From Fibrobacter sp. UWB10 (GTDB lineage Bacteria; Fibrobacterota; Fibrobacteria; Fibrobacterales; Fibrobacteraceae): a DNA stretch of 64,000 nt. Both the position numbers and the translations under genes were made by a program. How positions within the stretch are numbered: the first letter of the stretch is position 1; the number at the start of each line of letters is the position of its first letter. The stretch lies in NCBI RefSeq assembly GCF_900182935.1, contig NZ_FXUE01000002.1, positions 62,001 through 126,000 on the forward strand, read 5' to 3'. Below are positions 1 through 64,000 of the stretch, one piece after another. A model generated the notes under the pieces. It was given only the letters and a program-made list of their open reading frames with translations, was not told the origin of the DNA and searched no databases.

Positions 1-115
1 CCTCATTGGTGGTTCCGCCTGCAGCAGAAACGCTTTCGCTATCGCCTCCGCAGCTTGCCCAGAAGAATGCGGTTGATGATAATAAGACTTTTTTCCAGTG
101 TTTGCGAATATTCAT
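1..115 (-). CDS. Lipoprotein, N-terminal fragment (cut by window edge)
   Basis: Only the first 38 codons are visible; the gene continues past the left edge. Reading leftward from the ATG at 113-115, the product begins MNIRKHWKKVLLSS, a basic n-region, followed by a hydrophobic stretch ending in FWASC, a plausible lipobox with Cys at residue 22, and then a small polar tail (GGDSESVSAAGG). This is the usual N-terminus of a secreted lipoprotein; nothing of the mature domain is visible, so no function can be given. A GAGGAG ribosome site (121-126) supports the start. The terminator at 143-168 separates it from the gene upstream on the same strand. Confidence 0.75.
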   Translation of the reverse strand, partial: MNIRKHWKKVLLSSTAFFWASCGGDSESVSAAGGTTNE

Positions 116-142
116 AAGTTCTCCTCAATTTTCTATAACATA

Positions 143-169
143 AAAATACCCTTTTGCGAGGGTATTTTC
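143..169 (-). terminator. Rho-independent terminator after the DUF4832-like gene
   Basis: A 10-bp stem (AAAATACCCT with its complement at 159-168) encloses a 6-base loop. The A/T ends give a U-rich tail on either strand. It lies just past the stop of the leftward gene at 218 and is the likely end of that transcript. Confidence 0.75.
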
Positions 170-217
170 TACAAAAAAATGTTTTTGGTATGGATTATTT
201 GTATAAAATTGTGTAAA

Positions 218-1738
218 CTAGCGTTTTAAAACGGGGTAATAGGCGCCTTTGGCTGCCTTTTCCGGAACATTGCGACCCTTGAGGTCGATTTTGCCTGCTC
301 GAGCCTTGCCGATATTGCCGCTGTTTAGAATGCGAGCCCCAGCAATGGCTGTCGTTCCGTTTTCGTCAAGGAGGCCTTCAATCGGCTTTGCGCTACCGTC
401 GAGGCTTGCCTTGTAGGGAATAGTTGCGTCTTTCAGAATCTTGTCGCTGGTAATGGAAACTTCGGGCGATTCGCTATCGCCGATTTGGATGCCCGCTACA
501 GTAAAGGTTGCTTCTTTGCCAGGCAAGAGTCCCTTGAGCGATTTTTCGCTGCGCACTCCCTTCACGGTTACGTAGGCGTTGTGGTACAGCGGGGCGATGC
601 CGATGTTTTTCACGCGAACGGCTGCAGAAATCTTGTTGACCGCATAGCCCGTGACTGCGAACTTGTAGCCCGCATAGGAACTGGCCTCGTACACGCGCTC
701 CTTGGTGGCGTAACTGCCTTCGGGTGCATCGTTACCTATCACGTAGGTCATGTGGTACTTGGCGGCGGCATCTTCCCAGGTGACGCCGTAAAGGCCTGCG
801 GGGTTCAAGAATTCGTGCTGGTCCTTGTCTTCGTAATAGCTGATTTCACCGCCGGCGGGCGATGTCTTCCAGCGGTCCGTGCCGATGGCCTGCCAGTTCT
901 TTTCGTTGTCGCCATCGCCCTGTGAAATGTCGTGTTCCTTGTGCATGAAGGAGTCGTCGAACAGGCCGAATTTGAGCCCGAGCAATGTCTTGTTGCCGGC
1001 GATGGGCGTGTATTTTTTATCGGCGGCGTCTATGGAAATGCTCCACGGGGTTTCTTTGAACAAACTATCGAGATGCGTCAGGAATTCGCTCTGGTAACCC
1101 TTGCCTGCAAAGTTCGTATCTAGCTTGAGCGTCGTGCCGTAAATGTGGTATTCGGCCCAGTGTCCGAAACCTGCCTGCACAAAAGCGATGCGTGGATCCT
1201 TGTCGTATTTCGCAGAAAAGTCGGTGTAGAACTGCTTGTAGAACCACTGGAGTTCCTTGTTGCTCCAGTCGGCATAATACGTGGGGCCGTCGCCGCCCGG
1301 GTCTTCGGAATACGTCTCGGTGTAGGACTTGTTCGCCTTGATGTAGTTGGGGACTGCGGTGGCGCCCTTTACCTTCTCGGTGCAGCCCGATGCGTTCGTG
1401 ATGGTTTCGCTTGGGTACTCGATGCGGAACCGCACGATGGCCTGGTGCCCGCGGCTCGCGATATCGTCGAGCATCTTTTCGAAACTGCTCCAGTCGTAGT
1501 CAATCTTGTCGTCGGTCTTGCCCTTCACCACGGCGCAGGGGAGACAGTACGAGAATTCGAGCGAAATGGAACCCTGCAAATTCTTTTGGCTCTTGGCCTG
1601 GTCGGGCCAGAACACGATTCCCTTCATGGGTTCGAGTGATTCGATTTCTTTTTTGAGCGCGACGGAACGATCCGCCGCGAACGCCGCTGTTGCCAATAAT
1701 GCAACCGCGCTACCTGCGATTATCAAATTCTTCTTCAT
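218..1738 (-). CDS. Secreted DUF4832-like TIM-barrel protein with Fibrobacter-type C-terminal tail
   Basis: A 506-residue exported protein. The ATG at 1738 is preferred over a GTG two codons upstream because an AGGAG ribosome site lies 5-6 bases before it and a clean signal peptide follows (MKKNLIIAGSAVALLATAAFA). The mature part carries EPMKGIVFWP near residue 36, IVRFRIEYP near 105 and AFVQAGFGHWAEYH near 190. These resemble DUF4832/DUF4874 proteins, which look like catalytic TIM barrels of glycoside-hydrolase type, but no substrate can be read from the sequence. The last 20 or so residues (DLKGRNVP, then KAAKGAYYPV) nearly match the end of the GH18 protein encoded 76 bases upstream. The two are probably co-transcribed and exported by the same route. 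The family call is moderate; the secretion call is strong. Confidence 0.75.
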   Translation of the reverse strand: MKKNLIIAGSAVALLATAAFAADRSVALKKEIESLEPMKGIVFWPDQAKSQKNLQGSISLEFSYCLPCAVVKGKTDDKIDYDWSSFEKMLDDIASRGHQAIVRFRIEYPSETITNASGCTEKVKGATAVPNYIKANKSYTETYSEDPGGDGPTYYADWSNKELQWFYKQFYTDFSAKYDKDPRIAFVQAGFGHWAEYHIYGTTLKLDTNFAGKGYQSEFLTHLDSLFKETPWSISIDAADKKYTPIAGNKTLLGLKFGLFDDSFMHKEHDISQGDGDNEKNWQAIGTDRWKTSPAGGEISYYEDKDQHEFLNPAGLYGVTWEDAAAKYHMTYVIGNDAPEGSYATKERVYEASSYAGYKFAVTGYAVNKISAAVRVKNIGIAPLYHNAYVTVKGVRSEKSLKGLLPGKEATFTVAGIQIGDSESPEVSITSDKILKDATIPYKASLDGSAKPIEGLLDENGTTAIAGARILNSGNIGKARAGKIDLKGRNVPEKAAKGAYYPVLKR

Positions 1739-1814
1739 ACACACTCCTGTCGGGAATACCCGTTATTCTAAATCTATCGTGTTGAAAGGCTTGAGTCAAG
1801 TAAAAAATATGAAC

Positions 1815-3023
1815 TTATTTCCCGTTTACCGGATAATATGCCCCGCGTGCGGCTTTTGGGGGAACATTACGCCCTTTAAGATCGGTGGCGCGGGTTTTGC
1901 GCCTGTCATTGCTCATAGCTTTGCCGTAGTGAGGCCTAATGGCTGCGTTCGCGTACTGCAGAGCGATGTAGATGCTGTCGAGGATTGGGTTGCCTGTACC
2001 TTCGATGTAGTCGTGCGAGACTTCCCACACCATGATGCCCGCGTAGCCGTTTTCCTTGACCCAGCGGGATTTGATGGCAGAGGAATGCGGGTCTTCAAAG
2101 GTAACGTAGCCGGTGGATGATACGCCGTAGGGTTCTACGGCGACGCTGTCGTAGAAATATTCCCAGTCGGTGTTCTTGACAATATCCTTGTAGGCGACTT
2201 GCTTTGCAGAACCCTTGGTAAAATCAGTGCCCGGGCCTGTGGCACCCTTGAATTCAAACCCGAACGAGGGTATTCCGAAGACCATTTTTTCGGTAGGAAC
2301 GCCACGCTCTTTCCAATAATCACGCGTTTCTTCCCACGACCAGGTGGTGTAACCTTCGTGCGGGTAGAGTGGCGAATCGAACATGGCTTTTTCATCCCAG
2401 TCGCCAGTCATGTCGTAGGTCATGAATCCGAACCAGTCCAAATTTTTCACGAGCACTTCGGGCGTAAACCATTTGCCATAATAGGGCGAGCAGGGGAGCG
2501 CTGCTGAAAGGCTCTTGTCTTTTGGGAGCGCTTCGCGAAGTTCGGTGAGCAACTTGCTGTAGGCAATCGTGTCGGCTTCGGGCGGTTTGTATTCCCATTC
2601 CCAGTCCATGTCGAGACCGTCCAGGTTGTGGTCGGCAACGAACTGCACGAGGTTTGCAATGAATTTTCCACGGAGAGCGTCATCTGATGCGACGGGGACG
2701 AAGTTCTCGCTTTGTCCGCCACCGCCGAGCGAGACGATCACCTTGGTGCCTACGGCATGCGCAAGCGTTACCATAGAATCAAGTGCGCTCGGGTCGTCTG
2801 CGGCATCACCTTTGAGTGAACCGTCCGTATTTGGCGTGATAAAGCTCCACAGTACATGAGTCAATTTGTCATACGGCACTTTGTCTACCGTGTAGGCGGG
2901 TTTATGCCATTTTCCCCAATCGGGGTAGTAGCCAATGAACAGGGGGGCTGCCCATGCCGTAGAAATTCCGGCGATGCCCAAAAGGGCGGCGGTAAACATT
3001 TTTCCGATTTTGACTCTCTTCAT
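1815..3023 (-). CDS. Secreted glycoside hydrolase family 18 (chitinase-like)
   Basis: A 402-residue enzyme expected to cleave beta-1,4 linkages between N-acetylglucosamine units. The start at 3023 gives a signal peptide (MKRVKIGKMFTAALLGIAGI, cleaved after AWA); a start 22 codons upstream would add a charged extension and is unlikely. The GH18 signature DGLDMDWEWE lies near residue 130 with the catalytic Glu as the last residue of DMDWE, and VIVSLGGGG (near 95) is the conserved SxGG strand. FGFMTYDMTGDW and GIMVWEVSHD fit the later barrel strands. The C-terminus repeats the DLKGRNVP / GAYYPV tail of the downstream gene. Substrate could be chitin, peptidoglycan-derived glycans or host N-glycans; the sequence does not decide. 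Confidence 0.93.
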   Translation of the reverse strand: MKRVKIGKMFTAALLGIAGISTAWAAPLFIGYYPDWGKWHKPAYTVDKVPYDKLTHVLWSFITPNTDGSLKGDAADDPSALDSMVTLAHAVGTKVIVSLGGGGQSENFVPVASDDALRGKFIANLVQFVADHNLDGLDMDWEWEYKPPEADTIAYSKLLTELREALPKDKSLSAALPCSPYYGKWFTPEVLVKNLDWFGFMTYDMTGDWDEKAMFDSPLYPHEGYTTWSWEETRDYWKERGVPTEKMVFGIPSFGFEFKGATGPGTDFTKGSAKQVAYKDIVKNTDWEYFYDSVAVEPYGVSSTGYVTFEDPHSSAIKSRWVKENGYAGIMVWEVSHDYIEGTGNPILDSIYIALQYANAAIRPHYGKAMSNDRRKTRATDLKGRNVPPKAARGAYYPVNGK

Positions 3024-3165
3024 GTTCTGAAAATAACTTTTTTTGGGGCTAATTTTCCCAAACTCCCTAATAAATGCAAAAAAAGGCATTTTTGTTGTTG
3101 TGTATTACATCACGTAAACAATCTTTTGTCTTTGAATTACAATGAGGGGTGTATATCTTTATGGT

Positions 3166-6100
3166 ATGAAGACCAAGAATTTACTTTTTTTGAATGTATG
3201 GCTTTCGTTGGTCTTGGCGAGTGTGGTGGCTTGCTCAGACAGTAGCAGTTCTGGAACAGATCCAGAATTTCCTGAACCCGGTTCTGATGTTCCGGGTGAT
3301 TCGTTGGTTATAGGTGATGACAATCAGCCGATTCCAGGACTGAGTTCTGCGATTGTCGATGATCCGCAAAATCCTCAGGTCGGTTTGTCGTCATCTTCTA
3401 AAAAAGATGATTCTCACGAAGGCCCGCTCCCTGGTGAAGACCCGGGCATGGTCGCCGTAGATACGACAGTGCCTTTTGTGGGCAATTTCCCGGTGATTTT
3501 CTCTGAAGTTTCGCCTTCGAATGCAAACTTTAAAGATAATGATGGCAATGACCCCGGTTGGCTCGAACTCTACAATACGAGTGATGCTCCGGTAAGTTTG
3601 AAGGGTGTAGCCTTGAGTAACGATGTCAAGTACCCGCGCCGTTGGGTCTTTGGCAATGCGACTATTCCTGCCAAGAGCCACATGATTGTGTTCCTTTCGG
3701 GCAAGAACTATGCCGACTATATTCCGCCTTCTGATTCCGTGAACATGATTACTACGGAATGTTCTTCCGAAGTTTCTAGTGGTACGGGCATGTGGGGCGG
3801 CGGCTTTGATTTCGGCGATTTTGGTGGCATCGGTGGTGGAATGGGCGACTTTGGCGGTGGTGTCGGTGGCGCTGGCGCAGGTATCGGCGGTACTACGGGA
3901 AATACCGGAAATGCCGAAAATCTGCCCGGACAGTCTTCGCTTTGCTTTAATGAAGGCGGCGTGAACCAGGTTGGCGCTGTCATGAAGGTGGCGCAGGGCG
4001 GCACGTATACGCGTGTAGTCGTCAATTCTGGCTCTGCAAAACTTGGTAATGCCGACCAGCTTGTGATTCGCGGCTTTATCACCAAGACCCACAAGATTCG
4101 TGTGAATTTTAAAGAAGGCAATGATATCAGCGCTTGGACTGGCAAGAATCTTCGCGGTACAGGCGATTCGTCGACGGTGTATTACGTGCGCCTCGGCGAC
4201 AATGCTGCCGATATCAAGCGTAGCAATGTGACTGCGACGACTTTCGCGACCGAAACACAGGGCTCTGAATCGACAACCATCAAGGTAACCTCTTACATAG
4301 CTCGCAAGCGCGGCCATGAACCGCATACGACATTCAAGGCCGAAGACCAAGGTGGCGCTCTTTACTTGGTGAGCGAAACAGGTGTGCTTGACTCCGTGCG
4401 CTATTCTGCAGTGCCTACAGGTGCATCTTGGTCTCGCGATGCTGCTGGCAAATGGGGCTTTGCAACGCCTTCGCCTTATGGCAATACTGTGGGCGAAGTG
4501 TTTGCAATACAGGCTCAGACTAACGAAGTGAATATTCCGGCTTCCGGATTCTATTCGTCCCCGGTATCGGTCACCTTCCCAGCTGGCACTCGCTGCGAAC
4601 AGGGTGGTACTGCGCCGACGGAAAATTCTCCTGTAGTCGATCAGACTCTGAATATCAGCGCTACGACAGTGCTCCGTTGCCGTGTGTTTGCGGCAGGTTC
4701 CTACCCGAGCGAAGAAGTGATTCGTACATACGTATTCGAAACGCAACCGTCTATTGCAACCTTGTTTGTAACGACTGATCCGCTTTCGATGTTCAGCCCT
4801 GATACAGGCCTTTACATGACAGGTAATGGTGCTGCCATGATGGATCCGAAGAAGGGCGCAAACTTCTGGAGTAACCGCGAACTCCCCGTGTATGTAGAAC
4901 TCTTTGAGCCGAACAAACCGCAGACTCCTGCATTCGGAATCATGGGCGACTACAAGATTTCGGGCCAGTACAGCCGTGCCAAAGAAAAGAAGTCGTTCTC
5001 GATTACCTTGCGCGAAGAATACGGCGATAAACGCCTCAAGTATTCGCTGTTCCCGGATTATCCCGAACTCAAAAAATTCAAGGCTTTCTCGCTCCGTAAT
5101 TTCGGTAATAATTGCGGTAATGACTATGTGCGCGACCGCATAGGAACTCAGATGACGGAAGGCTTGGGCGTCGATTACCAGCACGGGCGTTACGTGGTTG
5201 TATTCTATAACGGCAAGTATTACGGCTTGCATGATTTGCGTGAACGCAACAACGAATATTTCTACGAAACTAGGTATGGTCTCGACCCGAATGACATCGA
5301 CTTGATTGATGCGACAAACGAAGCGTCTACGGGTTCGGCAACTGATTACTTGGCTATGCTTGATTGGCTCCAAAGCAATGAACTCACAAGCGATGCCAAC
5401 TACCAGAAAATTGCGGACCAGATTGATGTCGACAACTACATGAATTACATGCAGGCCGAAATGTTCTTGAATAATGGCGACTGGCCGCACAACAATATGA
5501 AAAAGTGGCGTGTCGCAAGCCAGAAGAGCAAATGGAAATGGTTCCTGTACGATGTTGACTTTGGCTTTGGCGTGTCTTACAATACGCAGAATAGCAACGT
5601 GTTCAGCTATGTCACAAACCGTAACGGAACAAATGGCATGGGTATGATGCCGGGCATGGGTGGCGGCCAGCAGTCTGGTGGCTCTATCTCGGAACACACG
5701 ATTCTCATGATTCGCCTGCTCGAAAACGAAAACTTCAAGAAGGCGTTTATCAACCGCTTCTGCGTGCTTTTGTCGATGAACTTCTCTGCAGACCGTCTTG
5801 TAAAGCAAATCGATGATTTGCAGGCGCAGGTGCAGTCCGAAATGAATCGTGACATTGAATTCTGGGGTTTTGACGCTAGCTCTTACAGCAGCAATCTCGA
5901 AAGGATTAAGTCCTTTGCGCAGAGCCGCCAGCAGACTATCATGAGCGAAATGCAACAGTACTTTAGCTTGGGCGAACCTGCCGCGGTCACACTTTCGTCG
6001 CAGGGCTCGGGCAAGATTTTGGTGCATAACTTGGCGCTTGACCAAAGCTCGATGGCGGTGAACTTCTTCCGCGATGTTCCGGTGACTGTAACCGCCGAGG

Positions 6101-6204
6101 CAAATGCTGGCGCCGTGTTCAGTGGTTGGAGCGACGGTGTTCAAGAAGCGACCCGAACCTTTAACCCTGGCGAAGTGACGACCATCACTGCAACATTTAA
6201 GTAA
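3166..6204 (+). CDS. CotH-family lipoprotein with lamin-tail and InlB-type repeat domains
   Basis: About 1012 residues. The ATG at 3166 starts a lipoprotein signal ending VVAC; an in-frame ATG at 3142 would add eight residues before it. Order of domains: polar Ser/Pro/Asp linker (20-100); lamin-tail-like domain (FPVIFSEVSPSNANF, GWLELYNTSD) interrupted by a very Gly-rich stretch near 210-250; a chitobiase-C-like beta domain (VNIPASGFYSSPVSVTFP) near 450; a CotH kinase-like domain about 540-860 (GDYKISGQYSR, FKAFSLRNFGNN, DYVRDRIG, YYGLHDLRERNNEYF, WKWFLYDVDFGFG); and a C-terminal InlB B-repeat-like domain (FSGWSDG). CotH proteins of spores are protein kinases; the role in Gram-negative surface lipoproteins is unclear, though carbohydrate-active roles are often suggested. 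A TATATC box lies only about ten bases before the start. Confidence 0.9.
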   Translation: MKTKNLLFLNVWLSLVLASVVACSDSSSSGTDPEFPEPGSDVPGDSLVIGDDNQPIPGLSSAIVDDPQNPQVGLSSSSKKDDSHEGPLPGEDPGMVAVDTTVPFVGNFPVIFSEVSPSNANFKDNDGNDPGWLELYNTSDAPVSLKGVALSNDVKYPRRWVFGNATIPAKSHMIVFLSGKNYADYIPPSDSVNMITTECSSEVSSGTGMWGGGFDFGDFGGIGGGMGDFGGGVGGAGAGIGGTTGNTGNAENLPGQSSLCFNEGGVNQVGAVMKVAQGGTYTRVVVNSGSAKLGNADQLVIRGFITKTHKIRVNFKEGNDISAWTGKNLRGTGDSSTVYYVRLGDNAADIKRSNVTATTFATETQGSESTTIKVTSYIARKRGHEPHTTFKAEDQGGALYLVSETGVLDSVRYSAVPTGASWSRDAAGKWGFATPSPYGNTVGEVFAIQAQTNEVNIPASGFYSSPVSVTFPAGTRCEQGGTAPTENSPVVDQTLNISATTVLRCRVFAAGSYPSEEVIRTYVFETQPSIATLFVTTDPLSMFSPDTGLYMTGNGAAMMDPKKGANFWSNRELPVYVELFEPNKPQTPAFGIMGDYKISGQYSRAKEKKSFSITLREEYGDKRLKYSLFPDYPELKKFKAFSLRNFGNNCGNDYVRDRIGTQMTEGLGVDYQHGRYVVVFYNGKYYGLHDLRERNNEYFYETRYGLDPNDIDLIDATNEASTGSATDYLAMLDWLQSNELTSDANYQKIADQIDVDNYMNYMQAEMFLNNGDWPHNNMKKWRVASQKSKWKWFLYDVDFGFGVSYNTQNSNVFSYVTNRNGTNGMGMMPGMGGGQQSGGSISEHTILMIRLLENENFKKAFINRFCVLLSMNFSADRLVKQIDDLQAQVQSEMNRDIEFWGFDASSYSSNLERIKSFAQSRQQTIMSEMQQYFSLGEPAAVTLSSQGSGKILVHNLALDQSSMAVNFFRDVPVTVTAEANAGAVFSGWSDGVQEATRTFNPGEVTTITATFK

Positions 6205-6211
6205 GCAAATA

Positions 6212-6237
6212 AGCTCGGCCTTGGCCGAGCTTTCTTG
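6212..6237 (+). terminator. Terminator after the CotH gene
   Basis: Inverted repeat GCTCGGCC, TT, GGCCGAGC (6213-6230) followed by TTTCTT, eight bases past the CotH stop. Confidence 0.9.
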
Positions 6238-6270
6238 TATATTGTAACTAGGATTTAGCGGTTTAATTTC

Positions 6271-6278
6271 TATATTTA
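6271..6278 (+). promoter_or_regulatory. -10-like TATATTTA box of der
   Basis: TATATTTA ends seven bases before the der ATG at 6285. If it works as a -10 element, transcription would begin at or within a few bases of the start codon, giving a leaderless or nearly leaderless mRNA. The same TATATTT core precedes several other genes in the window (13742, 24287, 29701, 56244). Confidence 0.5.
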
Positions 6279-6284
6279 CATGCG

Positions 6285-7727
6285 ATGAAATTACCTGTCG
6301 TATGTATTGTTGGACGCCCGAACGTGGGCAAGTCCTCTCTTTTTAACCGAATCTTGGGGCGTCGTGCCGCAGTCGTTTCTGACCGCGACGGCGTGACCCG
6401 CGATAGGCATTACCAGACGGCCAATTACAAGGGCCATGAATTTACGGTGGTCGATACCGGCGGATTCTTGCCGGACGATTCCATCGACGTGCTTGCCGAT
6501 AGCGTGCGCACGCAGATTTTTAACGCCGTCGAAGAGGCCGACCTGGTGCTCTTTATGGTCGATGTTCGCGTGGGCATTACCAAACTCGACGAACAGTTTG
6601 CCCGTATGGTCCGCAAGCTCGACAAGAAGGTGATTCTTGTGGCGAACAAGAGCGAAAACGGTGCCGACCGTCAAGAAAGTTACGAGTTCCTGAAACTTGG
6701 CTTTGGCCTCCCGCGTACCATCAGTGCGCTCACGGGCTATGCCTGCCTTTCTTTGATGGACGAAGTCGTTGCCGTGCTCCCGACGCCTGTGCGTGGTGAA
6801 CGCCGCGAAGAACGCCCGATTCGCTTTGCTATTCTCGGTCGCCCGAATGCCGGTAAGAGCACGCTCTTGAACCGCTTGCTGAATGAAGACCGCGCCGTGG
6901 TGTCCGATATTCCGGGTACAACGCGCGATTCCATTGACTGCGACTTTGCGGTCGATGGTCAGAAGTTCGTGGTGACTGATACGGCTGGCCTTCGCAAAAA
7001 GGCTAAGGTCGAAGACGAAGTCGAAATTTTCAGCAACATGCGTACGCTCGAAAGTATTCGCCGCTCCGATGTGTCGGTACTCATGGTCGACTGTACGCGT
7101 GGTCTCGAAGTTCAGGACTTCCGCATTATTACCGAAATCCGCAAGGCGGGCAAGGGCTTGGTGCTTGTGCTCAACAAGTGGGATATTTTCCCGGACAAGA
7201 CCGAAAAGTCCTTTGACCACATGGTCAAGGACATGCTCGAACGCGAACCGATGCTTGAATACGTGCCGATTATTTCGGCAAGCGCCAAGGAAGGCCAGCG
7301 TGTAAACCGCATTGTGCAGGCTATTCAGACGGTGTATGCCAACTGTCGTCGCGTGCTTGGCCGCGACCGTGTGGCGCAAGCCTTTGCAAGTTTCTTGGAA
7401 AAGAATCCAGTGCCGAGCCAGAACGCCCGCGTGGTACAGCTCACTCGCGCCTGCCAGATTATGGTGGAACCGCCTGTGATTGCGATTGAAACTCGCACGC
7501 CGGAACTGGTGGCCGATTCTTACAAGCGTTACTTGCTCAAACAGTTTTACGAAGAATTCCAGCTGCAGGGTGCGCCCCTCCGCTTGAACTTCGACCAGAA
7601 ATTAACCCTTAGAAAGGATGAAGATCTTGAACAGTTTACTGAGTCTTCCAATAGCGTACTTGCTGGGGTCAATCCCCAGCGCGATCTGGATCGCAAAAAT
7701 CGCAAAGGGAAAGTCGTTCGACATTAG
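6285..7727 (+). CDS. der: Ribosome biogenesis GTPase Der (EngA)
   Basis: Essential GTPase for assembly of the large ribosomal subunit. Its hallmark, two consecutive G domains, is clear: GRPNVGKSS near residue 10 with DTGG and NKSE, then GRPNAGKST near 185 with DTAG near 230 and NKWD near 300. A KH-like domain follows and ends around LRLNFDQK (near 432), where most Der proteins stop. This protein carries about 45 further residues, highly charged, and these overlap the start of plsY by 110 bases. It heads a der-plsY-gpsA cluster. No ribosome site is seen before the ATG, in keeping with the very close TATATTTA box. Confidence 0.96.
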   Translation: MKLPVVCIVGRPNVGKSSLFNRILGRRAAVVSDRDGVTRDRHYQTANYKGHEFTVVDTGGFLPDDSIDVLADSVRTQIFNAVEEADLVLFMVDVRVGITKLDEQFARMVRKLDKKVILVANKSENGADRQESYEFLKLGFGLPRTISALTGYACLSLMDEVVAVLPTPVRGERREERPIRFAILGRPNAGKSTLLNRLLNEDRAVVSDIPGTTRDSIDCDFAVDGQKFVVTDTAGLRKKAKVEDEVEIFSNMRTLESIRRSDVSVLMVDCTRGLEVQDFRIITEIRKAGKGLVLVLNKWDIFPDKTEKSFDHMVKDMLEREPMLEYVPIISASAKEGQRVNRIVQAIQTVYANCRRVLGRDRVAQAFASFLEKNPVPSQNARVVQLTRACQIMVEPPVIAIETRTPELVADSYKRYLLKQFYEEFQLQGAPLRLNFDQKLTLRKDEDLEQFTESSNSVLAGVNPQRDLDRKNRKGKVVRH

Positions 7728-8295
7728 AGATTACGGCTCCAAGAATGCGGGCCTTACCAACACGTTCCGCGTGCTCGGCTGGAAACCCGCACTCCCGGTG
7801 GTGTTTATGGACTTGATCAAGGGTATCCTTGGTCCGTGGATTGCCATGAAGATGTGTGAAGCCCAGGTGGCTGCCGGTGGCGCTGACTATTCTCACTGGG
7901 TGCCGCTTGTTGCAGGCCTCCTGGTGATTCTGGGTCACAGCTTTACTTGCTTTGCCGGATTCCGCGGCGGTAAGGGTGTACTTGCGGCCTTGGGCGTGTT
8001 CCTTGCCCTTTGTCCGATTACGGCACTTAGCGCTTTTGGCGTGTGGATTATTTTCACGTTTGCCTCGAAGTATGTATCGGTGGGTAGTATTGCGGCCTGT
8101 GTCGCTCTTGGCGTGTTTGCCGTAATGGGCTACCTCAAGCTGCCGTTCCCGCCCGATGACATTAACTTGGGATTGATGATTACCAGCCTTATCGTGGCTG
8201 TTTTCGTGATTGTGAAGCACAAATCCAACATCAAGCGCCTTATGAATGGCACTGAAAACGGTTTTGGCAGCAAACGCAAGACTCCGAAGGCATAA
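7618..8295 (+). CDS. plsY: Glycerol-3-phosphate acyltransferase PlsY
   Basis: Integral membrane enzyme that transfers the acyl group from acyl-phosphate to glycerol-3-phosphate, the first step of phospholipid synthesis. Family motifs are present: AYLLGSIPSA at the N-terminus, GSKNAGLTN (phosphate-binding loop, near 40), GHSFTCFAGFRGGKGV (near 100) and several hydrophobic helices. The ATG at 7618 lies inside the end of der. The only good ribosome site, AAAGG (7613-7617), touches that ATG but stands nine bases before an in-frame TTG at 7627, so TTG may be the true start (three residues shorter). gpsA, which makes its substrate, follows 42 bases later. Confidence 0.95.
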   Translation: MKILNSLLSLPIAYLLGSIPSAIWIAKIAKGKSFDIRDYGSKNAGLTNTFRVLGWKPALPVVFMDLIKGILGPWIAMKMCEAQVAAGGADYSHWVPLVAGLLVILGHSFTCFAGFRGGKGVLAALGVFLALCPITALSAFGVWIIFTFASKYVSVGSIAACVALGVFAVMGYLKLPFPPDDINLGLMITSLIVAVFVIVKHKSNIKRLMNGTENGFGSKRKTPKA

Positions 8296-8337
8296 TTATT
8301 GTAGATTATAGGAAAAAGTGATAGGCGAGGATTAATT

Positions 8338-9369
8338 ATGAAGGTTACTGTATTGGGTACAGGTGGCTGGGGACTTTCCCTTGGCCAAGTGGTGTACGAA
8401 AATAAGAATGAGGTGATGTTCTGGACCAATTCTCAGGCCGAAGTGGACCTGCTTTCGACAGAACACCAGTACAAGGACAAACTCCCGGGCGTTATTTTCC
8501 CGGCAGACTTTAAGTATACGACCGACATGAACGCCGCCCTCGATGGCTGCGATATGGTCTTGATTGTGGTGCCCAGCCAGTTTATGGGTGGTGTGGCCAA
8601 GAATCTTGGTAAGTGGACTCCGGCTAAGGGTAAGGAACCGGTGGTGGTTTGCGCCACGAAGGGTATTCTCGAAGGCACGAACCAGCTCATGAGCGAAGTG
8701 CTTCTGGAACATGTACCTTGGCTCACCGAAGACAAAATGGTTGCCTTTAGTGGTCCGTCGCATGCAGAAGAAGTCAGCCGCCACATTCTTACGGCGATTG
8801 TCTCTGCTAGCGTGAACGAAGAATCTGCTAAGCTCGTACAGAAGGCTATGAGCTGCTCTTACCTGCGCGTTTACACTTCCACTGACATTGTGGGCGTGGA
8901 ACTCTGCGGTTCTGTGAAGAACGTGATTGCAATCGCTTCTGGCGTGCTTTATGGCCTCGAAGCCGGTGGCAAGTACAAGATTGGCGACAACACTCGTGCT
9001 GCAATCCTCACTCGCGGTCAGGCTGAAATGTGCCGCCTCGGTAAGGCTCTCGGCGCAAAGCCCGAAACATTTGCTGGCCTTGCCGGCATGGGCGACTTGA
9101 TTGTGACTTGCCTTTCTCAACACAGCCGTAACCGCTATGTGGGCGAACACATCGGTAAGGGCGAAACTATTGAACAGGTCCTCGGCGGCATGAAAATGGT
9201 GGCCGAAGGCGTTCCGACTTGCAAGAGTACCAAGGCTCTCGCAGACAAACTCGGCGTTGAAATGCCGATCGTGAATGCCGTTCATGCCCTCCTTTTCGAA
9301 GGCAAGAATGTGGACGATGTCATCAAGGAAATGTGGGGTCGCGAACTCAAGACGGAAGTCTGGGAATAA
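8338..9369 (+). CDS. gpsA: NAD(P)-dependent glycerol-3-phosphate dehydrogenase
   Basis: Cytoplasmic reduction of dihydroxyacetone phosphate to sn-glycerol-3-phosphate. The Rossmann motif GTGGWG is at residues 7-12, AFSGPSHAEEV near 138, the catalytic Lys region GSVKNVIAIASGVLYGLEAG near 195, and NTRAAILTRG near 220. Length (343) is normal. A GAGG ribosome site precedes the ATG. It directly follows plsY, which uses its product, so the pair feeds phospholipid synthesis. Its apparent terminator lies inside the 3' end of the convergent gene. Confidence 0.97.
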   Translation: MKVTVLGTGGWGLSLGQVVYENKNEVMFWTNSQAEVDLLSTEHQYKDKLPGVIFPADFKYTTDMNAALDGCDMVLIVVPSQFMGGVAKNLGKWTPAKGKEPVVVCATKGILEGTNQLMSEVLLEHVPWLTEDKMVAFSGPSHAEEVSRHILTAIVSASVNEESAKLVQKAMSCSYLRVYTSTDIVGVELCGSVKNVIAIASGVLYGLEAGGKYKIGDNTRAAILTRGQAEMCRLGKALGAKPETFAGLAGMGDLIVTCLSQHSRNRYVGEHIGKGETIEQVLGGMKMVAEGVPTCKSTKALADKLGVEMPIVNAVHALLFEGKNVDDVIKEMWGRELKTEVWE

Positions 9370-9374
9370 TCGCC

Positions 9375-10838
9375 CTAGAACCTTACAGTAATTCCCAAGT
9401 GGGTCGCAAATCCGTTACGGAATGCGACCCCTTTTTCTGTTTGGAGGTCGCCAGATTTTTTCTGGGATTCTTGATCGTCGCTAGAATCATTGGAATTAGA
9501 AGAATTTCCCTTGCCAGATTTTCCGCTTCCAGAATTCTCGTTGTCGTCATTTTCGTTGGAATTTTCACCGGGTAGGAATTCTTTATAGCTCGAGAAAACA
9601 GGAATCAACTGCGTAATGCTGTAATCTAGGGCTATGGTAATAGGGCCTTCGCGCCGGAGCTCTGCTCCAAGGGAAAGAATGCCGCCGGCACTTTTTAGTT
9701 CTCGCCGGTAGATTTCGTTTTTCTTGTTGTAAGTCAGCAATACAAGCGTTTCGATTTGCTTGTCCATGTCGATTGAACCGCTGGCATAGTAGCCGTCAAT
9801 TGATGCTCGCGGATTGAAGGAATATTGATGGCCGAAGTGCCATTGGTATTCTGCTCCGCCAAAGATTCCCATGGCGTCTAGGTCTGCATCGATTCGAAAC
9901 ATTTTTTGCAAGAAACTGAACGAAAGCGATTTTAAAACCGAGGAGGGGAGAGCTCTGTTGGGGGCGAGAGTTTCAAAGAAACGGTCTTGATTTGCCTCAA
10001 TCCTTCCGGCGGCATGAACGTAATTCAAGTTCGTTTTCAGATTGTTGTATTTCCATTGCGCCAAGAGCCAATGCAGTTGTGCGTCAAGAGGGACATACAT
10101 AAAGCGCTTGTAACTAGATTCCTGATGGAAAATTCCATATAGGTAAATGTCGGCGTTGATGTAGTTGTATTCGAGACTTAAACGGCTTTTGCCTAAGTTG
10201 GCTTCGTATTCTCCGCGAACCATCATCACATTGATTGAATCTCTGATGTAGTATTCTTTTTCTGGATTTTCGGGCGTTGATTGTAGGAGTGTGCCCGATA
10301 CCCCAAAGTGATGAACGCCTGGGTTGATTTCGGCGGAAATATTACGGAAAAGCAAGTGGGTTTCCCAATCGACAGAAATTTCGTGAACGATATCGTTTTC
10401 GTGTTCTGAAATCCAGCGGATGTTGCCCAATTCTATAGAACCTCGGGCAATGCTTGTGCTTAAGCGGAAAAAATCATTAGACGGATGAATCGCTAGCGTT
10501 GACTTTACAAAGGGAAGGCTACTTACATCGACACCGAGAGTTGTGAAATTGAAACGGCTTTCAAAACCGGCGCTTGCAATGTCGAGACTGTTGTAGCCCT
10601 TTATATCCCATTTGTCTGTATAGCGACCCTGATAGGTGATATGCCTAAGATCTCCGTAGACCTTCAGGTTTTGAATTTCAACTTGGTCGTTTATGCCACA
10701 CTGCCTTGCAGAAAACTGTTTATCGCTAGTATGTAGCAAAAAGAGCCCACCGCAGTCGGTGAACCCGGTGTTGCTTAAAGAATGGGCCGCAATGTTTGCG
10801 ACCCCTAGAATAAACAGAATTTTCTTAAAGGCTTTCAC
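9375..10838 (-). CDS. Probable outer-membrane beta-barrel protein
   Basis: 487 residues, no family recognised. The N-terminus is signal-like (FKKILFILGVANIAAHS). The body is rich in alternating hydrophobic/aromatic strands (for example LSLEYNYINADIYLYG, WHFGHQYSFNPRAS) and ends THLGITVRF, a terminal Phe on a beta strand as in BAM-inserted barrels. A low-complexity stretch rich in Asn, Ser, Asp and Lys near residues 425-470 could be a surface loop. The start is GTG and shares one base with the TAG stop of the lipoprotein gene upstream (TAGTG), so the two are translationally coupled and likely act together. The barrel call is inference from composition and C-terminus. Confidence 0.6.
   Translation of the reverse strand: MKAFKKILFILGVANIAAHSLSNTGFTDCGGLFLLHTSDKQFSARQCGINDQVEIQNLKVYGDLRHITYQGRYTDKWDIKGYNSLDIASAGFESRFNFTTLGVDVSSLPFVKSTLAIHPSNDFFRLSTSIARGSIELGNIRWISEHENDIVHEISVDWETHLLFRNISAEINPGVHHFGVSGTLLQSTPENPEKEYYIRDSINVMMVRGEYEANLGKSRLSLEYNYINADIYLYGIFHQESSYKRFMYVPLDAQLHWLLAQWKYNNLKTNLNYVHAAGRIEANQDRFFETLAPNRALPSSVLKSLSFSFLQKMFRIDADLDAMGIFGGAEYQWHFGHQYSFNPRASIDGYYASGSIDMDKQIETLVLLTYNKKNEIYRRELKSAGGILSLGAELRREGPITIALDYSITQLIPVFSSYKEFLPGENSNENDDNENSGSGKSGKGNSSNSNDSSDDQESQKKSGDLQTEKGVAFRNGFATHLGITVRF
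9401..9436 (+). terminator. Terminator of the der-plsY-gpsA unit, inside the convergent gene
   Basis: Stem GGGTCGCA (9401-9408) pairs with TGCGACCC (9423-9430), followed by CTTTTT. It begins 31 bases after the gpsA stop, so it falls within the last codons of the leftward gene ending at 9375. Confidence 0.8.
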
Positions 10839-12664
10839 TATTCGTAATATTCGTCGTCCCAGTCTTCATCCCAGTCATCATCGTCGTCTTCGGATTCGGT
10901 GGCGATGATATCCCAGAACTTTTCAGCCGTCATGCCGGGGAGCACTCCGCCGAAGGTGATATCCGGGAAGAAAATGTACTTGCCGTAATCACGGACGGTG
11001 TACTTTATGAGTCCTTCTCCATCGATGTAGCCGTTTTCAAGAGCCTGGAAAGAAAGAGTCTTGTTGCCCTTTGCGTCGGTGAAGTAGAATGCGTTTGCGG
11101 TTACGTACTTGTAGGCACTTGCAAAGAGGTGCGTGCCGTTTTCAACCTTACAAACATTGGAACTGAGCTTGATCGGAGACGGAGTAGTTACGATAGATTC
11201 TTCATCGCCGTAATAGCTAGTGGATCCGCCGAATGTAATTGTACAGTTGTCAAACGTCATGCTGAAGCACTTGTAGTCGTATTCGCCGTTGGTGTAATCG
11301 ATATCCATACATACTTGCCAGTCGTAATCCAGCTGTTCATTCCAGCTGTAGGCGTCACGAACCCAGGCACTGTAGTTTTCGACGTTTCCGACTTTCTTAA
11401 CCTGCTTCCCGATTTCGCGTTCGATTTCCAATTCTGCGTAGGATTTGTATTCGAGATTTTCGGACCAGAAGTAACCATCAACCGGAGTGAACCATTCCGA
11501 TGCATCGTTAATGTGGTGGTACGGCAGGTAGTCCTGGAAACCATCTGTGATGTCAAAGAACTTGGCAATGTTGATTTTTATCTTGGATCCGCGCGGGAGC
11601 GTGACTTCGATACCAGTACGGAGTCCCTGACGATAGAATTCAAGAGAATCGATTGCCTTCTGGAAATCGGCTACGCTAACGTCGGACATTTCGCCGTCGC
11701 CAACAATGTAGGGGTCATTCAGCTGGGTGCTTACACCATTCTTGGATTCTTCGATACCATACTGAAGGCCGAGTTCTACGTAAGAAATGGCGCTATCCAG
11801 CAAGTTCGGGATGTTCTTGTAGTTTGCAGTCCAGTTGCTGTAAACGGTAGTCAAGGAACTCTTCGGATCAAGCATTTTCTTGATTTGCTTAAGAGGATCT
11901 TCCGGAACATCGCCGAAATCTTCTTTATCGGCTTCATTCATCCAATCGTAGCTTCCATTGTCCGAAATATCAATATTGAGGCTTGCGCCGAAGGTAAGGA
12001 TTGCCTTAGCAACAAAGAGTGCGCCCAGTGCCGGAGCGAATTCGCCGCGGTCCAGTTCATAAGTGCGATCTTCGTAGGTGTATTTGCAAGTAAAGTCCTT
12101 GTTGTTCACCACGCTTCTCATGTAGATAACGGCGGAATCCAAAGAAGGAATGGCCTGTGCCATGGCTGTCTGGGCCACGCTGGTCAAAAGCTTGCCGTCA
12201 GTGGTCACAAGAATTTTGTTAAAGTCTTCTACACCCATGTCAACAAGGTCTTTTTTGTTGGAAACGGTATCGATAAAGCCCTTGATTTCTTTGTTGTTCA
12301 CCAGGTCGGTAACGATACTCAATGCGTAACCCAGCTGGGCTTCGCAGTTGCTGGGGTGTGCGTCAAGAATGGCCTTGAAGGTTGTCTTGGTTTGGGTGCT
12401 AAATGCCTGTGCGGTGTGGAAATCGCCTTCGCCCAGGCTTTTCAGAATGTCGGCAATATTGGACTTTGCCGATTCAAGCTGTTGCGTGACTTCTGGATCT
12501 GTAGAAACTTCGCAACTAGAAACATCAAAATTGGGGGTCTCCGGAGTTTCTGTCGGGGTAGACGGATTGTTGTCTTCAGAACTGCTGCTCCCACTGTCAC
12601 CACAACCGGCCAAAAGTGTCATTGCTCCGATGGCACATGCAAATAATTTGTTTGAAAATCCCAT
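10838..12664 (-). CDS. Lipoprotein of unknown function with acidic tail
   Basis: 608 residues from the ATG at 12664, which has an excellent AAAGGAGG ribosome site nine bases upstream; an earlier in-frame ATG at 12706 would bury the signal. The lipobox is LLAGC, followed by a Ser/Asn/Pro linker. Residues about 50-130 (LKSLGEGDFHTAQAF, HPSNCEAQLGYALS) look helical and TPR-like. The middle (NLLDSAISYVELGLQYG) is also helical, the end more beta-rich, closing with an acidic tail (ESEDDDDDWDEDWDDEYYE). No database family is recognised. The overlap with the beta-barrel gene downstream suggests a lipoprotein/barrel pair in the outer membrane. Confidence 0.8.
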   Translation of the reverse strand: MGFSNKLFACAIGAMTLLAGCGDSGSSSSEDNNPSTPTETPETPNFDVSSCEVSTDPEVTQQLESAKSNIADILKSLGEGDFHTAQAFSTQTKTTFKAILDAHPSNCEAQLGYALSIVTDLVNNKEIKGFIDTVSNKKDLVDMGVEDFNKILVTTDGKLLTSVAQTAMAQAIPSLDSAVIYMRSVVNNKDFTCKYTYEDRTYELDRGEFAPALGALFVAKAILTFGASLNIDISDNGSYDWMNEADKEDFGDVPEDPLKQIKKMLDPKSSLTTVYSNWTANYKNIPNLLDSAISYVELGLQYGIEESKNGVSTQLNDPYIVGDGEMSDVSVADFQKAIDSLEFYRQGLRTGIEVTLPRGSKIKINIAKFFDITDGFQDYLPYHHINDASEWFTPVDGYFWSENLEYKSYAELEIEREIGKQVKKVGNVENYSAWVRDAYSWNEQLDYDWQVCMDIDYTNGEYDYKCFSMTFDNCTITFGGSTSYYGDEESIVTTPSPIKLSSNVCKVENGTHLFASAYKYVTANAFYFTDAKGNKTLSFQALENGYIDGEGLIKYTVRDYGKYIFFPDITFGGVLPGMTAEKFWDIIATESEDDDDDWDEDWDDEYYE

Positions 12665-12763
12665 AAAGATTTCCTCCTTTCTGTCTTTGTTTTCAAAAAA
12701 TAACAAAAAAGGGGGCTGATTGCAAACAAAAAAATAAGATTCTTTTTTTAAGGCGATAAAGTG

Positions 12764-13705
12764 CTATTTCTTTGTGATAATTAGCACAACTGCCCCTTGG
12801 GCGGCCTGGAACAGCAGCGGAATATAGCCCAAAAGTCCTGCCGAGAGTACGACCGGGGCGGGAATTCCCAAAATCCCGGTGAAAAGGGCGACTTGAACGC
12901 CTTCGCGCACGCCAATGCCGTTTAGAGAAATCGGGAGCATCGAAACAATCGTGGTGATGCTTGTGAATACAACAAGAATGCTGATGTCGATAGATTGCCC
13001 GACGGCCTTAAAGTAGGCGTAGGCCATAAACAAGGTCAAAAGTTGTAGCCACAGAGAATCCAAAGAAGACAAAAGAACCTGTTTTTTGTACTGCCTATAA
13101 ATAGACAGGCTTTTCTGCATTTTAGGAATAAAGGTTAGCTTGTTTAAAATAAAGGCCGGAACGGGAATTTTGTCCGAAAAAAGGCAAAGAACCACAATGA
13201 CCATGCAAACCAAAAGGGCGATGGTCATGACAAGCGTGTAAGTGAAAGGAATTTCAGCCTTGTTCAAAGCGAAAGGGAGTGCGATAAAAAAGCACAGGAA
13301 CATAGCCAACAGCCCTTGAATGCGTGCAAGGAATACGGCTGAAATGGATTGGCTAGTCTGGTTGAATTTTTTACCGAAGGCAAGAGACTTTACGGCGTCG
13401 CCGCCAAAGCCCGTGGGCAACAGGTTGTTAAAGAAGTAACCCATGGCGGTGTAGGCGTAGTAAGTCTTGAACGGAATTTCAGGCCCTTGTACCGAAAGCC
13501 CTTTCCAGCGGTTTGCCTGAATCGCCATAATCAGGGTTGCTGCCACAAGGGTTGCAAGAATCCAGGGCGTCATCCCGAGGCTCCAGTTTTCAGCAACGCT
13601 TGCGAGCGGAATCTTGTAAAAGATATAGGCGAAACCGCCCACACTTACAAGAAGCTGGAATATCCGCTTGATAAAGAGCTTTGAAACTGTCTTATCGGTT
13701 GCCAT
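12764..13705 (-). CDS. Flippase-like membrane protein (lysylphosphatidylglycerol synthase TM-domain family)
   Basis: 313 residues with about seven to eight hydrophobic segments. The conserved family signature LLPTGFGGDAVKSLAFGKKF near residue 95 and SLNGIGVREG near 255 match the UPF0104/AglD-type lysylphosphatidylglycerol synthetase membrane domain. The catalytic synthase half is absent. Such proteins are thought to move lipids or lipid-linked sugars across the inner membrane. Its neighbours, a methyltransferase and a glycosyltransferase, fit a role in surface glycan or lipid assembly. It is divergent from the methyltransferase gene, with 60 bases between starts. Confidence 0.85.
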   Translation of the reverse strand: MATDKTVSKLFIKRIFQLLVSVGGFAYIFYKIPLASVAENWSLGMTPWILATLVAATLIMAIQANRWKGLSVQGPEIPFKTYYAYTAMGYFFNNLLPTGFGGDAVKSLAFGKKFNQTSQSISAVFLARIQGLLAMFLCFFIALPFALNKAEIPFTYTLVMTIALLVCMVIVVLCLFSDKIPVPAFILNKLTFIPKMQKSLSIYRQYKKQVLLSSLDSLWLQLLTLFMAYAYFKAVGQSIDISILVVFTSITTIVSMLPISLNGIGVREGVQVALFTGILGIPAPVVLSAGLLGYIPLLFQAAQGAVVLIITKK

Positions 13706-13741
13706 CGGTTACAATAATAGTATTTTTGACAAATAAAAAAT

Positions 13742-13749
13742 TATATTTG
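13742..13749 (+). promoter_or_regulatory. TATATTTG promoter box of the methyltransferase gene
   Basis: TATATTTG stands 16 bases before the ATG at 13766. The shape TAnnTTTG resembles the -7 element of Bacteroidota promoters, which would be reasonable in the related Fibrobacterota. The -33 partner is not evident at fixed spacing. Confidence 0.45.
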
Positions 13750-13765
13750 AGCAAAAGAGGTTTTT

Positions 13766-14389
13766 ATGTACCGGAATAAAGCGCGTTATGATGTGGCCAT
13801 GTTGGTGCCGAAAGATGTTAAGAGTGTCCTTGAAATTGGCGCCGGTGCCGGATTGAACTATGTGATTTACCCGCAGGATTCTTACAAGGTCGCCATTGAA
13901 CCCGAAAATCGTACCGATACACATACCATCGACAAAGTCCCAGGTGGATTCAATGAATACCATCATGGATTTTATGAAGAGTACACCGAAGATAAAAAGT
14001 TTGATCTCGTGGTCATGTGCGATGTCTTGGAACATGTGAACGATCCGGTAGACCTCATTAACTTCTGCAAAAAGCACCTGAATCCCGAAGGCCACATTCT
14101 GGTGTCGCTCCCGAATTTCTGCTGCATCGAGAACCTGCTCAAGATTATTATTACCCGTGACTTCCGCTACTTTAAGCCGGATGAAGGCGAACATGCCCTG
14201 GGTGTTCTGGATATCAACCACAAGACTTTCTGGACTAAAAAGAGCTTTGTGCGCTTTGCCAAGGAAAATGGCCTCGAAGTCGAAAAAATTGTGGGCATCC
14301 GTAAACAGTTAAAGTTTATGCCGGGCCTTTTGAGCCATTCAAGCTTTATCCCGTTCCAGTACGGGTTCTTGACTAAGCTTAAGAAATAA
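13766..14389 (+). CDS. Class I SAM-dependent methyltransferase
   Basis: 207 residues. Motif I is VLEIGAGAGLNYV (near 25); the acidic loop at the end of strand 2 is VAIEPEN; motif post-I/II is LVVMCDVLEHVNDP (near 80), followed by LNPEGHILVSLPN. This is the pattern of small methyltransferases acting on sugars or lipids within glycan loci. The substrate is not determinable. It ends four bases before the convergent glycosyltransferase gene, with no terminator between them. An AAAAGAGG ribosome site is present. Confidence 0.9.
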   Translation: MYRNKARYDVAMLVPKDVKSVLEIGAGAGLNYVIYPQDSYKVAIEPENRTDTHTIDKVPGGFNEYHHGFYEEYTEDKKFDLVVMCDVLEHVNDPVDLINFCKKHLNPEGHILVSLPNFCCIENLLKIIITRDFRYFKPDEGEHALGVLDINHKTFWTKKSFVRFAKENGLEVEKIVGIRKQLKFMPGLLSHSSFIPFQYGFLTKLKK

Positions 14390-14393
14390 GTTT

Positions 14394-15488
14394 TTAAAGA
14401 AATAAACTTTCGGCGACTTCTCGGGTTTTTCTGGAACTTTCTTCCCAAGAAAATTTCGAAACCCAAGCGTCTATTTCAGCATCGTACTTTCCCTTGTCGT
14501 CAAGGGATTTTTCCAGTGCCTGCGCAATGCTTTCGGGGTCTTTGGGGTCAAAGTATTTGGCAACGGTACCGCCGACTTCGGGGAGTGACGACGTGTTGGA
14601 ACAGGCGACCGGTGTGCCACAGGCAAAAGCTTCTAGAACAGGGAGCCCAAAGCCCTCGTACAGTGACGGCAGCACGAACAGGTCTGCCAGATTATAGAAG
14701 TTCACCAAGTCTTCTTGGCTGACCATGCCGGCATGAATCGTCAAATCTTCAATGCCGAGCTCATGTTCTTGCGTGGCCTTGGTGCGACCATCAAAAGCCT
14801 TGCCGACAAAAATGAGCCTGCAATTTTCCTTGCTCTTCATTTGGGCAAACCCCTTGAGAAGTCCGTTTAGATTCTTGTGGGGGAGCAGATTCCCAACATA
14901 GAGCAAAATTTTCTTGTCGCGGGGAATGCCGTACTTTTCGTACAGGTAGTCGTATTCTTCGCGCGGCTTGCGGGTGAATTCCTTGCCCACGCCAGAGGGA
15001 ATGACTGTTATCTTGGATTCGTCGGTCTTGTAAAAGCGCAGTAGGTCTTGCTTGGTGCTTTCAGAAACCACGATAATCTTGTCAGCGCGCTTGCTAATGA
15101 ACCAGAAAATGAACTTGAAGTACCAATGCACAATTTTCATCGGCAAGAATTCGGGGTAAATCAAGTGCGTGAGATCGTGAATTGTCACGACCATTTTGCC
15201 GCGGTAAAACAGCGGGACATTGCAGTGTGGAATATGCAATACATCAGGCTTTTCGCGGTAGAGCGCTCGGTACGGGAATTTCAGCTGTTCCTTGTAACCG
15301 TAAATGCTGCTGATGAACGGAATGTGCTTGGGCACGTTCTTGTAGGGCTCAAGGTCCTTGGGGTCGCCAAGGGCAATTGTGTAACCGACGTCTTTGAGCC
15401 AGTGTTGAATACAGGTGCCAATACCGGAACGGGCGACCATGCGGGCGTCGATAGCGATTTTTAAATTCTTTTTTTCGGTATGGCTCAT
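14394..15488 (-). CDS. Glycosyltransferase, GT4 family
   Basis: 364 residues from the ATG at 15488 (MSHTEKKNLKIAIDARM); upstream in-frame codons read as AT-rich intergenic sequence. The GT-B fold is seen in IAIDARMVARSGIGT at the N-terminus, VTIHDLTHL, LLYVGNLLPHKNLNGLL (near 205) and the donor-binding PSLYEGFGLPVLEAFACGTPVACSNTSSLPEV (near 290), with the EX7E pattern. It most likely transfers a hexose from a nucleotide sugar to a surface polysaccharide. Neighbouring methyltransferase and flippase-like genes support that setting. Confidence 0.93.
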   Translation of the reverse strand: MSHTEKKNLKIAIDARMVARSGIGTCIQHWLKDVGYTIALGDPKDLEPYKNVPKHIPFISSIYGYKEQLKFPYRALYREKPDVLHIPHCNVPLFYRGKMVVTIHDLTHLIYPEFLPMKIVHWYFKFIFWFISKRADKIIVVSESTKQDLLRFYKTDESKITVIPSGVGKEFTRKPREEYDYLYEKYGIPRDKKILLYVGNLLPHKNLNGLLKGFAQMKSKENCRLIFVGKAFDGRTKATQEHELGIEDLTIHAGMVSQEDLVNFYNLADLFVLPSLYEGFGLPVLEAFACGTPVACSNTSSLPEVGGTVAKYFDPKDPESIAQALEKSLDDKGKYDAEIDAWVSKFSWEESSRKTREVAESLFL

Positions 15489-15569
15489 ACAAAAAGTGCC
15501 GTTTTTTGCGAAAAATACATTTTTTTGCAAAAAAGTGCGACCTAGATTACAGCTAAAATAAAAAATTTG

Positions 15570-15595
15570 CAAAAGGGAACGCCTTTTGTTATATT
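15570..15595 (+). promoter_or_regulatory. Inverted repeat abutting the -10 box of the LamG gene
   Basis: CAAAAGG (15570-15576) and CCTTTTG (15582-15588) form a 7-bp inverted repeat with a 5-base spacer, ending one base before a TATATT element (15590-15595). The position is right for an operator controlling the LamG gene, and possibly the divergent glycosyltransferase gene. Confidence 0.35.
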
Positions 15596-15624
15596 ATTCT
15601 TACTTGCATGCAAAGGAGAATGAA

Positions 15625-17373
15625 ATGAGCAAATCTATGGTGAAATGGCTCTCGGTTTCTTTGGTGGCCATGGGCTCTTTCTTTTGGGGATGTTCCGAAT
15701 CGGATCCGGCTCCGGATAAGATCATCTCTAACGATGATTCGGTGTTTCTGAAAAATGATGCCAAGAATATGTGGGCGCGAATCGATGAACTCGGAATTGC
15801 GGGCTATTTCGATTCTCTTTCTCAAAATGGTGGGGCCGTAGTCGATGTGTCGGCTAAGATTAATGGTCGTTGCCCGTCGCCTGCTTTGGCTATGGACGAA
15901 AACACCCGTTACCTCGACGAACTGGAATCGCTGTTTGACGAAGGCGAACAGGTCGAAGGTGTTTGCGGCTATGGTCTTAAGTTGCAAGATGGTCAGGTGG
16001 CCCCCTTGGGCGTAAACCTGATCGATTCGATGAAGGCCGGTACCGTTGAATTCTGGTTCCGCCCGAATGCTGATTTTTATGATGCTCCGCGAACCCTTAT
16101 CGGTAACGATGGAGCCCGTGTTCATTTCTTCTACAAGAATGGCGAACTTTACTTCCAGAAAAACCACCACAACCAGCACTACTATGTCAAAGGTTCCGCC
16201 AAGCTTAAAGATGATGACTGGAACCTGATTGCAGGCCAGTGGGGTGACGGCTACATGAGTGTGTGGCTTAACGGCAAGATAGTTGCCCATATGGAACATG
16301 ACAAGGGCTATGCTCCGGCCACGCGCGGTATTCCGTTCGAAAACTTGGTCGTAATCGGTTACAAGTCCGATTGCTGCATGGAAGGCCCCGGTCAGTATAG
16401 CGCAATGACTACTTCGGGTTCTTTCGACCAGTTCCGCATTTCCAATATTCCGCGTTACAAGATGACGGATGTTGCTGATACGACTTTCCCTGACACCACA
16501 AAGATTGACAAAGTAGGTGATACGGTTATTGTCGATACGATGCCCCTGCCTTTGGATGTGTCGTTGTGGTCTCTGCTGGCCGCTCAGGGGACTCGCTACT
16601 TTGAGAAGGCAACGGTTCCGGTTGCTTCTGCTGCGGTTCAAAAGTGTGCAGCCCCTGCTCTTGTAATGGATGATTCCACCCTTTACCTGGATGAGTTGGA
16701 AACGGTTTACCGTGAAGGCGAATTGGTCAATGGCGTTTGCGGCAAGGCTCTTTCTTTAAAGGCCGGTGAAGTCGCTCCGACGGGCATCAATCTGATTGAT
16801 GCGATGCCTGCAGGAACTGTTGAATTCTGGTTCCGCCCGAATGATGATTTCTTTGATGCTCCTGCTCGTACGCTCCTCGGTAACGATGGAGCCCGTGTTC
16901 ACTTCTTCTACAAGGATGGTGTACTTTACTTCCAGAAGAACCATCATAATGAGCATTACTTTGTGAAGGCAACCGTGGAACTGCAGAAGGACTGGAATTT
17001 GATTGCCGGCCAGTGGGGAGACGGTTCTATGAGCCTCTGGCTGAATGGGCAACAGGTCGCCGTCATGGAACATAGCGAAGGTTACGAAGCCGCCAATCGA
17101 GATATTCCGTACGAGAATTTGTTTGTGATTGGCTACAAGTCGGCCTGCTGCATGGAAGGCCCCGGTCAGGAAGAGCCGATGATGACTTCGGGTGCATACG
17201 ACCAGCTGAGAATTTCGAATGTGGTTCGTTATGTTGACGAAAGCGAACCCTTGGTTCTTGTTCCACAGGATTCCGTCACATTCGATACGGCATTTATTGG
17301 ACAAACAGATACCTTGATAGTGATTGATTCATTGTATCCGCTACCGATTGTGGATACGACCTCTCGTCAGTAA
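15625..17373 (+). CDS. Lipoprotein with two tandem LamG (concanavalin-like) domains
   Basis: 582 residues from the ATG at 15625, preceded by AAAGGAGA; an in-frame ATG at 15586 lies before the ribosome site. The lipoprotein signal ends FFWGC. Two homologous halves follow (about 90-280 and 335-535), each with VEFWFRPN, GNDGARVHFFYK, YFQKNHHN, WNLIAGQWGDG, MSLWLNG and an unusual vicinal Cys pair in CCMEGPGQ. These are LamG/concanavalin-A-like beta sandwiches that commonly bind glycans or attach to surfaces. The two copies are 777 bases apart and still nearly identical over short DNA stretches. A terminator follows. Confidence 0.88.
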   Translation: MSKSMVKWLSVSLVAMGSFFWGCSESDPAPDKIISNDDSVFLKNDAKNMWARIDELGIAGYFDSLSQNGGAVVDVSAKINGRCPSPALAMDENTRYLDELESLFDEGEQVEGVCGYGLKLQDGQVAPLGVNLIDSMKAGTVEFWFRPNADFYDAPRTLIGNDGARVHFFYKNGELYFQKNHHNQHYYVKGSAKLKDDDWNLIAGQWGDGYMSVWLNGKIVAHMEHDKGYAPATRGIPFENLVVIGYKSDCCMEGPGQYSAMTTSGSFDQFRISNIPRYKMTDVADTTFPDTTKIDKVGDTVIVDTMPLPLDVSLWSLLAAQGTRYFEKATVPVASAAVQKCAAPALVMDDSTLYLDELETVYREGELVNGVCGKALSLKAGEVAPTGINLIDAMPAGTVEFWFRPNDDFFDAPARTLLGNDGARVHFFYKDGVLYFQKNHHNEHYFVKATVELQKDWNLIAGQWGDGSMSLWLNGQQVAVMEHSEGYEAANRDIPYENLFVIGYKSACCMEGPGQEEPMMTSGAYDQLRISNVVRYVDESEPLVLVPQDSVTFDTAFIGQTDTLIVIDSLYPLPIVDTTSRQ

Positions 17374-17398
17374 TTGAAATCAATAATTGGTTTGAAGA

Positions 17399-17424
17399 AT
17401 CCCGGTTCCACCGGGATTTTTTTA
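17399..17424 (+). terminator. Terminator after the LamG gene
   Basis: ATCCCGGT, TCC, ACCGGGAT hairpin followed by seven T residues, ending ten bases before the dnaE start. Confidence 0.92.
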
Positions 17425-17434
17425 AATTGCAGGT

Positions 17435-20400
17435 ATGGCTTTTGTTCACCTGCAAGTTCATTCTGAATTTTCTGTTTTACAATCTTCTGCTCGTCTAGAT
17501 GGCATTTTGGCTGCTGCAGCCGAAGAAAACGCTCCTGCAGTCGCACTTACCGACCATGGTGCCATGTTCGGTATTCTTGAAATTCAGACCCGCGGAAAAG
17601 ACATGAACAAGGCCCGCAAAGAAAAGGGGCTGCCGCCGGTAAAGACGATTTACGGCTGCCATATTTATGTGGACACGCCGAGTGCTAATCAGAAAGATCC
17701 GATTACATTTGAGCGATTGACGCTTTTGGTCGAAAATGAAGCCGGTTATTACAATTTGCTCCGCATTGTGAGTTACCGCTACGAAGACGGTGACCGCTGG
17801 GCAGAAATTCCATCGGTACCGCTGTCGGTTATCGAAGAGCATAAAGAAGGCGTTATCGCCATTGCGGGCGATTTCTTTAGCAAGTACGGTCAGAGTGTTG
17901 CGGCTGGGCGCAATAGCGTTGCCCGCGAATACATGGAAGCCCTCGACAAGATTTTTGACCACGACCATCTGTATATTTCGGTGTGCGACAACGGGGTGCC
18001 TCAGCAGAAACTGCTGAACGATTATAACGTTCAGTTGGCTGGAGAATTGGGCCGCGAAATTGTGGCGGTGGCAGACGTTCATTACATTAAGGCCGAAGAT
18101 GCCGAAGCGCATAAGGTCTTGCGTTGCATTTCGCTTAAAGAAACGCTGAACGGCTTTGATGACAAACGCTTCCCGACGGACAAGTTCTATTTCCGCAGCG
18201 AAGCCGAAATGGTGGAACTGTTCGGGCATATTCCGGGCGCCATCGAAAATACGGTGAAGATTGCGGAACGCTGTAATTATACGGTCAAGACCGGTATCGG
18301 TGATGAATTCTGGCCTAGGTTCAAGATTCCCGATGAATTCTTGAGTTCCGACGAATATCAGAATATCAAGGCCATCATGAAGGCGGAATACGACGCGGAA
18401 TATCCGGTCGTACGCGAACGTGAACTCAAGGGCGTTATCAAGGACAAAAAGAAAAAGGTGACGGCAAGCTATTGCGCAGACAAGGGTATTGCCGAAGACG
18501 CCCTGACCGACGAAGACAAGGCTGAAATTGAACGCCTGTCGCAGCCGGAATTTTTTGACGAAGACGACAATAAGGCTTGGGACAAGAGTGTGCGCCGTTG
18601 GTGTAAACCGGGTGGCGATGCCGATATTTATATTACGCACCTTTGTAATCAGCGTCTCAAGTGGCGATTCCCGAAAGAAGACTTTAAGTTCCCTGCCCAC
18701 GAAACCGATGTGGGCAAGCGCATGTACAAAGAAATCAACTGTATCCGCAACATGAACGTGGCGGGCTACCTGTTGATTGTGTGGGACTTCATTAACTGGT
18801 CCCGTGAACATGGGATTCCCGTGGGCCCGGGCCGTGGTTCTGCTGCTGGTTCTCTGGTCACTTACATTATCGGTATTACCGACATTGACCCGCTCACCTT
18901 CGATCTCCTTTTTGAACGATTCCTGAACCCCGAACGCGTGTCCATGCCGGATATCGATACCGACTTTGCGGACCGTGACCGCGGTCGCGTGATTCAGTAC
19001 GTGACGGACAAGTACGGCAAGGAATGCGTGGGCCAGATTATTACCTACGGTATGCTCAAGTCCAAAGCGGTGATTACCGACGTGGCTCGCGTCTTGGGAC
19101 TTCCGCCTGCCGAAGCAAAGCAGATTACCAAGCTGTTCCCGCAGCGTACCTTGAACTTTAGCCTAAAGCAGGCTTGGACGGGTAAAGACAAGAAGGGCAA
19201 CAACCTGGAAGACGGTTACAGCCCCGAACCCCTGCAGGCGATGATCGGTAGCCGCGCCAGTTACCAGAACCTGTGGGATATCGCTAAAAAGCTCGAAGAT
19301 TTGCCGCGCCAGACGGGGGTGCATGCTTGCGGCGTGGTGATTACGCCGACCCCGATTTATAACCTTGCGCCTTTGTACCGTGCCGCCCCCGAAGATACGC
19401 CGGTGGTCATGTACGACAAGCACTACGCCGAAGACATCGGACTTTTGAAGATGGACTTCCTTGGCCTTATCAACTTGTCGATCATTCAAGACACGGTGAA
19501 CATGGTCAAGAAGAATCGTTCGATTGAACTTGACATGGGCCATATTCCTTTGGATGACAAGGAAACGTTTGACTTGCTCGGCAAGGGTATGACCACGACG
19601 GTGTTCCAGTTCGAATCTCCGGGTATGCAAAAGTACCTGCGCGAACTGAAGCCTACTCGAATCTTTGACTTGATCGCTATGAACGCCCTGTATCGTCCGG
19701 GCCCGATTGATCAGATTCCGCACTTTATTGCCCGTAAGAACGGTCAAGAAGAAATTGACTGCTACCACCCTGACTTGGAACAGGTGCTGGGTGAAACCTA
19801 TGGCGTGATTGTGTACCAGGAACAGGTGATGAAACTGGCCCAGATTCTGGGCGGTTACACGCTGGGTGGTGCTGACAATATCCGCCGTATCATGGCCAAA
19901 AAGATGCCCGAAAAGATGGCGAAACTCGAACCGGAGTTTTTCCAGAAATGTTTGGACAAGGGCTACGACAAGGACATGATTCAAAAGGTGTGGAATGCGG
20001 TGCTTCCGTTCTGCGGATACGCATTCAACAAGAGTCATGCTGCTGCTTACGCTTACGTGGCTTACCAGACGGCATACCTGAAGGCGCATTACGGCCCTGA
20101 ATACATGGCCGCTTCCATGACGTCTAAAATGGGTAAGACCGAAGATATCGTGACGATTATTTTGGAATGCAAACGCCTCGATATCGAAGTGGTGTCGCCC
20201 AACATTAATGCCTCTATGGGAGAATTCGTGGCCAATACGGAAGGCCAGATTCTGTTTGGCTTGGCGGGCATTCGTAACGTGGGTATCGCAGTCGTCGAAG
20301 ACATTATTGCTGAAAGAGAACGTCGCGGCAAGTTCAAGGATATTTTTGATTTCTGCAAGCGCGTGACTGAATACCAGGGCGAACAGAAAGAAAAACGCCC

Positions 20401-21295
20401 ACCCATGAACAAGCGCCTTATCGAAAGTTTGATTATGGCCGGCGCCCTTGACGAATTCCCGGGAAACCGCGCCGTACTTATGGCAACTGTGGACCGCGCC
20501 ATGGAAGTGGCCGCCCGCAGTCAAGAAGACAAAGACCGCGGACAGATGTCGCTCTTTGACATGGGCGGCGGTGCACCTTCTATGGATAGCTCTGCCGAAG
20601 TCCTTGAAGAAGCAGAAGAATGGTCTGCCATGGAAATGCTCAACAAGGAGCGCGACGTGGTGGGCATGTTCTTGTCGGGCCACCCGCTCGATGAATTCCG
20701 TCCGGAACTGCAGGGCTTTACCTCGTGTTCCTTAGATGAAGAAGAACTGACAAAGCACGAAGGCGGAACCGTGATTGTGGGCGGTGTGGTGACCAAGCTC
20801 CGCTCGATTGAAACTAAGCGCGGCGATACCATTGGCGCAGGCTCTATTCAGGATTTCCATGGTGACTTGGAAATGTTCTTCAAGAAGGACTTGTGGGAAA
20901 AGTTCCGCGACACGGTTGCACTTGATGACCGCGTACTTGTAAAGGGCGTGCTTGAACACCAACGTATGGGCGACGGTGTCCAGATTGTCGTTGAAGAAGT
21001 GATTCAGCTGGATCGCGTTCGTTCGGATATGGTGAGCCATATTCACATGGTATTCTATTCATCGATGGTCGACGACAATTTCACCGACAAGTTGATGACG
21101 GCCATGGAAAAGTACGAACCCTTTGAAGGGGAACGCGGCTGTGAATTGGTTTGCCATGTTGAAACGGAATCGGGAAATGTACACGTGTTGACCTTGAAAA
21201 ATAAGAAGGTCGTTTATACTCCCGAATTGCTGCAGTATTTGCGTAAAGAATTAGGCGTGTTGAAGGTCTGGGTATCTAACCGTGCCAAGCGGTAA
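17435..21295 (+). CDS. dnaE: DNA polymerase III subunit alpha
   Basis: Replicative polymerase, 1286 residues. An N-terminal PHP domain (HLQVHSEFS, LTDHGAMFG) is followed by the polymerase core with PGRGSAAGSL (near 465) and the catalytic PDIDTDF (near 505), then GVHACGVVI, the Tyr/Gly-rich fingers FCGYAFNKSHAAAYA (near 865), a HhH region, and an OB fold (VIVGGVVTKLRSIETKRGD, near 1110). Compared with the usual DnaE1 there is a highly charged stretch of roughly 70 residues near 330-400 (DKKKKVTASYCADKG through KAWDKSVRRW) at the PHP/palm junction. lpxB follows after six bases, an odd but common Gram-negative neighbour. Confidence 0.97.
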   Translation: MAFVHLQVHSEFSVLQSSARLDGILAAAAEENAPAVALTDHGAMFGILEIQTRGKDMNKARKEKGLPPVKTIYGCHIYVDTPSANQKDPITFERLTLLVENEAGYYNLLRIVSYRYEDGDRWAEIPSVPLSVIEEHKEGVIAIAGDFFSKYGQSVAAGRNSVAREYMEALDKIFDHDHLYISVCDNGVPQQKLLNDYNVQLAGELGREIVAVADVHYIKAEDAEAHKVLRCISLKETLNGFDDKRFPTDKFYFRSEAEMVELFGHIPGAIENTVKIAERCNYTVKTGIGDEFWPRFKIPDEFLSSDEYQNIKAIMKAEYDAEYPVVRERELKGVIKDKKKKVTASYCADKGIAEDALTDEDKAEIERLSQPEFFDEDDNKAWDKSVRRWCKPGGDADIYITHLCNQRLKWRFPKEDFKFPAHETDVGKRMYKEINCIRNMNVAGYLLIVWDFINWSREHGIPVGPGRGSAAGSLVTYIIGITDIDPLTFDLLFERFLNPERVSMPDIDTDFADRDRGRVIQYVTDKYGKECVGQIITYGMLKSKAVITDVARVLGLPPAEAKQITKLFPQRTLNFSLKQAWTGKDKKGNNLEDGYSPEPLQAMIGSRASYQNLWDIAKKLEDLPRQTGVHACGVVITPTPIYNLAPLYRAAPEDTPVVMYDKHYAEDIGLLKMDFLGLINLSIIQDTVNMVKKNRSIELDMGHIPLDDKETFDLLGKGMTTTVFQFESPGMQKYLRELKPTRIFDLIAMNALYRPGPIDQIPHFIARKNGQEEIDCYHPDLEQVLGETYGVIVYQEQVMKLAQILGGYTLGGADNIRRIMAKKMPEKMAKLEPEFFQKCLDKGYDKDMIQKVWNAVLPFCGYAFNKSHAAAYAYVAYQTAYLKAHYGPEYMAASMTSKMGKTEDIVTIILECKRLDIEVVSPNINASMGEFVANTEGQILFGLAGIRNVGIAVVEDIIAERERRGKFKDIFDFCKRVTEYQGEQKEKRPPMNKRLIESLIMAGALDEFPGNRAVLMATVDRAMEVAARSQEDKDRGQMSLFDMGGGAPSMDSSAEVLEEAEEWSAMEMLNKERDVVGMFLSGHPLDEFRPELQGFTSCSLDEEELTKHEGGTVIVGGVVTKLRSIETKRGDTIGAGSIQDFHGDLEMFFKKDLWEKFRDTVALDDRVLVKGVLEHQRMGDGVQIVVEEVIQLDRVRSDMVSHIHMVFYSSMVDDNFTDKLMTAMEKYEPFEGERGCELVCHVETESGNVHVLTLKNKKVVYTPELLQYLRKELGVLKVWVSNRAKR

Positions 21296-21301
21296 AAGAA
21301 T

Positions 21302-22387
21302 ATGGCGTGCGAGCCGTACATTCTGATTTGCGCAGGCGAAGATTCCGGGGACTCCATTGGCGCTCCCTTAGTCAAGACACTTGTTTCTCAAAAGTTTGCC
21401 GTGAAAGGCTCGGGCGGTCGCCGCATGCAGGCGGCGGGAATGCTGCCTTTGATTGATTTCGAAACTTTGCCGGTCTCTGGCTTTGGCGATGTATTGCCCA
21501 AGTACTTGAAACTGCGCCAGAGTTTTAATGCCCTAAAGACGGCGCTTGAATCGCCGGAATGTCTCGGGCTGATTGCTGTCGATTATCCTGGCTTTAACAT
21601 GAAGCTTGTGGCGCGGGCAGGGGAGCTTCACAAGCCTGCTCTGTATGTGGCGCCTCCGCAAGTTTGGGCCTGGAAACGCAAGCGCGCAAAAGTTCTTGCT
21701 CAAAATCCGTATGTCAAGCTTGCTGTGTTCTTTGATTTTGAAGAATCGGTGTACCGCGAAGCCGGCTGTAATGTGGTTCGCGTCAAGCATCCGTTTGCCG
21801 AAATCAAAAATGCAGATTGTTGCGGCGAGAATTTTCGCAACGAAAATCATGACGGAGCAGCAAAGCTGATTCTCCTTCTTCCCGGGAGCCGTAAGTCGCA
21901 GGCTCTGCGCAACTTGCCGATTTATCTGAAAGCGGTGCAGAATGCTGAGAATGTGGTTGTGGTGGCTGCACGTCAAGAACTGGTGGACGCCTTTAAGAAG
22001 TTTAACGTCCCAGTGATTGTGGCTCCCCAAAGTGTGGCTGAGCGAATGGCTCTGTATCAAAGCGCGGAATATGCTTTGACCGCCCCCGGAACATCGACCT
22101 TGGAACTTGCTTTGTCGGGGGCTTCTTTTGCGGTTTGCACCAAGCCAGACATGTTGACTTATTGTCTAGGATGCTTGTTTATTAAGACAAAATTTTTCGC
22201 ACTGCCGAACATTATTCTGGATCGTCTTGTGTTCTCAGAACACATCGTCCCCCCGTGGTCCGGGGAAAAAACTTGGTCATTTGCCAAGGGTGAAAGAGAA
22301 AATGTCGCGAAAGAGCTTTCAGAAAAGCTCGCTGTCGGTCAAACGCTTGAATCGTTAGCGCTTGAATTTCTTGGCCAGTTCGTCTAG
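21302..22387 (+). CDS. lpxB: Lipid-A-disaccharide synthase
   Basis: Peripheral inner-membrane GT19 glycosyltransferase joining lipid X to UDP-2,3-diacylglucosamine in lipid A synthesis. Diagnostic motifs: ILICAGEDSGDSIGA at the start, GGRRMQAAGM (near 40), VDYPGFNM (near 94), YVAPPQVWAWK (near 115), LLLPGSRKSQ (near 195) and TAPGTSTLELALSG (near 260). Length 361 is normal. This gene is direct evidence for a lipopolysaccharide-type outer membrane. Its last 33 bases overlap the 3' end of convergent mutL. Confidence 0.95.
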   Translation: MACEPYILICAGEDSGDSIGAPLVKTLVSQKFAVKGSGGRRMQAAGMLPLIDFETLPVSGFGDVLPKYLKLRQSFNALKTALESPECLGLIAVDYPGFNMKLVARAGELHKPALYVAPPQVWAWKRKRAKVLAQNPYVKLAVFFDFEESVYREAGCNVVRVKHPFAEIKNADCCGENFRNENHDGAAKLILLLPGSRKSQALRNLPIYLKAVQNAENVVVVAARQELVDAFKKFNVPVIVAPQSVAERMALYQSAEYALTAPGTSTLELALSGASFAVCTKPDMLTYCLGCLFIKTKFFALPNIILDRLVFSEHIVPPWSGEKTWSFAKGERENVAKELSEKLAVGQTLESLALEFLGQFV

Positions 22388-24253
22388 CGTGAATCGCAGT
22401 AATGTCGGGTGTCCGTAGGGCGATTTGAGCGGTTCCTCGGTCAGCATCAACTGATTGACAAGGGCTGCCATTTCTTCGGGCTTAAGCTTGTCGCCGGCTT
22501 GGTAGGCGTTCGTGTTTGCCCATGCTTTAGCGATGGTGTCTTGCACCTTGACCATGTCGCCTTCGCCCTTGCCTTCGTCGCCGATGCTGTCCAAAAAGTC
22601 CTTGACCGCCTTGATGGCGCGTGAAAGCGGAAGTGCGCTCGGAATGGCACGAATCTGATAGGTCTCACCGCCAAAGTGTTCGATATAAAAGCCTAAACGC
22701 TTGAACTGGTCTTCGACGCTCTTTAATGCTTCGACTTCAAGTTTGGAAAGGTCCAGAAGTTCTGGGAACAGAAGTTCCTGGCTGTCGAGGGCAGCTCCGT
22801 TCCTCAAAGTATCCAGCGCTTGCTCGTAAAGTACGCGAGAATGGGCTGCATGCTGGTCAATTACCAAGAGACCGTTGGAATCGTCGCCGGCAATGTAGGT
22901 GTTTGCAATCTGGAAGAATGTCGGCGGGGTCCACTGTACGGCGGGTTCCGCGACCTCATTCACCTTGCCTTCGAGCGAAATTACCTTGCCTGCTTCGGGC
23001 GTGCTGAACAGGTCTTGGACCAAATCGTTCTGCGGAGCGCTCTTGCGCGGCTTTTCGAAGGCGAAACTTGCTGTCGGGAAATTCGACATTTCGGGAATGC
23101 CGCCCACGGTTTCGCTCGTTGCAAAAGTCGGCTTGGCTGCGCTGACTGAGGGCTTTGCAATCGGTTCTTCGAATCCGTAAGGAACCTTGGGCCCGTTGTC
23201 CTGTAAATCGTTTTGGCTTGTGCCTGCTATTTCTTCGCTCAAGTCGATAAGCGGAGAATTGGCTTCCATGTCCTTGGTGAATGTGTCGCGAATGGCGTGG
23301 GCTACCACCAGGAATACCAAATTCTGGTTGGCAAAACGGACTTCTCGCTTGGCGGGGTGCACGTTTACGTCGAATTCCATGTCAGGCATGTCCAAGAACA
23401 AGACCGAAACGGGCTTGCACTGGGCGCCGTAAGGCTCGTATGCCTGTTGCACCGCCTTGCTAATCATCTTGCTTTCAATGGGGCGGTTGCGGATGAACAG
23501 GAACTGGTGGTTGCGCTTGCCGTTTGTTTCGGTAGTGGGGGATACAAAACCCCAAACATGGACTCCAGCTTCGGTGTAGTCGACCGGCAAAAGAACTTTG
23601 GCAATTTTGGAGCCGATTGCTTCAGCAATTCGGTTGCGAAGTTCGCCCGGAACGCCGGTAAACACGGTTTTATCGCCGACTTTGTAATCAAAGCGAATTT
23701 CGGGGTGCGCAATGGCCGTTTTTAGAACAACATCGAAAATTCGGGTGCTTTCGGCCGTTTCGCTGCTCAAGAAGTTCCGGCGAACGGGGGTGTTGTAGAA
23801 CAGATTTTCGACTAAAAAGGTGGTTCCTCGGCTAGCCTGAACATCCTGTTTTTGAACAACATTTCCGCCTTCCAGGATGATTCGGCCGGAATCGCCGTCG
23901 TCGGTGGCGCTTGTAATCGTTAATTTGGATACAGCGGCGATCGATGCGACTGCTTCGCCTCTAAAACCGTTTGTCTGTAAATGGAATAAGTCGTCTGCAT
24001 TAAAGAGCTTCGATGTTGTATGACGCAGGTAGCACAGGTCCAAATCGGCTTCGTTCATGCCTTTTCCGTTGTCTGTGACCTGGATCTTTTTCTTGCCACC
24101 TTCTTCGATAGAAACTTGTATACGGGTGGCTCCTGCATCGATTGCATTTTCAATCAGCTCTTTTACGGCCGATGCGGGGCGCTCAATCACCTCGCCAGCA
24201 GCAATTTTATTGATGATTTCATCCGATAAAACGTGAATTTCAGCCGATTTCAT
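22355..24253 (-). CDS. mutL: DNA mismatch repair protein MutL, endonuclease motifs degenerate
   Basis: 632 residues. The N-terminal GHKL ATPase is intact: IAAGEVIERPASAVKELIENAIDAGA, DNGKGM, TNGFRGEAVASIAAV, GTTFLVENLFYNTPVRRNF. A Pro/Ser-rich linker covers about 330-430, and a C-terminal dimerisation domain follows. In MutL proteins that nick DNA themselves this domain carries DQHA-x2-E-x4-E; here it reads DQHAAHSRVLYE (near 465), with Ser in place of the first Glu. The distal metal motif, usually CPHGRP, reads SPYGHP (near 610). Both changes remove metal ligands, so the protein may lack nicking activity, as in species that use MutH. It overlaps lpxB convergently. Confidence 0.96.
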   Translation of the reverse strand: MKSAEIHVLSDEIINKIAAGEVIERPASAVKELIENAIDAGATRIQVSIEEGGKKKIQVTDNGKGMNEADLDLCYLRHTTSKLFNADDLFHLQTNGFRGEAVASIAAVSKLTITSATDDGDSGRIILEGGNVVQKQDVQASRGTTFLVENLFYNTPVRRNFLSSETAESTRIFDVVLKTAIAHPEIRFDYKVGDKTVFTGVPGELRNRIAEAIGSKIAKVLLPVDYTEAGVHVWGFVSPTTETNGKRNHQFLFIRNRPIESKMISKAVQQAYEPYGAQCKPVSVLFLDMPDMEFDVNVHPAKREVRFANQNLVFLVVAHAIRDTFTKDMEANSPLIDLSEEIAGTSQNDLQDNGPKVPYGFEEPIAKPSVSAAKPTFATSETVGGIPEMSNFPTASFAFEKPRKSAPQNDLVQDLFSTPEAGKVISLEGKVNEVAEPAVQWTPPTFFQIANTYIAGDDSNGLLVIDQHAAHSRVLYEQALDTLRNGAALDSQELLFPELLDLSKLEVEALKSVEDQFKRLGFYIEHFGGETYQIRAIPSALPLSRAIKAVKDFLDSIGDEGKGEGDMVKVQDTIAKAWANTNAYQAGDKLKPEEMAALVNQLMLTEEPLKSPYGHPTLLRFTLDELAKKFKR

Positions 24254-24286
24254 GCCCCAAATATAGCCTTTTGGGGTTGTTATTCG

Positions 24287-24296
24287 TATATTTTTG
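24287..24296 (+). promoter_or_regulatory. TATATTTTTG promoter box
   Basis: A TATATTT-type element lies about 70 bases upstream of the GTG start at 24365, in the divergent region shared with mutL. Next to it CCCCAA (24255-24260) and TTGGGG (24271-24276) form a small inverted repeat near the mutL start. Confidence 0.35.
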
Positions 24297-24364
24297 CTAA
24301 ATTAAATGTCCAAAAAGGCTGAGTGGCGTTTTAAAGAAATACCATTCAATAGAGTGAGGTAAAA

Positions 24365-25663
24365 GTGCTTTCAAATCTCTTTCTTCAGTTGACTCACATT
24401 GAGTTGCTCATCTCTTATCCAGTCAAGGATATTCTGACTCTAATTAAGCGTGATCCGCGCTTTACGGTCAAGGTCCTTAATGATATTTACTTTGAGGATT
24501 CGTTTGTAGATGAAGGCATTCACCGCTTGATCATGAATAACGTGGTGAACTGGCTCTATGAAAGGGGCGAAAATCCGGACGAATTTGTGCAGAAGATCAT
24601 TCAGCGCTGCGCATCTTTCGAAGCCGTCCCTGCACGTAGCGTGCTTCGCTCTTACCTCCCGTATGTTTCTCAGTTCTATGCGACTGAAGACGTCCGTCAG
24701 CTCTGCCTCGATATTATCCCGAAGCGCTATCCGTTGCTCACGAACTCGAAGTTCCTCCGTCGTGAACTGGTGGATGGCTTCCGCAAAGAATACTTCACCT
24801 ACCGTTTCGATTCTCCGGGCATGCTGATTACGAACCCCATGCGCTGGTTCAACGGCTTGGTGCAGTTGGGTCCCATTTTCTTGAACACGCCTCAGTACGA
24901 ATTGATCGAATACAAGGCAAGCCAGACCTCGTTTGTTGAAGCACTTGAAAACAGAGTCCCGGCTGAAGTTCGTGATGATGGTTGTGTCTATGTGAACGGT
25001 CGCCAGGTCGGTAAGTACATGACCTTTGGTGATTGCCTTGCCGAATATGGCCTTGAATGGGAATTTGAAGCCGAAAAGAAGATGGCTTGCATTCGCGCTA
25101 CCGAAGACGTTATCGACGAAAAGGTGGGTGCAGTCCTGATTCATAAGGGTTGCTATTACGGCGCACCGGCTAGCGTGGTCTACTTTGATTACAAGGCCAA
25201 CGTGGTCGCACCGGAACCGTTCAACAAGCTCATGAGCGCAGTCGTTAAGCAGGAATTCGATTCTTGGGAACCCATCCAGAAGGCTCAGGAACAGCTCCTT
25301 GAAGCAATGAACGACTCCGTAACAATCATCTACTACAAGAGCGATGATTCTATCTCGGTGAACAACAAACACTTGATGCGCAACGTGCCTGCTCGTATTC
25401 TCCGCAACTTGCTGCGTGAATACAGCGCCACTGGTCGTGAAGAATTTGAAAACCGTGAATTCAAGCGTGACCCGTCCATTTGCATGGACCCGCTGCGTCC
25501 GAATTTCGAAAGCCGTTTGAACCGCGTGATTGCTCATATCAACGGTTCTGACGATCCGGAACATCCGTCTGAAGGCGTTAAGAAGTTCTTCGAAATTGAA
25601 CGTCACCGCCGCGGTGGTTTCCGTTTTGTTCCGAAGTGCAAGATCATTTTCCGCGAAGAGTAA
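24365..25663 (+). CDS. Unknown conserved-type protein with winged-helix-like C-terminus
   Basis: 432 residues; no family recognised. The start is GTG with GAGG five bases upstream. Residues 1-130 are helical (ILTLIKRDPRFTVKVLNDI, IHRLIMNNVVNWLYERG); the middle holds short motifs such as YVNGRQVGKYMTFGDCLAEYG. The final 95 residues follow the plan of an OmpR-type winged helix: a short beta hairpin (ISVNNKHLMRNV), a helix ARILRNLLREY, a second segment EEFENREFK, a long helix NFESRLNRVIAHIN and a closing wing ERHRRGGFRFV. That suggests nucleic-acid binding, but no receiver domain is present. The codon use is that of a highly expressed gene, so it is unlikely to be a minor accessory gene. It is followed by the candidate small RNA. 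Confidence 0.6.
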   Translation: MLSNLFLQLTHIELLISYPVKDILTLIKRDPRFTVKVLNDIYFEDSFVDEGIHRLIMNNVVNWLYERGENPDEFVQKIIQRCASFEAVPARSVLRSYLPYVSQFYATEDVRQLCLDIIPKRYPLLTNSKFLRRELVDGFRKEYFTYRFDSPGMLITNPMRWFNGLVQLGPIFLNTPQYELIEYKASQTSFVEALENRVPAEVRDDGCVYVNGRQVGKYMTFGDCLAEYGLEWEFEAEKKMACIRATEDVIDEKVGAVLIHKGCYYGAPASVVYFDYKANVVAPEPFNKLMSAVVKQEFDSWEPIQKAQEQLLEAMNDSVTIIYYKSDDSISVNNKHLMRNVPARILRNLLREYSATGREEFENREFKRDPSICMDPLRPNFESRLNRVIAHINGSDDPEHPSEGVKKFFEIERHRRGGFRFVPKCKIIFREE

Positions 25664-25748
25664 ACGCTAGTTTACCAAGTTCGAAAATGTAATCGAAACG
25701 GTTTTAGAAAATAAGAAATTTGGTAGTTCCTACGGGCAAATAAATGGG

Positions 25749-25893
25749 TATATTTGGTATCGTGAACGGTAGAAGGGTAAATCCTGAAACGACACTATCA
25801 TTGCTCCCCTCCTGATAGGTTCAAGGTTCCACATACCGATTCATATTTTCTCCTTCTTAGGAAAGGCTCCTCGTTAGAGGGGCCTTTCTTTCA
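25749..25893 (+). ncRNA. Candidate structured small RNA with anti-Shine-Dalgarno-like loop
   Basis: This stretch lies between two converging genes, so it cannot be a leader of either. It begins with a TATATTTG promoter-like box (25749-25756). GGTAT/GTG/AAC (about 25756-25768) pairs with GTT/CAC/ATACC (about 25826-25838) as an 11-bp closing stem with single bulges. Inside, CTATCA (25795-25800) pairs with TGATAG (25813-25818), leaving the 12-base loop TTGCTCCCCTCC, whose CCCCTCC core is complementary to Shine-Dalgarno sequences. The segment ends in a 12-bp terminator (25861-25888). No known RNA family was recognised: SRP, tmRNA, 6S and RNase P signatures were looked for without success. The exact ends are uncertain. 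Confidence 0.5.
25861..25893 (+). terminator. Terminator of the candidate small RNA
   Basis: Stem GAAAGGCTCCTC pairs with GAGGGGCCTTTC across a GTTA loop (12 bp, one G-T pair) and is followed by TTTC. It also ends any read-through from the gene stopping at 25663. Confidence 0.85.
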
Positions 25894-25919
25894 TTTGGTT
25901 CTATAGAACCAAATGAAAG
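25888..25919. repeat. 32-base perfect palindrome
   Basis: The arm CTTTCATTTGGTTCTA (25888-25903) is followed at once by its exact reverse complement (25904-25919). It shares its first base with the end of the terminator stem and runs straight into the hairpin repeat at 25920. It may be a DNA cruciform, a dyad site or the edge of a mobile repeat. Confidence 0.9.
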
Positions 25920-25984
25920 CTAACTCTTCGGCTCGGTCATGTACAAGCCTTTGGCTTGTCCGCGACTCTCGCCTTACGAGTTAG
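25920..25984 (+). repeat. Intergenic hairpin repeat, copy 1
   Basis: Outer arms CTAACTC (25920-25926) and GAGTTAG (25978-25984) enclose CGGCTCGGTCATG, an inner hairpin CAAGC-CTTT-GGCTTG, then CGCGACTCTCGCC. The order CGGTCATG, inner hairpin, CGCGAC-CTC recurs at 26034 and 52562 with different inner hairpin sequence, as expected of a repeat with compensating changes. Confidence 0.65.
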
Positions 25985-26033
25985 TCTTTTTCAAGAATCT
26001 AAAAAGGGACGGCTTGCGAACAAGTTTTTTTAT

Positions 26034-26080
26034 AGCGGCTCGGAAATGGCAATGCAAGCATTGCCGCTTCGCTCGCCTTG
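26034..26080 (+). repeat. Intergenic hairpin repeat, copy 2
   Basis: GGCTCGGAAATG, then the inverted repeat GGCAATGC-AA-GCATTGCC (26048-26065), then GCTTCGCTCGCCTTG. It has the same order of blocks as the copy at 25920. The region between (25985-26033) and after it (26081-26138) shows no gene. A truncated third match, AACTCTTTGGCTCGGTC (26139-26155), abuts the topB stop codon. Confidence 0.6.
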
Positions 26081-26154
26081 GGAACCGGTCTTTATTACAA
26101 GAAAAACAGTTCGGTCTGCGAACATGTCTTTTCAAGTTAACTCTTTGGCTCGGT

Positions 26155-28944
26155 CTATTTTTGAGAGATGACTTCGACGGTTAATTTGTTGAAGGCGAGT
26201 TTGCCGCCGTCGCGGATTTCGAGTGCCGCGCGGAAGGTTGTGTCGTTTTTCTTGAACGGTTCAAGAACTGGTGTGAATTTGTTCTTGAGTAAGCCTTCGA
26301 CTTCTTCGTCGGTGAATTTGCGCTGGTAGAATACTTGCGGAATGCCAAAGCCACATTGCGGGTTCATGCACACGTAAGCGGCGTGTGTAGCTTCGTTTGC
26401 GCCTTGGCCCGATGTACCGCTGCGGAAACGCAATTGATCGCCACAAACGGGGCAGGGGAGGTTCCTGCGCATGAATTCAAAAACGGTGCGGCCCTTGTCG
26501 GCGCCTTCGCCCCATTTGAGGCGGGCGGCAAAATCAGACCCCTTCTTGCTCTTGAAATCTTGAATCAGCGGCGTTTCGCCGTTAGTAAAGAGTTCGCCTA
26601 TTTCGGTGGTGGTAAGCGTGTGGCCCGCAACGGTTTTGAATAGCGTGAATTTGCAATCGACGCCATCGGTTGCATTGGTGCAGAATAAGGCGTTCTTGTT
26701 TTCTTCGAGAGTGGCGCCGCAAAGCGGACACTTGTATTCTGTTTTCTGTCCGTGGAATTTGCCGTCGCTTTCGAATTCAAACTGAATATTGAAATCTTTA
26801 TCGACTGAAAGCTTTGCTGAAAATTCAGTGCCTTTCTTGCTCTTGAAACCTGAAACAGGTCCGACAGTTTCGCCGGCAAGTAATTTCTTGATTTCGGCGT
26901 GAGCAAGCATCTTGCCTGCCACTGTGTGCCCGAATCGGAATCCACATTCGGTCTTGGGGCACACGTAGCCCCAGGGGGCTACATCGAGCGCGCTCCCGCA
27001 TTTCGGGCATGGAATGCTTTCGGTTACGGTTTCGCGCTCGAACTGGCAGCCGTATCGCGCATGCAAATCGGTGAACAGCTGCTTCACGTATTCAACGATT
27101 CCGTCGCGGAATTCAGCGGGTGCAAGCACGCCTTTTTCGACCTGAGAAAGTTTGTATTCCCATTCGCCTGTCATTTCGGGCGACTTGACTTTTTCATCCA
27201 TCAAGGCGATGACTTCGCGCCCGCGGGCGGTACTCACTAAGTAATTCTTTTGCGCTTCAATGAAGCCGCGTTTCTTGAGTGTTTCGATAATGCCTGCCTG
27301 CGTTGCCGGCGTACCCAAGCCGCGGTCTTTCATAGCTTCGGCAAGTTCTTCGTTTTCGATTTGCTTACCGGCCGTCTTCATGGCGGCAAGGAGCGTTGCC
27401 TCGGTATAGTATTTAGGCTTGCTCTTCTTTTTCTTTTGCAATTCGACGCTATCGAAGGGCGCGCTGTCGCCGGCGTTCCATTCGGGGAATGCTTCGACCA
27501 AATTCGTGATATCGTCGCTGTCGCCTTTGCCTTCGGCGTCCTTGGATTCGGCGTCGCCTTTTTTGCCCTTCGCTTTTTTCTTGTCGTCTTTCGTCTCTTT
27601 GACGAGTGCGCGGAAACCGAGATCTTCGTTGCGCTTGAGCTTCAAACGGAATAATTCTCTCGTCTCTCGTCTCTCGTCTTTCGCCTCAAGAATCACCTCC
27701 ATTTCGTCCCACACGTACGGCTTTAGCCACGCCTGCACAAAGCGTTCCTTGGCCAGGTCGTAAATCTTCTGCTCCATTTCGGGCAAATCGTTTGGAGCTT
27801 CGCCGGTGGGGATAATGGCAAAGTGGTCAGTCACCTTGCTTGAATTGATGAAGACAAAATTTTCATCGAAGGAACGGAAAATCTTTTGCTGCTCGGGGGT
27901 CGCCAATTTTTGCGCGAGGGCGAATGCCTCTTGCTTCATGGTGTCGGGCAGGTACTGCGAATCGGTACGCGGGTATGTCAGCAGTTTCTTTTCGTACAGA
28001 TTCTGGGCGCAATCTAGAACTTGCTGGGCGCTGTATTTAAAACGCTTGTTGCCCTCTTTCTGCAATTCGGTCAGGTCGAATGGTTTTTGCGGAAACTGCT
28101 TTTTCTGCTGGTTATCGATTTTAGCTATAGTCGCTTCGGCAGGAGGAACACAACGCGCTACAACCGAATTCGCTTCCGATTCTTTTTCAAAGACGGCTAC
28201 TTTAAGGTTCGCTTCGCCCTTGGCGTCTTCTTCGCGCTTGACAAATTGGGCCTGGAACCCTTTCCATGTGCCCACGACGCTGTAGTAAAAGAGTTCCTTG
28301 AATTGCTCCACGATGGTGTCGCGTTCTACAATCAAATTGAGTGTAGGCGTTTGCACACGGCCCACTGAAATCATCTTGCCGCGCCCTGCCGTAAGCGTGT
28401 AGGCGCGTGTCGCGTTCAGACCTACCATCCAGTCGGCTCGCTGTCTTAAACGGGCTGCATAACTCAAATTCACGCGTTGGGTGGCATCTTCCAGGTTCTT
28501 CCAGGCTTTGTCCAAGTCCTTGGCTACATAGCTGTTCACCCACAGGCGCTTAATGGTTTTTTGCTTAAAAGAGGGCGTGTAGTCGAGCACTAGGTCAAAA
28601 ATCAAGTTACCTTCGCGGCCGGCATCCGCGCCGTTCACCAGCACGTCAGCCTGCTCCATCATCTGTCGCACCACATTCAGCTGTTTCTTGGTGCTCTCGA
28701 TTTCCATGAGCTTGAACTTTTCAGGGAGCAGGGGCAAATTCGAAAGCCGCCAGCCGCCTTCGAATCCGGGGTAGGCGTCTAACGGTGCAAGGGTAATCAG
28801 GTGACCTACGCACCAGGTAATGCAGTGGTTCTTACCAATCAGGCATCCGTCGCCTTGGGTGAATTTTTCCCCTTCCAACCGCTCCAACATAGGGCGGTAG
28901 TGTTGGTTTGCAACAGACGGTTTTTCGGCGACAAGCAGGATCAC
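26155..28944 (-). CDS. topB: DNA topoisomerase III (type IA)
   Basis: 929-residue type IA topoisomerase that passes single strands to decatenate DNA. TOPRIM motifs are LVAEKPSVAN (1-15) and NGADAGREGNLIF (near 105); GKMISVGRVQTPTL near 190; the active-site Tyr is in LLTYPRTDSQYLP (near 325). E. coli TopB has about 650 residues. The extra length here is a charged low-complexity insert near 425-480 (DDKKKAKGKKGDAE) and a C-terminal array of three modules of about 80 residues. Two of these carry GFKSKKGTEFSAKL / DFKSKKGSDFAARL, with Cys pairs (CPKCG, CPLCG, CPVCG) as in zinc ribbons. The start is GTG, overlapping the stop of the upstream gene by four bases (GTGA). Confidence 0.95.
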   Translation of the reverse strand: MILLVAEKPSVANQHYRPMLERLEGEKFTQGDGCLIGKNHCITWCVGHLITLAPLDAYPGFEGGWRLSNLPLLPEKFKLMEIESTKKQLNVVRQMMEQADVLVNGADAGREGNLIFDLVLDYTPSFKQKTIKRLWVNSYVAKDLDKAWKNLEDATQRVNLSYAARLRQRADWMVGLNATRAYTLTAGRGKMISVGRVQTPTLNLIVERDTIVEQFKELFYYSVVGTWKGFQAQFVKREEDAKGEANLKVAVFEKESEANSVVARCVPPAEATIAKIDNQQKKQFPQKPFDLTELQKEGNKRFKYSAQQVLDCAQNLYEKKLLTYPRTDSQYLPDTMKQEAFALAQKLATPEQQKIFRSFDENFVFINSSKVTDHFAIIPTGEAPNDLPEMEQKIYDLAKERFVQAWLKPYVWDEMEVILEAKDERRETRELFRLKLKRNEDLGFRALVKETKDDKKKAKGKKGDAESKDAEGKGDSDDITNLVEAFPEWNAGDSAPFDSVELQKKKKSKPKYYTEATLLAAMKTAGKQIENEELAEAMKDRGLGTPATQAGIIETLKKRGFIEAQKNYLVSTARGREVIALMDEKVKSPEMTGEWEYKLSQVEKGVLAPAEFRDGIVEYVKQLFTDLHARYGCQFERETVTESIPCPKCGSALDVAPWGYVCPKTECGFRFGHTVAGKMLAHAEIKKLLAGETVGPVSGFKSKKGTEFSAKLSVDKDFNIQFEFESDGKFHGQKTEYKCPLCGATLEENKNALFCTNATDGVDCKFTLFKTVAGHTLTTTEIGELFTNGETPLIQDFKSKKGSDFAARLKWGEGADKGRTVFEFMRRNLPCPVCGDQLRFRSGTSGQGANEATHAAYVCMNPQCGFGIPQVFYQRKFTDEEVEGLLKNKFTPVLEPFKKNDTTFRAALEIRDGGKLAFNKLTVEVISQK
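27654..27688. repeat. Heptanucleotide repeat inside topB
   Basis: Consecutive 7-base units on the + strand: ATTCTCT, CGTCTCT, CGTCTCT, CGTCTTT, CGCCTCA. It encodes the DERRETRE stretch of TopB. Two further units (CGTCTTT, CGTCTCT) lie at 27585-27598. The same heptamer is seen between genes at 60971. Confidence 0.8.
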
Positions 28945-29558
28945 GTTTCAACGTCCAAAAGTGATTTTTCCCAAGATTCCTTGGCGCTACGCAATTTTTT
29001 GAGGGATTCGTCATCGGCGCCGCTGCTGTCTCGTAGGTCCATGAGATCGCGATATCCTTGGGCAAGTTGCTTTGCTTTGGGGTAATCCTGAACTAGAGCC
29101 TCTAGTTCGTTTAGAATGGCTTTATCCGAATAAAGCCTGGCAATCCCTTCGAGCGAATGCAAAATAAAGTCCTCGTGCCGATTTTCTTGCTTGGCGAGTT
29201 TGGCTTCTTCGAATTCCAGGGGCAAAATTTGGTCCACCCATTCGGATTCGGCGGTAAAAAGCTCGTTGTCTTCGACCAGGGCGTCTTTACGTTTGCTCAG
29301 TTCTTGCTGTTTCTTGATGAAAGGCCTGTAAGATTCAATGTCGAGATTTAAACCCTGTTTTTGAATGAAATCCTTCAGGTTTTGCAAATTTGTCTCGGTT
29401 GGGTTGTTCAAAAGGCATTCTTTGAGCACGGCAAGCTGGTCTTTGGGCGGGAGTTTCTTGAAAGATTCGCCTTTCATGCTCACGTCCTTGATTTTTAACC
29501 AAAAAATTCGCGCAAAAATGAGCGCCATTGCTATCGTAAAAAGGGTAGAAATACTCAT
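28941..29558 (-). CDS. Small membrane-anchored helical protein, unknown function
   Basis: 205 residues. One hydrophobic segment at the N-terminus (STLFTIAMALIFARIFWL) is followed by a charged, almost wholly helical body rich in Glu, Lys, Leu and Gln (FIQKQGLNLDIESYRPFIKKQQELSKR as an example region), probably coiled-coil. No motif suggests catalysis. The ATG start has no strong ribosome site. The stop overlaps the topB GTG start in GTGA, so the two are co-translated, but that alone does not prove a link in function. It could be an inner-membrane tether or merely a neighbour. Confidence 0.75.
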   Translation of the reverse strand: MSISTLFTIAMALIFARIFWLKIKDVSMKGESFKKLPPKDQLAVLKECLLNNPTETNLQNLKDFIQKQGLNLDIESYRPFIKKQQELSKRKDALVEDNELFTAESEWVDQILPLEFEEAKLAKQENRHEDFILHSLEGIARLYSDKAILNELEALVQDYPKAKQLAQGYRDLMDLRDSSGADDESLKKLRSAKESWEKSLLDVET

Positions 29559-29700
29559 TATGGGCCATTATTTAGAAAAATGTAAGGAACTGTTCCGGCC
29601 GCAAGTTAAAAATAAGTGTTTTATGGCACGAAGTTTCAGCAAACGGTTTTTTTAAACGAATTTTCACAATAAAAAGTTAATAAAAGTCAAAAAAAAGGTG

Positions 29701-29708
29701 TATATTTA
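29701..29708 (+). promoter_or_regulatory. TATATTTA promoter box of the fibro-slime gene
   Basis: A TATATTT element preceded by an A-rich tract lies about 50 bases before the ATG at 29758. The 199-base gap between the divergent genes here contains no other clear signal. Confidence 0.45.
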
Positions 29709-29757
29709 AGATGGAATATTCTAAACCTATAATTATGGGTAAGGCGATTGGATTATT

Positions 29758-32535
29758 ATGAAATTGAATACTGTTAAGCGATTGGCACTTAGTGCGACTA
29801 TCTGTGGACTTGTTGGGGCTATGTCCTCTCAGGCTGAGGTGGCTGATAACCAGAGAGAATTGGATATCATTATTCGAGACTTTCCGGTAACACATCCGGA
29901 CTTTGAAAATTTCCAGGAAGAAGCGCATAATAGTATTTATAACGGTGGCAAAAAGAGTGGCGGAAGGACTATTGGTAGGTATCCGGATACTTGGCATGTC
30001 TCGTATACGTCTAATGCGGAATGGTCCACTCGTCGTAGTAATGACGCTCTTTTCGGCTGCGGTAACACGCAGACTCCTGAACTTGGTATTGCGGTTGGTG
30101 TGAATGGCTATCCGCATGATTTGATGTCTACATCTGGTGCTTTTTCGACAATGCCTGACTACGTGCTGGCTTTGGTCGATAATTCCGGTTATGCTTGGTA
30201 TGGCGAATTCAAGGATTGCCAATACGATGCTAAATTGAACCCGCTTGGCCTTAAGGTGATGCGCGGCTTGGTGACCGATCTTTGTTCCGATGCTTCTGGC
30301 ACGTGGTCCGCAAACTTGGCTGACGACAAAAAGACTTGCTCGGGTACAAAGGTTTGTAAGACCCACTCTTGGTCCCAGATTGTCTATACGACTCCGGGCA
30401 TGGTGGAACAGAAATTGTATTTCCCGCCTGACCTCACTGACTGTGACGCAAACAATAACTGCGCCCTTGATATTTATGAGCCGGTGATTACAAGAGCTAG
30501 ATTTGCTTGCGACAACCAGTATTTCGAACAGTGGTATACTGATGTTGAGGGCATGAACAAGCGTACGAACACGACTTTGATCCTGGACCAGGATGCTACT
30601 GAACCGGCATATTTTGAAATTGATAAGAACTGGAACAATGGTGGCTATTTCCCGCTCGATAGCATTACGGAAGATGGCAAGTTCCAGTGGGTTTCTCAAA
30701 AGCCGTTGTTCCCGAACCAGTATGGCCCTCAGAGCCTTTCGATTTTCTGCCCGCCCTATGCATACCAGTGGGCTGACACCCAGACTGACTTTATGGGTGA
30801 AAATACCGAGTCTCTTTGTAATGCATGGTTAGGTGCAGGTGGTCCTAGAAGCGAAAATGCTGCCATTGATGCAGCTCTTGGAGTAGCGGGCAAGCCGAAC
30901 AACATTGGTCTTCGCCATTTGCGCAACTACGGCTTTACCATGATGGGTGTTGCCAAGTTCAAGTACAAGAAGGGCCAGCACGAAGTCTTTAAGTTCACCG
31001 GTGACGATGACATGTGGATCTTTGTGGATGGCGTGTTGGTGGTTGACTTGGGTGGTACTCACCTTGCTGCTGCAGGTACGGCCGATATGGACTACCTGGC
31101 TGCAAACATGCATGGCTGCCGTCAGGGCGATCCGATGCAAGACTCCTGTGCAGCAAAGCTTGGTCCTGATGGTACCTGGCTGCACGATTCTTGGCACTAT
31201 TTGCACTTCTTCTATGCGGACCGTCAGTCTGATGGTTCTAACCTGCGTATCCGTAGCTCGCTTTCTGAACTGGCTCCGTCCCGTTACGGTCAGCCGGCTG
31301 TGAGCAAGGTGCTTGCAAAGCTTGACTCTGCAGGTAACCAGACCGTGACCATGTACTTGAACACCACTCTGGATCAAGCAACCATTGCAAATATTGCCAC
31401 GAATGGAACTACTCAACCGCCAATTCTTGTGATGCGTTCTGTGACGGATCCTGCGACTGGTATCAAGAAAACCGAGGTTTACGGCTATTACGTTACAAGC
31501 ATCGAAGAAATTGCTAGTCAGGGCGCTTCTGGTGTGCAGTACAACTTTACAGGTGTCCTGAAGGATATCAACGGCAATATCGTTGAAAACCAGATTATTG
31601 TGGGTGGCGATAAGGTTGCGTTCAACTTCCCGTATGACCAGGATGCTGTGAATAGTGATGAATACAAACAGCAAAAGGCTGATTATGCCGCTTATGGTAT
31701 CGATGAAGCTACATGGAAAGTTATGCTTCAATGGAACCTGGCTGTAAAGTACAAGGTGACCTCTTCTTCGGGTAAGTCTGTGGTCGGTTTCCCGGATACT
31801 CCGGAAGATTGGTCTGATGTGATCTTCAAGGCTCCGACTCAGGGTTCTCCGTTCGTGATGGACTCTGCAATTACCCGTCCGGACTTTACCACTCAGGCAA
31901 CCATTCTTACCAATATTGCTGAAAGTCATGATGGCGAATTGCCGAAGAACTACACGGCTGACCTGTTGTTCACCTCTGTGCCGAGTGGCGTGGGTAAGAA
32001 CAATAACCCGCTCGCATTGACTAACGAAGAAAAGAAGGCCTTCTCGCAGTCTACTCCGGAAGGTGGCTCTAACCCCTATACAACGCCTTATGTGGGTGGC
32101 CAGCAGTCTGTAACTTCGATGTGCTATTCGAATGGTACGGAAAGTTGCTTCAGCGTGTCTTATCCGGTGATGGGCCCGTTCCGCATTAACGTGCGCGTGT
32201 TCGACCACTTGGGCCACTTTGTGAGCCAGTACCAGGAAACCATGGACGAAGCTAAGTTACATGCCGCTTTGGGCCAGGGCAAGGTTGAACCGGGTTGCGG
32301 TGATGCATTGCTTTATGGCGAAACGGGTGCCGGTTTGATTACCATTAAGATGTATCCGGTGTCTCAGTCTGGTAGAGAAGTGGGAACTGGTCCTTACATT
32401 TATCAGGTGACCTTCGTTCAGGAAGCCTACACGGCTTGCATTAAGGAAGGCGCATCTGCTTGGCCGCATACACTTTACTACTCTCGTACGTTTGAAACCT
32501 ACAGACGTGGTTACAAGCGCGCATCGACCAAGTAA
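29758..32535 (+). CDS. Fibro-slime domain protein, secreted
   Basis: 925 residues with a signal peptide (LSATICGLVGAMSSQAE). The fibro-slime domain, a PA14-like fold first noted in Fibrobacter and slime moulds, occupies about 380-515: GMTMMGVAKFKYKKG-type entry, HEVFKFTGDDDMWIFVDGVL, VVDLGGTH, and HDSWHYLHFFYADRQSDGSNLRI. Such proteins are secreted, and some Fibrobacter members bind cellulose and are implicated in adhesion. The C-terminal 400 residues are beta-rich with no recognised domain. The basic C-terminus (YRRGYKRASTK) may be part of a sorting signal. A strong bidirectional terminator follows. Confidence 0.92.
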   Translation: MKLNTVKRLALSATICGLVGAMSSQAEVADNQRELDIIIRDFPVTHPDFENFQEEAHNSIYNGGKKSGGRTIGRYPDTWHVSYTSNAEWSTRRSNDALFGCGNTQTPELGIAVGVNGYPHDLMSTSGAFSTMPDYVLALVDNSGYAWYGEFKDCQYDAKLNPLGLKVMRGLVTDLCSDASGTWSANLADDKKTCSGTKVCKTHSWSQIVYTTPGMVEQKLYFPPDLTDCDANNNCALDIYEPVITRARFACDNQYFEQWYTDVEGMNKRTNTTLILDQDATEPAYFEIDKNWNNGGYFPLDSITEDGKFQWVSQKPLFPNQYGPQSLSIFCPPYAYQWADTQTDFMGENTESLCNAWLGAGGPRSENAAIDAALGVAGKPNNIGLRHLRNYGFTMMGVAKFKYKKGQHEVFKFTGDDDMWIFVDGVLVVDLGGTHLAAAGTADMDYLAANMHGCRQGDPMQDSCAAKLGPDGTWLHDSWHYLHFFYADRQSDGSNLRIRSSLSELAPSRYGQPAVSKVLAKLDSAGNQTVTMYLNTTLDQATIANIATNGTTQPPILVMRSVTDPATGIKKTEVYGYYVTSIEEIASQGASGVQYNFTGVLKDINGNIVENQIIVGGDKVAFNFPYDQDAVNSDEYKQQKADYAAYGIDEATWKVMLQWNLAVKYKVTSSSGKSVVGFPDTPEDWSDVIFKAPTQGSPFVMDSAITRPDFTTQATILTNIAESHDGELPKNYTADLLFTSVPSGVGKNNNPLALTNEEKKAFSQSTPEGGSNPYTTPYVGGQQSVTSMCYSNGTESCFSVSYPVMGPFRINVRVFDHLGHFVSQYQETMDEAKLHAALGQGKVEPGCGDALLYGETGAGLITIKMYPVSQSGREVGTGPYIYQVTFVQEAYTACIKEGASAWPHTLYYSRTFETYRRGYKRASTK

Positions 32536-32560
32536 TTTGGAAATCGCTTAAAAGAATTTT

Positions 32561-32592
32561 CCCGCGGGTTTTAAAACCGGCGGGATTTTTTT
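32561..32592. terminator. Bidirectional terminator between fibro-slime and MtaB-type genes
   Basis: CCCGC and GCGGG close an inner AAAACC/GGTTTT stem; ATTTTTTT follows on the + strand and AAAATTC lies on the other side. Confidence 0.85.
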
Positions 32593-32632
32593 ATAGATAA
32601 CGAAAGAATGGCTTTCTTAGGGCCCGATTAGG

Positions 32633-33889
32633 TTAATCGATAATGTTGCCAATGAGGGCGAAGGGTTCGGCGGCAGCGATGCTGACGGTGAATCGTTCGC
32701 CCGGCTGTAGCGGTTTTTCGCTGGTGATAGCTACCGGGCGGTAGGCGGCGTTTCGGGCGATGTAGGTGCCCTTGCGGTAGCCGGGCTTTTCGATAACCAC
32801 GGTTTCGGTGGTGCTTACCCAACGGGCGTTATTTTCAGTCGCGATGCGTTGGAAGGCTTCGGCAAGGGCGGCAGAACGAAAGTGCTTGACTTCGTCGGGA
32901 ACGGCGCCGGCCATGTTGTAGGCGGGCGTGTTCGGGCGCGTCACAAAGCGCGTGATGTTGCAAACTGTCGGACGCGTCTTTTCGAGAATGTTGAGCGTAT
33001 CCTGAAAATCTTGTTCGGTTTCGCCCGGGAATCCGACAATCAAGTCGGTGCTGAGCGTGAATAGCGGGAACTTGTTGAACGCTTCGGCAAGCATCACGTA
33101 GTCGTCTGCAGAATGCTTGCGGTTCATTGCCTTGAGAATGTTTTCGCTTCCGCTTTGCACGGGCAGGTGAATGAATTTGTAGACGCGGTCGTCTTCAAAA
33201 CATTTTAAGAGATCGTCCAGATACTGCATCATGTGGCGTGGGTTACCCATGCCAAGGCGCATCTTGTAATTGCCCGGGACTTCAGCCAGAATCTGTTGAA
33301 CGAGTTCAGCGAGGTTGGTGCCGGTGTCGAATCCGTAGCAACCGCAGTCTTGGCCTGTCAACTGGATTTCAACGCATCCGTCGCTTACGAGGCTTTTTAC
33401 TTGTTGCACGATGTCTGCGGCAGGGTAGCTATGCAAACGCCCTTTCACGAGCCTTGTAGAGCAATATGCGCATGCATCCAGACAACCTTCTTCGATGTTG
33501 ACTATCCCCACCAGCGGTGATTCTCGCAGGGGGGTCCCACGAGGGGCCGCCGACCCGAGCTCCTTTAGGCTAGTGAATACGACCTTATCGGAAATCTTGG
33601 CGGCTTCTTCTCTAAAGTCTTTCGGGGCGCAGCCCGTAATGAATATCTTGGCGTCGGGGGCAGCGCTTAATGCTTCGCGCAACAACTTAAGTGCGCCGGC
33701 ATTCCCTTTCACGGTGCAGACGTTCAGCACGAATGCTGCGGGCTTCTCAGACGTTTTCGATTCGGGCATTCCGAAGACAACGTGGTATTCGCTTGCAAAT
33801 GCCCTTGCAATTTTTTCGCCATCGCCAAAGTTGGCTGCGCAACCTTGGCTAATTACAGCGAGTAGCGGCTTTTCGTTGGAGTAATCCAC
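32633..33889 (-). CDS. tRNA methylthiotransferase, archaeal/eukaryal (e-MtaB/CDKAL1) type
   Basis: 418-residue radical-SAM enzyme expected to add a methylthio group to t6A37 of tRNA. The N-terminal UPF0004 domain has its three cluster cysteines (QGCAANFGD, NVCTVK, ITGCAPK). The radical-SAM motif is CLDACAYC near 135. KGRLHSYP, EIQLTGQDCGCYGFDTGTNL and MRLGMGNP follow; this combination, with CTVK rather than the bacterial CTVT/CAVR, matches the archaeal/eukaryal subfamily better than bacterial MiaB, RimO or YqeV. A short TRAM-like end (GTYIARNAAYRP onward) completes it. It starts four bases after the SpoIID-type gene stop, so they form one unit. Subfamily assignment is from memory of motifs and should be tested by a tree. 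Confidence 0.85.
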   Translation of the reverse strand: MDYSNEKPLLAVISQGCAANFGDGEKIARAFASEYHVVFGMPESKTSEKPAAFVLNVCTVKGNAGALKLLREALSAAPDAKIFITGCAPKDFREEAAKISDKVVFTSLKELGSAAPRGTPLRESPLVGIVNIEEGCLDACAYCSTRLVKGRLHSYPAADIVQQVKSLVSDGCVEIQLTGQDCGCYGFDTGTNLAELVQQILAEVPGNYKMRLGMGNPRHMMQYLDDLLKCFEDDRVYKFIHLPVQSGSENILKAMNRKHSADDYVMLAEAFNKFPLFTLSTDLIVGFPGETEQDFQDTLNILEKTRPTVCNITRFVTRPNTPAYNMAGAVPDEVKHFRSAALAEAFQRIATENNARWVSTTETVVIEKPGYRKGTYIARNAAYRPVAITSEKPLQPGERFTVSIAAAEPFALIGNIID

Positions 33890-33893
33890 GCGC

Positions 33894-35447
33894 TTACCGC
33901 TCGAATTTTTCCAGAGTGATTCCCTGGTAGTAATGACTCAAGATTTCTTGATAGCTTTGCCCGGCCTGCGCACGAGCCCGCACTCCCATTTGGCACATGC
34001 CCACGCCGTGCCCAAATCCGGTGCCGGTAAGCAACCATTCCTTACCTTCTTTTTTCACGGTAAAGAAAGAGGAGGGGAGTATGGTTCCCGCCTTCTTGAA
34101 CAGCCAGCGGGTGCGATCGGTTTGCACGTCGAAATGTCCCCTGTCTGTTTCGACGCGGAGTGTCAAAATGCGTCCGCTCTTGAGATTGTCTTTAATCTTG
34201 ATGGATTTGACTTTCTTGAAGTCTTTTCCGTCTGCAGTACTGAATGTCGCCTTCGCTTCGGTGGCGTTTGTCTTGAACAACTTTGCGATTTCTTTGTCGG
34301 CGAAGCGGCGTTCCCACTTAGTATAGCTGGATTCATCGCACCAGGGCTTTCCATTCGGGCGCTTGTCCGGAACAGACTTTAAGTACGGAAGGTCTGCGCG
34401 GTTCCAAGTGGCAAGCGTTTCAGTGACGCCGCCGCAAGTGGAATGGTAGTAGGCGATAATGAATTCGCCACCGTAAGTCATCACGACACCTGCGGTAGCC
34501 TTGACGGCTGCATCGGTCAACGGTGTTGCCGATTCCAGGCCCTTATAGACCTGGTCCTTGGTGTCGGCGTAAACGTCAAAGCCCATGGATTCGCGGCTGT
34601 TAAAATGTTTGTATGCGTAAGTGCGGGCGGCAACGGCTTGTGCCTTTAAAGCTTCGATACGGCTGGAATCGAGCTTGCCAATTTCGTAGGGAATTACACC
34701 GCGCAAGTAGTCTTCGACATCGACCGAATTGATGGCGTCGAGCTTGCCGTTTGTGGTGCGGAACATGACGCTGCCGGGGTAGCATGCCCTGCCGAGACTC
34801 TTTTTATCGGGGGCGACGGCGAGGCATCCGCCGTCTTCGCTGTTGAATTCGTGTGCGATGTCTTCGGTGGAATTGCCGTCGGCTTCGAAGCGGACCATGT
34901 TACCGCGTGGAGTGACGCGTACGGTTTCGCCTTGGTAATTGATGTAGAGTTCTTTGACTCCCGTGAAAATCCCTACACGAAGCGGACGGTTCAAGTCCTC
35001 GGGAATCTGCATGTCTTCAAATCGGACGGTATCATTTGTTGCAGAGCTTGTTACGGTCGTTGCCGCGGGTTTTGCTGGAGTAGCGGGCTTTGCCGGAACG
35101 GCAGGTGCTTCGGGCATGGGCGGCAAGTAACTGTCTGCAATGTCCTTGGCAGACTTGTTCTTTACGGGTAGCGGTTTATTTTGCTTCGCTTGCTGAACAG
35201 GTTCTTTTGCCTTCGGACTTTCTGTCTTGACGTTTGCTTTTTTTGAAGATGCGGTGTCCGCTGTATTTTCGGTTCCGGTAGTAGTTTCTTCAATAGGGAC
35301 GAAATTTACAGGCCCTTCAGGAATATCTTCGGCGGTCGCCGGCACTTCCGTACTTTGCACATCGTCGGGCAAGTCGAAGTCATCGTCTGCAAAAGCAAAC
35401 GAAATCCCGAAAGTAAGTGCAAAGAACAGTGGAAGTTTAAAGGACAT
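33894..35447 (-). CDS. SpoIID/LytB-domain secreted protein
   Basis: 517 residues from the ATG at 35447, which gives a proper signal peptide (KLPLFFALTFGISFAFA). An acidic and then Lys/Pro-rich linker fills about 20-140. The SpoIID/LytB domain spans about 170-510: VRVTPRGNM, VEDYLRGVIPYEI, KAQAVAARTYAYKH, FIIAYYHSTCGGVTE and GFGHGVGMCQMGVRARAQAG. In spore formers SpoIID is a lytic transglycosylase on denuded glycan strands; in Gram-negative bacteria the domain is linked with peptidoglycan remodelling. A TATAAT box lies about 12-17 bases upstream of the start. Confidence 0.92.
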   Translation of the reverse strand: MSFKLPLFFALTFGISFAFADDDFDLPDDVQSTEVPATAEDIPEGPVNFVPIEETTTGTENTADTASSKKANVKTESPKAKEPVQQAKQNKPLPVKNKSAKDIADSYLPPMPEAPAVPAKPATPAKPAATTVTSSATNDTVRFEDMQIPEDLNRPLRVGIFTGVKELYINYQGETVRVTPRGNMVRFEADGNSTEDIAHEFNSEDGGCLAVAPDKKSLGRACYPGSVMFRTTNGKLDAINSVDVEDYLRGVIPYEIGKLDSSRIEALKAQAVAARTYAYKHFNSRESMGFDVYADTKDQVYKGLESATPLTDAAVKATAGVVMTYGGEFIIAYYHSTCGGVTETLATWNRADLPYLKSVPDKRPNGKPWCDESSYTKWERRFADKEIAKLFKTNATEAKATFSTADGKDFKKVKSIKIKDNLKSGRILTLRVETDRGHFDVQTDRTRWLFKKAGTILPSSFFTVKKEGKEWLLTGTGFGHGVGMCQMGVRARAQAGQSYQEILSHYYQGITLEKFER

Positions 35448-35487
35448 TACTTGTGTAATTATACAAATTATTCTTTGACAAAAAAGG

Positions 35488-35511
35488 AGATGCCCGCTCG
35501 ATGGCGGGCAT
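35488..35511 (-). terminator. Terminator after def
   Basis: ATGCCCGC (35490-35497) pairs with GCGGGCAT (35504-35511). On the - strand it is followed by CTCCTTTTTTG. It lies 30 bases past the def stop. Confidence 0.85.
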
Positions 35512-35540
35512 GACATTGCTCAAAGTGCTTTGGACCAGCC

Positions 35541-36080
35541 TTAGCGCTTCTTTAGTTTCGCCTGAGTATCCTTTGCCATTTTACGCAGCTTGGACTGGTT
35601 CATGGTGCGGTCGGCAGTCGAAATCTTGTCTACGAACAAATCGCCGTTCAGGTGGTCCGTTTCGTGCTGAATGCAGCGGCCAAAGAGTCCGTCGCAGTCA
35701 TGCAGTTCTTGCGGTTCGCCATTGATGTCAAAGAAACGCACGCACACCTTGTCGGGACGCATCACGTTGCAGAAGATATCCGGCACAGAAAGGCAACCTT
35801 CGTCGTACGGCACCACCTTTGCATCGGGTTCGGCTTCCCATTCGGGGTTGAACATAATGTAGGGGCGCGGTTCTTCTTCACCGGGAATAGCGGTGTCGAT
35901 TACGACCAAGCGAATGTTCTTGCCAATTTGCGGGGCGGCAAGGCCGCAACCCGGCGCCTCGTACATGGTTTCGAGCATGTCCTTGGCGAGCTGGCGCAGT
36001 TCAGGCGTAATCTCGGTAATGGGTTCGCACTTTTTGCGAAGCACCGGGTCGCCGTAAGTTCTAATTTCGAGAAGAGCCAT
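35541..36080 (-). CDS. def: Peptide deformylase
   Basis: Removes the formyl group from the N-terminal Met of new proteins. All three metal/active-site motifs are present: GCGLAAPQIG (near 44), EGCLSVP (near 94, metal Cys) and QHETDHLNG (near 137, HExxH). Length 179 is standard. It lies three bases after yajC. Confidence 0.97.
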   Translation of the reverse strand: MALLEIRTYGDPVLRKKCEPITEITPELRQLAKDMLETMYEAPGCGLAAPQIGKNIRLVVIDTAIPGEEEPRPYIMFNPEWEAEPDAKVVPYDEGCLSVPDIFCNVMRPDKVCVRFFDINGEPQELHDCDGLFGRCIQHETDHLNGDLFVDKISTADRTMNQSKLRKMAKDTQAKLKKR

Positions 36081-36083
36081 GGA

Positions 36084-36464
36084 TTACTTCTTTTCTTCGG
36101 TCTTTGCTGCGGTCGCAGTTTCAGCGTTCAGAACGCGGAGAATTGCGGACTTTTCAAAATCGATGATGGTGGTGGAACCCGTACGCACAGAAATCGTGGT
36201 GCCGGTTTCATCGATGTTGGTAACAGTGCCGATAATGCCAGCGGTGGTGATCACCTTGTCACCCTTCTTGAGGGCCTTGCGCATTTCTTCCATCTTCTTC
36301 ATTTCCTTGTTCTTCGGACGGATGAAGAAAAGCCACATCACCACGAACAAGAGAATGAGCGGCAAGAAGCTGCTGATGGCGCTCGGCTGCTGTTCAGCTT
36401 CGGCTGCTTCCTGAGCGAAGGCGGCAATGGAGGAAAGGGTCACGAGAAGTGCAGAAAGTTTCAT
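36084..36464 (-). CDS. yajC: Preprotein translocase subunit YajC
   Basis: 126 residues. Core features are one membrane helix (LPLILLFVVMWLFFI) followed by RPKNKEMKKMEEMRKALKKGDKVITTAGIIGTV, the YajC signature. YajC joins SecDF in protein export. Ahead of the usual helix is a second hydrophobic, signal-like segment (MKLSALLVTLSSIAAFA) and a Glu/Gln/Pro spacer. This is longer than E. coli YajC, and cleavage there would give a type I topology with one remaining helix. Confidence 0.94.
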   Translation of the reverse strand: MKLSALLVTLSSIAAFAQEAAEAEQQPSAISSFLPLILLFVVMWLFFIRPKNKEMKKMEEMRKALKKGDKVITTAGIIGTVTNIDETGTTISVRTGSTTIIDFEKSAILRVLNAETATAAKTEEKK

Positions 36465-36510
36465 AATTTTACCTGCTAGGGGTTAATTGATTTTACGGGG
36501 GTAAAGATAG

Positions 36511-36541
36511 AAAAAATGCTGACGCTGACCTTCGTCAGCGT
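36511..36541 (-). terminator. Terminator after the second cyclic-nucleotide-domain gene
   Basis: On the - strand, GCTGACG (revcomp of 36533-36539 and neighbours) pairs with CGTCAGC, followed by ATTTTTTC. It lies just past the gene ending at 36555. Confidence 0.85.
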
Positions 36542-36554
36542 GACTCAAGAGAGG

Positions 36555-37496
36555 TCAAACGAGCTTCTTGTCGAGCAGCGGGTAAATGCGGTTGAGTTCC
36601 ATCAAGTCAAGGATGGTATCAAAATCCCCGAAAAACGACGGAATCTCGGTGATTTCGGGGAGTGAACTGGTGTCCGCAATTTTTATAGATGCGTTCAACA
36701 GCTTGCGTTCCAAGAGCGGGAGCATGGTGCGCGTGGTAAGCGTGGCGCCAAACATGGCGCGCTTGCCGACTTTCAGGAGCGAATCGGTTGATACGGTAAA
36801 GGTGCCGTTCTTGAGCGGTTCCTTGCTTTGCTGCACGGTCTTGATGACGGCGTTCAGTACCATCTGTTCGGTCATCGAAAGAATCTGCGGCGGCATCTTC
36901 TTGTAGCGGGCGCGGTAACGAATCGATTCGTACAGCAGGTGTACCACGTTCGCGTTCTTCACATGAATCTGCGGCCCCTGAATCTTCAAGATTTCCAGGT
37001 CTTCCAGAATCTTCAACAAGTCTTCGATGTTGTCTTTCGAAAGGTTGAAAAGATTCTCGACGCCGTCTATGACTTCGGCGAGAGAAACGTCGGCTTCTTC
37101 GTTAACCTTGGTGCGAACCGAAAGCGAATCCAGAATGTAGAGCAGGCTAGGCAACGCCTTAATCTTGTCGCTTTTGCGCTTGTTGTCGCCAGCAATCTGC
37201 AGGCGGCCCGTCAAGAACGTAATGATGGACTTGAACCAGGTGGGTTCCTGCTCCAGAGTTTCGTCTAAGTTGTCGGGCGTGATTTCAATCAGTTCAGAAT
37301 CTTCGGTTGCCGTAACCGTTTCGGAGCAGGGCTCTTTTTTAAGGAGCGAAAGTTCACCAATCAGAACGCCCGGGCCGTAAGTGTTCACTTCGCTGTTGCG
37401 GGAATTGGTGCCTTGCAGTTCGCCGTCGCGAATCACGTAAAGCTTTTCGCTCGGGGCGCCTTCGCGGAACAGTACTTGTCCTTCTTCAAGAATCAT
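36555..37496 (-). CDS. Cyclic-nucleotide-binding-domain protein B
   Basis: 313 residues. The N-terminal 110 residues form a CRP-like sensor domain (LEEGQVLFREGAPSEKLYVIRDGELQ, VLIGELSLLKKEPCSETVTATEDSELIEI). The phosphate-binding cassette position has GELSLLKKEP, without the canonical RAAT, so cyclic-nucleotide binding is uncertain. The remainder (110-313) is mainly helical, with no clear recognition helix of the CRP type. Its start overlaps the stop of the paralogous gene upstream by four bases (ATGA type), so the two are co-translated and may form a complex. Confidence 0.85.
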   Translation of the reverse strand: MILEEGQVLFREGAPSEKLYVIRDGELQGTNSRNSEVNTYGPGVLIGELSLLKKEPCSETVTATEDSELIEITPDNLDETLEQEPTWFKSIITFLTGRLQIAGDNKRKSDKIKALPSLLYILDSLSVRTKVNEEADVSLAEVIDGVENLFNLSKDNIEDLLKILEDLEILKIQGPQIHVKNANVVHLLYESIRYRARYKKMPPQILSMTEQMVLNAVIKTVQQSKEPLKNGTFTVSTDSLLKVGKRAMFGATLTTRTMLPLLERKLLNASIKIADTSSLPEITEIPSFFGDFDTILDLMELNRIYPLLDKKLV

Positions 37497-38410
37497 AGTA
37501 CCCCCCGAATGTTGGTTTCGTAGCGCAAGGCTTTCAAGTAATAATGCACTTGGAGCCTGTTAACGACAAAGTGGTCGCAGTCAGGATTGTTTGGCTCGGC
37601 TTTCACGAACCATTCCTTTTTTAACAAATTAATCCACTGCGAAACATCGGCGTCGCTAAACTTTTCGTGAATGAAAGTAATCCATTCTGGCCCGGTCTTG
37701 GGCTTGATCCCTTCGCTTGCCGAAAGGAATACAAGAATCTTTTTCTGCACGATGTTTAATTTGTACGGAGCGTATTCGACACCGCGTTCTTGGGCGCGCA
37801 GGTAGTCCGTAAAAATGTGCAAAAGTTCTGGGTCTGCAATTTTGCAGAAAATGCGACCGTCTTTTTGCGACAGTTTAATCAAGTGCCTGCGCAAAAGCGA
37901 CTTCAAGTCTTCCTGTGCGGCGGCGGTCGAAATCTTTGTCAAAAAGCAGTATTCGCGAATCAGTTCAGCCAGGTTGAATTCGGTGTCCTTGGGCTTGTGG
38001 CTCAAGTATTCGGCAATACTCTTGAGCGAGTTCTGCACGCGGGTCTTGACGGTTGCGCGCTTGAGCTGATGCGTCTTTGCAGAAAGACTACGAATGAGGG
38101 CCAAGAGCCACAACGGAAGCCTTTTCAGTTCAGATTCCATGCACTCTTCGGTTACGAGTGTAATCTTGGAATCTTTGCTTGCCGAAAGTTCATACCTGAA
38201 CGGTTCGCGTTCAAGCAGTGCCGCCACTCCGACCAGATCTCCCGGTCGCATAGTGAATACGACAGAATGCGGGGGCGTAACTTCGCGGGCAACGAGTTCT
38301 CCTTCTTCAAGGATAACGATGCTCCGGTATTCGCTCCCGGGTGAATAAACAACAAAACCCGCCTTCACGCTTTGGTGCGTGGGCGGGATTAATTGTTGAC
38401 GCGAGGTCAT
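37493..38410 (-). CDS. Cyclic-nucleotide-binding-domain protein A
   Basis: 305 residues, paralogous in plan to the downstream gene. The sensor domain is at about 15-125 (VKAGFVVYSPGSEYRSIVILEEGELV, FTMRPGDLVGVAALLEREPFRYELSASKDSKITLV). A helical middle (LNLAELIREYCFLTKIS-like region near 175) and a C-terminal helical region follow, without an obvious CRP DNA-reading helix. The first codons overlap the terminator hairpin of the ribosomal operon upstream (38358-38387, codons 8-18). Transcription may therefore depend on read-through or on a promoter I cannot see. The start at 38410 is uncertain, but the domain begins by about residue 15. Confidence 0.82.
   Translation of the reverse strand: MTSRQQLIPPTHQSVKAGFVVYSPGSEYRSIVILEEGELVAREVTPPHSVVFTMRPGDLVGVAALLEREPFRYELSASKDSKITLVTEECMESELKRLPLWLLALIRSLSAKTHQLKRATVKTRVQNSLKSIAEYLSHKPKDTEFNLAELIREYCFLTKISTAAAQEDLKSLLRRHLIKLSQKDGRIFCKIADPELLHIFTDYLRAQERGVEYAPYKLNIVQKKILVFLSASEGIKPKTGPEWITFIHEKFSDADVSQWINLLKKEWFVKAEPNNPDCDHFVVNRLQVHYYLKALRYETNIRGVL
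38348..38387 (-). terminator. Terminator of the rpsP-rimM-trmD-rplS unit, inside the next coding region
   Basis: Read on the - strand: CCCGCC then CACGC, loop ACCAAA, GCGTG, bulge AA, GGCGGG, then TTTTGTTGTTT. It is a strong 11-bp hairpin starting 45 bases past the rplS stop, within codons 8-18 of the regulator gene. Confidence 0.85.
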
Positions 38411-38431
38411 GTTCCTCGAGTGTTAAGCTGA

Positions 38432-38779
38432 TTAAGCCTGACGTTCGTCGATACGAGCAGCCTTACCGCGGAGGTCGCGCATGTAGTAGATGCGAGCCTG
38501 ACGGACCTTACCCGGACGATCGAGAACGATGGAATCGATACGGGGGGAGTGGAGCGGGAAAATACGTTCCACGGCCACGCTGCCGCTCATCTTGCGGACG
38601 GTAAGAGTTGCAGAAATACCGGTGTTCTTCTTCTGGATCACAACACCCTTGAACGGCTGGATACGTTCCTTGGTGCCTTCGATCACCTTCACGTTCACGG
38701 TAACGGTGTCACCGGCGCGGAGTTCGGGAAGGTCGGTCTTCAAGTTTTCGTTGTGGATTGCTTCAATGTTCAGGGACAT
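38432..38779 (-). CDS. rplS: 50S ribosomal protein L19
   Basis: 115 residues with the L19 signature: [58 protein letters not shown] and [20 protein letters not shown]. Located at the 30S/50S interface. It ends the usual rpsP-rimM-trmD-rplS order; 15 bases separate it from trmD. Confidence 0.98.
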
Positions 38780-38794
38780 TTGTGTACCTCGTTT

Positions 38795-39499
38795 TTATTT
38801 GATGCCAAATTTAGTATCTTCTTCAAGATTTTTAAAGATGTCTGGGCGTCTTTCTTGCGTTCTTTTTAACGATTCTTGGCGCCTCCAGGCTTTAATGTTC
38901 GCGTGATGGCCCGAAAGGAGCACTTCGGGGACCTTTTTTCCTTCAAAAACTTCGGGTCGGGTATAGACCGGCCATCCCAGTACCCCCTGCGCAAAGGAAT
39001 CGGTTTCGCCGGATTCCTTGTTGCCGAGAGCCCCGTCCAGGAGTCTCACTACGGCATCCGTCACGAGCATGGCAGGTAGTTCGCCTCCGCTCACAACAAA
39101 ATCACCGATAGAAATTTCCAGGTCGACCTCGGACTGGCGGATGCGGTCGTCGATTCCCTTGTAGTGCCCGCAGACAAGTACCAGGTGGCTTTCCTTGGAA
39201 AGTTCCTTGGCCAGCTTGTGGGTAAAGGGAACGCCGTCTGCAGTCAGGTAGATGACTTTGCCGCCATCTTCCTTGACTCCCGTGCTGCGAATAGCGTTTG
39301 CGAGCGGTTCGGGCCTAAGGACCATTCCCGGTTCGCCGCCATAGGGCACGTCGTCCACCTGGCCGTAGTCGTTGATGGCAAAGTCGCGCAGGTAGACGGT
39401 ATTGAATTCCATCAGTCCCTTGCTCTGGGCGCGACCCATGATCGATTGCTTCATGGGTGCAAACATCTCGGGAAAAATGGTGATGCAGTCGATCTTCAC
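38795..39499 (-). CDS. trmD: tRNA (guanine-N1)-methyltransferase
   Basis: SPOUT methyltransferase making m1G37. Seen: IDCITIFPEMFAPM at the start, GYGQVDDVPYGGEPGMVLRPE-type loop (DDVPYGGEPGM), LVLVCGHYKGIDDRI (knot) and SIGDFVVSGGELPAMLVTDAVVRLLDGALG. I place the start at the GTG at 39499, which overlaps the rimM stop as GTGA and gives MKIDCITIFPEMF, the normal N-terminus; GGAGG lies four bases upstream. An ATG five codons earlier is possible but adds PGGKV, encoded by the ribosome site itself. Confidence 0.96.
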   Translation of the reverse strand: MKIDCITIFPEMFAPMKQSIMGRAQSKGLMEFNTVYLRDFAINDYGQVDDVPYGGEPGMVLRPEPLANAIRSTGVKEDGGKVIYLTADGVPFTHKLAKELSKESHLVLVCGHYKGIDDRIRQSEVDLEISIGDFVVSGGELPAMLVTDAVVRLLDGALGNKESGETDSFAQGVLGWPVYTRPEVFEGKKVPEVLLSGHHANIKAWRRQESLKRTQERRPDIFKNLEEDTKFGIK

Positions 39500-40053
39500 C
39501 TTTCCTCCGGGCACAGGCTCTTTAAGTAGTCTGCGCTAAAAATGATGCTGTTGCCATCTTCGTCCACGTCCAAGACACAGTCGTCTATCCAGGGGGCGAG
39601 GATTGTCTTTGCGGAAAATTCGCGTTGGAAGGCCGCGTCGAACTTGACGTGAAACGCGTTCACGGTAGGCAGCTCTTCGACTTCGAGCACTTCACCTACA
39701 TCACGACCGTCTTCCAGTTTTGCGCGGAACCCAATCAGATCGTCCAGGTAATATTCACCTTCGGGGGCGGGGAGCCTCTCCGATTCGGGAATCATTACGT
39801 CTGCATTCACGAAGTGAGTCAGGGATTCCGGCGTGTCGTACCCCTTGAACTTTAATAACCACAGATTGTTTGCAAGCCTGGAATCTTCCAGAGTCAATTG
39901 GACCTGTTCACCATTGGTCTTCTTTAGCATCACGTCCTTGAGCTTCTCATGACGCGTAAGGTCGTGAGTGAGCGGCATCGCCTTGATGTATCCCTTGACG
40001 CCATGCGTGCGCATGAGCTGGCATACGGTGATGTATTCTTCGGACTCAGACAT
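39496..40053 (-). CDS. rimM: Ribosome maturation factor RimM
   Basis: 185 residues from the ATG at 40053 (MSESEEYITVCQLMRTHG); 17 upstream in-frame codons are not RimM-like. The RimM N-terminal domain (RTHGVKGYIKAMPLTHD) and the PRC-barrel half (EGEYYLDDLIGFRAKLEDGRDVGEVLEVEELP) are clear, with the C-terminal LAPWIDDCVLDVDEDGNSI. It assists 30S head assembly with S19. The preceding gene rpsP ends in a terminator-like hairpin, so rimM may have a lower transcript level. Confidence 0.96.
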   Translation of the reverse strand: MSESEEYITVCQLMRTHGVKGYIKAMPLTHDLTRHEKLKDVMLKKTNGEQVQLTLEDSRLANNLWLLKFKGYDTPESLTHFVNADVMIPESERLPAPEGEYYLDDLIGFRAKLEDGRDVGEVLEVEELPTVNAFHVKFDAAFQREFSAKTILAPWIDDCVLDVDEDGNSIIFSADYLKSLCPEER

Positions 40054-40118
40054 GAAAGACTTAGTGGGGTTTTGAATCAGCGGAAGGTGGTTACCTTGGT
40101 TCAAGCGGTTTTGCTAGA

Positions 40119-40148
40119 TAAAAAAGCCCCGTGCTTTGAGGCACGAGG
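40119..40148 (-). terminator. Terminator/attenuator between rpsP and rimM
   Basis: On the - strand CCTCGTGC, loop CTCAAA, GCACGGGG (8 bp, one G-T), then CTTTTTT. It falls 18 bases after the rpsP stop and about 65 before rimM. Confidence 0.85.
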
Positions 40149-40166
40149 TTTCTTTTCAAGCGAAAA

Positions 40167-40607
40167 TTATGCTTCGGCAGCGGGTGCTTCTGCAGGAGCT
40201 TCTGCGGCGGCAGCGGCTTCAGCAGCGGCGGCTTCCTTAGCGGCCTTTTCAGCTTCGATCTTGGCGAGAGCCTTAGGACCGAGCTTGGCCTTCTTGGCCT
40301 TTTCAGCACGCGGAGTAGCGGTCTTGCCTTCGATAGAACGGCCAGCGCGGATTTCGTGGAACAAGTCCATGATGCCGACCTTCTTGAGGAGGCTGCGAAC
40401 GGTGTCAGACGGCTGTGCACCAGTCTGGAGCCACTTGAGGACCTTTTCCTGTTCGAACTTGATTTCCGGAGTCTTGGAATTCGGGTTGTAGAAACCCACC
40501 TGTTCGATAAAGCTATCGTCGCGAGCCTTGCGGGAATCAATCACCACGGCGCGGTAGATGGGGTTGTGACGCTTGCCGAAACGAGCGAGACGGATAACGG
40601 TTGCCAT
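40167..40607 (-). CDS. rpsP: 30S ribosomal protein S16 with Ala-rich tail
   Basis: 146 residues. The first 85 or so form S16 (VIRLARFGKRHNPIYRAVVIDSRKARDDSFIEQVGFYNP, VLKWLQTGAQPSDTVRSLLKKVGI). The remaining 60 are a Lys/Ala tail ending in repeated AAAEA/APAEAP units, not required by the fold and common as species-specific extensions. It heads the rpsP-rimM-trmD-rplS order. Confidence 0.97.
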   Translation of the reverse strand: MATVIRLARFGKRHNPIYRAVVIDSRKARDDSFIEQVGFYNPNSKTPEIKFEQEKVLKWLQTGAQPSDTVRSLLKKVGIMDLFHEIRAGRSIEGKTATPRAEKAKKAKLGPKALAKIEAEKAAKEAAAAEAAAAAEAPAEAPAAEA

Positions 40608-40773
40608 TTTAACCTCTTATTTGTTTATTTTCCCGTTTTTCAGGGAAAATGGGGTTTGTTTTATTGTTTTGGGCCAAAGATAGCAAAAAAACTCTTGTGT
40701 GTAAAGGACGGAATGTAAAATTTTTCCGTTCTTTACAGATAAATTAATTGAAATTTAAGGTTTTTTAAGCACG

Positions 40774-40803
40774 AAAAAAGCCCAAAAACGTCGTTTTTGG
40801 GCT
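40774..40803 (-). terminator. Terminator after purF
   Basis: On the - strand AGCCCAAAAACG pairs with CGTTTTTGGGCT around a short loop and is followed by TTTTTTCG. It lies just past the purF stop at 40827. Confidence 0.9.
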
Positions 40804-40826
40804 AAAATCGGTGATTTTACTGCTTT

Positions 40827-42293
40827 TTATTCTTTGTCGCTGTCGTCGCTGTGACAGGGGCAGTGGTAGCAGTCACCCGTTTCGGCGTAGTCCTTACCGC
40901 TCCAGCAGTAAGTGCAGAGCTGGTCTTCGGGCAGGCCAATAGCGTGAATCACGTCGTCGATGCGCTGGAAAGCGAGAGTCGTGAGGTTCAACTTCTGGCG
41001 GATGTATTCGACCATGCCCTTGTAGGCTTCGCCATCCGGATTAGTGTACTTCTCGATATCGGCGTTTTCACCTTCCTGGTCGCGAATGTAGCGGCGGGTG
41101 ATCAAGTCGTATTCGTTCTTGGAACGAGAGAAGTTGATGAACTTACAGGGGTAAACGAGCGGCGGGCATGCGATACGCATGTGCGTTTCTTTACAACCAA
41201 GTGAATAAAGCTTCAGAGCCTGCTTACCGAGCTGGGTACCACGCACAATGGAGTCGTCGCAGAACACCAGGCGGCGGTCCTTGATGAGTCCCGGAATCGG
41301 AATCAACTTCATGGATGCCACGCGTTCGCGCTGCTTCTGGTCTTGCGGCATAAAGGAACGGGCCCAAGTCGGAGTGTACTTCACGAACGGGCGGGCAAAC
41401 TTGATGCCAGCTTCGTGAGCGTAGCCGAGGGCGTGAGATGTACCGGAGTCAGGAATACCGCAGGCGGCATCTGCTTCGGTGGGGGTGCGCTTTGCAAGGG
41501 CAGAACCGCAACGGTAGCGGGTCATTTCCACATTGCGGCCTTCGTAAGTCGAAGCCGGGTAGCCGTAGTAAACCCACAGGAATGAGCAGATAGCCATCTT
41601 CTTGCCCGGGGCAACGAGAGTCTTGTCGCCTTCCGGTGTGAGTTCGGCGATTTCGCCCGGACCCATGTCGCGGACATATTCAAAACCGAGGTTATGGAGG
41701 GCGCAGCTTTCTTGCAGGGCAATCATGGCGCCGTCTTTCTTGCCGAGCACGATCGGCGTACGGCCCCACTTGTCGCGGCTTGCGTAGAACTTGCCGTTTT
41801 CGTCCATCAAAAGAACGGAGCAGCTTCCCTTGATTTTTTCTTGAACGTACTTGAGACCATCGACAATGGAATCTTGCGTTGCAATCAGGGCGGACACCAC
41901 TTCGGTCGGTCCGACCATTCCGCTAGTCGTGGAATACTGGAGCTGCATGCAGTTGTTCTTGAACAGCTCGTTCTTGATTTCTTCGATGTTGGTGATCAAG
42001 CCGACGGTCACGATAGCGAACGTGCCGAGCTTAGATGTCATCACGAGCGGCTGCGGGTCAGTATCCGAAATAACGCCGATACCAACGTTTCCGGCAAAAG
42101 AGGGCAAGTCATGTTCAAACTTGCTGCGGAACGGGGTGTTCTGGATATTGTGGATTGAACGATGGAAGTGTCCGTTAGCTTTGAGAACAGCCAAACCGCC
42201 ACGGTGGGTTCCAAGGTGTGAATGGTAGTCGGTTCCGAAGAAGAGATCGCTTACGCAATCTTCTTTAGAAACAACACCGCAAAAGCCGCCCAT
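40827..42293 (-). CDS. purF: Amidophosphoribosyltransferase (PurF family)
   Basis: 488 residues from the ATG at 42293, preceded by AAGGAG. It catalyses PRPP plus glutamine to 5-phosphoribosylamine, the first step of purine synthesis. The N-terminus MGGFCGVVSKEDC places the nucleophilic Cys at position 5 after a four-residue propeptide. It resembles Bacteroidota-type proteins (DLFFGTDYHSHLGTHRGGLAV). The PRPP loop is LVFCDDSIVRGTQLG (near 360). The C-terminus contains CTYCWSGKDY, then CYHCPCH, six Cys in all, possibly a metal or Fe-S site. The 342-base gap upstream holds the heptamer repeat. Confidence 0.92.
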   Translation of the reverse strand: MGGFCGVVSKEDCVSDLFFGTDYHSHLGTHRGGLAVLKANGHFHRSIHNIQNTPFRSKFEHDLPSFAGNVGIGVISDTDPQPLVMTSKLGTFAIVTVGLITNIEEIKNELFKNNCMQLQYSTTSGMVGPTEVVSALIATQDSIVDGLKYVQEKIKGSCSVLLMDENGKFYASRDKWGRTPIVLGKKDGAMIALQESCALHNLGFEYVRDMGPGEIAELTPEGDKTLVAPGKKMAICSFLWVYYGYPASTYEGRNVEMTRYRCGSALAKRTPTEADAACGIPDSGTSHALGYAHEAGIKFARPFVKYTPTWARSFMPQDQKQRERVASMKLIPIPGLIKDRRLVFCDDSIVRGTQLGKQALKLYSLGCKETHMRIACPPLVYPCKFINFSRSKNEYDLITRRYIRDQEGENADIEKYTNPDGEAYKGMVEYIRQKLNLTTLAFQRIDDVIHAIGLPEDQLCTYCWSGKDYAETGDCYHCPCHSDDSDKE

Positions 42294-42413
42294 AAATACT
42301 CCTTGAGTGATTGGGGAAAATTTGAATTCAAAGGTAGAAATTTTGTGCGACTTGTTAAGCCGTAAAAACATAAATATTACTTCCAATCTCAAAACCATCT
42401 TTAACTATTCATT

Positions 42414-42497
42414 CTACCTCCATATCCAATATTCATTATTCATTGTTCATTATTCATTACTCATCCCTCACTTCACACCCCACACCTCACATCCCTT
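42414..42497. repeat. Degenerate heptanucleotide repeat upstream of purF
   Basis: About eleven 7-base units in a row on the + strand, among them AATATTC, ATTATTC, ATTGTTC, ATTATTC, ATTACTC, ATCCCTC, ACTTCAC and ACCCCAC, drifting gradually in sequence while keeping the 7-base phase. It fills much of the gap between purF and the diguanylate cyclase gene (42294-42635); apart from a TTAATTTA-type AT-rich stretch before 42636 I see nothing else there. Confidence 0.85.
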
Positions 42498-42635
42498 CGG
42501 ATACTGCGCATCTGTTTAGGTAATGGCGTTTCGGCCTCTTTCGGGATTATTTTTATAGGAAATCCGGAAAAATGTTTGATTTTTCTTAAAATTTTATTAA
42601 TTTATAGAACGTAAAGTTTCTAAAACGGTTTGCCG

Positions 42636-43964
42636 ATGGATTCGCTTTTGTCTATAGAAGATATTTCGATGGCTCTCTCGCTCGATTACGAGTGCGTGTT
42701 TTTTGTCGATATAGAAAGCGATAACTACGCCATGTTTGCGTTCAGCGGGAACCATAAAAACCTTGAATTGAACGAAACGAGTAATTTCTGGGCCGATACC
42801 CGCGTAAACTTGGAAACGGTTGTCTATGAAGATGACAAGACCTGGTTTGCTGAAAATATTGCTACTAAAGAAAAGCTTGTCGCTTCTGTACAGAACGGAA
42901 ATACCTTTAGAGGAAAGTATCGCATTGTTGCGAATGGAACCCCGGTTTGGTATTCCATGAAGGTTGTTCGTGGGCAGGGTAAACAGCGCGATTATTTGAT
43001 TATCGGTGTTACAAACATCGACAAACAGGAACGAGAAAGTCTGGCTCTTAAGCAGAAAGCTTCTAAAAGTGAACTGTACGGCCAGATCGTGATGGCGCTT
43101 GCTGAACGCTACGACGCCCTTTACATGGTGGATCTGGAAACAAACCATTATGTGCAATACAAGAGCGAACGTGTGTTCTGCGAACTGAGTATTGCCCTTG
43201 AAGGCGATGATTTCTTCAATCAGCTTAAAAAAGATGCTCTTAGCGTCATTTACAAAGATGATATCCCGTTGCTGACGGCTGCTTTGGAAAGAAGTGTCCT
43301 TTTGAAGGAACTGGATGATCATGGCGTGTTTACGTTTACCTATCGCCTGAATTCTCCTGATGGTCCTTTGTTTGTAAAAATGGTGGCCGTTTATTCCGAT
43401 AAAAAGCATATCGTGATTAGCGTGACCAACATTGATTCTCAAATTCGCCGTGAACAGAAAATTAGGGAAGAGGCCAGCATTGCCTATGAAAAGGCTCGCC
43501 GTGACGGCTTGACGGGAATCAAGAACAAGACTGCTTATGGTGAATTTGAAGCCAAACTGAACCAGCAAATCCAGTCGGGCGAAGATGTTGTATTCGCCAT
43601 TGCCATTTGCGATGTGAACGGTCTTAAGGATGTTAATGATACGCGCGGACATATCGTGGGTGACGAATATATCAAGGCGGCTAGCAGGCTTGTGTGCAAC
43701 ACGTTCAGACACAGTCCGGTGTTCCGTGTAGGTGGTGACGAATTTGTAGCGATTCTTCGTGGTGGAGATTTTGAAATCCGCGAAAAGTTGCAGAATGATT
43801 TTGCAGAAACTGTAAAACGGAATGCCCTTGATGGTCAAGTAGTTATGGCCTGTGGTATTTCTGTTTTTGACAAGACTTGCGACCATAGCGTTGCCGATGT
43901 CTTTAAAAAAGCCGATGCTTTAATGTATCAAAATAAGGTAAGCCTAAAGGGCGCTCGCAGATAA
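42636..43964 (+). CDS. Diguanylate cyclase with tandem PAS-like sensor domains
   Basis: 442 residues from the ATG at 42636 (MDSLLSIEDISMAL); a TTG two codons earlier is a weaker option. No Shine-Dalgarno sequence is visible. Two PAS/PAC-like units (about 10-130 and 150-270; each ends VISVTNIDSQ / IIGVTNIDKQ) lead into a GGDEF domain (about 285-440): RRDGLTGIKNKTAYGEFE, ICDVNGLKDVNDTRGH and FRVGGDEFVAIL. The catalytic GGDEF is canonical, so synthesis of c-di-GMP is expected. The inhibitory RxxD site usually found five residues before GGDEF reads RHSP, so product inhibition is probably absent. No membrane segments: a cytosolic sensor. Confidence 0.93.
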   Translation: MDSLLSIEDISMALSLDYECVFFVDIESDNYAMFAFSGNHKNLELNETSNFWADTRVNLETVVYEDDKTWFAENIATKEKLVASVQNGNTFRGKYRIVANGTPVWYSMKVVRGQGKQRDYLIIGVTNIDKQERESLALKQKASKSELYGQIVMALAERYDALYMVDLETNHYVQYKSERVFCELSIALEGDDFFNQLKKDALSVIYKDDIPLLTAALERSVLLKELDDHGVFTFTYRLNSPDGPLFVKMVAVYSDKKHIVISVTNIDSQIRREQKIREEASIAYEKARRDGLTGIKNKTAYGEFEAKLNQQIQSGEDVVFAIAICDVNGLKDVNDTRGHIVGDEYIKAASRLVCNTFRHSPVFRVGGDEFVAILRGGDFEIREKLQNDFAETVKRNALDGQVVMACGISVFDKTCDHSVADVFKKADALMYQNKVSLKGARR

Positions 43965-44008
43965 ATCTTTTCTATCTTTGGAAAGTTAATTCTATAGATA
44001 GGCAAAAG

Positions 44009-45493
44009 ATGTTTAAAGTTGGTTTTGATAACGCAGCGTACCTCAAGACGCAGTCCGAAAAAATTGCCGAACGCATTGCAAAGTTTGGCGGAAAACTTTA
44101 TCTAGAATTTGGCGGAAAACTGTTCGATGACCATCACGCATCTCGCGTGTTGCCTGGCTTTGCGCCCGATAGTAAAATCCGCATGCTCGAAAAGCTCAAG
44201 GACAAGGCCGAGGTCATTATCGCCATTAATGCCGGCGATATCGAAAAGAACAAGGTTCGCGGCGACTTGGGCATTACCTACGATCAAGATGTCTTGCGCC
44301 TGATTGATGCCTTCCGCGGTTATGGTCTTTATGTGAGCTCCGTGGTGTTGACCCGCTGGCAGGAACAGCCGAGTGCCGTTGCCTACCAGAAAAAACTCGA
44401 AGGTTTAGGCCTCAAGGTTTATCGTCATTATCCGATTGCGGGTTACCCGAGCAACATTCCGCTGGTGGTGAGCGATGACGGTTACGGCAAGAATGAATTT
44501 GTTGAAACTTCTCGCGAACTTGTGGTGGTGACGGCTCCGGGCCCCGGAAGTGGAAAGATGGCTGTGTGCCTTTCGCAGATTTACCACGAAAACAAGCGTG
44601 GTGTAAAGGCTGGCTATGCCAAGTTTGAAACGTTCCCGATTTGGAACATTCCGCTTAAGCACCCGGTGAACCTCGCATACGAAGCCGCCACCGCCGACTT
44701 GAACGATGTGAACATGATTGACCCGTTCCACTTGGAAGCCTACGGACAGACGACCATCAATTACAATCGCGACGTGGAAATCTTCCCGGTGCTGAACGCC
44801 CTGTTTACCCGTATTCTCGGTGAATCTCCGTACAAGAGTCCGACCGATATGGGCGTGAACATGGCCGGCAATTGCATTGTTGATGACGATGCTGTTTGCG
44901 AAGCCGCTCGCCAGGAAATCATCCGTCGCTACTACAACACGCTTTGCGACGTGCGTAAGGGCAACGCCGACAAGGATCAAGTTTACAAGCAGGAACTGAT
45001 TATGGAACAAGCCCAGATCAGTACTGCAAACCGCCCCGTGATTGCGGCTGCCGTCAAGAAGGCCGAAGAATCCGAAGGCCCGGCTGTAGCAATTCAGCTG
45101 AACGATGGCGCTATCATTACGGGTAAGACTTCGTCTTTGCTTGGCGCCTCTTCTGCAATGCTTTTGGATTCGCTGAAGCACTTGGCAGGTATCCCTGACG
45201 AGGTGCGTCTGCTTTCGCCCATGGTGATTGAACCGATTCAGAACCTGAAGACCAAACAGCTCGGCCACAAGAACCCGCGCCTGCACATGGACGAAGTCTT
45301 GGTCGCGCTCTCTGTTTGCGCCCTCACGGATTATAACGCCAAGATTGCTATGGAAAAACTCCCGGAACTTCGCCACTGCGAAGTGCATTCCAGCGTGATT
45401 CTGTCGCAGGTCGACGTGGGCGTGTTCCGCCGCTTGGGAGTAAATCTCACCACGGAACCTACTTATCAGACAAGTAAGCTGTACCATGGCTAA
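44009..45493 (+). CDS. DUF1846 family protein
   Basis: 494 residues matching the DUF1846 family over its length: MFKVGFDNAAYLKTQSEKI, GGKLYLEFGGKLFDDHHASRVLPGF, RGDLGITYDQDVLRLID, TAPGPGSGKMAVCLSQIYHE, FETFPIWNIPLKHPVNLAYEAAT, DMGVNMAGNCI. The GPGSGK loop resembles a nucleotide-binding loop. Crystal structures of the family exist, but I know of no proven function. Codon use is that of a well-expressed gene. It stands alone, 44 bases after the diguanylate cyclase, and is followed by a terminator at 45602. Confidence 0.92.
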   Translation: MFKVGFDNAAYLKTQSEKIAERIAKFGGKLYLEFGGKLFDDHHASRVLPGFAPDSKIRMLEKLKDKAEVIIAINAGDIEKNKVRGDLGITYDQDVLRLIDAFRGYGLYVSSVVLTRWQEQPSAVAYQKKLEGLGLKVYRHYPIAGYPSNIPLVVSDDGYGKNEFVETSRELVVVTAPGPGSGKMAVCLSQIYHENKRGVKAGYAKFETFPIWNIPLKHPVNLAYEAATADLNDVNMIDPFHLEAYGQTTINYNRDVEIFPVLNALFTRILGESPYKSPTDMGVNMAGNCIVDDDAVCEAARQEIIRRYYNTLCDVRKGNADKDQVYKQELIMEQAQISTANRPVIAAAVKKAEESEGPAVAIQLNDGAIITGKTSSLLGASSAMLLDSLKHLAGIPDEVRLLSPMVIEPIQNLKTKQLGHKNPRLHMDEVLVALSVCALTDYNAKIAMEKLPELRHCEVHSSVILSQVDVGVFRRLGVNLTTEPTYQTSKLYHG

Positions 45494-45601
45494 TTTTATT
45501 GCCACACGGATTCGATATACGAAACTTAACAAAAAACTTTTGTTTTAGTTGAGTTAAGTTCTTTGGGCTAAAAGCTAACGCTTTTTCAAAGAAATACAAA
45601 A

Positions 45602-45627
45602 AAGTCGCGACGGTGTCGCGACTTTTT
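45602..45627. terminator. Bidirectional terminator between DUF1846 and Cys-cluster genes
   Basis: AAGTCGCGAC, GGT, GTCGCGACTT hairpin with T-runs on both sides (AAAAAAG before, TTTTTAG after). It serves both converging genes. Confidence 0.92.
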
Positions 45628-45662
45628 AGCTTGTATGCAATTACTTCGTTTGCTTTGAAGAA

Positions 45663-46358
45663 TTACTTCTTCTTGGAAGCCTTCTTGCCACCCTTCGGAG
45701 GATGTACAGAAATCTTCTTCACGCTCTTGTCTTCGGCCTTGGCGAGTTCAGCTTCTTCGGCTTCGAAAATTGCCTGAGCCTGGCGGAGAGCGTCGGTCGG
45801 GTCGATTTCGATTGCTTCGGAGGCTTCGTCTACGAGTTCGGCGAAGTCATCGTACCAATCAGCGAAGATTTCCACTTCGAGGTGGTCGACACCCGGAACA
45901 GTGAGACGTGCGCCGCAGGCTTCACCCACGCGGTCGAGGTACTTGGCCATCTGCGGCTTGAGGAGCGTCAGGTCGAGACCGTCGAGGTCTTCGGGTTCGA
46001 AGTAAACGGCGTCGACATCGCTATCGTCGTCCTTAGACTTCTTGCTCTTCTTGTCTTCGCACTTGCCGCACTTGCACTGACCGTCGCAGCATTCTTCGTT
46101 GCCGTACAGGGCCATGTATTCTTCGTCGTCCATGCCGCTGTCGTAGTAGAATTCGTCTTCTTCGAGGTACAGGGTTTCAACAAAGATTCCCTTTGCGCCG
46201 AGCGTCTTGGCTGCGGCAATGAATTCCTTGAGGTCACCGCCGAAGTAGCGGGTGGTTTCCATGTCTTCGTTCAGGGTCTGAACGGGAATGGGGGAGAGCT
46301 TCTGCTTCTTGAGGTAGTCGCAGATTTCGTCACTGATGGATTTCTGAGTCTTTGCCAT
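45663..46358 (-). CDS. Unknown acidic protein with Cys cluster
   Basis: 231 residues, no family recognised. The N-terminal 75 residues are alpha/beta-like (SISDEICDYLKKQKLSPIPV, FGGDLKEFIAAAKTLGAKGIFVETLYLEEDEFY). A central segment has CCDGQCKCGKC (near residue 90), five Cys in eleven residues, likely a metal site, flanked by Asp/Glu/Lys runs. A second folded part follows (ADWYDDFAELVDEASEAIEI), then a Lys-rich tail ending KGGKKASKKK. It lies 18 bases after dapA on the same strand, so the two are probably co-transcribed. No signal peptide; cytosolic. Confidence 0.75.
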   Translation of the reverse strand: MAKTQKSISDEICDYLKKQKLSPIPVQTLNEDMETTRYFGGDLKEFIAAAKTLGAKGIFVETLYLEEDEFYYDSGMDDEEYMALYGNEECCDGQCKCGKCEDKKSKKSKDDDSDVDAVYFEPEDLDGLDLTLLKPQMAKYLDRVGEACGARLTVPGVDHLEVEIFADWYDDFAELVDEASEAIEIDPTDALRQAQAIFEAEEAELAKAEDKSVKKISVHPPKGGKKASKKK

Positions 46359-46376
46359 GTGAATCTCCTGGTAAAA

Positions 46377-47333
46377 TTAAACGTGGTACTTCTTGAGGCT
46401 CGGGGCCTTTTCGTCGATAAGCTTCATGATGCGGGCAACAGCGTCGGCACCGTTAGCAGTGTCCTTCACGCTTACGAGCGGCTGGAACAGCGGGCTGTTG
46501 AACAGCGTGCCCAGCGGAATCGGGTTCTTGCGGCAGAACGTGATGTCGACAAAGTCGCGTGCAGCCTTCTGAAGGTTGTGAGCTGTGTCCTTGTCACCGG
46601 CCTGGAATGCCTTGTAGAGATCGACAAAGGTCTTCGTTGCTTCAGGAATGTTGCCCGAAGCGCTGATGAGGCCCGTGCCGCCCATTTCGAGCAAGTCTGC
46701 GAAGAGACCGTCTTCACCGCTCATCACGGCGAAGTCCTTGCCCTTCGTTTCCTTGATCACGCGCATCGTGTCTTCGTGGAACTTTTCGCCAAAGCCGAAT
46801 TCGACAGCCTGCTTCAGACCGATGATGTTCTTGTCTTCGGCAAGTTCAATCAAGGTGTCGGGGTGCACGTAGCTAGAGGTACGGCCCGGAACGTTGTAAA
46901 TCACGATCTTGGCACCCGTTTCGCTGCTGAGCGTACGGTAGTGCTTCAGGAGGCCTTCCTGCGGCGGGTTGTTGTAATAGCCAGTCACGCAGAGAACTGC
47001 CACCGGGGCAATCTTCTGAACGTTTTCAATCATTTCGATAGATTCGCGAGTGCAGTTGGAACCGGCACCGGCAATCACGGGCACGCGGCCGTCCACATAG
47101 TCGAGCGTAAACTTGATGATATCCAGGTGCTGCTGCGGAGAAACCGTCGCACTCTGACCCGTGGTCACGGCAGGGAGCACGCCACTTGCACCGTTAGCAA
47201 TCACGTCATCAATCATCTGACCCATCTTCTTGTAGTCGATGGAGTTGCGAAGGTTCTTGGGATCGTCGTTCTTGAGCGGAGTGAACAACGCGGGGAAAAC
47301 ACCAGTAAGTTGAGAAGCGTTAGTAATCTGCAT
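46377..47333 (-). CDS. dapA: 4-hydroxy-tetrahydrodipicolinate synthase (DapA family)
   Basis: 318 residues. Class I aldolase of the DapA/NAL family condensing pyruvate with aspartate semialdehyde on the way to lysine and diaminopimelate. Present: GVLPAVTTGQSATVS (the TTG-E/Q loop), VIAGAGSN, GYYNNPPQEGLLKHY (Tyr proton relay), IYNVPGRTS and the Schiff-base Lys in IIGLKQ (near 172). The Gln after the Lys and the slightly long C-terminus are common in this branch. Other DapA-fold aldolases cannot be wholly excluded without the genome's dap genes. Confidence 0.9.
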   Translation of the reverse strand: MQITNASQLTGVFPALFTPLKNDDPKNLRNSIDYKKMGQMIDDVIANGASGVLPAVTTGQSATVSPQQHLDIIKFTLDYVDGRVPVIAGAGSNCTRESIEMIENVQKIAPVAVLCVTGYYNNPPQEGLLKHYRTLSSETGAKIVIYNVPGRTSSYVHPDTLIELAEDKNIIGLKQAVEFGFGEKFHEDTMRVIKETKGKDFAVMSGEDGLFADLLEMGGTGLISASGNIPEATKTFVDLYKAFQAGDKDTAHNLQKAARDFVDITFCRKNPIPLGTLFNSPLFQPLVSVKDTANGADAVARIMKLIDEKAPSLKKYHV

Positions 47334-47352
47334 AGTGGCCTAAATATAGTAT

Positions 47353-47387
47353 TAGAACGTAGAGCTTAGAACTTAGAACTTAGAAAA
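47353..47387. repeat. Heptanucleotide repeat between dapA and the GLUG gene
   Basis: Five 7-base units: TAGAACG, TAGAGCT, TAGAACT, TAGAACT, TAGAAAA. It lies about 20 bases upstream of the dapA start. The unit differs from those at 27654 and 42414 but the period is the same. Confidence 0.85.
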
Positions 47388-47537
47388 TACACCCTGATTG
47401 TTGCTTGCGATGCGGTCTTTTACATTTTGCGTCAAAGGAAACTATTCCGCTCATTTCGTACCAAAAGTGTGAACAAATGTTTGCAATCTTTTGTGGTTTG
47501 GTATATATTCAAAGAAAAAAGATTTGGTGAGGTTTTT

Positions 47538-49151
47538 ATGCGTTATTCGATAATCGGTATCTTGGGTGTTGCAGCGATGTTTGCGGCGTGTTCGCAAACG
47601 GTATCTGCATCTTCTGACGATGAAGTGATTTCTTTAGCAAGCAGTTCCAGTAAAAAAGGAAAAAGTTCCAGCAGCAAAGATTCTGGGAAGATTTCGTCTA
47701 GCAGCACAGAAAAACAGGCTGGTAGTAGTTCTAGCAATAAGCCCAACGATGAAAAATTGTCAAGCAGTTCTGTGGCTGAAGAATTAGATGAAAATTGTGT
47801 AGGAGAACCTGGTAATCCTTGGGAAGGAACGACTGCGAAGGATTTTGCATGTGGTGCGGGTACTAAGAAAAGTCCATATATTATTTTGACTGCAGAGCAA
47901 TTGGCTCATTTATCTTTTGTCGTCGGATCAAACGACGGTAACTATGCGGGAAAGTATTATAAACTCGGTGCAGATATCAAACTGAATAAAGGTGATATTA
48001 TTGATGATAAGGGCGCTTTGGTTGGGGATTCAACGAAACTTCACAAGTGGACTCCTATAGGCAATTCTAGTGTTGCTTTTACAGGATATTTTGATGGGGA
48101 TGGACACACGGTAAGTGGAATGTTTATTAATACGACAAGTAGTAATAATGGTTTGTTTGGTAATTCAAGTGGAACTGTACAGAATGTGACTCTTGATAAT
48201 TCTTGGGTATATGGAGGGAAATATACAGCAGGAGTGGTGGGGTATAATACAGGTACTTTGAAAAATATTACGAATAAAGCAAGTGTTACTAGTGAAAGTG
48301 GACCTGTTGGAGGTGTTATTGGTGCGTCCAATGATACCTATGGTAATGTGAATTTAGTAGACGAAGTGTATAATTTGGGTGTTATTAAAGGAAAAACAGA
48401 TGTTGGCGGAGTTATTGGTTTTATAGATAGAATCAAATTAACGCATGCAGAAAACAATGGGTTGGTTGAAGGTGAAAAATATACTGGTGGAATTTGGGGT
48501 GGTGCACAATCAACAACAGTTGAAGCAAGTTATTTGGTTAATTATGGCAGTATTGTTGGGCAAACCTATACGGGGGGCGTAGCGGGGTATTGTGGCCATT
48601 ATGGCGTTGGTTCCAAAAACGCTGCAAAATGTGGAACGCTTACAAATGTTAGGAATGAAGGAATTGTACAAGGTTTAACATTTGTTGGAGGTATTGCAGG
48701 GACATTTGGTGGGAAAATGATTTCCGCAAGTAATACATCATCTATTTCGGGAACGAATTATGTTGGTGGTTTGTTTGGAAACGCTGATTTTTCAACAACA
48801 AATAACCTTTATAATGTTGGCGATGTTTTGGGGAATCAAAATGTTGGTGGAATTATTGGTTATAACCAAGAAGGTGTCACCAGCTCAGCCTATTCCACAG
48901 GTAAAGTTGACGGAGATTCTCTTGTTGGCTTGATGATTGGCTATAACTACAACACCACTATGGCTGACTACTACTATTGGGAACAAGGCGAACAAGAACC
49001 GTTTGGCCTTAATAATAGCGGTGGAGTTGCCACGCCCAAATCTGCTGATGAAATGAAATCGGATGAATTTGCCGAACTCCTCGGCGATGAATTCGTTTAT
49101 GATTCTGGCCTAAATGACGGCTATCCTGTGCTCAGCTGGGAGAAGGAATAG
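47538..49151 (+). CDS. Lipoprotein with Ser-rich linker and GLUG-type repeats
   Basis: 537 residues from the ATG at 47538, preceded by GGTGAGG. The lipoprotein signal ends FAAC. A Ser/Lys linker with repeated SSSS blocks spans about 30-90. The rest is a run of GLUG-like beta repeats, each about 25-30 residues: YTGGIWGGAQ, YTGGVAGYCG, FVGGIAGTFGG, YVGGLFGNAD, NVGGIIGYNQ. GLUG repeats are found in surface adhesins and peptidase-associated proteins. Base composition is visibly more AT-rich than in flanking genes, and codons such as AAT, ATT and GGA are frequent, so recent acquisition or weak codon selection is likely. Confidence 0.9.
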   Translation: MRYSIIGILGVAAMFAACSQTVSASSDDEVISLASSSSKKGKSSSSKDSGKISSSSTEKQAGSSSSNKPNDEKLSSSSVAEELDENCVGEPGNPWEGTTAKDFACGAGTKKSPYIILTAEQLAHLSFVVGSNDGNYAGKYYKLGADIKLNKGDIIDDKGALVGDSTKLHKWTPIGNSSVAFTGYFDGDGHTVSGMFINTTSSNNGLFGNSSGTVQNVTLDNSWVYGGKYTAGVVGYNTGTLKNITNKASVTSESGPVGGVIGASNDTYGNVNLVDEVYNLGVIKGKTDVGGVIGFIDRIKLTHAENNGLVEGEKYTGGIWGGAQSTTVEASYLVNYGSIVGQTYTGGVAGYCGHYGVGSKNAAKCGTLTNVRNEGIVQGLTFVGGIAGTFGGKMISASNTSSISGTNYVGGLFGNADFSTTNNLYNVGDVLGNQNVGGIIGYNQEGVTSSAYSTGKVDGDSLVGLMIGYNYNTTMADYYYWEQGEQEPFGLNNSGGVATPKSADEMKSDEFAELLGDEFVYDSGLNDGYPVLSWEKE

Positions 49152-49152
49152 T

Positions 49153-49761
49153 ATGCTTATTCTTTGGGGCTTTATTTTTGTTATGCTGGTTTTCATCTTA
49201 TGGATGAAAATCTTTCAGAATCAAATTATTGGACATATCGGAGAAAAACATACTGCGGGTATTATAAAAGCTATTTCTAGAGGTTGCGTTTTTAGGGATG
49301 TGTATGTGAATGGCTGTCATGGAGTTCAGCAAATTGATATTATCGCAGTTACTGAAAAAGGAATTCTTGTTGTTGAGAAGAAGACTTATATCGGTTTAAT
49401 TGTTGGATCGGAATACGATAAGCAATGGAAAATTTTTGCTGCGCAGGGACGGCGGAAATATTCTATGAAAAATCCGCATCATCAGAATTTCGGTCACATT
49501 CAAGCGTTGCTTGAAAATTTCCCTGCGATGAAGAATTTGTGCGTTGATGTCGTTATATTTGGTAATAACGCTAAACTTGGTGACAAAATTCCTGCGAATA
49601 CGATTCGAGATGCAGATTTCCAAAGGTTCTATAATAGCTTGCCTAATTTATTGTCTCAGCAACAAATCTCAGATTTTGTAAATCAAATCCAAACTCTTGA
49701 ATCTAAAAGAGCTGAATACAAAAAGTTGCATAGGCAGAAAATTAGGGGTAAGAGAAGTTGA
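49153..49761 (+). CDS. NERD-domain membrane-anchored protein
   Basis: 202 residues from the ATG at 49153, one base past the preceding stop. An N-terminal membrane segment (MLILWGFIFVMLVFILWM) leads to a NERD domain (about 30-140): IGEKHTAGIIKAI, VYVNGCHGVQQIDIIAVTEKGILVVEKKTYIG, then QGRRKYSMKNPHHQNFGHIQAL. NERD is related to PD-(D/E)xK nucleases; the D of QIDII and the E/K of VVEKK sit where catalytic residues are expected. Function is unknown, possibly DNA or RNA processing or defence. Low GC like the gene before it, with which it is probably co-transcribed. Confidence 0.88.
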   Translation: MLILWGFIFVMLVFILWMKIFQNQIIGHIGEKHTAGIIKAISRGCVFRDVYVNGCHGVQQIDIIAVTEKGILVVEKKTYIGLIVGSEYDKQWKIFAAQGRRKYSMKNPHHQNFGHIQALLENFPAMKNLCVDVVIFGNNAKLGDKIPANTIRDADFQRFYNSLPNLLSQQQISDFVNQIQTLESKRAEYKKLHRQKIRGKRS

Positions 49762-49782
49762 ATTCTGCGCTATGTGCGGTAA

Positions 49783-49860
49783 GCCGGCACGAGATGTTTT
49801 TGGTAAGCGAGCGGTTCCGGTAATTCCCGGATAGCGAGCGGGCAAAAACATCGTGACGGC
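49783..49860. repeat. 78-base inverted-repeat element
   Basis: The left arm (49783-49802, GCCGGCACGAGATG onward) pairs with the right arm (49843-49860) over about 18 bp with one mismatch and a two-base bulge. The inside has direct repeats AGCGAGCGG on both sides of an apical hairpin TCCGG, TAATTC, CCGGA. It follows the NERD gene by 21 bases and is followed by a terminator. The rest of the 355-base gap to 50117 shows an AT-rich tract and the GAAAGGAA ribosome site of the next gene, nothing else I can support. Confidence 0.7.
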
Positions 49861-49869
49861 TTGATTAAT

Positions 49870-49890
49870 AGCAACCTAAAGTTGCTTTTT
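49870..49890 (+). terminator. Terminator after the NERD gene and inverted-repeat element
   Basis: AGCAAC, CTAAA, GTTGCT hairpin followed by TTTTG. Confidence 0.75.
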
Positions 49891-50116
49891 GTAAAAAATG
49901 AAGATTTTTGCAAACACCTGATTGCAAAATGAAGGGCGACAAGTTGTCGTCAAGATTGAGCCTTTTAGCAAAAGTAGCCCTAAATGCCGCTAATATAATT
50001 TTACGTGAAAACCAGGTGCAAAATCAGACTGCTTCTTCAAAAGTGGCGTATAGAATAAAGGAGCCTTCCGAAAAAAATAGGTTCCGAAAAAAAATAACGC
50101 TAAAGAAAGGAAAACT

Positions 50117-51061
50117 ATGACTGAAAAGAAAAATAATGCACGCCGTGCACATGATCCCTTTTTCCGGTGGCTTTTTGCCGATTTCAAGCGCCTTAGGCAG
50201 TTGCTTGGGTTTGCAGGCAAGGTGGATCGCGAAGTGGGCGAGTTCCTGTCTTCCGTGAATCTCGGCACATTGGAACGTATTCCTGATTCGTATTCCGAAG
50301 TTGATGAAACCGGTGATGCGGATTTAGCCTTCCGCGTCAACGTGTTGACGGGCGCACCCGTGCTCGTGGGCATCATGGTGGAACACAAATCGGGACGTGA
50401 CCCCGACACTATCAACCAGATTGCCCGCTATGTGCGTTCCGTGATGAAAATTCATCAGGAAAATCGTGTGTTTGACGGACTCCCGACTATGGCGATTATC
50501 TTTTACAATGGGCGTGAAAATTGGAATCCGCTGAAAAACCTTGAAGATGGGTACCCGGAATTTTTCCACGGTCGCGTGCTTCCGTTTGCATGCTCGTTCG
50601 TGAACATGGCCGACATTCCCGACAGTGATTGTCTCGCTTGTGAAGACGTTGCGACGGGCATGGGAATTACCGCAATGAAGTATGCTTTTGACAAGGACAA
50701 TCTTCGTTCGAAGTTGTTGCAGTTTAAGGAATCGTTCCAGAAATTGCCTGCGGATGTAGGATTGACCCTTTTGAGCAAAATTAATGTATATTTAAGGGAG
50801 TACGTCGACGAGGACTATCTGAAGGAGTTGGAAATGGCTTTCAAGAGTGTAGGACAGAAATACGGCTTTGTGAGTGCCGGTGACGTGTTCCGCAAGCGCC
50901 TTGCGGATGCTCATGCTGAAACTCAAGAAGCTAAAGACAAACTTGCGCAAAATAAAGCTGACACCGAGGCCGTTCTTCGTGAAGAAGGGCTTTCCGACGA
51001 AATGATTGCGAAAATTCAATCAAAGCTCGAAGCACTTCAGCAAAGTCGTCTTGCAAAATAG
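50117..51061 (+). CDS. Rpn-family recombination-promoting nuclease / putative transposase
   Basis: 314 residues matching the Rpn (transposase_31, PD-(D/E)xK) family: AHDPFFRWLFADFKRLRQLLGF at the start, a DLAFRV strand with the catalytic Asp near 75, VGIMVEHKSGRDPDTINQIARYVRSVM with E and K of the ExK motif near 95, and PTMAIIFYNGRENW. Rpn nucleases cut DNA and promote RecA-independent recombination; many are encoded singly and vary at the C-terminus. The last 60 residues are charged and coiled-coil-like (AHAETQEAKDKLAQNKADTEAV). No flanking inverted or direct repeats of a transposon are seen. A good ribosome site (AAAGGAA) precedes the ATG. Confidence 0.9.
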   Translation: MTEKKNNARRAHDPFFRWLFADFKRLRQLLGFAGKVDREVGEFLSSVNLGTLERIPDSYSEVDETGDADLAFRVNVLTGAPVLVGIMVEHKSGRDPDTINQIARYVRSVMKIHQENRVFDGLPTMAIIFYNGRENWNPLKNLEDGYPEFFHGRVLPFACSFVNMADIPDSDCLACEDVATGMGITAMKYAFDKDNLRSKLLQFKESFQKLPADVGLTLLSKINVYLREYVDEDYLKELEMAFKSVGQKYGFVSAGDVFRKRLADAHAETQEAKDKLAQNKADTEAVLREEGLSDEMIAKIQSKLEALQQSRLAK

Positions 51062-51086
51062 TTTAGTTGTTTTTTTCTAGAACGAA

Positions 51087-51111
51087 AGCCAGCTTGTAAG
51101 GCTGGCTTTTT
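51087..51111 (+). terminator. Terminator after the Rpn gene
   Basis: AGCCAGC, TTGTAAG, GCTGGCT followed by TTTTAG, 26 bases after the stop. A TATATTTTG box (51118-51126) for the next gene comes directly after it. Confidence 0.9.
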
Positions 51112-51162
51112 AGTTGCTATATTTTGCAAAAATCAGTGGGATTTTATACTCGGAGGTCTTCT

Positions 51163-52329
51163 GTGAAGATTTTTAACATTTTTGCACTGTCCATTCTCCT
51201 AGCCCTGCTCGCAGCATGTGGCGATGAATCCTCTTCTTCCGTTTCGCCGGAACCCCGCCAGTGCGAGGAACAGAACGATGACTGCGACGACGCAAGTTCT
51301 AGCAGTGAAAAAATTTCCAAAAATTCTTCTAGCTCGCAAAAGAGCACCGATAAGGGCAAGTCTTCTTCTAGCGAGAAGAATGCGAAGGAATCTAGCTCCT
51401 CGGCAGCAACCAAGAATTCTTCTAGCTCCGTTGATGGCGACAAGAGCAGTTCTTCTGTCAAAAAAGAAGAATCTAGCAGCAGTGTTGTGAAAGCTTCATC
51501 TTCAAGCGTTACGCCGAAGTCGAGCAGCAGCGAAGAAGTTAAGCAGTCTTCTTCGAGTGTTGTTGCTTCGAGCAGTAGCATAAAGTCTTCCTCCAGCGTC
51601 ACACCGAAGTCAAGTAGTAGCGAAGCTTATCAGCATTGGTTTCCTTTGAATGGTGATTTAAATGATAAGTATGCTAAGTTTACGGACCCTCGCGATAAAC
51701 GTGAGTATTATTATATCCAGATCGACGGCAAGGATACGGCTGGCGAAGCCGCCTCTATCAAGGTGATGGCTGAAAATCTGAATGTTGGTGAGATGGTTCG
51801 GGGATTTAAAGATCAGAAAGATGATTCGAAAATAGAACGTTACTGCTACGATAATGATACAACCAATTGTGATCGTTATGGAGGCCTCTATCAGTGGGCT
51901 GAAATGATGCAGTTGCCGTTCGAATGCAATAGTAAGAGTTGTGCCGATTCGATAAAGCCCAATCATCAAGGTGTATGTCCTGAAGGTTGGCGCTTGCTGA
52001 CATATAATGATTTCTACATCATTGTCAACAGTAACGGAAATACGCATGGCGTTGAGGGCGTACGTTCTTCCTTTGGCTTTGGTGGGTATAATACAACTGG
52101 TTACAGCCTTGTCGGTGCTGGGGCAAGAGTGTTGGTAAATGAGGTTGGTGGTTTTGATTCTCTTAATGAATTGACCGCTTGGTATTATCCGACAGAAATC
52201 ACTGTAAAAAACATTGTGTATCCAAATGCAGGCCACACAAACTCTTCGGATACCCATATGTATAGTAGAGATATCTATAACTATACAAAGTTAGAAGGTT
52301 TCTCCGTTCGTTGTGTAATGGTTGAATAA
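51163..52329 (+). CDS. FISUMP-domain lipoprotein with long poly-Ser linker
   Basis: 388 residues from the GTG at 51163; GGAGG lies six bases upstream, and the lipoprotein signal (IFALSILLALLAAC) starts at once, so an in-frame ATG 13 codons earlier is rejected. Residues about 25-165 are a linker of SSSS blocks alternating with Lys/Glu/Val. The C-terminal part is the 'Fibrobacter succinogenes major paralogous domain': YYYIQIDGKDTAGEAASIKVMAENLNVG, CDRYGGLYQWAEMMQLP, CPEGWRLLTYNDF and FSVRCVMV at the end. The domain resembles formylglycine-enzyme/C-type-lectin-like folds and is highly multiplied in Fibrobacter; its function is unproven. Confidence 0.94.
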   Translation: MKIFNIFALSILLALLAACGDESSSSVSPEPRQCEEQNDDCDDASSSSEKISKNSSSSQKSTDKGKSSSSEKNAKESSSSAATKNSSSSVDGDKSSSSVKKEESSSSVVKASSSSVTPKSSSSEEVKQSSSSVVASSSSIKSSSSVTPKSSSSEAYQHWFPLNGDLNDKYAKFTDPRDKREYYYIQIDGKDTAGEAASIKVMAENLNVGEMVRGFKDQKDDSKIERYCYDNDTTNCDRYGGLYQWAEMMQLPFECNSKSCADSIKPNHQGVCPEGWRLLTYNDFYIIVNSNGNTHGVEGVRSSFGFGGYNTTGYSLVGAGARVLVNEVGGFDSLNELTAWYYPTEITVKNIVYPNAGHTNSSDTHMYSRDIYNYTKLEGFSVRCVMVE

Positions 52330-52375
52330 CCATCTCTTTCAAACTGTAAAATTTTAAATAAAAAATCAAAAACTA

Positions 52376-52395
52376 GGCATTCCATATGGAATGCC
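52376..52395. repeat. 20-base perfect palindrome
   Basis: GGCATTCCAT followed directly by its reverse complement. It lies 13 bases before the ATG of the broken small ORF and about 45 bases after the FISUMP stop, so it may be a terminator-like hairpin (no T-run) or an operator. Confidence 0.85.
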
Positions 52396-52425
52396 ATTGG
52401 GAGTTATTATGTCCAAGAAAAGCGC

Positions 52426-52492
52426 GCAAGGCTCAACTGCGCGGGCGCTAGCGCACGCATAGGGGAGCCGCAGCAGCGGACGGCGTAGCCGT
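52426..52492 (+). repeat. GC-rich palindromic insert 1
   Basis: Contains nested inverted repeats: GGCTC (52430) with GAGCC (52465), GCGC-TA-GCGC in the middle, and GACGGC-GTA-GCCGTC at its right end. It appears to interrupt the small ORF. Confidence 0.5.
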
Positions 52493-52543
52493 CAACAACA
52501 TTAAGAACAACAAGAAAAATTCCACTCGTAAGAACTACAAAAT

Positions 52544-52620
52544 GGACGCCTAAAGGCGTCTACGGCTGCGTTCGGTCATGCCAAAACGCAAGCGTTTTGT
52601 CGCGACACTCACTTGCACGC
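52544..52620 (+). repeat. Intergenic hairpin repeat, copy 3 (insert 2)
   Basis: GACGCC-TAAA-GGCGTC (52545-52560) is followed by TTCGGTCATG, the inner hairpin AAAACGC-AA-GCGTTTT (52583-52598) and TCGCGACACTCACTTGC. CGGTCATG, hairpin and CGCGAC-CTC match the copy at 25920 in order and spacing, although they are 26 kb apart. Between 52652 and 52740 more short GC-rich palindromes occur (GGCCGAAGGCC, TCCGCGTGCGGA). Confidence 0.65.
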
Positions 52621-52768
52621 TACTGAAGCTCTTGAACCGCGCCTGCACTAAAGCGACGGCGAATGCCTGGCCGCAAAGCGGACAGTAAAGGCCGAAGGCC
52701 GTAATTTGTCCGCGTGCGGAGCAGGCTGAGCCGGAACGCTGTTTTTCAGGGATGGGAGAAGAGAAGTC

Positions 52769-52855
52769 GGGGGTTTTAGGGGGCGGAGCCCCTTAGGCGA
52801 GGGGGTGTTGGAAGCCCCTGTTGGGGCTGCAAACAGGGGGAGGCTTCCCCCTTTT
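52769..52855. repeat. G-rich intergenic repeat, copy A
   Basis: GGGGTTTTAGGGG, CGGAGCCCC, TTAGGCGA, GGGGTG, then hairpins AGCCCC-TGTT-GGGGCT and GGGGGAGGCTTCCCCC. The beginning and end match the repeat at 60879, while the middle differs. It lies about 50 bases before the phosphohexomutase start. Confidence 0.8.
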
Positions 52856-52907
52856 GTTGTTGGGATTTTACTAAATTTCTCGCGAAAAAATCACAAAAGG
52901 ATCCCTT

Positions 52908-54521
52908 ATGGAAAACATTACCCAGATTTGGAAAAAGATTCAGTCCCCCGAATTCAACCCGGCTACCGATATGAACCTGGTTGAAACTGTCAAGCAGGTC
53001 GCCCTGACTTCTCAAGAGCCCGCCAAGGTGAGCTTTGGTACGTCTGGCTGGCGCGGCGAAATCGGTTCTGAATTTACGCTCCGCAACTTGCAGGTGGTGG
53101 GTGCCGCCATTGTGCGCCTCTATAAGGAAGCTACTCCTGAATTGTTCGAAGCTCTTGGCGTGAAGGACTTTGCCGAACTTCAGAAGCGCGGCGTGGTCGT
53201 GGGTCACGACAACCGCTTGCTCGGTCACGAATTCTGCGAAGCTGTGGCTGACCAGTTTGCCAAGGCCGGCGTGAAGGTCTACTACGGTGGCGAAATGCCG
53301 ACTCCGGAATTCAGCGCCGCTATCGAAATGCTCGGTGCAGCCTGCTCGATTAACATGACTCCGAGCCACAACCCGAGCCACTACAACGGTATCAAGTTCA
53401 ACCCGGCTGACGGCGGTCCTGCTGGTCCGGAAATCACGAACGTGATCACCAAACTCAGCAACGAAATGATGGCCACCTGGAAGTTTGAACCGGTGGGCAA
53501 GGTTGACTGGGAAATTATCGACTCCCTCAAGATTTACAAGGAATTCCTTGTGAAGCAGGGCACGATCAAGTTCGACTTGATCAAGGAATTTATCAAGAAG
53601 GGCCGCTTGACTCTCGTTTGCGACCACGTGCACGGTTCTACCCGCCGCCGTCCGGCTGCACTCCTCGACAATCCGGAATGCCTGATTACGCTCCGTAACG
53701 AAGATGATTCCCTGTTCGGCGGTATCGCTCCGGAACCGTCCAGCAAGAACCTCGAAAAGGTCCGCAAGGTCCTCGACGAAAGCAAGTCCTGGTTCCGCTT
53801 GGGCGCAATCTTTGACCCGGATGGCGACCGTATCCGTTTCTACGACGGTACTCGCGAAATCGATATGAACCAGTTCGGTGCTATCGCTTTCCACTACATG
53901 GCTACCTGGCGCAAGGAACAGGGCTGCGTGGCTAAGTCCGTTGCTACTTCTAACTTTGTGAACATCATTGCTGAAAAGCTCGGCGTGCCTGTGATGGAAA
54001 CTCCGGTGGGCTTCAAGAACTTCCGCCCGTGGCTTTCCCGCAATGCCAAGCAGAAGGCTCTCGTCGCTTTCGAAGAATCCGACGGTATCTCTGGCTTGAA
54101 CAACACGCTCGAAAAGGATGCCCAGTTCGGTCTCCTTATCGCTCTCGAAATTATGGCCAAGACGGGCAAGAACCTGGGTGAATACCTGGATGCCCTGTAC
54201 GAAGAATACGGCCGTTTCTACCCGACCCGCTCTGGTTTCGAAGTGGACAAGTCCCTCGTGGGCGAACCGCTGAAGGCCAAGGTGAACGCTATCGCCGATA
54301 TCGCCAAGCCGGGTGCTAAGGTCATGGTTGGCAACAACGAAAAGACCGTGAAGCAGCTCCTGACGCTCGACGGCGTGAAGGTGATCTTCGACGATGACTC
54401 CTGGATGCTGGTGCGTCCGTCTGGTACGGAACCGAAGGTCCGTATTTATACGGAATGCCGCAACCCGGATGAAAAGGACCCGATGTTCGAGGCTGCCAAG
54501 GCGCTGTTCTTCAAGAATTAA
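52908..54521 (+). CDS. Phosphohexomutase (phosphoglucomutase/phosphomannomutase family)
   Basis: 537 residues. The four family loops are in place: KVSFGTSGWRGEIG (near 45), the phosphoserine loop TPSHNPSHYNGIKF (near 148), the metal loop DPDGDRI (near 304) and the phosphate-binding RPSGTEPKVRIYTE (near 503), with GFKNFRPW and EESDGISGL between. It interconverts hexose 1- and 6-phosphates; glucose, mannose and glucosamine are all possible. Codon bias is strong, suggesting high expression. The next two genes follow at 24 and 31 bases and are probably in one unit. Confidence 0.92.
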   Translation: MENITQIWKKIQSPEFNPATDMNLVETVKQVALTSQEPAKVSFGTSGWRGEIGSEFTLRNLQVVGAAIVRLYKEATPELFEALGVKDFAELQKRGVVVGHDNRLLGHEFCEAVADQFAKAGVKVYYGGEMPTPEFSAAIEMLGAACSINMTPSHNPSHYNGIKFNPADGGPAGPEITNVITKLSNEMMATWKFEPVGKVDWEIIDSLKIYKEFLVKQGTIKFDLIKEFIKKGRLTLVCDHVHGSTRRRPAALLDNPECLITLRNEDDSLFGGIAPEPSSKNLEKVRKVLDESKSWFRLGAIFDPDGDRIRFYDGTREIDMNQFGAIAFHYMATWRKEQGCVAKSVATSNFVNIIAEKLGVPVMETPVGFKNFRPWLSRNAKQKALVAFEESDGISGLNNTLEKDAQFGLLIALEIMAKTGKNLGEYLDALYEEYGRFYPTRSGFEVDKSLVGEPLKAKVNAIADIAKPGAKVMVGNNEKTVKQLLTLDGVKVIFDDDSWMLVRPSGTEPKVRIYTECRNPDEKDPMFEAAKALFFKN

Positions 54522-54545
54522 TAAGCTTTTCAAAGGGAGGTTCCT

Positions 54546-55352
54546 ATGAAAAAACTTATAGTGTTTATTTGTTTGGTTTTTGTGGCGGTTTGCTCGGCGC
54601 AGTCGCTGAAGCCTGAATTCCAGGCTTTCTCGGGTGCGTTGCTCAAGCTGAAAAAGGCCGATAAGGGCTATCACAAGTTCCGCTTGACGGTCGATGTCGC
54701 TCCGTGGGCTTTCCAGGCTGACGGTGAAGTGCAGGCTCCGGGTGGTGACGGCGATGCTTTGATCACGGGCCTTTTTGACGGTGACGTCTATGCCGTGCTT
54801 GCTTATGTGCCTTCGGCATCTCCTGGTTCCGACGGTAAGGAATATCAGGTGGGCTTGTTCGACATGATGCTCTTCTTTGAAGACGAACCGACCCGAATCC
54901 GTAACCTGCGCTTTAAGCTTTTGCCGCCGGCAAATGACGAATGGGCCATGGGCATTCTGAAGGATGCTCTGGAATCTGGTTCCTTGCTCGGTAACGTGTG
55001 GGGCGGTAAGTACGACAAGGCCATCACGAAGGCCTCTGCTGACCCGCTCGACAAGGCGAAACTCCGCGCCCTGCAGAAGAAGGGCGAAAAGAAGCCTGAA
55101 GAAGAAGCTACCATTACGACTCGCAAGCGCCGTGTGGAGGCAAGCGACGAAGAAGTAGCTCCGAAGAAGAAAAAGAAAAAAAAAGTCGAAGAAGAAGAGG
55201 CAACGCTGAATAAGCGCAAGCGCCGCGTCGAAGAAGAAGACGAACCTGCTCCGACCAAGAAGAAAAAGAAGAAAAAAGTTTCTGGCGATCCCTGCGACGA
55301 TCCGAACTTGACTGTGAAGGAACGCCGTCGTTGCCAACTGAAAAACAAGTAA
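54546..55352 (+). CDS. Secreted protein with repeated Lys/Glu-rich tail, unknown function
   Basis: 268 residues. The signal peptide is MKKLIVFICLVFVAVCSA; GGGAGG precedes the start. Residues 20-165 form a compact domain with no recognised family (FRLTVDVAPWAFQADGEVQAPGGDG, LFDMMLFFEDEPTRIRNLRFKLLP). From about 180 the sequence is low complexity with a doubled unit: RKRRVE, acidic, AP, then a run of seven Lys, and V. It ends SGDPCDDPNLTVKERRRCQLKNK with two Cys. The tail is strongly charged and may contact acidic polymers, or the unit may have grown by slippage. Placed between a phosphohexomutase and yebC, probably co-transcribed. Confidence 0.75.
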   Translation: MKKLIVFICLVFVAVCSAQSLKPEFQAFSGALLKLKKADKGYHKFRLTVDVAPWAFQADGEVQAPGGDGDALITGLFDGDVYAVLAYVPSASPGSDGKEYQVGLFDMMLFFEDEPTRIRNLRFKLLPPANDEWAMGILKDALESGSLLGNVWGGKYDKAITKASADPLDKAKLRALQKKGEKKPEEEATITTRKRRVEASDEEVAPKKKKKKKVEEEEATLNKRKRRVEEEDEPAPTKKKKKKKVSGDPCDDPNLTVKERRRCQLKNK

Positions 55353-55383
55353 TTTTTTAACTAAAACCAATTAGAGGTAATCT

Positions 55384-56127
55384 ATGTCCGGTCACTCCAA
55401 ATGGGCCACCACCAAACGCAAGAAGGCCAAGACTGACGTTGCTCGCGCCAAGGCTTGGAACAAGCTGATTAAGGAAATCTCCATTGCTGCTAAGCTCGGC
55501 GGCGGAAACCCCGACGCAAACCCGCGTCTGCGTGCCGCTATTCTTAAGTCCAAGAGCCAGAGCTTGCCGACCAAGAACATCGAAAGCGCCATTGCCAAGG
55601 GTACGGGTGCCAACTCCGGTACCGAAATGACGGAACCGTTGTACGAAGGACGCGGCCCGGGTGGCATTGCCATCATGGTGCAGTGCCTGACCGACAACAA
55701 GGTTCGTACCGTTGCCGAAATCCGCAACATCTTTAACAAGAACAACGGCGCCATGGGCGAATCCGGTTCCGTTTCTTGGGCTTTCACCTACAAGGGTGTG
55801 ATCATCGTTGACGCTGAAAAGTATCCGGAAGACAAGGTCATGGACCTCGTTCTCGAAGCCGGTGCCGAAGACATGTCCACCGAAGACGGCGTGCATGAAA
55901 TCTCCACCTCTCCGGAAGCTTTCGACGCTGTGTCCAAGGCTCTCGAAGCTGCCGGTATCGAAATGATGAGCGCAGAAATCACCTACGTCGCTAACGACCC
56001 GGTGAAGCTCGGTCACGACGATGCTCAGAAGCTCCTCAAGCTCATCGACAAGTTCGAAGATCACGACGACGTTCAGGACGTTTATCACAACGCCGAAATC
56101 GACGAAGCCGATATGGACGCGGAATAA
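55384..56127 (+). CDS. yebC: YebC/PmpR-family regulator
   Basis: 247 residues with the family N-terminus GHSKWATTKRKKAKTDVARAKAWNKLIKEI, then GGNPDANPRLRAAI, LPTKNIESAIAKG, and YEGRGPGGIAIMVQCLTDNK. YebC proteins were first described as transcriptional regulators; more recent work on the family links some members to translation at proline stretches. An AGAGG ribosome site precedes the ATG. A terminator follows at 56151. Confidence 0.96.
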   Translation: MSGHSKWATTKRKKAKTDVARAKAWNKLIKEISIAAKLGGGNPDANPRLRAAILKSKSQSLPTKNIESAIAKGTGANSGTEMTEPLYEGRGPGGIAIMVQCLTDNKVRTVAEIRNIFNKNNGAMGESGSVSWAFTYKGVIIVDAEKYPEDKVMDLVLEAGAEDMSTEDGVHEISTSPEAFDAVSKALEAAGIEMMSAEITYVANDPVKLGHDDAQKLLKLIDKFEDHDDVQDVYHNAEIDEADMDAE

Positions 56128-56150
56128 TCTTTTTCTACAAAGATTCAAAA

Positions 56151-56180
56151 AGCCGATTGCCAAAAGCAGTCGGTTTTTTT
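56151..56180 (+). terminator. Terminator after yebC
   Basis: AGCCGATTGC, CAAAA, GCAGTCGGTT followed by T-rich sequence; one wobble pair in the stem. Confidence 0.88.
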
Positions 56181-56243
56181 GTGCGTTTGCACACTTTTTA
56201 AATAGAAAAATTGCCGAATTTGTGCTTTTTGTCGAATAAATGA

Positions 56244-56251
56244 TATATTTG
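56244..56251 (+). promoter_or_regulatory. TATATTTG promoter box
   Basis: TATATTTG stands 19 bases before the ATG at 56271, with TTTG (56219-56222 region) about 21 bases before it. That matches the TTTG / TAnnTTTG layout of Bacteroidota promoters best of all sites in the window. AAAAGGAG follows as the ribosome site. Confidence 0.5.
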
Positions 56252-56270
56252 TGAAAAAAGGAGAACTTAT

Positions 56271-57086
56271 ATGAAATGCCGAAAGAGTTTATTTGTATCT
56301 AGTTTTGCCCTGGCTGTTTTGCTTGGGGCTGGTGTTTCTGCCCAGGCCAAGGAATGGGAGCAGGCCTTCGTGGTGAACCTAACCCGTCATGAAGTAGGTG
56401 AGCCAACCTATGGCTATACTAAATGGGGCTTTTCTAAAGACAGTCTTGTTGAGATAGAACCGGGTGTTGCTATCGAGGGCACGTATTGGAATGTGAATGA
56501 AACTTGTGTATGTAATATTATTAGGTTTGGCGCCTGTGAACTTTTTCTTGAGCATTGGAACTTTTTTGACTTGGACCAAAACTATTGGAATGTAGTTCTG
56601 GGCGATAGCTTGAAAGCGGGAGTTGCCCTAGACTTGAACGATACGACTGCTTTTGTTGCGACTCCTAGTAGTAAGTCTTCTTTGATAGATACTTATAAAT
56701 TTACCTCGAAAGAAGGTTCGACGGCGAATGATACGAATTACTTTGTTTATAGAAAAGATTCTACTTATTACGCCCTTTGCCAATATATAACAGTGTATAA
56801 TCGTTCTGAAAATTGGAGCGATGATACGGAAACGGGGTTCCCTGCCTATTTTGTGCATCAGTGCATTTTCCAAGATGATGGAACGCCTACGTTTAGCAAG
56901 ATTCCTATGTATACGGGTGAATTACCGGAGGGAAAACCTGTGGATCCGCCTTCTGTTGTCGCGAAGCCTTTGCGTAAAAAGGTGGAACCTGTTGCCGACA
57001 AACCGTATTTGGTGAATGGAAAGTCGGCTAAGAAAAATTCTGCGAGCGGTATACGTGTTGAGAAGGAGCGCGTCTACCGACAATAA
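56271..57086 (+). CDS. Secreted protein of unknown function
   Basis: 271 residues with a clear signal peptide (SLFVSSFALAVLLGAGVSAQA). The mature part starts KEWEQAFVVNLTRHEVGEPTYGYTKWGF and contains several Cys and aromatic residues (ETCVCNIIRFGACELFLEHW). The C-terminal 55 residues are Pro/Lys-rich and basic (VAKPLRKKVEPVADKPYLVNGKSAKK), ending RVEKERVYRQ. This basic end recalls the tails of other exported Fibrobacter proteins, but the DLKGR motif is missing. No family is recognised. Stand-alone, with its own promoter box and ribosome site and a terminator at 57089. Confidence 0.78.
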   Translation: MKCRKSLFVSSFALAVLLGAGVSAQAKEWEQAFVVNLTRHEVGEPTYGYTKWGFSKDSLVEIEPGVAIEGTYWNVNETCVCNIIRFGACELFLEHWNFFDLDQNYWNVVLGDSLKAGVALDLNDTTAFVATPSSKSSLIDTYKFTSKEGSTANDTNYFVYRKDSTYYALCQYITVYNRSENWSDDTETGFPAYFVHQCIFQDDGTPTFSKIPMYTGELPEGKPVDPPSVVAKPLRKKVEPVADKPYLVNGKSAKKNSASGIRVEKERVYRQ

Positions 57087-57088
57087 AA

Positions 57089-57117
57089 AAAATGGCAACC
57101 TGATGGCTGCCATTTTT
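57089..57117. terminator. Bidirectional terminator between converging genes
   Basis: AAAATGGCA pairs with TGCCATTTT around a ten-base loop; T-runs on both strands. It ends both the unknown secreted gene and the amidase operon. Confidence 0.88.
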
Positions 57118-57128
57118 TGTGAGATTTA

Positions 57129-58292
57129 TTATTGGCGACCGAGTGTTTCACGGTAGTTGTGGACCGCGGCCTTGTAATTGCTGACTGCCTTTGAAATGCG
57201 GGAGGCAATGTCTGCTTGGGCCTTGTTGGTCATCATGTAGGCTTCTTCTTCAGGGTTGCTGATAAAGCCGATTTCGAAGAGGACTGCAGGCATTAACGCG
57301 CCTACGAGCACCATGAATCCGGCACCACCGACGCCGCCACCTTGGCGCTTGATTTTGCCGTCATCGAAGGCCTTGAGCATTTGTTCGGTGAACATGTAAC
57401 TGTTCTGCTTGTACTTTTCCAAGCGGGCTTCAAGCTTGAACCATTCGAGCGGAGAAAGTTCTTCTTTGGCATTCTTTTCGCCGTAGAGAGTGGCCACCTT
57501 GTTTTCGCGGCGGGCAATGGCTTTGTCTTCTTCGCTTTCGGGAGCGCGAAGCACGTACACATGGTAGCCCTTGATTTGCTTTTTGCGCTCGGGGCTTGCG
57601 TCGATGGCGTTACAGTGCAGGCTAATGAACAAGTCGCCGTCCCATTGGTTGGCGAGGTTCGCGCGTTCGCCGAGCTCGATGAACACGTCTTTGTCGCGGG
57701 TCATTTTGACCTTGAAGCCTTCTTTTTCAAGTTCCTTCTTTAAGAGCTTGCCGACGGCGAGTACGATGTCTTTTTCGTTGGAATTCTTGCCCTGGGCGCC
57801 GGTGTCCTTGCCGCCGTGGCCGGGGTCGATCACGATGGTCTTGACTTCGCGGGTGCCTGCGGTTTCATTTTTCGGGGTGGCAACTGGTGTTGTCTTTGCT
57901 GTGGCGGCTGCGGGCGCGGCGGCGACTTTTACGGAAGACGATGAGACTTTCGCGAGGGAGCTGCTGCTTGCAGGAGCGACCGCGGCGGTTTGCGTGTTGC
58001 CGGCCTTGTACAGGTTTGCGACGTCGAGAGAATCGAGCAGAATGTGTCCGTCTGCAATTTCGGGCGCATGCTTGAGGTCTACCGACTTGCCGTGGGTATT
58101 TACGTAGGGGAGCCCGATGGCGAACTTGAGCGTGTCGCTTTCGCCTGCGAGAATGAATGTCTTTTGAACGGGGAACCAGTGGAAGCTGGCCTTGTGCTGC
58201 TTGGCGACTTGTTCGGCATCGACCATGTTGGCAGCCCAGGCGCTAGTCGCGAGAGCCACGCAAACGAGTATGTGCCAAACAAGGTTTCTCAT
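57129..58292 (-). CDS. N-acetylmuramoyl-L-alanine amidase (Amidase_3)
   Basis: 387 residues, exported (signal ending ATSAWAA). It cuts the amide bond between N-acetylmuramic acid and the stem peptide. The N-terminal 100 residues form a beta-rich accessory domain; a Ser/Ala/Thr linker follows. The zinc amidase begins IVIDPGHGGKDTGAQG (near 155, first His), with NEKDIVL (Glu), ISLHCNA (second His) and AVLFEIGFISNPEE (catalytic Glu). An inserted helix region (EEKNAKEELSPLEWFKLEARL) resembles the regulatory helix of AmiA/B/C. The start overlaps the smpB stop as TAATG. Confidence 0.94.
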   Translation of the reverse strand: MRNLVWHILVCVALATSAWAANMVDAEQVAKQHKASFHWFPVQKTFILAGESDTLKFAIGLPYVNTHGKSVDLKHAPEIADGHILLDSLDVANLYKAGNTQTAAVAPASSSSLAKVSSSSVKVAAAPAAATAKTTPVATPKNETAGTREVKTIVIDPGHGGKDTGAQGKNSNEKDIVLAVGKLLKKELEKEGFKVKMTRDKDVFIELGERANLANQWDGDLFISLHCNAIDASPERKKQIKGYHVYVLRAPESEEDKAIARRENKVATLYGEKNAKEELSPLEWFKLEARLEKYKQNSYMFTEQMLKAFDDGKIKRQGGGVGGAGFMVLVGALMPAVLFEIGFISNPEEEAYMMTNKAQADIASRISKAVSNYKAAVHNYRETLGRQ

Positions 58293-58762
58293 TAGCGGTG
58301 AGCCTTTGCCGCACGGGCCATTTCGAGTTTTGCATCGCGGTTGATGATATCCTGGCGCTTGTCGCGCTGATCCTTACCGCGGCAGATTCCCATTTCGAGC
58401 TTAGCGCGGCGATTCTTGAAGTAGAGCTTCAAGGGAATGAGCGTGCAACCCTTTTGCTCCTTGGCCTTGCGCATCTTGGCAATTTCGTGCACATGGGCCA
58501 AGAGCTTGCGGCGCCTTGCCGGAAAATGATTGAAACGGTTGGCGAAAAGGTATTCGTCGATGTGGGCACCCACGAGCCAGATTTCGTTCTTGGTTTCGTC
58601 GATGTCAATCCACGCTTCGCCCAAAGTGCACTTGCCATCGCGGATAGATTTAACTTCCGAACCGATCAGCATGATACCTACTTCGAAGGTTTCGTCTACG
58701 AAGTAGAGGTGGTTTGCCTTGCGGTTTACGATGACCGGCGTACTCTGTTCTTTTTTCGCCAT
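58292..58762 (-). CDS. smpB: SsrA-binding protein SmpB
   Basis: 156 residues. Brings tmRNA to stalled ribosomes. Seen: VNRKANHLYFVDETFEVGIMLIGSEVKSIRDGKCTLGEAWIDID, NRFNHFPARRRKLLAH and KGCTLIPLKLYFKNRRAKLEMGICRGKDQRDKRQDI. Normal length. Middle of an argC-obgE-smpB-amidase run: three bases after obgE and sharing one base with the amidase gene. Confidence 0.97.
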   Translation of the reverse strand: MAKKEQSTPVIVNRKANHLYFVDETFEVGIMLIGSEVKSIRDGKCTLGEAWIDIDETKNEIWLVGAHIDEYLFANRFNHFPARRRKLLAHVHEIAKMRKAKEQKGCTLIPLKLYFKNRRAKLEMGICRGKDQRDKRQDIINRDAKLEMARAAKAHR

Positions 58763-58765
58763 TCG

Positions 58766-59893
58766 TTAAGCCTTCTTCTTGCTCCAGCCAGATTTTGTTC
58801 CGGTGCTTTTGGAAGCTGTCGTCTTTTTGGCTGCGGATTTAGTGCCGCTTTTCTTTGCGGAGCTCTTGCTGTCGCTTGTCTTGGCGGCGATAACGCTCTT
58901 GCTTTCCCAGCCGACTTTCTTCTTTTGCACGTGGGGCACCGCTTCGTCCAGAGCCAGGGTGAGTTCCTTGCAACCGTCGCCAGTTACGGCAGAGGTCACA
59001 ATGACGCTTTCCTTGTGTGCCTTGAACTGCTTGATGGCTTCGTCGATGCCGAGGTCGCTCTTGTTCAAAGCAATCACGTAAGGCTTCTTCGCGAGCTTTG
59101 GGTGGAAAGCCTTGAGTTCGTCCTTAAGAACGGAGAACTGTTCGTAGGCGTTTTCGGCAAAGCCGTCAATCACGAACAAGAGCGTGTGCGTACGTTCGAT
59201 GTGCTTTAAGAATTGGTGGCCGAGGCCCTTGCCTTCGCTGGCGCCTTCGAGCAAACCAGGAATATCTGCAACCACAAAGCTGTGGCCGTTCAGTTGCACA
59301 ATGCCGAGCACCGGTTCGAGAGTGGTAAACGGGTAGTCGCCGACTTTCGGGCGACCGCTCGAAATCTTGTTCACAAGGCTAGACTTGCCTGCGTTCGGGA
59401 ATCCGACGAGGCCCACGTCTGCCATGAGCTTCAGTTCCAAGAAAAGTTCGCGCTTTTCGCCCTTTTCGCCAGGTGTGCATTTGCGCGGAGCCTGGTTGGC
59501 AGGCGTTGCAAAATGCTGGTTGCCCATGCCACCCTTGCCGCCGCGAGCCGCAATCCACTTTTGGCCGGGTTCGGTAAGGTCTGCCAAGATGCGACCTTCG
59601 GCATCCTTCACGATGGTTCCGCGCGGAACGTCTACGATCAGGTCTTCAGCAGAACGACCGGTGCAGCGCTTGGCGCCGCCGGGCTGTCCGCTTTGAGCCT
59701 TATAGAGGCGAGCGTTACCCATGTCGAGCAGGGTAGAGAACTGTTCGTTCACCTGCAGAATCACATGGCCGCCGCGACCGCCGTCACCGCCATCGGGGCC
59801 GCCGAGGGGTACGAACTTTTCACGGTGGAAACTGCAAATGCCATCGCCGCCCTTACCGGAGCGAACTTCAATTGATTTTTCATCTAGGAACAT
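58766..59893 (-). CDS. obgE: GTPase Obg/CgtA
   Basis: 375 residues. The Gly-rich Obg fold opens the protein (FLDEKSIEVRSGKGGDGICSFHREKFVPLGGPDGGDGGRGG), followed by the G domain: GFPNAGKSS (near 165), DIPGLLEGASEGKGLG, NKSD and TSAVTGDG. The last 50 residues are a basic Lys/Ser/Thr tail in place of an OCT domain. Obg acts in 50S assembly and stress signalling. The ATG overlaps the argC stop as TAATG. Confidence 0.96.
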   Translation of the reverse strand: MFLDEKSIEVRSGKGGDGICSFHREKFVPLGGPDGGDGGRGGHVILQVNEQFSTLLDMGNARLYKAQSGQPGGAKRCTGRSAEDLIVDVPRGTIVKDAEGRILADLTEPGQKWIAARGGKGGMGNQHFATPANQAPRKCTPGEKGEKRELFLELKLMADVGLVGFPNAGKSSLVNKISSGRPKVGDYPFTTLEPVLGIVQLNGHSFVVADIPGLLEGASEGKGLGHQFLKHIERTHTLLFVIDGFAENAYEQFSVLKDELKAFHPKLAKKPYVIALNKSDLGIDEAIKQFKAHKESVIVTSAVTGDGCKELTLALDEAVPHVQKKKVGWESKSVIAAKTSDSKSSAKKSGTKSAAKKTTASKSTGTKSGWSKKKA

Positions 59894-60855
59894 TAAAGGC
59901 TAATTCCTTCGTCGAGGCCGAGCGCGATATTCATGTTCTGAATTGCGGCACCGCTTGCGCCCTTGCCGAGGTTGTCGATAATAGTCGTCACCTGCATCAC
60001 GGTTTCGTTGCCGAACACCTGGATGCGGGCGTTGTTCGTATCGTTGCAGACGGTAGCGTCAAGGCGGCCGTTGAACAGCACAGGGGCTGCTTCATAGGGC
60101 ATGACCTTCACAAAGCGAGAACCTTCGTAATGCTTTGCCAAAATTTCGGTGAGGCCTTCGGGACCGACCTTCTTGGTGAGTTCATTTGCAAAGATGGCGA
60201 CGGTGACTGCCATGCCCTTGTAATAAGGGCCAAGCACCGGGTTGAAGAACGGCGTGTTTTCAAGTTCGCAGTACTTCTTCATTTCGGGGAGGTGCTTGTG
60301 TGCAAGCGCAAGCGCGTACGGGGCGGGCGCCATGATTGCCTTCGATTCGCCGGTCTTGTGTTCCATGGCTGCGGCTTCTTCGTATTCGGCAATCAGCTTC
60401 TTGCCACCGCCGGAATAACCGGTAATACTGTAGGCGGCGAGGTTTGCGCTCTTCGGCAAAATGCCTGCGGCAACCAGCGGATGTACACCGAGAATAAAGC
60501 CCGAAGCGTGGCAACCGGGGTTGGCAATGCGCTTGCTCTTGGCAATGGCTTCGCGCTGGGCGGCCGAAAGTTCCGGCATCCCGTAGGTCCAGTCGGGGTT
60601 TACACGGTGTGCGGTCGATGCATCAATCACGCGGGTGTTCGGATTTTCGCAGAGGGCTGCACTTTCGACAGCCGCAGCATCGGGCAGGCACAGGAACGTT
60701 ACGTCGGACTCGTTGATGAGTCGCTTGCGTTCGTTAATGTCTTTGCGGAGTTCGGGAGAAATGCGCAACACTTCGATGTCGTTACGCTTTGCGAGTCTCT
60801 CATAAATCTGCAGGCCTGTGGTACCTGCTTCACCATCTACGAAAACTTTGAACAT
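59893..60855 (-). CDS. argC: N-acetyl-gamma-glutamyl-phosphate reductase, short type
   Basis: 320 residues, the shorter class of ArgC. It reduces N-acetylglutamyl phosphate in arginine synthesis. Present: KVFVDGEAGTTGLQIYERL (nucleotide fold), VTFLCLPDAAAVE, VIDASTAHRV, the catalytic Cys in NPGCHASGFIL (near 114), and the SITGYSGGGKKLI loop. It heads the obgE-smpB-amidase run although it is functionally unrelated to it. The G-rich repeat lies immediately upstream (60879-60963), so any promoter is close to or inside that repeat. Confidence 0.96.
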   Translation of the reverse strand: MFKVFVDGEAGTTGLQIYERLAKRNDIEVLRISPELRKDINERKRLINESDVTFLCLPDAAAVESAALCENPNTRVIDASTAHRVNPDWTYGMPELSAAQREAIAKSKRIANPGCHASGFILGVHPLVAAGILPKSANLAAYSITGYSGGGKKLIAEYEEAAAMEHKTGESKAIMAPAPYALALAHKHLPEMKKYCELENTPFFNPVLGPYYKGMAVTVAIFANELTKKVGPEGLTEILAKHYEGSRFVKVMPYEAAPVLFNGRLDATVCNDTNNARIQVFGNETVMQVTTIIDNLGKGASGAAIQNMNIALGLDEGISL

Positions 60856-60878
60856 TTTAGTTAATAGGGGTTAGGTTT

Positions 60879-60963
60879 GGGGTTTTAGGGGCGGAGCCCC
60901 TAGGCGAAGGGGTGACGAGCAACGAAGTTCTCGGAGTGCGAGTCTGGGGAAGGCTTTCCCCTT
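60879..60963. repeat. G-rich intergenic repeat, copy B
   Basis: GGGGTTTTAGGGG, CGGAGCCCC, TAGGCGAAGGGGTG at the left and GGGGAAGGCTTTCCCC at the right match the two ends of the copy at 52769; the 30 bases between them differ. It lies 24 bases upstream of the argC start. Confidence 0.8.
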
Positions 60964-60970
60964 GTCCTTT

Positions 60971-60984
60971 CGTCTCTCGTCTGT
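60971..60984. repeat. Two CGTCTCT-type heptamers
   Basis: CGTCTCT and CGTCTGT in tandem, directly after the G-rich repeat; TTTCGTCTAC near 61003 may be a further remnant. They have the same unit as inside topB at 27661. Confidence 0.55.
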
Positions 60985-61008
60985 AGGCTCGGAGAGCCGT
61001 TCTTTCGT

Positions 61009-61506
61009 CTACTTATTAGCGCCGCAGCACTTCTTGTACTTCTTGCCGGAACCGCACGGGCACGGATCGTTACGGCCAACGACCGGACCTTCGTGACGGA
61101 CAGTTTCCTGCTTCACAGCACGACCGTCGTAGAAGAACCATGCGCCGCCCACCTTGTGGAATTCGCCGAGTTCGTGGTGGTTACGGGTGATGTTGCCCTG
61201 CTTGAAACGAGCGACGAATTCGACCCAACCGATGTTCTTTTCTTCTTCGGTCTTGGTCTGCTTGATTTCGATGCCGAGCCATTCGGAATCCTTGCTCCAG
61301 GCGGTCACGCTCGGTTCGTCGAAGTCGCTACGCTGGGTAGCTTCGAGGGATTCCTTGAGCCAGCCAATTTCCTGCTTTACGTAGGCAGTATAGCGGGAAC
61401 GCATCAATGCTTCGGGACTTGCAGCGAGGGTCTTCTGCTTGATAATCGGTTCGCAACATTCGCAGTATTCCTTACCGGAACCGCAGGGGCATAAATCTTT
61501 AGCCAT
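61009..61506 (-). CDS. YchJ-family protein with SEC-C motifs at both ends
   Basis: 165 residues. A metal-binding [13 protein letters not shown] begins the protein and [16 protein letters not shown] ends it, both SEC-C type zinc motifs as in SecA. Between them is the NTF2-like YchJ domain ([53 protein letters not shown]). Function is unknown; the SEC-C ends suggest contact with ribosomes or SecB/SecA partners. The start ATG has GGATTAAG upstream, a weak site. Confidence 0.93.
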
Positions 61507-61577
61507 AACTTAATCCTTGTGTCTTCGTTGAAGCGGCTTGGCCGCCGTTAAAATTTGGTGAAAAAAATAGAAAAAAA

Positions 61578-61600
61578 GCGAGCGGTTGAATACCGCTCGC
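61578..61600 (-). terminator. Terminator after the rlmN-methyltransferase unit
   Basis: GCGAGCGGT and ACCGCTCGC pair around a five-base loop. On the - strand it is followed by a long T-run. Confidence 0.9.
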
Positions 61601-61630
61601 CTTTTAAATTCGTGCGTTTCGCGAAGAGGC

Positions 61631-62251
61631 TTACAGGCACTTTTTAAGGAGCCAGATTTCTTCCTTGCCTTCGCGACCGGCGATGCTGTTTGTGGGCTTG
61701 ATGCGTTCGACTACATCGAATACGCCGCCGAGACGGGCCATGAGTTCGCCTTCGCTGGTGGCATGCGGCGGGCCCTGCAGGGTCTTGCCGTTCATGAGCG
61801 GGTACAAGAACAGAATCAACAGGCCGTCGTCCTTCATCATCTTGTAGCAGACTTCGAAGAATTCGTCGCGGCGACCCGGGTGGATAGCCGTAAAGCAGCA
61901 GTAATCGTAAACGATATCAAAAAGCTGGCCGCCACGCTTGTCGTCCTTGGGAGAAAGCGAGAACAGGTCAAGATCCAAAGAACGCAGGTTCTTGTGCTTG
62001 CGGCTCAAGTGGTCAAGTTCATCGACGGCAGAGGGGGCAAAGTCGACTGCCAGCACGTCGTGACCGCGCAAAGCCCATGCTTCGGCGTCGTAGCCAAAGC
62101 CTGCGCCGGGAACCAGAACGGAACCTGTAGCGGGACAAGAGGGGTGCTTGAAAAATTCCGTCAGAGCGGGCGTCACCTTCTTGAGATTCCAGTAGTCCTT
62201 GCCTTCGGCATAGAGATTATCCCAGAAATCCGGGAGGTTCTGCGTTAACAT
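61631..62251 (-). CDS. SAM-dependent methyltransferase, thiopurine-methyltransferase-like
   Basis: 206 residues. The plan is that of TPMT-like enzymes: FWDNLYAEGKDYWNLKKVTPALTEFF, motif I VLVPGAGFGYDAEAWALRGHDVLAVDFAPSAVDEL, then IVYDYCCFTAIHPGRRDEFFEVCYKMMKDDGLLILFLYP. Such proteins methylate small thiol, selenium, tellurium or halide acceptors; the substrate is not shown by sequence. The start overlaps the rlmN stop as TAATG. Confidence 0.88.
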   Translation of the reverse strand: MLTQNLPDFWDNLYAEGKDYWNLKKVTPALTEFFKHPSCPATGSVLVPGAGFGYDAEAWALRGHDVLAVDFAPSAVDELDHLSRKHKNLRSLDLDLFSLSPKDDKRGGQLFDIVYDYCCFTAIHPGRRDEFFEVCYKMMKDDGLLILFLYPLMNGKTLQGPPHATSEGELMARLGGVFDVVERIKPTNSIAGREGKEEIWLLKKCL

Positions 62252-63318
62252 TATTTACCTTCCTTTTTGTACGCAAGCTGCCCGCAGGCGGCGAGAATGT
62301 CGCGGCCGCGCGGGTTGCGGATCGTGATTTGAATTTCGGCTGCCCTAACCATAGCCAAAAAGTCTTCTACCTGTTCCGGCGTGGGGGCGTGCAGTGTGGG
62401 GTCGTCGCCGTCGTTTAGGACGATGGCGTTTACCTTCACGCGGCGGGGGGCGCAAATGCGAATAAGCTCCTTGGCCGCCTTCGGGGTGCAGGTGATGTCC
62501 TGAATCAGGACAAATTCAAACGTTACATAATTGTCGGTTCTACGAATGTATTCGTCAACCGCTTCCAAAAGTTTTTCGATGGGCCAGGTCTTGTTTACCG
62601 GCATCACGGACGAACGGTATTCGTTATTGGTGCTGTTCAGGCTAACGGCAAGGCAACAGGGGGTATTGCGGTCAACCAGTTCCTTGATCTTGGGGACCAC
62701 ACCGCTCGTGCTTACGGTCATGCGCTTGGAACCCATGTTGAACAGACTCTGGTTATGCAGGGTACAGCAGACGCGGTGCACGTTTTCCAGGTTGTTCAGG
62801 GGTTCGCCCATGCCCATGAAGATGATGTTGGTGACCTGGGCCGTTTTGCCTTCTTCGTTCAAGAAACCGGCTTCTTTCAGGTACCAGTTCACGTTGATGA
62901 TTTCTTCCAGGATTTCGCCCGCTTCCAGATTCCTGGTAAAGCCCATTTTGGCGGTGCGGCAGAAGGCGCAGTTCATGGCGCAACCCACCTGGGTCGAAAC
63001 GCACACGGAAAAACGCCCGTTTGCGGGGATCATCACGGTTTCAATGTGGTGGCCGTCGTGGGTCTTGAAAAGCCACTTGACGGTGCCGTCGACCGACTCC
63101 ATGCGCTGTTCTTCGGTCAGGGCACGAAGGCTGAACTGATTTGCCAGTTTTTCGCGGAGGGCGGGGGAGATGTTCCCCATTTCGTCGTAGCTTTTGACCT
63201 GTTGGCAAAATAGCCATTTTTGAATTTGGCTAGCCCGGAACGGCTTTTCATCCTGGTCGCGGAGCCAAGCCTTGAGCTCGTCCTCGGTCAGTGTCTTTAT
63301 GTTCTTTGGCCATTCCAT
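62251..63318 (-). CDS. rlmN: Dual-specificity 23S rRNA A2503/tRNA A37 C2-methyltransferase RlmN
   Basis: 355 residues. Radical-SAM Cys motif in CAMNCAFCRTAKMGFTRNLEAGEILEEI (CxxxCxxC near 117). It also has FMGMGEPLNN, TVSTSGVVPKI, AVSLNSTNNEYRSSVMPVNK, and the C-terminal catalytic Cys in RDILAACGQL (near 345). Full-length; the two mechanistic Cys are present. Confidence 0.97.
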   Translation of the reverse strand: MEWPKNIKTLTEDELKAWLRDQDEKPFRASQIQKWLFCQQVKSYDEMGNISPALREKLANQFSLRALTEEQRMESVDGTVKWLFKTHDGHHIETVMIPANGRFSVCVSTQVGCAMNCAFCRTAKMGFTRNLEAGEILEEIINVNWYLKEAGFLNEEGKTAQVTNIIFMGMGEPLNNLENVHRVCCTLHNQSLFNMGSKRMTVSTSGVVPKIKELVDRNTPCCLAVSLNSTNNEYRSSVMPVNKTWPIEKLLEAVDEYIRRTDNYVTFEFVLIQDITCTPKAAKELIRICAPRRVKVNAIVLNDGDDPTLHAPTPEQVEDFLAMVRAAEIQITIRNPRGRDILAACGQLAYKKEGK

Positions 63319-63371
63319 CGGGGGGTAAAGATAGCAAAAAAATACATTTTTGTTAAGGGTAATCTAGGTAC

Positions 63372-63728
63372 CTAAAGGGGTTTGTACCCCCGTTTCTTTC
63401 TAGCATTATTGATGTATTCTGTCATTCTTTGCTGTGTCTCGGCGGCTATATCGGGTGAAATTTCAAAGATTGGCGACGTGTTTTCGACAAGAGGATAAAG
63501 TCGGTCGACTTCCTTGAACATTTCGGAAAGCGATTTGCCGTAGGCCTTGGCAAGTGCGCTTAAAGTGGTTATGGATGGGAGCCTTTTGCCGACTTCGAAC
63601 TGCGAAATGAACTGCCGGGTGATATTGGATTCAAGGGATAAGCCTGTTTGGGTAAGGCCCCGTTGCCGTCGGTACTCCAAGAATACCTGCCGAATGACTT
63701 CGCTGAGAATGTGATCTTTGTATTCCAC
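63372..63728 (-). CDS. XRE-type helix-turn-helix regulator
   Basis: 118 residues from a GTG at 63728; AGAGG lies six bases upstream, so an in-frame ATG at 63806 is rejected. The helix-turn-helix is YRRQRGLTQTGLSLESNITRQFISQFEVGKRLPSITTLSALAKAYGKSLSEMF (about residues 20-70), followed by a short 45-residue tail (LYPLVENTSPIFEISPDIAAETQQRMTEY) with no known domain. It could regulate itself: an inverted repeat (63802-63819) lies about 75 bases upstream. Target genes are unknown. Confidence 0.9.
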   Translation of the reverse strand: MEYKDHILSEVIRQVFLEYRRQRGLTQTGLSLESNITRQFISQFEVGKRLPSITTLSALAKAYGKSLSEMFKEVDRLYPLVENTSPIFEISPDIAAETQQRMTEYINNARKKRGYKPL

Positions 63729-63801
63729 AAAACAACCTCTTAAAAACGTGGACACCAACACTCTCTGAAGGCCAAAATTAGAATTGGGGGTGTATGGCCC
63801 G

Positions 63802-63819
63802 TGCAAACATGTGTTTGCA
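63802..63819. promoter_or_regulatory. Inverted repeat upstream of the XRE regulator
   Basis: TGCAAACA, TG, TGTTTGCA: eight-base arms with a two-base spacer, size and symmetry typical of a helix-turn-helix dimer site. Confidence 0.45.
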
Positions 63820-63910
63820 GGCTTTGCAAAATAATCTAAACTGTGTTTTACGGATTGTGAAAATCGGGATAATTGGTATCAAAAAAAGTCTATTGCATGC
63901 ATAAAAAAGA

Positions 63911-63939
63911 AAGACGTCTCACTTACCGTGAAACGTCTT
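63911..63939 (-). terminator. Terminator after the tRNA gene
   Basis: A 12-bp stem (AAGACGTCTCAC at 63911-63922 with GTGAAACGTCTT at 63928-63939) with one G-T pair; on the - strand it is followed by TCTTTTTTAT. Confidence 0.92.
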
Positions 63940-63945
63940 CCTTTC

Positions 63946-64000
63946 TGCGGGTGCCAGGACTCGAACCTGGAGCAGTATATGGACCGGATGTGCCACATCA
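63946..64000 (-). tRNA. tRNA, 3' part only (isoacceptor not assigned)
   Basis: On the - strand the T-arm is perfect (CCAGG, TTCGAGT, CCTGG), followed by seven acceptor bases CACCCGC and discriminator A; CCA is not encoded. Upstream bases GATGTGGCACATC could form part of an anticodon arm, but no fold with all expected pairs was found and the gene runs past the window edge, so I do not name the amino acid. Confidence 0.75.

Follow-up and report, generated by a model that had tools for sequence, protein, structure and literature searches.

A conserved, structured, single-copy RNA of the Fibrobacteraceae with two exposed anti-Shine-Dalgarno-like segments

Positions 25749–25893 (+ strand) of a 64,000-nt stretch of Fibrobacter sp. 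UWB10 DNA, referred to here as the window, lie between convergent genes and hold the gene of a structured, conserved RNA that is present in single copy in almost every genome of the family Fibrobacteraceae, that carries promoter and terminator signals and that exposes two segments able to pair with translation-initiation regions. The converging flanks described in the original prediction were confirmed as a 432-aa open reading frame upstream (24365–25663, +) and a topoisomerase gene downstream (26155–28944, −). We lean, with modest confidence, towards a trans-acting small RNA (sRNA) that would pair with translation-initiation regions and block ribosomes independently of Hfq; it is from the sequence that we infer its expression, its pairing in the cell, the resulting repression and a regulon.

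The RNA (about 130 nt) is laid out as a −10 element, a closing stem, a bulged hairpin with an apical loop, an unpaired linker and an intrinsic terminator, and its folding z-score against dinucleotide shuffles is −2.7 (2/200 shuffles). The closing stem (P1) pairs 25762–25771 with 25834–25844 (+), both arms being assigned from an unpaired probability of 0.02 and from changes on both sides of the stem; its existence had been predicted correctly, whereas the 11 bp then proposed became 10 bp with one bulge. Within it the element GGUAAAUCCU (25776–25785, +; P2a GG, bulge UAAAU, P2b CCU), near-invariant in the family consensus, interrupts the hairpin with the asymmetric bulge GG-UAAAU-CCU, and AGGUUCC (25824–25830, +) is the 3′ partner of P2b and P2a. 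The hairpin P3 is formed by 25791–25800 and 25813–25821 (+), these last three assignments being based on folding and covariation, and it contains the CTATCA/TGATAG helix originally predicted (25795–25800/25813–25818) together with 3 further pairs below a bulge. It presents the 12-nt apical loop UUGCUCCCCUCC (25801–25812, +; unpaired probability 0.96), candidate seed 1, at the position where the loop TTGCTCCCCTCC had been described. Candidate seed 2 is the 14-nt linker AUUUUCUCCUUCUU (25845–25858, +; unpaired probability 0.99), which is the most conserved part of the RNA and was absent from the original prediction. The terminator scan placed an intrinsic terminator with a GUUA loop and a U-rich tail at 25859–25890 (+), as anticipated, but with a stem of 14 bp rather than 12 bp.

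Comparative evidence for a structured RNA is decisive, and the compensating changes that the original prediction had proposed to look for were found in the stems across relatives. In a model-fitted alignment of 65 copies, a kind of alignment that leans towards structure, 91.5% of cells were paired as against 36–46% with slid partners, and 21 of the 25 base pairs showed changes on both sides; in P1 all seven outer and four inner pairs change on both sides. Because of this bias the structure was examined in three other ways. A MAFFT alignment made without regard to structure gave double changes in 12 of 20 predicted pairs. When the copies were anchored at the two conserved ends, GTGA was found with CATA in 27 copies and GTTG with CAATA in 36, without exception. 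Parsimony on a tree of the neighbour protein gave 56 double-change (compensatory) events compared with 0–7 for slid controls, a count that uses the same model-fitted alignment. Five divergent Fibrobacter copies (L050, L051, L054, L080 and L081) have had the hairpin sequence largely replaced while keeping the rod and a CCCUC loop. Indels in the plain MAFFT alignment caused RNAalifold to miss P1, and the program suggested a 4-bp hairpin in a block that never varies.

The promoter-like TATATTTG (25749–25756) of the original prediction was borne out as a conserved −10 element, TATATT (25749–25754, +), in which T1, A2, T5 and T6 are invariant (49 copies); no more than 22 nt upstream of the RNA the exact hexamer is found in 53 of the 65 family copies, compared with 5.5% of shuffles. 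A sigma-70 scan gave no good −35 hexamer. Transcription is predicted to start at 25760–25762 (+), 6–8 nt past the −10 element, which would coincide with the first base of the closing stem. The terminator scan returned two sites where 0.3 were expected, and a T-rich tail follows the RNA in 63 of the 65 copies. These promoter and intrinsic terminator signals in the sequence point to an independent transcription unit, as would be expected of a trans-acting bacterial sRNA, and the conserved structure is accompanied by no conserved open reading frame. The only overlapping short + strand frame noticed, of 23 aa with its ATG at 25744, was rejected as coding because close relatives lack this ATG and it precedes the −10 element. 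The opposite strand was discounted as the transcript since the terminator tail and the −10 element both indicate the + strand, and its Shine-Dalgarno (SD)–ATG look-alikes open very short, non-conserved frames.

The RNA adjoins the 432-aa gene in those genomes read that have both, and several genera carrying the RNA share this upstream gene, so that the RNA could instead be a cis-element or a 3′-UTR piece of that gene. In G144 (L171) nothing separates the stop codon of this gene from the RNA core, so that the intergenic region has no room for a separate promoter, and in this genome the RNA may be made from the same transcript as the gene. Most copies, by contrast, have a −10 element in the interval between the two, and five genera (g28, g30, g31, g32 and g34) retain the RNA without the neighbour gene, which shows that it is not simply part of it; we therefore regard this explanation as very unlikely.

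The neighbour protein matched no Pfam or NCBIfam family, and a guess that it might be an OmpR-type regulator was unsupported by Pfam, NCBIfam, PDB sequence and fold searches. Its C-terminal third is extremely conserved, it has distant relatives elsewhere in the phylum, and its predicted model (mean pLDDT 81) appears weakly H-NOX-like (best Foldseek E-value 0.038, TM-score on the target 0.53). On the other side of the RNA a palindrome, CTTTCATTTGGTTC-TATA-GAACCAAATGAAAG (25887–25919), immediately 3′ of the terminator, is probably the terminator of the convergent topoisomerase gene; relatives have other palindromes at the equivalent place, followed by a similar GCTCGG-containing sequence.

A DNA search recovered copies from 57 of 60 genomes of the genus Fibrobacter, and a covariance model (R1) followed by a broader one (R2) extended the RNA to 108 of 111 Fibrobacteraceae genomes in 11 genera, the three genomes without a match having completeness of 62, 71 and 81%. 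Outside the family the covariance model detected no copy in 57 further genomes of the phylum, and the RNA was absent from the phage records searched. There is one copy per genome except in one genus (g33), where two tandem copies are found (G152 and G167); in the former (L177) these occupy 924–1025 and 1157–1265, about 130 nt apart, and in the latter they are on contig C113. The second copy in this genus has a diverged loop, CUCCCCUAUUGG, and is a natural case of seed divergence. The Rfam search suggested in the original prediction gave no match to any Rfam 15 family at gathering score anywhere in the window, and relaxed thresholds gave low-scoring matches only, mostly via the terminator or on the opposite strand, of which BTnc231, mmgR and RsaE were judged to be chance. 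No regulatory RNA of Fibrobacter is described in the open literature searched, and intergenic or non-coding RNAs go unmentioned in a large expression study of F. succinogenes S85. The RNA represents a new family, though of a kind already known. The original prediction of a small RNA with an anti-SD-like loop is supported, its refuting conditions on stem conservation and on Rfam membership having turned out in its favour; what it called a Fibrobacter regulator is better named a Fibrobacteraceae RNA.

Both candidate seeds are unpaired and rank with the best-conserved segments of the RNA. Conservation of the loop core CUCCCCUCC extends over the whole of the Fibrobacteraceae, CUCCCCUCCUG within the loop being at least 95% conserved among 23 copies of other genera, and a C-rich core conserved throughout the family is as expected for a putative seed. 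With its flanks the loop is the complement of AGGAGGGGAGCAAUG, which reads as SD, spacer and AUG, and an anti-Shine-Dalgarno role for it is plausible. The linker AUUUUCUCCUUCUU is likewise the complement of AAGAAGGAGAAAAU and, with its flanks, of UUCCUAAGAAGGAGAAAAUAUG. It belongs to an 18-nt block, TTTTCTCCTTCTTAGGAA, that is invariant in all 49 genus Fibrobacter copies examined and whose reverse complement, AAGGAGAAAAUAUG, is an SD sequence followed by a start codon. In the other genera this block is not present, and a short U-rich stretch usually runs straight into the terminator. The CAU of the linker becomes CAAUAU in many copies, so pairing of the linker with AUG is not universal.

Apart from one site, no other sequence in the genome lies within three mismatches of the 20-nt linker complement; the 16-nt loop complement has, besides the RNA itself, no genomic site with fewer than two mismatches, only two-mismatch sites. 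A single unique antisense target was rejected on these grounds, leaving no obvious single target to account for the invariance of the seeds. An abundant shared leader carrying the 12-mer AAGAAGGAGAAA was also rejected, since this genome contains just two further exact occurrences of it. The one linker site, which is the best in this genome, is the ribosome-binding site (RBS) of an exported GLUG-type protein (L285, G000:C2:942208–942227, − strand; GLUG is our own reading of the sequence), where 18 of 20 positions can pair with the linker and the duplex energy is −26.7 kcal/mol. The same site is found in five other genomes (G101, G029, G056, G058 and G060) and, with three mismatches, in G102. 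Twenty near-complementary sites (1–3 mismatches) were picked from the genus by sequence alone, and all 20 end at a start codon, a location that is in part imposed by the search pattern, which includes SD and ATG; no such bias applies to the open frames, and 18 of the 20 sites open a frame of at least 128 codons within the stretch read. Duplex energies at these sites range from −21.7 to −28.7 kcal/mol. Seven of them are the same GLUG-type gene and the set represents about nine distinct genes, five with export signals.

Target energies cover about a quarter of the genome, with ORF starts and signal peptides assigned by simple heuristics. The linker pairs at −10 kcal/mol or better with 14.7% of genes at their start sites, as against 2.1% in upstream and 0.9% in coding control windows, although the 16S tail alone gives much of this start-site signal, as any anti-SD-like sequence would. 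Linker energies also separate exported from cytoplasmic start regions (AUC 0.66, better pairing with exported; 610 ORFs), 23 of the best 40 linker-paired genes being exported against a background of 25%. The preference persists after removal of the 16S-tail effect (AUC 0.62), and it is stronger than with the 16S tail or with linkers whose flanks were shuffled (0/150). A genome whose RNA has no linker block (G107) shows a similar exported-gene trend (3/150), so co-evolution of linker and targets is not shown, and the preference may only reflect the strong SD sequences of exported genes. The loop gave no clear extra preference for exported genes among the 610 ORFs once the 16S tail was accounted for.

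The absence of a long unique target could also be read as a sign that the RNA is a protein-binding decoy, the CCCC/CU-rich loop and the linker capturing a KH, S1 or cold-shock type protein, or docking a chaperone, with mRNA pairing secondary. The linker is indeed conserved far beyond what short SD pairing needs, and with Hfq missing another chaperone may be needed. Set against this are the near-complementary genomic sites at start codons and the want of any indicated protein partner, the neighbour protein being absent from genera that keep the RNA, and we consider a decoy rather unlikely. Because CCUCCU, the 16S anti-SD core, occurs in the loop, the RNA might alternatively mimic the 16S rRNA 3′ tail and compete with 30S subunits for all SD sequences, setting global translation capacity in a housekeeping-like manner. 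One copy in practically every family genome would suit such a role, as would the correlation (r about 0.7) between its pairing energies and those calculated for the 16S tail, but gene classes are told apart less well by the 16S tail than by the genus-specific linker, and a mimic would require abundance near that of ribosomes; this we think improbable. Lastly, since RF00013 finds no 6S RNA in this genome and the RNA is a single-copy stem–bulge–loop molecule, it could be a 6S-type RNA that binds RNA polymerase and is missed by the Rfam models in this phylum. A hairpin of only about 85 nt, the conserved C-rich apical loop and the lack of a large central bubble are unlike 6S RNA, and with the threshold relaxed to E 10 neither 6S (RF00013) nor 6S-Flavo matched here (a search of this genome with RF01685 was also negative, as were the controls for that model), making this a very remote prospect.

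As a trans-acting sRNA the molecule would most likely work like LhrC or NfeR1 while belonging to neither family. LhrC of Listeria monocytogenes pairs with the SD of the surface-protein mRNA lapB, and Hfq is dispensable (PMC4132741). LhrC is multicopy and has UCCC also in its terminator loop, whereas the Fibrobacteraceae molecule is a single-copy RNA of another phylum whose bulged hairpin contains GGUAAAUCCU; in place of CUCCC...UUUU at three sites in several copies there are motif-like segments at two sites of one copy, and there is no sign of homology between the two. NfeR1/alpha-r14 of rhizobia (mmgR, RF00519) has its targets in translation-initiation regions, including those of periplasmic transporter proteins (PMC10746234). 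Anti-SD motifs in unpaired regions and variable stems are common to both RNAs, but NfeR1 has three hairpins with identical CCUCCUCCC motifs where the Fibrobacteraceae RNA has one loop and one linker with different motifs, and the RF00519 score is 21.9 bits with 41 required, on a single hairpin with CUCCCCUCC. Other sRNAs with a UCCC motif are RsaE/RoxS, RNAIII and SprD of S. aureus and FsrA of B. subtilis (cited in PMC4132741), which share with the present RNA a C-rich, unpaired motif of the SD-blocking type but no Rfam membership; the only RsaE/RoxS match (RF01820) scored 17 bits against 79, on the opposite strand. BTnc231 of Bacteroides (RF04180) likewise combines CCCCUCC with a terminator, and it matched via the terminator or on the opposite strand only (27.9 bits, 80.4 required).

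According to the proposed mechanism the RNA would in most copies be made as a separate transcript, with its own promoter and terminator, and the covarying stem and bulged hairpin would present the C-rich loop, with the second pyrimidine-rich seed unpaired between stem and terminator in the genus Fibrobacter. Both seeds would pair with the SD sequence and start codon, and the RNA lying on translation-initiation regions would keep ribosomes off without Hfq, which a PF17209 search did not find in this genome. The main targets would be mRNAs with strong purine-rich RBSs, in Fibrobacter enriched for exported proteins and lipoproteins; the RNA probably turns down translation of a set of genes, perhaps mainly those for exported proteins. 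A bolder extension, which we put forward tentatively and think unlikely to hold, is that this near-universal RNA of an Hfq-less family is a master regulator that controls translation of the exported proteome (lipoproteins, adhesins and fibre-degrading enzymes), the loop being the ancestral seed and the linker a seed gained in Fibrobacter and tuned to the purine-rich RBSs of exported proteins. Fibrobacter are major cellulose degraders of herbivore guts. A single-copy RNA that is near-universal in a family of fibre degraders, with seeds so well defined that its function is directly testable and with one strong candidate target, offers an entry to post-transcriptional control where no Hfq has been found.
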